This document shows, piece by piece, positions 1 to 64,000 of a stretch of DNA of 64,000 bases. Position 1 is the stretch's first letter. Every line of letters begins with the position of its first letter. Position numbers and translations under genes: made by a program. Source of the stretch: Certhia americana (Eukaryota; Chordata; Aves; Passeriformes; Certhiidae); NCBI GenBank assembly GCA_018697195.1, contig JAGMWU010000055.1, forward strand, positions 1-64,000, in the 5' to 3' direction. The notes beneath the pieces are model-generated. The model was not told the DNA's origin, ran no database searches, and was given only the letters and a program-made list of their open reading frames with translations.

Positions 1-1786
1 CAGACATTGATTAATTACGAAGCCAGTCTTCCACATAAAACATAAGCTAACTGCTTTGGAGACTCGTGAACAAATGCACGACATGAATTTGCAGAAACAA
101 ATAGTCCCACTGAGTCCCTTTCATAGAGGAGTACAGATGTGAGTCAGTCCATCATTTGATGTTCAGCAGCTGTTCCCAGGACAGCTCTTCCAAATGAAAG
201 TGGTTACCCATCAAACCAGTGCCATGCCATGGTGGATTCTTAAATTTCAGCTTCAGTTGTTTACAAATCAGCTTCAAAAATGCTCATTTCAAACTGCTCA
301 AAGTGACATAGTGAGGGAAGAAAAGGAGGAACTGTGTGGATCAGGCACTGCACACCTGACACGCCATCTTGTGAGTAGGGCTGTGACAACCTCACCTGGT
401 TCACAACACTTCCAAAAATCACAGTCATCAAAAAAAAATAAAAAAGAAAGCTTTTGCATTCAAAACTAGGGTTCAGGTCCTCCCAAACTCTTTTGGAAAG
501 GGCAGATTCTCCTGGGCACGTCCAGAGCTGATCAAATCATTGCTTCGAATTCCTGGCCTAAGTAATACCTTAATATCAGGAAGGATTTAACCGAGTGTAT
601 TATTTGCCAAGGAAACAACACTTTATCCCCCAAACCCTTTTTGAGTGTTGATATGTGAGACAGCAGCCAGGCCATGCAGAGGGCAGGAGTGTGCCAGGAG
701 CAGAGTGACAGCGTGAGGTGTTGCTTTGTTAGCTGTGGCACGGTGCCTGGCAGCCGAGTGCCCAGTGCAGTCCCATTTTGGACAAAACTTCACTTGGCAG
801 CTTCCTTTACCTTTTGCAATATCAAGGAATTTAGGGTGGTTATCCTTGCTCAAGTAAAGGATTCGTTTCCATAGCTTTTAGACCTTCATCTGCCATCCAT
901 CAGAACCCAGCTTCTGTGCATTTCTCTCCTTTTACATCTTTGTTTTTTTCTCTAAACACAAAGTTCTGCTAAATATCACTTCTCAAAACGAACAGGCAGT
1001 GGGAGAGAATGCTTTAAATTTGTTACATCAGGAATCTTCAGAAAGTAATTCTTCGTGGAACACACAAGAAAAAAAATCAATGTGTGTTTTTCTATAGCTG
1101 GAGGCAAGAAGCCTTGAATTGAACCTGCTGCATTGTACTTTGCCAGCAGACAGTGTTCTTAGTGCTGGACAACTTGAACCTGCTCAGCAGATCTTGAAAT
1201 CTCATAAAATGGTTTGAGTTTTGTTCCATCAGCTTGTTCTGAGGGAAGAGAGGAACGTGTTGGGGCAATCAGTGCAAGTGGATTTGTGTTCACTGATATT
1301 CCAAGATGAATCTTTGTCCAGATTTTCATTTCTCTTTCTACTGGCCGTGGTTTGTTCCACTAGCAAGCAAGAATTCAGAGTTAACAGGATAGAAAATGGG
1401 AAAGAACAGGCTTTTACCAGGTTTTCCTTGGCAGAAGCATGTCAGTTTTCCCTTCCTAAATGACCTGGGATGGTCTAGCAGGTTTTACTGTTTGTTTTGA
1501 AGCTCTTTGAACAGAATTAGGGGCTGGGGATATTCATTCTCATCCATACTCTGGCTACATCCTTCTGGGTGAGTGATTTATCTGTCCATTTATTGTGTCA
1601 TGATATTCACTTAAGTTTGGGCTTTTTTTATGACTAAACGAAATCACAGTGTGTTTACAAAGATCCTAAAAAGGATCGTTGCTCCATGAGCCAGCAGAAA
1701 ACCGGTGCAGAAGTGTCAGAGGTGCAGAAATGTCATGGCTGGTGCTCACCCAGACAACTTACTCCTAAAATTCTTGTGCATCACAG
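1..1786 (+). other. MAP3K3: MAP3K3 intron 1 (3' part)
   Basis: Non-coding sequence leading to the exon-2 acceptor at 1785-1786. I see only short ORFs with no protein similarity and no recognisable repeat. The MAP3K3 promoter and exon 1 are not in the window. Confidence 0.6.
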
Positions 1787-25869
<24,083 letters not shown>

Positions 25870-28740
25870 ATTACCTCCCTTGCTCGCAGCTCCTGCCGGG
25901 CTTTCCGTGCCCTGTCTTGTCTAGTTGCAACTGCCCGTTGTGGTGCTGCATCTTCAAAATGCCAACTCAGCTAGGCCTAGTCCTTTGGGATGTTCTGCCA
26001 AGGAACTTAGGGTCTGCTCTCGTGCCTGATTCCTTCGTTTGCTGGACTAATGTTCATCCTGCCAACAGCTGTCCAAGCAGAGCTGTGGTTTTGCCCCTGG
26101 ATGTGACGTTGCAGCTGGCTGCGTGTTTTCTGCAGGCACAGGAATGGGAATCTGACAAGTGTCTTCACTGGTTGAACAGAGGAGAAATCTGAACCCAAGT
26201 GGGAACTGGAAGAGCTCCACTCTTCAGCAAAACAGAAACATGCACCAGCCTCCAGACCAGCTCTGTTTGTGAGAGTCCCTGGTTTTCCCCTCCTGGGGCT
26301 CCAGAGGCATCTTCAGTACCTGAATCCAGCAAAAAGCCATGAGTCATGGAGCATGCACTCACTATAGTATGGTATATTTTTCTTCTTGAGTATTCAGCAT
26401 CTGAAGGTGTTCAGAAAATATTGATTCAAAAGTATGTGAATAGTGTTATTTTATAATGAACCCGTGGATTTGGGGCTGGGGGTGAGGGAGTTCTTTCCAG
26501 CTAAATGTCAGGATAATCTGACAAGTTTCAGCAGAACACAATCACTCCAGAGCCTGAGGGAAGGACTCTCCCACTGACTTTGGGAAATCTGGAGCTAATT
26601 TCCAAGGTTTGATCTGTCCCAGCATTAGGACAGTGTCAGTTTGTGTTGTACCAAACAATCTGTGCTCCTGCTGCCTCTCTCTGGGGCTCCTGGGTCCAAA
26701 CAAAACCCCTCTGGAAGGGAATTCAGTGGAATTCAGCTTCCTCCTGCATCTGTCTCTTTGGCTGGTAACTTTTTACCATCCTTTTAACCAAAGATAGTCC
26801 ATCTGGTGCCCAAGAATTTACTTCAGAGTTTCTTTGAGCAAATGGCCTATTGGAAAATTGAGGGTTTCCTGGGGAGAATTACCTGGACACTGATTCTTGT
26901 TGTGCACAGGAAGCTGGAATCGAGCTCAACCCTTCACTGCACGTTGTTTGAATTACGGTGTGCAAGAGATCATTTAAGAGTTCCATAAAAATGTTATGGC
27001 CTAACTTAAATAAGCTTTTGTAGGAGTCAAGTCAAACAGGGAACCTGAGAAAACATTTTAAATGGTAGCAAATATCTAAAATTACCTGGAGATCCCCATG
27101 CAGGTAACAACAAAACGTATCCAAGTGATTGTGCACTTGGAAGATACCACAAGTCAGAGGCCTGAGGTCCTGATGGCCTCAAATCCTCTGTGCTGATTTG
27201 GACACTAATAATCTTTATTTCACTCATGAAAGACCAGCAGTTTTAAAGTGGTGGTTATAAGTTGTCTCTGAGAAATGAAACTAAGAAAAGCAAACACTGA
27301 TTATTATTATAAAAACTAAAATATTGCTTTATAGAGCAACATTGAAGGTGTTCTGCTCTTATATTGGAAACCATATTAAGGTTCCATACACCCCCACTCT
27401 TCTCCCCCATAAAAAATTGAAAATTGCTTCATAATGCAGTAAAATAAAGGTTTTGAGTGAATACTAATAGCAGGATAAGGCAAGTTTTAATGAAACCAAG
27501 CTCCTTCAACACATGAAAAATACTGTGTTGAATTAAAAGAGGAAAAAAAAAGAACCCTAAAAGCCCTAATCAACCAAAAGTCCTGAAAAGCTTTAACAAT
27601 ATGAAGTGTTTCTTTCTGTGCCAAACCCAGAGAAAGGTGTAACCAATAAAATCTGGTGTTGGTTTCCTTTCCAGGCTCCCTGCACTACTCCAAGGATGCA
27701 CTGTCCCACTTAGGGGATCCCTCTTAGGAAAGCCCTTATTTCATAATTTATTTAATTATAGTGAGAGCACTTCAGTTGATCTTTTCCCAGCCAGGAACTC
27801 GACTCCAAATTGTCCAGAGCCTTGGCCTGGCTTCTGGCCTGCATTTCCCTGCTGCCATGAGAGGAGATGAGGGTGTGACACTCCTGCTCAGAGTGAGGGA
27901 GCTTTTTATTCCACTTTGCTGGGAATGTGGGATCATCCCTGCAGAGCTGGGTGACAAAAGTGACACTGTTGGAGGGGGGGCCCAGCTCTTCAAGCCTTGC
28001 AACCTAAATATACCAAAGATTGGAGTCTTCATCCATTACCCATCACTTGCAGGGATCAGGAGCACGGTGACGTCTGCGGGGGTTTCCCTCTATCCTTGGC
28101 TTGTCCTCACCAAATCCAGACCTTCTCCCGTGTTTTATTTTTTGTTTTTTTTTTTTTCCTCTTGCTGTGATCTGGGAGAGAACAGGGCGTGAGGAAACGG
28201 CGGAACATCTGTCAAAGCAGCTCAATCCTCAGGAGACCTGTTGTGGCTTTTACCTCACCCCCCCATCACGGGAGGCGCTTCCAGAGCAGAGCAAGAGCGC
28301 CCGGCAGCGATGATGGCTTCAGGGCTGTCCCCACAGCTCCCGAGCCCTTCCCCGGGCTGGATGTGCCTCCTCTGGGCAAAGCCCTGCCCTCCAGGCTGCC
28401 ACGGGAGTGAAGAGCAGCTGTGCAGTGACAGAGGACACGGGGCCAGCTCGGACTGGCACGTCCAGCCACCCCACCGCCTTGGGCACAGGAACAAGCCAAA
28501 GCATTACCTGTCTGTTTGGAGATGCACTTTTATGAATGTAGTTTATATCGCTCTTTTTTAGCTCTTTTTACATCATGTAAACGGTGATGCCTCATATTTT
28601 TTTTTTTTTGGTTTGTTTTTTTTTGTTTTTTTTTTTTTTTAATTTATATCGTAAAAGATCATATTTGGTGATTTTTATATATATCGACTGTTACGGGGTG
28701 GGGGGAGGTGGGGAAATAAATTTGACGCCTTTATGAATTT
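25870..28740 (+). other. MAP3K3: MAP3K3 3' untranslated region (inferred)
   Basis: About 2.9 kb without a credible ORF follows the stop codon. The distal part (about 28230-28740) is GC-rich, then T-rich (T runs at 28597-28642), and ends in AATAAA at 28715-28720, taken as the main polyadenylation signal. Earlier AATAAA hexamers near 27443 and 27645 could give shorter transcripts. The UTR extent is inferred from the position of the signals. Confidence 0.6.
28715..28720 (+). terminator. MAP3K3: MAP3K3 polyadenylation signal
   Basis: AATAAA after a G-rich stretch (GGGGTGGGGGGAGG) and a long T-rich segment. It is the last plus-strand hexamer before the next gene. Confidence 0.55.
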
Positions 28741-31700
28741 AAAAAGGAAAAGAAGCAGCTGGTTTTGCAGAGAATTTGCTGATGGTTTATAAATGAGTAG
28801 AGCCAAGCCAAAATGCCTCTTTGTTTCCTCACAGCCTTCTTGATTATGGAAAAGGAAAATCTGGATTCCTGAGTCCACTGCTCCGATGAGTAACTTGGGG
28901 CTGACATTGATACCGTAGGCTTTTAACAGCCAGGGCAGCAAAAGAGTTCCAAGTGGACAGAAATGTAATTATACCTCAGAATTGAATTATATTTGGCCTC
29001 TTTATCCTGGCAGACTAGGAAAAAAACCTGGGAATAAACTCATTTAGGGGAGAGTGGAGGAGGAGGAGTGCCAGGCTGACAAAAAGCTATTGTGTCAATT
29101 CCAAATGTCATGTTGGATTTCCTGCTGTTCCTTCCAAGGAGAGATAATCTAGGGAATGTTGAGTATTGGGATCCCTGATGGAAGGTGCTGCAGAAATGGA
29201 GAATATTCTGTTTGACAAAGAATTTCTTATCAGAGTCCCAGTATCCTGAAATGGTTAAAACTAATCAGAAAAACCTCCAAGATTCCCATTGGACAGGAAC
29301 CTGGAGGAATTTGACTGTCCCTGAGGTAGTTAGGAAACAAAGTAGTGACATTTTGGTCTTGGTGTGACGATTCTGTGCATTCCAGGTTATTTGCTTGTTC
29401 TCAGAAAATCCCATCTTTGCCCATTCTAGTGGCAGTTAGGTTGCATCAATTTGGATGAGGTTTTTTTTGGGGTGGTTTTTGCCTAATTTGGAATAATATT
29501 CCAAAGGACTTGAAGCTGCTCCAAAGAGTTCCCATTGGCACCAGTCACCAACATTGACTAACCAAGAGGGAAAAGGTAGGTGTGCCAGGAGCAGTTCAAA
29601 AAGGAAGAAGAGGATTTTATTACCACCATAAATGATGCAAAGCAGGGAGAAAGAGCATTAACCTGGATTGTGCAGAAGACTTTGACCCAGTAGTCTTCTA
29701 TTTACCGACCGGGGGCTTGCAGTGCAAAGCCAGGCCAATGTATCATTTTATTTACAATAAAATTATCATTTATATGAAAGCCTGGTTTGGTGACTGTCTT
29801 TTTAAAAAGCACAAATTTGGAGAAGGGAAAGCCTCTGGTTTTCAGGCAAGTGGAAGATACCATGAGCTCCCTTACAAAAATGGAGCTTCCCAGCTGAAGT
29901 GGAGGAATTTGGATGGTTTTGCTCTGGGAAATGTCCTTTCCTGAGCTGGAAGGCAGTTGGTTCTGGGAGCCCCGTGTTCGTGTGGAAGCACAAAAGGAAG
30001 TTTTGGCAGGGGTGAGACAAATAAAGATTGTTGATCATGAGTTGTTTGTTTCTGGGTGGCACGAGCAGCTTGAAGAGGAGGAATTGCAGCAGCCTTGGGG
30101 CATTTTCCATGCTCTGCTCTAATAATCCATGGATTGTTCTTGTGCTGCTTGCACAGCTCCAGCTCACACTGCATCCACCTGCAACCCACCAGAGCTGTGG
30201 CATCCCTGACCTGTCTGCAGCTTCTGCTGCTTTCCTGCTGGGAATATCCTCCCGTGGAGCTGCTGCTGTGCTGCTTTCCCCAGCAAGGACCTGAAATAAT
30301 TCACCACAGCCAAATGCAAGCTCAGGCTCTCATCCCCAGAGGGCTGCAGGTAGAACTGATCTCCCAGCTCCTCCTTCTCTTGCCAGGTGCTGCAGGATTG
30401 TCTGACACCTGTCCCTGTATCTCTTGGCTTGCTCAGCTCAGGAGGTCAGACCTCACCAGGGGTCACAGCTCCTCCTGAGGGGCTCTCCTGACCCAGGACA
30501 GGACCCAGGGAACAGTGGGTGGAGAATGGCCTTTAGATAAAAATCTCAAATTTCAGTTTGGAGGAGGGAGGGAAAGATACAACATCATTATTTCTCTGAT
30601 TTAGTGTTCTCATTCTAACTGAAAAGCCAGCTCTGAAAACCTGGGGGTTTCCTACCCCCCTAAAATCATCTGACATTGTTAAAATGCAGCTGGTTGTGCA
30701 GTGCAGCAGCTGGGAGCTGAGGGAATGGGGAAGTGAGGCCAGTGAGAGGCAGGAAGTGGAACAGAGGGCTCTCCTTTCCTTTTCTGAACATTCTGAAGAG
30801 GGAAGGGGCCGGGGAAGGGGCCCTGAGGCTGCAGCATCACAGCAGGACTGCTCAGGGGTGGCTTTTCTGGGGTGTAAAGCTGACACCTGCATGGTGGGGA
30901 CAGTCGAAGCTCTTGGTGAGGCTGAAGCACCCCTGAGAGCCTTGCCAGGGTCTGAGTTCACACTCTCTGCGTGGTTGGGTGTCCCCAGACCATGCCCAGG
31001 AGCCATTTTAGAAAATGTTCAATGAGAAGGAGAAATAACTTGTCCAGCATCAGGCTCCTCTGCTCATCCAGCCAGTGCTGTCCCCAAAATCAGATGTCAC
31101 CATGAGACATCTCTACTGTGACCCTGTGGAGCTGCTGCCTGGCTGTGGGTGCACACCCTGAGCCCCAGAAGGGCTGTCCTGAGCAGGGGAAGCACCACAG
31201 AGACCGGGGTCTGTTTGTGCCATCTCTTCCTCCTCTGGACTGCCCATCCCCATCTTTCTCCCTCTTTCATCCTTATCTCCTGTTTCCATGGCTGTGTCTG
31301 GCTTCCCCCAGACAGGACGTGCCAGGCAGAGCTGATGGTATCAGTCAGGGATGGAACAGGGGCTTTTGCTCTGTGTGGGGGCCCTGAAAAGCCAAATTCC
31401 TGTAGAATTTGAAAGACATGGGGCTCCTGAGCACAGCTGTACACAGTATGCCTGGAGGAAAGAGGTAAATAGTAATTAAAACCAGACTCACCCATGTTTT
31501 CCCTGGTTTTCCTGCATTTGTGTCTCCAGCCTGGCAGGGCTTGCTGGGCTCATGAATTTGTATTTGGACTGTGCTATCCAAACCAGGGGACCAAACCTGT
31601 GTGGCACTGGCCAGCCCAGCACTGATGCCCATCCTGCCCCTGGCAGAGTCACTGAGGCAGGGACAGGGCACGATGGCCACTGATGTGGAGGGGAGAGCGT

Positions 31701-32139
31701 GAGACATATCAGGGCAAAGAGGTGGATCTAATCCTGGGGGATCCACAGGCTGGTGGATGCCTTTTGAGGGTGGTCTGGGCTCCGTTTGGAAGCTGGTGGA
31801 AGGTTCCAGCTGGGCTGTGCAGCTCGCAGGGCAACACTGATGTGGAATTTGAAATCCTGGTTCAGTTCCCAAAAACTTGGGAGCCCCGACAGGGGGCTTC
31901 TGGTCAGGGGCCTGCACCCTGGTCACCTCTGCCTCACGGTCTGCAGGACCCCTCTGAGCACTCCCCAAAGAAGGGTGGGCTGCCTTCCCTCCCTCCCCTT
32001 CCCTCCCAACCTCACTCACACACAAGAATCCAGGAATACTTTCTTGACCCTGCATAGACACAAGCTCCTTCCCCAGCACCTGGGCAGTAAGATGCAGACC
32101 TGACCACGAGCCCCACCTCCCCAGGCCCCTAGGAACACA
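28741..32139. other. Intergenic region between MAP3K3 and LIMD2
   Basis: No gene, RNA or clear repeat is recognised. Both flanking genes end here (tail to tail). AATAAA hexamers occur on both strands near 29620 and 29750 but cannot be tied to a transcript. A 984-nt minus-strand open frame at 31345-32328 has no recognisable domain and runs into the LIMD2 3'UTR. Confidence 0.5.
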
Positions 32140-32701
32140 AGACAAGACAGGGAAGGCTCGGGAGCCTTGTATTACAAAAATAAAAGAGCACATGTGAAGC
32201 TGCCGCGAGGCTCCAGCACAAAACGTACCAGTAGAAGGCAAATATAAAAAAGAGACACTGTTAAACCATGGCAGGGCAACATCCTTGAGGCTGAACCATC
32301 CCAGCTGAACTGAGCTGATGTAAACCAAGGACCCTCCTTATCCAGAGCCCCAGCAATGCAGGGTCGGTGTGGTGGAGCTGGGAGCTCTGCAGTGATTCAC
32401 GAGCTGGGTAAACCCCCAGCTCATCTCCTTTTCCATGGTGACAGGCCTGAAATGGATCAACAGGGCTGGGGGTTCCATAGGGGGTGGCATTGCTTCTGTT
32501 CTGATCTCACTGGGGAGAGAGGGTTTCAGGTCTGAGGTCACCTCTGCCCTCTCCTTATGGCCTGCAGGACCCTTCTGAGCACCCTCCAAAGAGGGTGGGC
32601 TCCCCCCTCCCCTCCCACAGGTCCTGCTTTACATCAGCTCAGTTAGCCCTGGCTCAGCTGCTCCATCTCTGCTAGGCTCCAGGAGCAGGGGCTGGCCCCT
32701 C
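32140..32701 (-). other. LIMD2: LIMD2 3' untranslated region (inferred)
   Basis: On the minus strand the sequence after the stop runs about 0.55 kb to TTTTTGTAATACAAGGCTC. AATACA (complement of 32168-32173) is a known weak polyadenylation hexamer; no AATAAA occurs on this strand in the interval. The end is tentative. Confidence 0.45.
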
Positions 32702-35306
<2,605 letters not shown>

Positions 35307-36924
35307 GGTTCCCTTCCCTTCTCTGTTGTTTAATCCTGAGCCTGAAGTCTGTGGGTCGATGTTCCCTGCAGAGGTGCTTAAGAGAGACCTCTTGCAACAC
35401 CTGGAAAGGAAATGACATCAGGAATGGGGCTGGTTTCAGCAGCCAAACTCAGCAGCTCTGCAGGAGCTGGTGAGTGCTCAGAGCTTCCCCCCGTGGGCTC
35501 AGATCAGCCTCACTGCTCCGGGGATTCCTGAGGGAGCAGGGAGATTGAGGCACACAACACTGGACTGACAGACAGGAGAGGCAGGTCTGGAATGCTGTGA
35601 CAGCAGCTGGAGGGGCTCTGAACACCTGGAAGGTGATGAGATGGTTTCCACTCCAAACCCACACATGGAAGCACATGCCAGGCAATGACCATGCAGCAAG
35701 GCTGACCCCGAGCCAAGGCAGCAAAACCAGCACCCCATGTTTCACTAATGCAACCATCCAAGGACTGGTGCTGCTGGAGGAAGGACTAAGTGATTTTAGT
35801 CTAATTTTAGCCCAGAAAAGTCTCGCTGCTCACAGCTCAGCAGAGCAAGTGATGGGGATTCTGTCTCCTGGAGGAGCCCACGTCAGCCTTTAGGCTGAGC
35901 CCCGTGAGCTGTGGCCCCGTGTGATGTGCTGAGTGACAGGACTGGGACCAGCACAGGAAAAAAACACCAGCATTGCAAATCACCCCTTTTGGTAAAAAAG
36001 AGCTAAAAAGGCACTGACAGCTCCTCAGGGGGTTTTCCCCACCGCACTTTACCTTCAAAACACCCGTGAAAGATGAGCCCTGGTTTGAACACACAGGACA
36101 GAGCTGTGGGGAGGGTGAAAGGATGGCTCTGCAATGATGGGGATGAGCTGGAGGCTGGGAAACCAGCACCTCCCTCTGCCTGGGGCTGCTTTCCCATCCT
36201 GCTGAACCCCCTTGGCCTCATACTGCCACCCCAAAAACCTTCCTGCTGCCCGAGGACTGCACTGGATGCTTAGAAAGCCCCAGGGCAGAGACACATCAGG
36301 GCTGGGGTAGGGGCATCTCCTCAATGCCCACCTCACAGGGACAGCTGCAAACATCTCCTGAGTTTTAGGGGGCTCTTTGACTGCCAAGCCCCCAGCAGCT
36401 GACACCAGGCTTGCATTCCACCCAGCAAAGCACCTAAAATTCACCTAAATGTTGCTTTCAGAGCTTTTCCCCAGGCCCTGGGTGCCCCTCATGGCCCCCG
36501 GGGGCTGCAAACGCTCCACAACCTCAGCTGAGACCCAGCCCTGCTCTATCAAAATTCATTTCCCGTCTCTCTGTGGTTTGGGTGTCATTTCCTGCTCTCT
36601 GTTGCTGAGCCCAGCATCTGCTGGGGGCTGGGGCCCAGCCCCACGGCCCCACACCCTTCCCCTCGTGTCTCTGGGGTCTGTGGGGTCCTACAGACCCTAC
36701 AGGGAACACGAGGGACACAGAAACCCTCTACACACACAGCTCTAACACAGACACACAACCCTCCCCCTTTTCACCTGCTTTTCACCTTCACCCCAACCTT
36801 GGGTACAAATATTTTTCCGCCCCCAACTTCCTTTCCCTCGCAGCTCATCTTCCTCCCCAACCCCAGCCACCTTCCTCCCCTCACTTTTTCCCAACTCTCC
36901 ATCACCTCCTCTTGCCTTTCCCCA

Positions 36925-37025
36925 GCAGCTGCTCGAGTGGAAGGTGTCCCTGCACACACCAGGGGTTTGGAACAAGATGATTTTTAAGGTCCCTTCAACC
37001 CCAAACCACTGTGGGGTTCTCTGAT
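36925..37025 (+). mobile_element. CR1-like 3' fragment
   Basis: CTCGAGTGGAAGGTGTCCCT, GGGGTTTGGAACAAGATGAT and TTAAGGTCCCTTCAACCC with GTGGGGTTCTCTGAT is the sense CR1 tail. Its last bases are included in the neighbouring duplication. Confidence 0.8.
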
Positions 37026-37256
37026 AAGCACGTGATTACTTCTTCCTACTATCTGTTTCTTTGCTCCTCACGCCCCGGTGGTAAATAAACATACACACAG
37101 TGTTTGTTTAGCCAAGCTGGTCACTGTTATCATTGTTACCTGGTTGTTAAAAGTTCTTGTTAAATTGTCGATGCCCCTAGCAAACCACTGTGGGGTTCTC
37201 TGATAAGCACATGATTATTTCCACCTACTATTTGTTTCTTTGCTCCTCATGCCCCC
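37002..37256. repeat. Direct repeat of about 75 bp with 179-bp spacing
   Basis: 37002-37076 and 37181-37256 share CAAACCACTGTGGGGTTCTC, TGATAAGCAC, TGATTA and TTTCTTTGCTCCTCA with about 10 percent differences. The first copy is the end of a CR1 tail plus flank, so this is a segmental tandem duplication rather than a second insertion. Confidence 0.85.
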
Positions 37257-40200
37257 AAGCCCCTTTCCCTTCAATTCCACCCACTTATCCCACCACAGCC
37301 CTGGTGTTTTCCCCCCAGCCCTTTCCTCTCCACATCCCCCTGCCCTCCATGCACGTACCCTCTGGCAGCCCCACGTTCCAGCCAGAGCTCCTCAGAGCAG
37401 CAGCAGCAGCAGCTGAACCTCCTTCCTGTCGAAGGGCAGGAGGCAAGAGCTGAATTCTCAAAGGGGAAGGGTGTGCCGAGGCGATAACCAGAACAAGTGA
37501 GAAACTTGAAGAAAGAGGAGAAACTTGAAGAAACAGGAGGGTTTCTTGGAGGCTCTCAGCTGCTGTCGTTGCTCTTCCCAGGTTGGGACTGGAGCACAAG
37601 GCAGCCACCAGCAGCCCCCATGAGAGGGGAAGGTGGTGACACGGGCAGTGCCTCAGGACACACTGCCACACTGATGTGACACAGCCTTCACAGCAGCTCA
37701 GGAAGCTTCAGGGTTTGATGGCTTTGAGGGGTGAAGTGACAAAGCCAAAGCCTCACAGTGGAGACTGGCACCAGAACTGCTAGATCTGACTGTCCCACAC
37801 CTCTGCTCCCTTAGCCACTTACACACCTGGGAAGAGCAGGAGGGCTGTCCTCCTCTCCAGGTCGTGCCAGCAGTTTCAGGGTTTTTGGCTCAGGACAAGG
37901 TGAGAACCCCTTTGCCTTCCAGCCTCTCCTCATCCTGCTCCTTGCAGCAACTGATGGCTCCAAGCAGGGAGGAGTTTGGGGGGAGGAAGGAAACTCTGCT
38001 CGATCACAGAGCTTTACCCTTGCAGCCACTCTCACCTTTCTGCCTGACCCTGGGACAGGAGGAACACCTGGGGTGGCTCCTCAAGGCAATCCCCCACTCT
38101 CAACCTGCTTCTGAATGGTCAGGAAGGGTGCAGGGAGACTTTTCCCCTTTCCCCTCTACAGAGGGGCTACCAGGGCTCCCCCCCAGTGCTGATCCAGGTT
38201 GTCCCAGTGGGCCCCAGCCCGGTGCTGCTGAGGGGCTCCCGGGAGCTGCTGGGTTTCCAGCAGGGAAGGAGCATGACTGTGGAGGGCCAGAGGCCCCTCA
38301 CTGCCATATGGTTCCCATTAGCAGCCCTGGGAAGGGTTTGTTTACTGCAGGGATCACTGCTCCAGTGCTGGAGGCTTTCCCAAAAGCACGGTGTGGGGGA
38401 TCCAGGCACCTTTCCTCCTCCATCCTCGGAGGATGTGGAGTGTCCCCAGAGCACAGCCAGGCACACCTTGGGCAGGGGACACCTCAGGGAGGCTGTCAGG
38501 CCTTTCCCCCAGGAAATTGTGGGCTGAGCTGATGGCTCTGGGGATGGATATCCCTGAGATCCTATGCAGGATCAGTGAAACCACACACAGAGGACAGCAC
38601 TGACCCTCCAGCTCCATGGCCATCATCCCTCTCAGCTGGCCAGCGTGGGGAGGAGGTGAACAGGATCTGGAAGAGCCTGTCTGCTAAGCCTGGGAATCAC
38701 CCAGCTCCCAAAGCTCAGTTTCTGTAATCTTGGGATCCCACAGTTGACCCAGACCATGAAACAAAGGGTGGTGCAAAACCAGCATCAAACGGGCCAGTCC
38801 AGAGCCAGGGAAGGATGATGGAACGAGCCCAGTGGCCACAGCTCCTGCTTTAGGCATGGAATCCCTTAATTCAGCTTCAGGTCTTGGCTCTTGTATGGCT
38901 TTGAGCCAACCACTTGACCTCTCTGGTGCTGGGCACCCAGGGCAGTCCCTGCTGGCTTGGCACAGCGGGGAGGACTTCAGGGAGGAGGATTTTTGGGGAC
39001 ATTTCTGGGGACACCCCCACCCTGCTCCTGAGATTCCTGGGGAGTGGACCTGACCCTGCCTCACCCCACAGCCAGGAGCCACCTTCCACCAGCCTGCTCC
39101 ACTAATCCCCTTTCCATCCACGTCCTGCCTCTTGAAATGCTGCCAGTGGGCAGGAAATCTGCAGCCGAAACGCTGAGGGATGCTGACAAGGAATAGTTGT
39201 GGGGAGGAACAGGGATGCCTTTGTCAGGGCAACAATGGGGGACCCACAGGAGTGAGGGAGAGCCCGAGGGAAGCCCCTGCTCACCCACTGGCCTCTCACT
39301 TTCATCCCTGCCTCCCCTGAGGAGGAGATGCACAGCTCTGGAAGCTCCAGGGTCCAGGGGACTGGGCTGGTCCCTGCCCCTGCCTCTCACTGAGGGGGTC
39401 CATGGGCCAGAAGGATGCTGCTGGGATTCACCTGCTTTCCAGAAGCAGAAACTGAGGCAGCCCATTCCTGGGATTGTGGCTGTGTTTAATGGCATCCATT
39501 AAAAATCATGATCTCAAGGGATCCTCTGCTCCCTGGGATCTCCTGTCTTGCTGGGAGTTCAGAGAGAGCAGAGAAACACAGCAGAAATCCTGCCAGGAGG
39601 ATGAGAAGAGACTTTTCCAAGCAGAGACAAATTCTCAGTAGTGCCAGACAAAAATTGCAGGTTGAGAGGTTCAGGCTGGACATTAAATAAAAGTGTTTTT
39701 CTGGGAGGAACCTTGGAAGCCCTGCAGAACAGACTAATGAGGTGCAGCATAAACCTGGTACAAACAAGCACAAAAGGCAAACAGCAGCTCATGCTCCTCC
39801 CCTCCCCTTATCAGCTCTTCCCTAATCTCTTCCATAAACCACATTCCACCTGGAAACATCTCCTCCTGGTTTCCTAGACAAATGTACATCCATTTACCAT
39901 TAGACATTAGATCCTCTCCCATCACATATCTGCCTCTCAGTGGGATTCACACAGAGTAACACGTTCAGGAGAAGCAGATTCCTTTTCACCTGTTCTCACG
40001 TGGTGGGTTCTGCTGCTCTGGCAGCTCCACACCTGGGAGATCTCAGGCCTTGGTGTTCTGACACAAAACTCCAACACCCCTCAAGACCTCTGGCCTCATG
40101 TGTCCTTACATCCCTGCTTGCAGAGGAATCCAAGTGTCTTCCTTCCATTTTGCTCTCTTTTCCCTGTCTCCACCTAAAATAATCATTTCCTTGGGGCTCT

Positions 40201-40494
40201 ATCACGAGGCCCTGTTGTTTCAGAAGTCATTTATCATATCCAAGGAAGACACTGAGCCAGCATGACATGATCTGTGTTAAACCCACCCAGCATTTTATTC
40301 TGCTTCCCAACAGCACATCTTTGATTACTCTTCCAGAACCTGTTCTAGGAACCAACCTTTCCTCATACTCCAATTAATGGACCTGTAATTGCCTGTAATT
40401 TCCTCCTTCCTCTAGCACAGCCTCTCAGTGTTACCCTGGCTGATTTCCTCGTGTGGAACATCACCTGTTACTCACCAGATTTTGGACTGGCATT

Positions 40495-40665
40495 GCCTAT
40501 GGTAGAATCCCTAGCCCTGGAGGCTTTAAAGGCCGTGGGGATGGGGCACTTGGGGACATTGTTAAGTGGTGGCCTTGGCAGTGCTGGGGGAATGGTTGGT
40601 GATCATTCTATGATCTTAGAGAACTTTTCCAACCTGAAGGATTCTCTGATTCCAGGGGGTGAGCC
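40495..40665 (+). mobile_element. CR1-like fragment in duplication unit 1
   Basis: GGAGGCTTTAAAGGCCGTGG, ATGGTTGGTGATCATTCTAT and GAACTTTTCCAACCTGAAGG, ending GATTCTCTGATTCC, fits the CR1 tail. The same fragment is seen at 46170-46322. Confidence 0.75.
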
Positions 40666-42589
40666 CATCTCTTGAGTCCTGAGGGACTCCACAAAAAGCT
40701 TTTGCTGTTTCATCACCTGCAGAAGCAGCAGGAGCAGGAGTGAATCCAATTCCAGGCACTCCAAGACACAGCACAAGCTCTTTCCATGGTCCCTGCCTCC
40801 ACACAAGCCCCACAAAAGGTGCTTTTTGCTGTCCAAATGCAGATTGTATAAGAAGAAAACACGACCAAAACCATATTGGTAGTTAGATCTCTCCAAATAT
40901 TCTTTTTGAGCTGCCCTGGCTATTTTCAGCCCTCACCTCTGTCCTCCATTTTAGGATCCAAGGTACCATAGAGCCCAACATAGGATCTGGTTCTCTGAAA
41001 TCCACAAGACTACAGTGAGTGTACTGGGAAAAGTAATCCCTGGAGAGGCACATCAGAGGATGCTGAGGTATCTTGTCACTGAAAACCCCAAGCTGGACAT
41101 ATGGAGAGGGTTATGGGCACACCACAGGAGTCAGAAATATGTCTAAAGTGTGCTTAACACTGATATTGCAGTAATCCTTTTGTCCAGATTTAATATTTTC
41201 CATCCCAGGGCTTTTGCTAAGAGCGAGGCAAGTGCTGCAACACCCCCAGATGGCAGATAAAAATGACTTAACTGGCAGGGGAAAGCAGCTGTGTCTTGGG
41301 GGGACATGGTAGCTGCCTGGCAAAACCCTGTAAGAGCTGAGGGTGGGAGAAAAGGAAAATAAAAACTTCATCACCATCCAGGGCCAGAGGGGTAGTTGAA
41401 GACTCACAGGAGTTACCCACTGAAGGAAACCAGAAGAGGAATTCCCTTCCCTAGTGAGAAATCTCCTGGGATTTTTGCTGACCCAAAAAGGTCAGGAACC
41501 TGGCTTTGAACTGTATTAGAATGAAAATGCATCTGGCCACTTTGCAAAGCCCAAGAGGTTGGTTCTGACAGACCCTCACCTTGGAACTGGGAATTTGCTT
41601 CTTGCAGGGCTCCCATTTAAAAAGGACATTAACACCGGGGCAGTTTCAGACTAAGCTTGGTCGATTGCCCTGCAATTATTTTTGTAATCTACAATAATAA
41701 TGCTGCAGATGTGCTACTCCTGGCCTCAAACACACAACAGCTCAGCTGAGGCACCAGATGTCTTCCCTGTGAGAGCCCTCACACAACGTCTTTGGTGGAC
41801 AAAGACCAATTTTCAAGACTGGATTATCAGGTTTTCTCAAAACTGATACCCACACTATGAAAAAAACTGGTCAAAATTGCTCATAAATGTGATCTGCAAT
41901 GTATTTAGTGTTTGAAAGTGATCCAGGGGGATTTAGACAGTAAGGCTGGCTCAAACCCTAGTGAGTTACAGCACCGGAAGGGGACTGGGCGGACTTGGGC
42001 TTGATTATATTTTTGGGTGGACAGTGGATATAAATAATTTCTTTTTTTTTTTTTTTTTCGGTTACTGGTTGCTCCCCTTCCCGTCGAGACAAAAAAGAAG
42101 AGCTCTCCTTTGTGAAGCACGGGGAGATCCCTGGTGTCAGGATCAGGCTGTCAGAGAAAGGGATTGTAGGGTTATTCAAATGCTCACAGTATGCAACAGC
42201 CTCCCAGGGAAGTGAGTGACTGAAAGACTGTGATGGAAAGGTTTTAAATGCGAGCTGGGATCGAGGCGTAGGAGACACACCAGACCATGGGAATGGAGGC
42301 ATTAACCAAGGGGGATGAGGGAGTGGGATTTCTACACAGGTTTTTCTTCCATACTACTGCTCAATACAACTGGATCGGTCGCCGCACCCCGGCATGGCTG
42401 CAGCACACAACAAAGAGGGACCTGCAGGAGCACACGGGGAGCCCCAACACGCTGCCCACAACCAGCAAGGGCCTGTTGTCGGCGTCCAGGCGCTCGACCG
42501 GGGCTCCCTCGGCCACGGGGAGCTCGCCCCCGGTGCCGGTACCGCCTCCCGGCTGCCGGCAGCCACCGCCCTGCCCCGCCTGCCCCAGG

Positions 42590-43060
42590 CACCAGCAGCG
42601 CCCGGCCGACCCCAGATTGCCACAGAGAACCCGAGAGTCTGCCCCCGAGACCCAAGATCTGCCCCGAGACCCCCCAGGGATCTGCCCCTCGGACCCCCCA
42701 GATCTGCCGCGCACGATCCCCAAATCTGCCCCCCAGAGGGATCCCCCCCAGATATGCAAGAACGATCCCCAGAATCTGACGACCCCGAGATCACCACCAG
42801 ATCGCCACAGCACGCGTATACCCAAGATCTGCCAACCGAGATCCCCACTAGATTGCACCTCGAGAACCCCAAATCTGCCCCAGAGACCCACAGATATGCC
42901 GAGCCCAACCAAAAGATCTGTCCGAGAACCACAGGTCTGCCGAGCACTGATACCTCCAAATCGGCCCCACGAGAACACAGATATGCCCAAAGAGAAAACC
43001 AGATCTGCCCCCGAGAACCCCCCAGATCTGACCACGGAAAACCCCCAGATCTGCGAGCCT
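42590..43060. repeat. Degenerate minisatellite with repeated AGATCTGCC motif, unit 1
   Basis: About 18 imperfect units of 24-30 bp, each near CCCAGATCTGCCCCCGAGAC. The strand asymmetry (C-rich plus strand) leaves many open frames that have no biological meaning. Repeated at 48240-48715. Confidence 0.85.
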
Positions 43061-43319
43061 CCAGCCTGAGCATCGAAACGAACCGAAGCCAGCGAAACCA
43101 GGGTTCCGGCTGAGGGGATGAGCCTCCGGCTTCCCAGGGGCGGTCCTGCCAGCGCCGGCCGCTCCCGGGGTCACCCGCCGTTCTCCATCCCTATACCCTC
43201 TCGCCCAACCGTCGCTGTCCCAGCTCCCCAGCCCTGCGCGGTCGGGAAATCCCCGGTGGGGCCACCTTGGCTCCCCGTTCGGCGGCCGTCATTTGTCTCG
43301 CATGCCGAACCCGAGCCGA

Positions 43320-43620
43320 GCTCACGGGGGGCCCCGAGCGGGGTGTCCGCATCGGCAGGTGTGCCCGGGGCTCCGGTACCCGGGGCTCTGGTACCAGGGG
43401 CTCCGGTACCCGGGGATTCCGGTACCCGTTGGCTAACCGCAGAGGCCGAGGCCCGTGGAGCGGCGCAGATTCCTGCGCTTCCAGCGCCGGCTACGAGCAC
43501 TTTTATCGCTGGGGGCCGCGCGCTTGGCTCTAGGCGTGCGAACCGGTTCCCAGTCCCCGCTCGTACTTTTTTTTTGTGTGGAGCCAACCTCTAACGGCCA
43601 ATCCTCCCCGATCATATCGG
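43320..43620 (-). promoter_or_regulatory. Candidate distal promoter / CpG island (possibly LIMD2)
   Basis: A CpG-rich block. On the minus strand it shows, in order, GGATTGGCC and GGTTGGCTC (CCAAT boxes read from the other strand, about 43582-43605), a TATA-like CGATAAAAG (complement of 43500-43508) about 80 bp further on, and a possible 5' splice site GTGAGC (complement of 43320-43325). This arrangement would suit a first non-coding LIMD2 exon. Inference only; no spliced partner was shown. The block is repeated in unit 2 near 48960-49280. Confidence 0.3.
43360..43432. repeat. Short GC-rich array with GGTACC every 15-20 bp
   Basis: CCGGGGCTCCGGTACC-like unit about four times, inside the CpG-rich block. 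A shorter version is at 49017-49070. Confidence 0.8.
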
Positions 43621-46169
43621 CTCCCAGCTCGATATCCTGCTCGCCAGCAGACCTCCCGGTAACCACAGCGACCGGCCCGGGAGCGACCCTTCCGCTTTCC
43701 GGAACGGGGTTGTGAATTACCCACCGGGAGTTTTTCTCCAGCCTCTCTCCCATGAGCTGGTATCAACAGAGCTTTACACTTGCAGCCACCTTACACATTT
43801 GCCTGAACCTGGGACAGGAAGGAACACCTGGGGTGGTTCCTCAAGGCAATACCCCACTCTCATACCTGCTAGAATGGTCAGGAAGGGTGCAGCGGAGACT
43901 TTCCCCTTTCCCCTCTCCGAGGGCCACCAGGGCTCCCCCCAGTGTGATCCCAGGCGTCCCGTGGGACCAAGCCCGGTGCTGCTGAGAGGGATACCCGGGG
44001 AGCTGATGGGGTTCCAGCAGGGAAGGAGTGTGACTGTGGTGAGGGCCAGAGGCACTCATGCCATTATGGTTCCCATTAGCAGACTGGGAGGGTTGTTTAC
44101 TGCAGGGATCACGCTACAGTGCTTGAGGATTTCCCACAAAAGCACGGTGTGGGGATCCAGGCACCCCTGCTCCCCATCCTCGGAGGTGTGGAGTGTCCCC
44201 AGAGCCAGCCAGGCCACACTGGCAGGGGTGACAACTCAGGGAGGCTGTCAGGCCTTTACAAGGAAATTGTGGGCTGAGTGTGGCTCTGGGGATGGATTCT
44301 CCTGAGATCATATGCAGGTCAGTGAAAACCACACAGGAGGGACACAGCATGAACAGCAGCTCCTAGGCATCATCCCTCTCGATGGCCAGCGTTGGGAGGA
44401 GGTGAACAGGATCTGGAAGAGCCTGCTGCTAAGCTGGGAATCACCAGCTCCAAAGCTCAGTTTCTGTAATCTTGGGGTCCAACGTTGACCAGACCAGAAA
44501 CAAAGGGTGGTGAAAAACCAGCATAAAACGGCCAGTCCAGAGAGGGACAGGATGATGGACGAGCAATGGCCACAGCTCCTGCTTTAGGCATGGAACCTAA
44601 TTCAGCTTCAGGTTCTTGGTCTTGTATGGCTTGAGCCAACCACTGACCTCCTTGGTGCTGGGCACCCAGGGCAGTCCATGCTGATTGGCACAGCGGGGAG
44701 GACTTCAGGGAGGAGCGATTTTTGGGGACATTTCTGGGGAACCCCCACCCTGCCTCTGGAGATCATTGGGGGAGGGGACCTGACCCTGCTACCCCACAGC
44801 CAGGGCCACATTCCCCCATGCCTGCTCCACTATCCACTTTCCATCCACGTCTGCTCTTGAAATGCTTCAGTGGGCAGGAAATCTGCAGCCGAACAGAAAC
44901 GCTGCGGGATGCTGACCAGGAATAGTTGTGGGAGGAACAGGGCTGCCTTTGTCGGGCAACAATGGGGGGCCCACAGGAGTGAGGAGAAGCCCAGAGGGAT
45001 AAGCCTGCTCACCCAATGGCTCTCTTAATCCCTGCCCCTGAGGAGGAGAGACAACGTCTGGAGCACAAGGGTCAGGGGCTGGATGGTCCTGCCCCTGCCT
45101 TCAATGAGGGGGTCCAGGGCCAGAAGGAGCTAATGGGATTCACCTGCTTTACAGAAGGCAGAAAATGAGGCAGCCATTCTGGGATTGTGGCATTGTGTTA
45201 ATGGCACTCCATTAAAAAGCATGATTCTCAAAGGGATCCTCTCCTCCCTGGATCTCCTGTCTTGCTGGCGAGTTCAGAGAGAGCAGGAGAAACCAGCGAA
45301 ATCCGGCCAGGGGTATGAGAGAGACTTTCCAAGCCGAGCAAATTCTCGTAGTGCAGACAAAAATTGCCAGGTTGAGAGGTTCGAGGCTGGACATTAAATA
45401 AAAGTGTTTTCTGGAGGAACCTGGAAAGACCTGCAGAACAGACTAATGGGCGCAGGCATAAAACCTGGTACAAACAAGCACAAAGGCACAACAGGCAGAT
45501 CATGCCTCAACTCCCTTATCAGCTCGCCCTACTCTCTCCATAAACCACATTCAAACTGGAAAACATCTCCTCCTGGTTTCAAGAAAATGAAATCCATTTA
45601 CCATTAGACATTAGAGCCTCTCCAATAACATATCGCCTCTCAGTGGGGATCAAACAGAGTAACACGTTCAGGAGAAGCAGTTCCTTTTCACTCGTTCTCA
45701 GTGGTGGTTCTGCTGCTCTGGCAGCTCACACATGGAGATCTAGGCCTTGGTGTTTGACACAAAAACTCCAGCAAACACTCAAGGACCTCTGGCCTCATTG
45801 TCCTTACATCCCTGCTTTGAGAGGAATCAAAGTGTCTAATTCCAGTTTGTCTCTTTTCTCTGTCTAAACCTAAAAAATCATTGACGTGGTGGTCTATCAG
45901 AGGCCAGTTGTTTAGAAAGTCATTTATCATATCAAGGAGGACACGAGCCGCATGACCATGATCTGTGTTAAACCACCCGCATTTTATTTGATTACCAAAG
46001 CAAATCTGGCATTACTCTTCCAGAACCGTTATAGGAACAACCTTCTCATACTCCAATTAGGACCTGTAATGCTGTAATTTCCGCTTCCTCTAGCACCGCC
46101 TATCAGTGTTACCCTGGATGATTTCCTTGTGGAACATCACATGTTACTCACCAGATTTTGGACTGGCAT

Positions 46170-46322
46170 TGCTATGGTAGAATCCATAGCCCTGGAGGCT
46201 TTAAGGCAGTGGGGATGGGGCACTTGGGGACATTGTTAAGTGGTGGCCTGCGCAGTGTGGGGCATGGTTGGTGATCATTCTATGATCTTAGAGAACTTTT
46301 CAACCTGAAGGTCTCTCGATCC
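46170..46322 (+). mobile_element. CR1-like fragment in duplication unit 2
   Basis: Duplicate of the 40495 fragment, shortened by scattered single-base losses. Not an independent insertion. Confidence 0.7.
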
Positions 46323-48239
46323 AGGGGGTGAGCCCATCTCTGGAGTCATGAGGACCACCAAAAGCTTTTGCTGTTTCATACACTCGTCCGAGAGCAGCAG
46401 GAGCAGGGAAAGCGTAATCCAATTCCAGGCCACTCCAGACCAGGCACAAGCCTTTTCCATGGTCCCTGGGCCTCCCACACGCCCACAAAGGTGCTTTTTG
46501 CTGTTTCCAAATGCAGATTGTATAAAAGAAAACCCGACCAAAAACCATATTGTAGTTAGATCTCGCCATAATATTCTTTTGAGCTGCCCTGGCTATTTTT
46601 CAGCTCACCTCTGTCATCCCTTTTCGGATCCAAGGACCATAGAGCCCGCTCGGATCTGGTTCATCTTGAACTCCACAGACTACATGAGTGTACTGATGGG
46701 AAAGTAATCCATGGAGAGGCACCATAAGAGGATGATGAGGATCTTGTCACTGAAAACCCCAAGTGGACATAGGATGGAGGTATGGGCACACCACGGAGTC
46801 CAGAAATTGTCTAAAGAGTGGCTTAACACTGATATTGCAGTATCACTTTTGTCCAGATTTATATTTTCCATCCCAGGGCTTTTGCTAAGAGCGAGGCAAG
46901 TGCTGCAACACCCCAGATGGCCATAAAAAATGACGAAACTGGCAGGGGGAACGCAGCGGTGTCTTGGGGGGACATGGGTTAGCTGCCTGGCAAAAACCCT
47001 GTAAGAGCTGAGGGTGGTGAGAAAGAGAAAAGGAAAATAAAAACTCATCACCATCCAGGGCCAGAGGGGGTCGTTGAAGACTCACAGGAGTTACCCACTG
47101 AAGGAAACCAGAAGAGGAATTCCCTTCCCTAGTGAGAAATCTCCGGGGATTTTGCTGACCCAAAAGGTCAGGACATTGGCTTGAACTGTATTAGAAGAAT
47201 GAAAAATGAATATGGCCACTTTGCAAAGCAAGAGGTTGGTTTGACAGACCCTCACCTTGGACTGGGATTTGCTTCTTGCAGGGCTACCATTAAAAAGGAC
47301 ATTAACACCGGGCAGTTTGCAGACTAACGCTTGGTCGATTGCCCTGCAATTATTTTGTAATCTACATAATAATGCGCAGATGTGAAATACTGGCAGCAAA
47401 CCACAAACAGCTCAGTGAGGCACCAGATGCTTTCCCTGTGAGAGCCCTACACAAGTTTTGGTGGACAAGACCAAATTTTCAAGAAGGATATCAGGTTTTC
47501 TCAAAAAATGATACCCACATAGAACAAAAAAACTGTCCGAAAATTGACATAAATGTGATCTGCAAGGTATTTAGCTTGGTTTGAAGTGATCAGGGGGGAA
47601 TGCGACAGAGAAGGCTGGCTCAAAAAACAGTTACCGCACGGACTGGGAACTTGGTGAGACTGGGCCTGTCTAAGTTGGGGTTGGCAGTGGATAAATAATT
47701 TCTTTTTTTTTTTGTTTTTTCTGTTCTTGTTTCTTACCCTTCCCTTCGATTGAAAACAGAGCTGCTCTCCTTTGTGAAGCCTGGGAGATCCCTGGCTGTT
47801 CAGGGATCAGCTGTCAGGAGCCCAGGGCATTTGTGTTGTCTATTAAATTCACAGTCATGCAAACAGCCTCCCAGGGAAGTGATTGACAGACCTGTCGTGG
47901 AAAGGTTTAAATGCGAGCTGGACGAGTGGAGCTAGGAGCACACCCATCGGGAGTTGCAGGCATAACCAAGGGGGTGAGGGAGTCGGGGATCAACAGGTTT
48001 TTTTTTCCATCTCTGCTCAATAAAATGGATTGTCCAGCAGCCACCCGGCATGGGACCGCAGCACACAACAAAGAGGACTGCAGCGCCACGGGGAGCCCAA
48101 AACACGCTGCCCAAACCAGCACGGGCCTCGTCTCGGCTCACGCTCCCAGGGCTCCCTCGGCAACGGGGAGCTCGCCCCCGTGCCGGTACCGCTACACGGT
48201 TTCCGGCAGCACCGCCCTTGCCCGCCTGCCCCCGGCAAC

Positions 48240-48715
48240 AGCAGCGCCCGGCGACCCCCAGATCTGCCCCCGAGACCCAGATTGCACCGAGACCCCAGAT
48301 CTGCCCCCGAGACCCCCCAGATCTGCCCACAGAGAACACCAGATCTGCGGCAACGACTCCCCCAAATAATCTGCCCCCCGAAGATACCCCACAGATTGCC
48401 AAGCACGATCCCCCAAATCTGCCCCCGCGATCCCCCCCGATCTGCAAGCCGTTTCCCCCAGATCTGCACCCCCGAGATCCCCCCCCCCACCCCCCAGATC
48501 TGCCCTCGAGACCACCCCAACATCTGACCCGAGACCCCAGTCTTTGCGAGCCCAACCCCCAGATCTGCACGAGCACCCAGACTGCCGAGCACGATCCCCC
48601 AAATTGCCCCCCAGAACCCGCAGATCTGCCCCCGAGACCCCAGATCTCCCCACGAGAAAACCCCCCAGAACTCTGCCCCACGAGAACCCCCCAGATCTGC
48701 GAGCCTCCGCAGAAT
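48240..48715. repeat. Degenerate minisatellite with repeated AGATCTGCC motif, unit 2
   Basis: The same array as 42590-43060. The unit order and number partly differ, which may be sequencing error or array-length polymorphism. Confidence 0.8.
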
Positions 48716-49409
48716 CGAAACGAACCGAGCCCAGCGAAAAGAGGGCCGTTCCCGGGTGCGGGTATGAGCTCCGGTTCCACGGAGGCGGCTCCTGCCCAGC
48801 GCCGCCGCCTCCCTGGGGCTCACCCGCCGCGTTCTCAATACCTCTCAACTCTAGCCCACCGCTCCCGCTGCCCCCAGCTCCCCCAGCCCGCGACGGTCGG
48901 AAATCACCGGTGGGGACAAAACCCTTGGCTCCCCCGTTCGGGGCCGTCATTGGTCTCGCAGCCGCCCCCGAGACGAGCTCACCGCCGAGCTGAGGGTCCG
49001 AGGGAAGGGCTGTGCCAGGGGCTCCGGTACCGGGGCTATGGTACCCGGGGGCTCCGGTACCCGGCGGGCTACGTACACGTGTATCACACAGAGGGCCGCG
49101 GCAGGGGAGAGGAGGCCAGCTTCCTGCCCGCTCCCAGCGCCGGCTACGAGCCCTTTTATCGCGGAAGGGCGTGGGACCGACAGCAGCGATTGGCTCTCGG
49201 CGTAGAACCGGCTTCCAGCCGCTCGTTCCTTTGTGTGGAGCCAACCTCTAACGACAATCATTCCCCCGTCCTCTCGGCTCCAGCCTCTATTCATGCTCGC
49301 CGCAGGCCTCCCCGGTCCCAACAGAGCCGGACCCGGAGCGACCCTTCCGCTTCCGGACGGGGTGTAATACCCCACGGGAATTTCTTCTCAGCCTTCTCCA
49401 GGAGCTGGT

Positions 49410-50265
49410 GTGCAGATTGGCTTCGCTCAAGATTTGGACACAGCTTGGCTCTCTCCGCGGGCGCTCCCCACCCCGGTAAGGGAGCCTGAGATCCAAGGAT
49501 CCATTCACCTCAGCAAAACCACATTCCCCGACCTGCACCTCAAAAAAAGTTTGCATAGGAAGCGATCTTATCAGGCAGCAGCAGGAAAGGATTACAGTGC
49601 TCCCCCATCCTCACCCTCCAGAAAGGGCAAAACTGAGCTGTGCTGGGTTCGGACAAATCCAGGGTTTATTTTGGAGCGGGGTGTGCAAGGTGAGAGGTGG
49701 GCGGGTCCCAGGGGACGAGCCAAAAAGCAATGATGGTCTATTAATGCCGCTTCCCCTGGTGTTTGGAGGGCTGCGGATTTCCCCAGGAACAGGCAAAAAA
49801 ACAATCAGGAAAAATATAAAGATTACTACCTTAAAACGAAGGTGGTTTCATGCCAGCCAAGGAAGCCAGAAGGCAATAAGCAAGAAAGGGCAGACAGTAA
49901 CCGTAGCTCTGAGACTTTACCTTAAGTTCTAAAGCCCTCCAATGGTGAAATGTGGAGAAAATATACAATGGGAGCCTAGGAAATATCTTTGAAAATGATG
50001 ATGCAGGAACAAATACTCAGGAAACACAGTGTGGTGCCACTGCAGGCCAAATGATGGAGGGAGGTGACCAAAGCCGAGCCAGCTGCAGACAGGTGTTCTG
50101 TGTGCAGTTTGCTGTAAGTCCTGTACAAAAATGACATGAGTGAGGACATTCAAAGGAGTTTCACGGACAGGGAGACAGCAGTGCTGTGATCACCCACCCT
50201 CTGACATGTGCCAGTGCACAAAAGAGGTCTGTGCAAAACAGGGATCACTGCCATCCAGGGCAAAC
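49410..50265. other. Unique sequence between the duplication and the satellite block
   Basis: About 850 bp with no recognisable exon, repeat or RNA gene. It separates duplication unit 2 from the GACACGGACATG-type array. Confidence 0.5.
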
Positions 50266-50284
50266 AATGGGAACTGCCTCCAGA

Positions 50285-50900
50285 GCGGAGAAAAGACACG
50301 GACAGGGGACACATGGACACAGGCAGACATGGGACACCACGGCATGGACACGGACATGGACACGACATGGACACGGACACCGACACGGACATGGACACAG
50401 ACATCGGACATACAGGATATGGAAACGGGACATTGGACACGGACATGGACACAGGGACATGGACACAGACACGTCAGGACACGGACACACGCACGGACAC
50501 GGACACACGGGATCAGAACATGAAATCATGGAACAGACATGGAAATGGACACAGACCTTGGACACGGCCACACAGACACGGGACACGGACAACGGACTAA
50601 GACACTATGAACATGGACACAGCCATGGCATGGACACAGACATGCACACCACGGACATGGGACTACAGACATGGACATATGGACATGGACACACAGGCAT
50701 GGACACACGGACACGGACACAGGGACACAGACATGGATACAGACACAACCCAGAAGACACATGGGATCACAAACACAGACACGAACACAGGCACAGGGAC
50801 ATTACAGACATGGACACAGACAGGGACGGACCACACACAGACACAAACACACAAACACAGATGGGGACCCACACGCACAGCACACTAGACACGACACACA
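50285..50900. repeat. Minisatellite of GGACAC/GGACATG hexamer-dodecamer units
   Basis: Dozens of copies of GGACAC, GGACATGGACAC and related words, e.g. ACACGACATGGACACGGACA, with increasing drift toward ACAC at its 3' end. All six frames stay largely open because of the six-base period. Confidence 0.92.
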
Positions 50901-51058
50901 CACAGAACAATACAGGACACACAGACCCGGATACAGATACACACACACACACAGACACACACAACACAAAGACACAAAGACACACAGAAACCCACACACC
51001 CAATACACGGATACAGAACAGACAACACAACACACACACCACACACACACACACGGGG
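50860..51058. repeat. (AC)n-rich microsatellite
   Basis: ACACACAC runs interrupted by ACAGACACA and ACAAACACA. It continues the preceding array after a gradual change of unit. Confidence 0.88.
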
Positions 51059-51384
51059 TGTGCACAGGGAGCCGAGGGTTGCAGAGTTGGGGTGCAGAGG
51101 GCAGAGAACGGCACCGCACCCGCAGCCTCCCCTGCTGTCCCTGCTCAAAGCTCCCAGTATTGGGGAAGGCTGGCGTTCCGAACGGACCTCTCCATCCTCG
51201 GGCTGTAGCCAATCCTGGCACACAGAATCCGCTTGTATGGCAGCTCAGGAATGATCCCAAATGTCAGAGTTTCAGCAACACGACACGGAACCATCGGCGA
51301 GGCTTGCTATGATGGGGAGCTGCACTGTACCTTGTGGCCGGGGCTCACACGTCAGTCCTTTCATCACCGCCTTACTCCACCAAC

Positions 51385-52285
51385 GGGACAACATGTACAC
51401 ACGTGTACACACGTACACACCATAACACAACCATACACAATGCAACCCATTGTACACACTGGACAAACATGTACACACACGTACACCACAAAGACACACA
51501 CTTACACACATACACACGTGTACAACACCTACCCCACATACACACACGTACACAACATGTACAACAGTGTACCACACAAGGACACACACATAACACACAC
51601 ATACACGTGTACAACAACTTACACACCACCAGGTTAACACACATGTACACACACATACACAGTGTACAACACACATACAACCACGTAACACACACATACA
51701 CACACGTTAAACACAGGTACACACGCACCACACACATGTACACACACCTACACATACATGGACCACCCGTACACACGTGTTCACACATGACACACATGGA
51801 CACAATGATCCACACGTACACACACATAACAGTAACACACATCCACACCCGTACACACAACGTACACACCATGTGACAACATGTACAACGCACAACACGT
51901 GTACACAACAATACACATTACACAACACATACACACACATACACACATGCGCACACAAATGTACCACATGCACACGTTAACACGTGTGTACAACATGTAC
52001 ACACAATTACACGTAACACATGTACACAGTACACAATGTACACACATACACACATGTACACACATGTACACACGTACACACACGCGCACACACATGTACA
52101 CACATGCGCACACATGTACACACACGTGTACACGTACACACACGTGTATAGATGCACGTACACACATGTTAACATACATGTACAAACATACGTGTATAGA
52201 TACACGTACACACGCACGCACACACACATGTACACACACATGTACACACACATGTACACGTACACACACACACACGTGCCCACGC
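51385..52285. repeat. Alternating purine-pyrimidine array of TACACACATG / TACACACGTG units
   Basis: About 900 bp of GTACACAC, ATGTACAC, ACGTACAC and GCGCACAC words. Long parts alternate strictly purine-pyrimidine, a composition that favours left-handed DNA. It abuts the RNF113 CpG-rich promoter. Confidence 0.92.
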
Positions 52286-52289
52286 CACA

Positions 52290-52693
52290 CAGGGCATGGC
52301 CGGTGCCGGGGGTCCCGGGGTCGCAGGAACCCAGCGGCGTCCCCGTTGCCTTGGAAACCCTCCGGGCCTGCGGGAGGCGGGGAAGGGCGGAACCGCCCCT
52401 TGCCGTGCACAGCGGGTGCGGGAAGGAGCGGCGGGGCCGGAGAGCGCAGGGAGGAAGCAGAATCGAGGACGGGGGAATGGAGGATCGGGAATCTGGATCG
52501 GGCACGGGGACAGGCTCGGGACCCCCGGGACCCCCGGGACCCCCGGGACCCCCGGAACCCCCGGGACCCCCGGGACCCCCGGGACCCCCGGCCCCGCCTG
52601 GGGGCGCTGAGTCCTCCCGGCCCGCAGGGGGCGCTGCCCTCGGCGGCCGAGGCGGAGCCGCTCTATCCATCGCCGCGGTATCGGTGGCACAAG
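52290..52693 (+). promoter_or_regulatory. RNF113 CpG-rich promoter and 5'UTR (inferred)
   Basis: A GC- and CpG-rich stretch between the alternating repeat and the start codon. It contains GCGGGGCCGG and GAGGCGGAGCC (GC-box-like) words and the 9-bp array. No TATA box is obvious. Confidence 0.5.
52516..52592. repeat. GGGACCCCC nonamer array upstream of RNF113
   Basis: About eight tandem 9-bp units, one changed to GGAACCCCC, 100 bp before the RNF113 start codon. The minus strand is a G-run series (GGGGGTCCC). Confidence 0.93.
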
Positions 52694-57790
<5,097 letters not shown>

Positions 57791-57814
57791 CAGAACACAT
57801 TTTGTACATAACTG

Positions 57815-57820
57815 AATAAA
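57815..57820 (+). terminator. RNF113A: RNF113 polyadenylation signal
   Basis: AATAAA 25 bp after the stop codon, so the 3'UTR is very short (about 45 nt). Confidence 0.85.
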
Positions 57821-57835
57821 ACTTTTGTAGGAGAC

Positions 57836-58664
57836 AAAAAAAGCTCACAGCTGTAGCCAGGGGTTGTGTATCCAACCAGCAGCTACTGAACTGTGTCCAC
57901 CTGTGCTGGACTCCATCTTTGCTGCCCTGTGGGGGCACAAGGCAGGACAGGTAAGACTCGAGGGCTGAGTGAGCCATCTGCTACCCCCAGAACCCCCAAG
58001 TGCAGCTGGGCAAGCAGGGTGAATGTTCAGTTATTTCAGAATTGCTGCTTCTGACCACGGTGCTGCTGTTTCACTCCTAACTGTGCACAGATCCTGCTGC
58101 TGAGTAAGCGTGGAACAAAGTTAATTTGAGCCCCTAATCTTTGAGCATGGAGCAAGCTGTAGGCATGGACAGGGATGGGAAACATGAGCTTGCATTCAGT
58201 TCCTCCTTCACTCTAAAAAATGCTAATTGATGGGAAAGCAGGCTGGAGCATTGCAGTTACTGGGTATTTATTCCCTCCTGTTTCGGTTCCTAGAACTCAA
58301 GGGTTGAACTTCATTGGGCTACACACCTCTTAAATCAGCCCTGTTTGTAAGATTTCATAACAAACCAGGAAATTAATATCTTCTTAGTAAGATTAAATCG
58401 GGAGCCAAACCTGATCATAGGGAGGAAGCAGAACTGGGTCTGGCCTTAACAAAGACTGGGAGAATTTTACTGCAACTTTCAGAAGAGAGCAAGTTCAGGT
58501 GTTTGCAGCTTGTTGCTTTAGTTGAAGTACATTTCTGAAGCATGACAGCAGCTGCTATAAACTGTGGTGAGCTGTGTGAAACTAAGGAGGTAAAAGCAAG
58601 CATGCACAGCCAGCCTGTCACCCTCTGTGATTCACTCCTATCATCCTGCACAAACAGCAGACTT
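57836..58664. other. Intergenic region between convergent RNF113 and STRADA
   Basis: About 830 bp between the two inferred polyadenylation sites. No gene or clear repeat seen. Confidence 0.5.
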
Positions 58665-59919
58665 AAAAAACAACTTCAGAAATATTTTATTTCTTTTTGG
58701 AAAAAAAAAAAAACTAGAGTAACAAACTTTTTCTGGGTTCAAGTACAGTTTATAAACACAAGAAGGACCTGTTGCCAGCACCACCACTCCCATCAACTGC
58801 ACCTACACAAGGATTCTCAGTGCTTCAGTAAAGAGCAGATGAACTCCAGCACCCATGGTCCTTGGAAAAAAAGTCAAACTAAAAGCCTTAAATACACCTC
58901 CAAAAAAAAAACCCAAACACCAGGGAATGGGGAGAGCTGCCTCAGCAGCAGGGCAGAGTCACAGAGCCATGAATCACAGGGAGCCACGTGAGCAGCTTTC
59001 ACCTGTCACTGAAGGAAGGCAGAACAGCAATGGTAATGGGAGGGTTAAAGTTCAGTTCTGTACAGGAGTTGGGAGCAAGAGGATCAGCATGGAAATCAAT
59101 TTATTTTCCTCTGTGCCAGGGTAAGTCACTGAGAACAGGCAGGTCAGAGTGTTTCATGCTGTGAAACCAGCCCAGCTAACATGGAAGGGAATAAAAAAGC
59201 TGGTGCATTGTACAGGCAGCCACACTGCTCTGGTGACCCAGGAGGCTGCAAGGCCCTGTCTCACCTGGAGTTCAGAGTGCTCAGCATCCAGTGAGAAGTC
59301 TTCAAAAGCCCTCTCCAGACTGGAAGGAATCCAGTGCTGCAGAGGAATGCCCAGTGCAGCAAGAGTGCCTGGAATGGCAGCTTGGCTTTGATCTCCCACT
59401 TTTCATCACAAAGCAGTAACTGAAAATATAATCCCTTTTTTCCCCCATTAAACTCGCCCCGTGACAACACTGTTACAGAAACCTGACTAGTTCTAAGAAA
59501 ATGCCCCAAACTAAAAGCTGCCCACCTCCCCTCAACTCTAAGGCACCCTTAAAAGAGAAAGAACCAAAGAGGGCAGGAACATGCAGCCTCAACTGTGAGG
59601 AAGCCAGTGATTTTTAGGAACACATAAATAACTACACAGACTCACTCCACCCTCTCGAGTGCTCTACCAGTGCTCAGCTGGAAGAATGGGAGCTCTGGGC
59701 ACTGCACCTCCTGGAATACTCCACAGCTCCTTGGGTTGATGCTTTTCCAGCTCAGGTCTGTCCATTTGTATCCAGGCTATTTCTTAAGTAAACAGGCAGT
59801 TGAAGTTCCCTCGGAAGGACCTGTAAACTCTTCTGTGTGTAACATTCATCAGCTTTTATGAACAGGACCAATAAATTATAATGTCCAGAAAGCTTCTCCT
59901 CAGTGTAGTCCCTATTTTT
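58665..59919 (-). other. STRADA: STRADA 3' untranslated region (inferred)
   Basis: From the stop codon about 1.25 kb to a minus-strand AATAAA (complement of 58686-58691). Another minus-strand AATAAA at 59100-59105 could give a shorter UTR. Confidence 0.6.
58686..58691 (-). terminator. STRADA: STRADA polyadenylation signal (candidate)
   Basis: AATAAA on the minus strand, the last such hexamer before the convergent RNF113 end. Confidence 0.55.
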
Positions 59920-60072
59920 CTAGAATTCCCAGTCATCCACATCCAGCTGCTCCAGATTTGATACCAACCCAAAAATGCCACTGGGATCCTGGGGCAGTGT
60001 CCCTTCCAAATTGGTGATGGGGGTGACAGGGCGCAGAAGTTCAGGGAGTGCCTCGGATGCACGGCGTTTGAT
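59920..60072 (-). CDS. STRADA: STRADA last coding exon
   Basis: Encodes [19 protein letters not shown] and, after a short variable segment, [20 protein letters not shown] before TAG (complement of 59920-59922). Confidence 0.96.
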
Positions 60073-63000
60073 CTGCACAGCAAGGACAGAATGAGCACAC
60101 GGGGCTGCTCAGCTGCTGCTCCACAGCCAGCACTGCAGCCACAAACAGGCAGGAAATGCACAGAGCACCCTTTGGGCTCATTAAGGAGCAGGTTAGAACT
60201 GCCTCGCCCCAGAACTCAGCAGGGGAAGAGCTGTTGTGGCTCCCAGGACAGGCAGATTTAAAACCTCTCTCAGATAAAGAGATGCTCCAAGAACAGCCCA
60301 AGCACCTCCCCAGAGGATGTGATGATCACCACACTGCACTATAAAACTCAGCAACTCAACATCTCCACCCTCAGAGCAGGACAAAGCAAAGCACTGTACC
60401 TGTAGATAAATTAGTTCCTTACCTGCTTAAAAAAGGGGTGACTGAGCAGAGTGCCTGCACTTGGCCTGTGGAAGGGAGGTAGAATGAGGGAGAACACAAG
60501 AAAATGAGTCAGTGCTTGAAGTCAGGCAATAAGGGAATAAGAAAAAAACAGGGTCCTTCCTGTCTCTCCCATTTCTCAGCTATTGGGTATCTCTCTTTTT
60601 TCAGCAGTAGCACTGCTTATTCAGCATTTAAAATCACATAATACTCTATGCAAGGAGTTCAACCTCCTTCTAACCTTAAAGTTACATACTTGCACCCCCT
60701 ATATCTGGCCAAGGTCACTGCCTGAGCAGTGGGGCACCCCTGAAAATGGGGTGTAATGGCTACAGATTGTCCTCACTCCAAAGAAAAATGCAGCTTTGAT
60801 CACTTCCCATCATTGCTCTACAAAATTATCTAATCAAGGCTAAACTATGACCCAGCTGAAGAGCAGCCATTTGCAGCGATGGGAACTGGGTAAACACAAA
60901 CTCCCAGGGGCCAGAAACACAAGTTGTTTATTTTCTTGATGTGCAGCACCACTCATCCTCCAAGGAAGGCTGCAAAGGAATTCCTCAGGCTCTCATACAT
61001 AGGAAGTTCTCAAGGTGTTAATGCTGCTCATTCCACACACTTGGCCTGCTCTCCTCAACAGATGTGGCACATCCCCACTCCACCACACTTTGGCACAGAC
61101 AATAAACAATCCCTGCTAACTCCCATAACATAACCAGCCTCAGAATGGCACAGAGCAGCTTTCAGCTGGCTTTACCTGAAATCGGGGTTCCTCTGGAGGC
61201 ACTGCTCCACGAAGTTATGGAAGTAGGTGGAGAATGTTCGGAGGTAGGGGTGCAGAGCTGGCTCCCCGTTGGCCGCACGCACGGTGCCCGTGGCTGTGCT
61301 CTCCCCCATGCTGTAGTTTGCACTCGAGCGGGATGTCCTCATGGTCAGCTCGTCTGCAGGAATTGTGGTGGTGTCCAACAGGCAGGGAACTGTTCCATTC
61401 AGCTTTTCCAAGAGCATCTGGAAGAGCAGGGCAGCAGCAACATCACACACGGTTGTTTCCCGCTCATGCAGGCAGGATACCCTTCTGTGTTCACACCTCA
61501 GAGCAGCAAGCAGTTCCAGGTGCCAGGATAAAGGGTGAAAAAGGAGTTTGCAAACCTCACCTGAGTAGAAGGCATGTCTTTAAATGGGACGTGTCCATTT
61601 GCCAGTTCACAGGCTGTGATCCCCACGCTGTAAATGTCAGATTTTGCATCGTAGCCCTGCAGATTCTACACGAAAAGGAAAAGAAAAATTAGCTTCAGGG
61701 ACTTGGATGTGACTGAATGGGCAACAGCCATGATTTGACTGCAAGTCAACAAACCCAGATGGTTAAAACAGGAACAGTACAAACCACAGATAAGACTGGT
61801 TGATTGTGGTGAGGGTTTTTTGGTTTGTTAAAACACACAGTGAAGGGCAACATTTATGTAACAAGTCAGCCAATCTGCAGGGATGGCATCTGCCCTGGGT
61901 AACTTGCATCTGATGTAACACTTTGTTAAGGAGACAACCTCTAGAGGTGCCTACAATTAAATTACTGAGTCATCTAGATCAAATTCTACCCACTTGCCCT
62001 GCATCCACCTGCAATCTGTTTCCTTCAGCCTCTCTCCTTCTTTTTCCTTGCATTCGTGTACCCTTCCCCTTGCTAGGGGTCACTTGTTTTAAGATAAAAA
62101 AGGACTGGGGCTCATCACAACTGTGCTGGTTCTCTCATGTCTCTCACCCTCCACCCCTTCATCTTGCCCTAAGAGCTCACAAAATCAGACAGATACAACA
62201 CATCACTAAACACAAGCAGTTTCTTTTAAACACACCTGCTGCAAAACCTCAGGACTGAGCCAAGGCAGCACTTTGATGCTGTATTTGGGGAAGTCATGAA
62301 CAACTTTGAGTCGTTGCCCATGGTTGATCATACTCAGGTTACTCCTCAGGCCAGAGAGGTACACCTTCCCATCTACAGAGATCAGGATATGGCTGGCTTT
62401 AACACTCCTGGGGAAAAAAATGGAAAAACAGTCAGGTCTAAACAGCTCAATGCATAAGACAATACCTAACACCTGATCAGCTTCCTACCAGGAGGCTGAG
62501 ACTCCCAACAACCATCTTTGGATGTTGGGCTAAATCAATTAAAAGGATTCTATTCATCACCTTTGCAAGTTCCCAAAAAATGCTTCTGTGGTGAGGAGAA
62601 ATGCAGGACTAAACGTTATGGATTGTGATTTCAGATACACAGTGCTCTTTGGAATAAGTTTCTCCACAATAACACTTCCATGCAGCTTAGTAAGATCAGT
62701 GATATCACTTCCCATGAGTAACAAAGTGATTTGCTCTAACAGCAAATACAAAACTTCATGTTTTCCATGTCTCCTGGCTCACCCTCTGCTCTACTCTTGA
62801 GTATTATTTCCAAAAACTTCCCCCAGAAGGAAAATGTATTTTTCAATACCTATGTACGTAGCCCATGTGGTGGATGTAGTCAAGTGCTTTCAAGACACCT
62901 TGGAGAATGTAAGCAATGGCCAGTTCAGTCATCCCATCCGTAAAATGGGTACAGATTAAATCTTTTGCAGAACCTAGAAAGAAACGAAACATCACCTGAA

Positions 63001-64000
63001 GCCCCAAGGACACTCCAGCTCTTCAACTTCATTTCAGAAATCTGAGGGTCAGAAAAAGGTTCCCCCTCTCCACTCACCATAGGCCATGAAAGAAGTCACT
63101 ACCCACAGCTCATTGTCAGCTATGAAAGTTGCTTTGTATGGCACGATGTTAGGGTGGTTGAAGAGCTTGGAAACATGAAGCTCCCCCTAAAATAAAAGAT
63201 ATTTTGATTCAATTTAGTCAATGCAGAAACATGACTGCAGTATCGATAGGCACTGCTCTTGCTGTCTGTCCTCTTCTAAGCTTGCACCATGAGTGCTGTT
63301 ACCTGCAAGAATGTGACCATTTCATTTGTGCAGGCCTCCAAGTTCACTCTTCTGACTGTGACATACTCTCCTGTGGGTTTATACCTGGCCAGGTTCACAA
63401 TCATCAAGTCCTCAAAGCCTCTGCCTGAAAGAGAAAACATTCAGTAATGCTTCTGAAAGCACTGAGAGGAACTCCTCCAGCCCCTGACCCTTCACTGAAA
63501 CTACTTTTGGCCTTGTAAAAAAAGAATAATTGTTCCATCAGCTATCATCTTCCTTGGCATGTAAGCCACTGAGAGGAATCCTCCTAGCCAGAATTATCCT
63601 GTCCTCAAATTCAAGAGTGACAGGAGAGACAGAAACAGGGATTAGGAGCACTGAGGACAGGTTTCAGGCTGCTTCTGCTGACTGTACAGCACCCCCAGCA
63701 TCACTGACCCACCCACATGCCCCTCTCAGGTGAAAACCTTTAGGATTGGCACCTCATTTTTGATTCAAATGATTTTAAAATCAAAGATGCAGACATCCAA
63801 TATGAAAAATAAGCAATCAATCAAGAAAAGGAAAACAAACCTGCAGAAATTTTCCTCATAAAGCAGACTCATGGAATTATCTCTGACTCAAATTACCTAT
63901 GATAGTGAGAATTACCCTCCAGAATTACCTATGATAGTGAGCAACTCATAGCAGCTGCTGTCTGGCAGGAAATTGCTCATGGTGTCCCTTTTAGGGGAAG
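59920..64000 (-). CDS. STRADA: STRADA (STRAD-alpha) pseudokinase, nine coding exons; 5' end beyond window
   Basis: Pseudokinase of the LKB1-STRAD-MO25 complex; it activates LKB1 allosterically and holds it in the cytoplasm. Minus-strand exons, 5' to 3': 64000-63929 (partial), 63424-63303, 63186-63078, 62973-62850, 62407-62236, 61665-61561, 61417-61176, 60465-60423, 60072-59920. Together 1142 nt, about 380 residues, with phase kept throughout. Pseudokinase marks: the usual catalytic Lys is Arg ([10 protein letters not shown]), HRD reads HRS (GYVHRSVK), and DFG is replaced by GLR (YLSGLRSNL). The protein ends DVDDWEF, the MO25-binding Trp-Glu-Phe motif. Its position after LIMD2 and its orientation match human. 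STRADB is the main alternative, but the C-terminal wording and synteny favour STRADA. Confidence 0.96.
60423..60465 (-). CDS. STRADA: STRADA exon, 43 nt
   Basis: Encodes [14 protein letters not shown], the end of the kinase-like fold; acceptor CCTTCCACAG and donor CAG|GTAAGG. Confidence 0.94.
61176..61417 (-). CDS. STRADA: STRADA exon, C-lobe with variable loop
   Basis: Encodes [19 protein letters not shown], a variable Ser/Thr/Ala-rich loop, and [15 protein letters not shown]; donor AG|GTAAAG. Confidence 0.96.
61561..61665 (-). CDS. STRADA: STRADA exon, C-lobe middle
   Basis: A 105-nt exon reading [20 protein letters not shown] and [10 protein letters not shown], phase 0 on both sides. Confidence 0.96.
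62236..62407 (-). CDS. STRADA: STRADA exon, degenerate catalytic and DFG region
   Basis: Encodes [20 protein letters not shown], then [12 protein letters not shown] and [15 protein letters not shown] stands where kinases have DFG. Donor CAG|GTGTGT. Confidence 0.96.
62850..62973 (-). CDS. STRADA: STRADA exon, C-lobe start
   Basis: Encodes [18 protein letters not shown] and [12 protein letters not shown]; donor AG|GTATTG splits the Arg of HRS. Confidence 0.95.
63078..63186 (-). CDS. STRADA: STRADA exon, helix C to hinge
   Basis: Encodes [19 protein letters not shown] then [16 protein letters not shown] with a split Gly codon before GTGAGT. Confidence 0.95.
63303..63424 (-). CDS. STRADA: STRADA exon, pseudokinase N-lobe
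   Basis: Encodes [19 protein letters not shown] and [17 protein letters not shown], ending FLQ|GTAACA. Arg replaces the ATP-binding Lys. Confidence 0.95.
63891..63942. repeat. 19-bp direct repeat covering a STRADA 5' splice site
   Basis: AATTACCTATGATAGTGAG occurs at 63891-63909 and again at 63924-63942, separated by 14 bp. The right-hand copy is the functional exon-intron border; the left-hand one is in the intron. Confidence 0.9.
63929..64000 (-). CDS. STRADA: STRADA coding exon, partial at window edge
   Basis: Reads [13 protein letters not shown] then [10 protein letters not shown] and one base of a Gly codon, donor G|GTAATT. The acceptor is outside the window. The last 13 bases and the donor are duplicated 33 bp further into the intron. 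Confidence 0.93.

Follow-up and report, generated by a model that had tools for sequence, protein, structure and literature searches.

The paired units between LIMD2 and RNF113A are very probably a false duplication and not a real feature. They are best explained as an assembly artefact (probability about 0.94), in which a gap was extended from both sides by raw reads and the overlap between the two extensions was missed. The window analysed here covers the opening 64 kb of contig C55 (347,920 bases), taken from an assembly of 1.067 Gb in 652 contigs, and it contains no N. The coordinates of its features are collected in Table 1.

Table 1. Features of the window that bear on the paired units.
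Feature	Position	Strand	Basis or remark
LIMD2 coding exon, outside the duplicated units	33265..33426	-	PDB 2lzu LIMD2, E 1.2e-22; Pfam LIM
Unit 1, accurate part: end of the clean left contig	38003..41854	+	end uncertain, 41787-41932; 12.3% difference from unit 2
Unit 1, raw part: presumed left extension into the gap; noisy CpG island copy with minisatellite	41855..43761	+	22.1% difference
Junction: end of one raw piece abutting the start of the next, without N	43761..43762	.	
Unit 2: raw, very probably false second copy of 38003-43761	43762..49409	+	alignment, difference spectrum
Raw stretch continued into single-copy sequence	49410..52035	+	observed at 51391-52035, probable at 49410-51390
Alternating purine-pyrimidine array, right border of the raw stretch	51391..52285	.	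noisy to about 52036, then clean
RNF113A first coding exon, clean	52694..52795	+	predicted from an open frame

Gene setting of the paired units

The gene order across the window was a MAP3K2/3-type kinase (+), LIMD2 (-), RNF113A (+) and STRADA (-), with the unit 1/unit 2 pair lying between LIMD2 and RNF113A. Pieces of LIMD2 were found at 32.7-35.3 kb. The kinase at 19.4 kb matched MAP3K2 of PDB, with Pfam Pkinase below its cut-off, and gene order suggests that this kinase is MAP3K3. The open frame at 52694-52795 resembles the RNF113A protein and is presumably its start, and later exons matched RNF113A of PDB. The RNF113A pieces occupied a number of different reading frames spread across about 5 kb (53.2-57.8 kb), and the gene is therefore interrupted by introns here. 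A clean CGGGACCCC array (52517-52591; 8.3 copies, 96% match) lay roughly 100 bases before the presumed start codon of RNF113A.

Outside islands the window was CpG-depleted, which together with the gene content and the genome size of 1.067 Gb makes a bird likely. No coding exon was recognised inside the duplicated units when open frames of at least 40 amino acids were judged by eye and LIMD2 words were looked for. Pfam returned nothing for four of the eight exons tried, Rfam returned nothing at the gathering threshold, and the tail words of avian CR1 were not found.

Differences between the units have the character of sequencing noise

The best local alignment paired 38003-43761 with 43762-49409 over 6030 columns, with 5087 identities and 290 mismatches, and relative to unit 1, unit 2 had 271 inserted and 382 deleted bases. 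BLAST self-comparison of the window reported 38006-43761 and 43766-49409 as one match (83.4% identity, E = 0), the strongest self-match among those listed. Within the pair, the left contig is repeated by 43762-47518 and the segment 41855-43761 by 47519-49409; the left part of unit 2 was 87.7% identical to unit 1. An earlier sequence-only reading had described the units as colinear from end to end with a steadily falling offset, and the alignment agreed on both points, the offset declining from 5759 to 5648. The direct junction that it had reported, GAGCTGG followed at once by TATCAACAG, is present where the units meet. Its claim of frequent single-base losses in unit 2 was correct (294 of 329 deletion runs were of one base), but it had passed over 204 insertion runs, 163 of them of one base.

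The check that the same reading had proposed, setting indels against transitions in the aligned units, gave 653 indel bases and 46 transitions, the other 244 mismatches being transversions. A↔C (169) and G↔T (41) changes together made up 210 of the 290 mismatches. C>A was the commonest single change (109/290), in line with the CC-to-AA type changes noted earlier. In the first 3852 bases the bias was strongly tied to one strand: C>A occurred 73 times vs 3 for G>T (P = 3e-17), T>A 10 times vs 0 for A>T, and C was lost at 8.6% vs 2.3% for G. A>C and T>G were balanced there (18 to 16), as were transitions.

In the left part, 123 bases were inserted and 217 deleted in unit 2, and this part had 0.076 indel events and 0.032 transversions per base. 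Deletions were barely tied to homopolymer length (per base 5.3, 5.7, 6.4 and 4.5% for run lengths 1 to 4; 10/110 in runs of 5). Indels had been described as evenly spread, and their events were indeed spaced more regularly than chance would give (variance/mean of 0.70 in bins of 75 columns across the first 3975 alignment columns). The CpG count rose from 22 in unit 1 to 62 in unit 2, and the observed/expected ratio from 0.086 to 0.259; a simulation in which unit 1 received the measured noise gave a ratio of 0.250 (sd 0.025).

Decay of methylated CpG would lower the CpG count, opposite to the gain seen in unit 2. Such strong strand bias is likewise unexpected from germline mutation of double-stranded DNA, and a read of one strand can give it. 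The transition excess, strand symmetry and predominance of substitutions over indels that mark a diverged tandem duplication were all absent. Given the few transitions, the C>A strand bias, the even indels and a CpG gain as simulated, the differences between unit 1 and unit 2 are sequencing noise without evolutionary origin.

The noise begins inside unit 1

The difference rate between the units changed at unit-1 position 41855 (41787-41932 within 2 log units), rising from 12.3% to 22.1%, with a log-likelihood ratio of 48 vs at most 10.4 in 200 shuffles. The ratio of C>A to A>C was 73:18 to the left of this position and 36:42 to the right. A model with noise in unit 2 alone reproduced the 12.3% rate of the left part. 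The right part was then simulated with noise parameters estimated from the left part. With only unit 2 noisy, the simulation gave 6 A>C changes and 10 gained C; with both copies noisy on opposite strands, 7 and 19; and with same-strand noise in both copies, 32 and 43. The observed counts were 42 and 74, and G>T (13 against 7) and lost G (39 against 23) lay above the same-strand model. Because the observed counts best matched the simulation with two noisy copies on the same strand, the final 1.9 kb of unit 1 is also raw, on the same strand as unit 2 and somewhat noisier than the model. Noise had earlier been assigned to unit 2 only; unit 2 is raw as claimed, but so is unit 1 from about 41855 to 43761.

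The changepoint for A>C alone fell later, at 42587, and noise thus sets in less abruptly in unit 1 than the changepoint for all differences implies. The error types of the unit 1 tail and of the matching part of unit 2 were not exchangeable (P = 0.02), which mildly favours two different reads for the raw pieces; the two halves of the left part of unit 2 did not differ in error types (P = 0.90).

The noise ends inside an array beyond unit 2

In an alternating purine-pyrimidine array, a one-base indel causes one phase break and a transversion causes two. The array contained 55 single and 23 double breaks in the 651 bases of 51391-52041 (0.084 and 0.035 per base), rates close to those of indel events and transversions in the left part of unit 2, and 2 single and 4 double breaks in the 244 bases of 52042-52285; in total, 101 phase breaks were followed by 10. 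The changepoint was placed at 52036 (51879-52051), with a log-likelihood ratio of 13.5 vs at most 9.2 in 500 shuffles. As the phase breaks drop there, the raw stretch ends inside the array, some 2.6 kb downstream of where unit 2 ends. The extent of noise given by the sequence-only reading was thus right within unit 2 and wrong at its end, which lies near 52036 and not at 49409. The clean part of the array (52036-52285, about 250 bases), between LIMD2 and RNF113A, is presumably Z-DNA-type sequence.

Noise probably covers 49410-51390 as well, judging from its position, from impure arrays starting at 50.3 kb and, weakly, from a k-mer classifier of noisy and clean blocks (AUC 0.97 on the 55 blocks of the window vs their simulated noisy versions). 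The classifier called the left part of unit 1 clean, gave the opening block of unit 2 no more than a weak noise score and rated 49410-50290 as noise-like. It also called the clean RNF113A promoter region (52290-53200) noisy; CpG islands confound it, and we therefore gave it little weight for 49410-50290.

Similar self-overlaps lie elsewhere in the contig

We compared 264 kb of C55, including the window, directly with itself; this sequence holds seven N runs of 25,206 bases in all. Among the best 25 of the 53 matches obtained, the focal pair ranked first. Next in rank was an indel-rich match of about 9 kb in three pieces (196171-205243 / 205693-214944), which straddles a run of 100 N, a usual gap placeholder, at 205246. 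In this second case A↔C and G↔T accounted for 295 of 470 mismatches and transitions for 94; G↔T alone numbered 224, an excess consistent with a read from the opposite strand. The third case (83317-84161 / 86430-87330, about 0.9 kb), likewise rich in indels, lies across a 2263-N run at 84162, and 89 of its 100 mismatches were A↔C or G↔T, with 70 C>A and 6 transitions.

At the five other N runs, no flank-to-flank match was found at E 1e-10 within up to 12 kb on each side (7.7 kb to the right of the last). The remaining matches among the best 25 of 53 were mostly local arrays, and some of them, such as 99159-99867, were poor in indels. In the local repeats at 193804-194342 and 235513-235981, gap bases at least equalled mismatches between the copies, and these are possibly further raw stretches. 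One N run, at 148484-171079, spans 22.6 kb, and some N runs in C55 may be other than assembly gaps. Whole-genome searches with 43400-44200 and with 41855-43761 returned both copies described here and, apart from these, only short matches to an array in contig C21.

With three cases in 264 kb of C55, a span that includes 25 kb of N, and with two of these cases lying across N runs, raw-read overlaps could be systematic across the 1.07-Gb assembly, a suggestion that we regard as tentative and somewhat doubtful. Should C55 be representative, such overlaps would number in the thousands and the assembly would be inflated with false duplications around gaps. If true, the overlaps could be found without reads, by looking for A↔C/G↔T changes with a strand bias and for interruptions of purine-pyrimidine phase.

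Gap extension from both sides is the probable origin of the pair

We propose that a hard-to-assemble stretch, comprising a CpG island with a minisatellite, hexamer arrays and the alternating purine-pyrimidine array, would have opened a gap, with the clean left contig stopping near 41855 and its clean counterpart on the right starting near 52036. Raw long-read sequence would have been added to both contig ends. The left extension would be 1.9 kb long, reaching 43761, and the right extension about 8.3 kb (43762 to about 52035), spanning the whole gap of about 4.5 kb (approximately 47519-52035 in unit-2 coordinates) and overrunning the left contig by 3.85 kb. The 5.7-kb overlap would then have been missed and the two pieces placed end to end. 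The scheme presumes a single genomic copy, a given kind of reads and order of steps, and one read per piece.

Two raw pieces do meet between clean contig ends, from about 41855 to about 52036, and the overlap between them stands unmerged. The observed error spectrum and strand bias, together with two further self-overlaps across N in C55, support the earlier proposal of a gap filled with unpolished long-read sequence that overlaps the flank; the borders of the noise were likewise observed. Several findings count against the artefact: the focal junction has no N placeholder, unlike the second and third cases; both raw pieces are on the same strand, as one read through a real duplication would give; five of the seven N runs in C55 have no such overlap; and published raw PacBio reads show neither the excess of deletions (217 to 123) nor so strong a rise of A↔C and G↔T changes.

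The first two of these would suit a genuine tandem duplication of 5.76 kb that arose very recently, with a single raw read running through it and filling 41855-52036; the noise would then be artefactual and the duplication real. Through 12% noise, moreover, a nearly identical copy is indistinguishable from a single copy. We nevertheless consider this improbable, since the error types of the unit 1 tail and unit 2 were not exchangeable, in contrast to the control within unit 2, the clean left contig crosses the supposed boundary at 38003 without any sign of a break and ends at 41855, and similar overlaps occur across N runs elsewhere in C55. An old, diverged tandem duplication would account for two colinear copies at 83% identity, yet it is extremely improbable. 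The sequence-only reading had argued against an old duplication, and the spectrum contradicts it: only 46 of 290 mismatches are transitions, indels outnumber mismatches, the strand bias is strong and the supposedly diverged copy gained CpG; in addition, the noise passes the unit end at 49409 and stops in an unrelated array. A strand-biased biological C>A mutation process on one copy would fit the C>A bias on one strand and is hardly credible, because 7.6 indel events per 100 bases and noise in the unit 1 tail and in the array to 52036 would be unexpected and the second C55 case has the complementary bias (G↔T 224/470).

We also considered a missed hairpin adapter but rejected it, as the copies here are direct and such an adapter would yield an inverted one.

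The bases at about 41.9-52.0 kb are unreliable in both copies, and neither copy of the CpG island in the raw part of unit 1 is accurate. The unreliable bases probably include the island upstream of LIMD2. The CpG island, or any annotation between 38 and 52 kb, should not be counted as duplicated or fast-evolving. Strand-biased C>A changes, CpG gain and array phase breaks allow such errors to be recognised and bounded from the assembly alone.

Comparison with known systems

In the passages of the two error-profile studies cited here (PMC7671305, PMC5553090), insertions outnumber deletions in raw PacBio reads, A↔C and G↔T changes are only slightly raised and transitions are not, and total error is near 13%; Nanopore errors are mainly transitions, and in one of the two studies deletions exceed insertions. 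The focal pair resembles raw PacBio (CLR) noise in its raised A↔C and G↔T changes (210/290; criterion of PMC7671305), in transitions that are not raised and in a total error near 13%. It differs in that deletions exceed insertions (217 vs 123), which is nearer to Nanopore, and in an A↔C excess far stronger than the slight published one. Homopolymer dependence leaves the platform unsettled because, in the same passages, the two studies disagree on it. The platform is thus uncertain: the substitutions are PacBio-like, the deletion excess is not, and neither PacBio nor Nanopore fits fully.

The PBJelly authors, in the part of their paper relevant here, describe overfilled gaps, where sequence is extended from each side yet no overlap between the two extensions can be identified (PMC3504050). 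According to the corresponding passages of later reports, a bird-of-paradise assembly had 236 overfilled gaps, with sequence added by extension and filling averaging 58% GC (PMC7757076), and in a fish assembly whose gaps were filled from error-corrected Nanopore reads there were 28,377 and the genome was inflated (PMC9635638). The relevant section of a gap-filler benchmark gives only about 88% identity to the truth for sequence inserted by some fillers (PMC8848313). Ko et al. 2022, in the portion cited, list incorrect gap filling among the causes of false duplications (PMC9516828). The homotype false duplication described there differs in being defined from reads, by a very low depth over the false copy and a lack of supported single-copy k-mers in it; the likeness lies in an error-bearing false copy beside the true one. 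The focal pair differs from a PBJelly overfilled gap in having no N at its junction, and the gap-filling program used here may be another; the passages on overfilled gaps do not state that N always remains. It shares with the overfilled gap the extension of both contig ends, the missed overlap and the excess sequence (PMC3504050, PMC7757076, PMC9635638).
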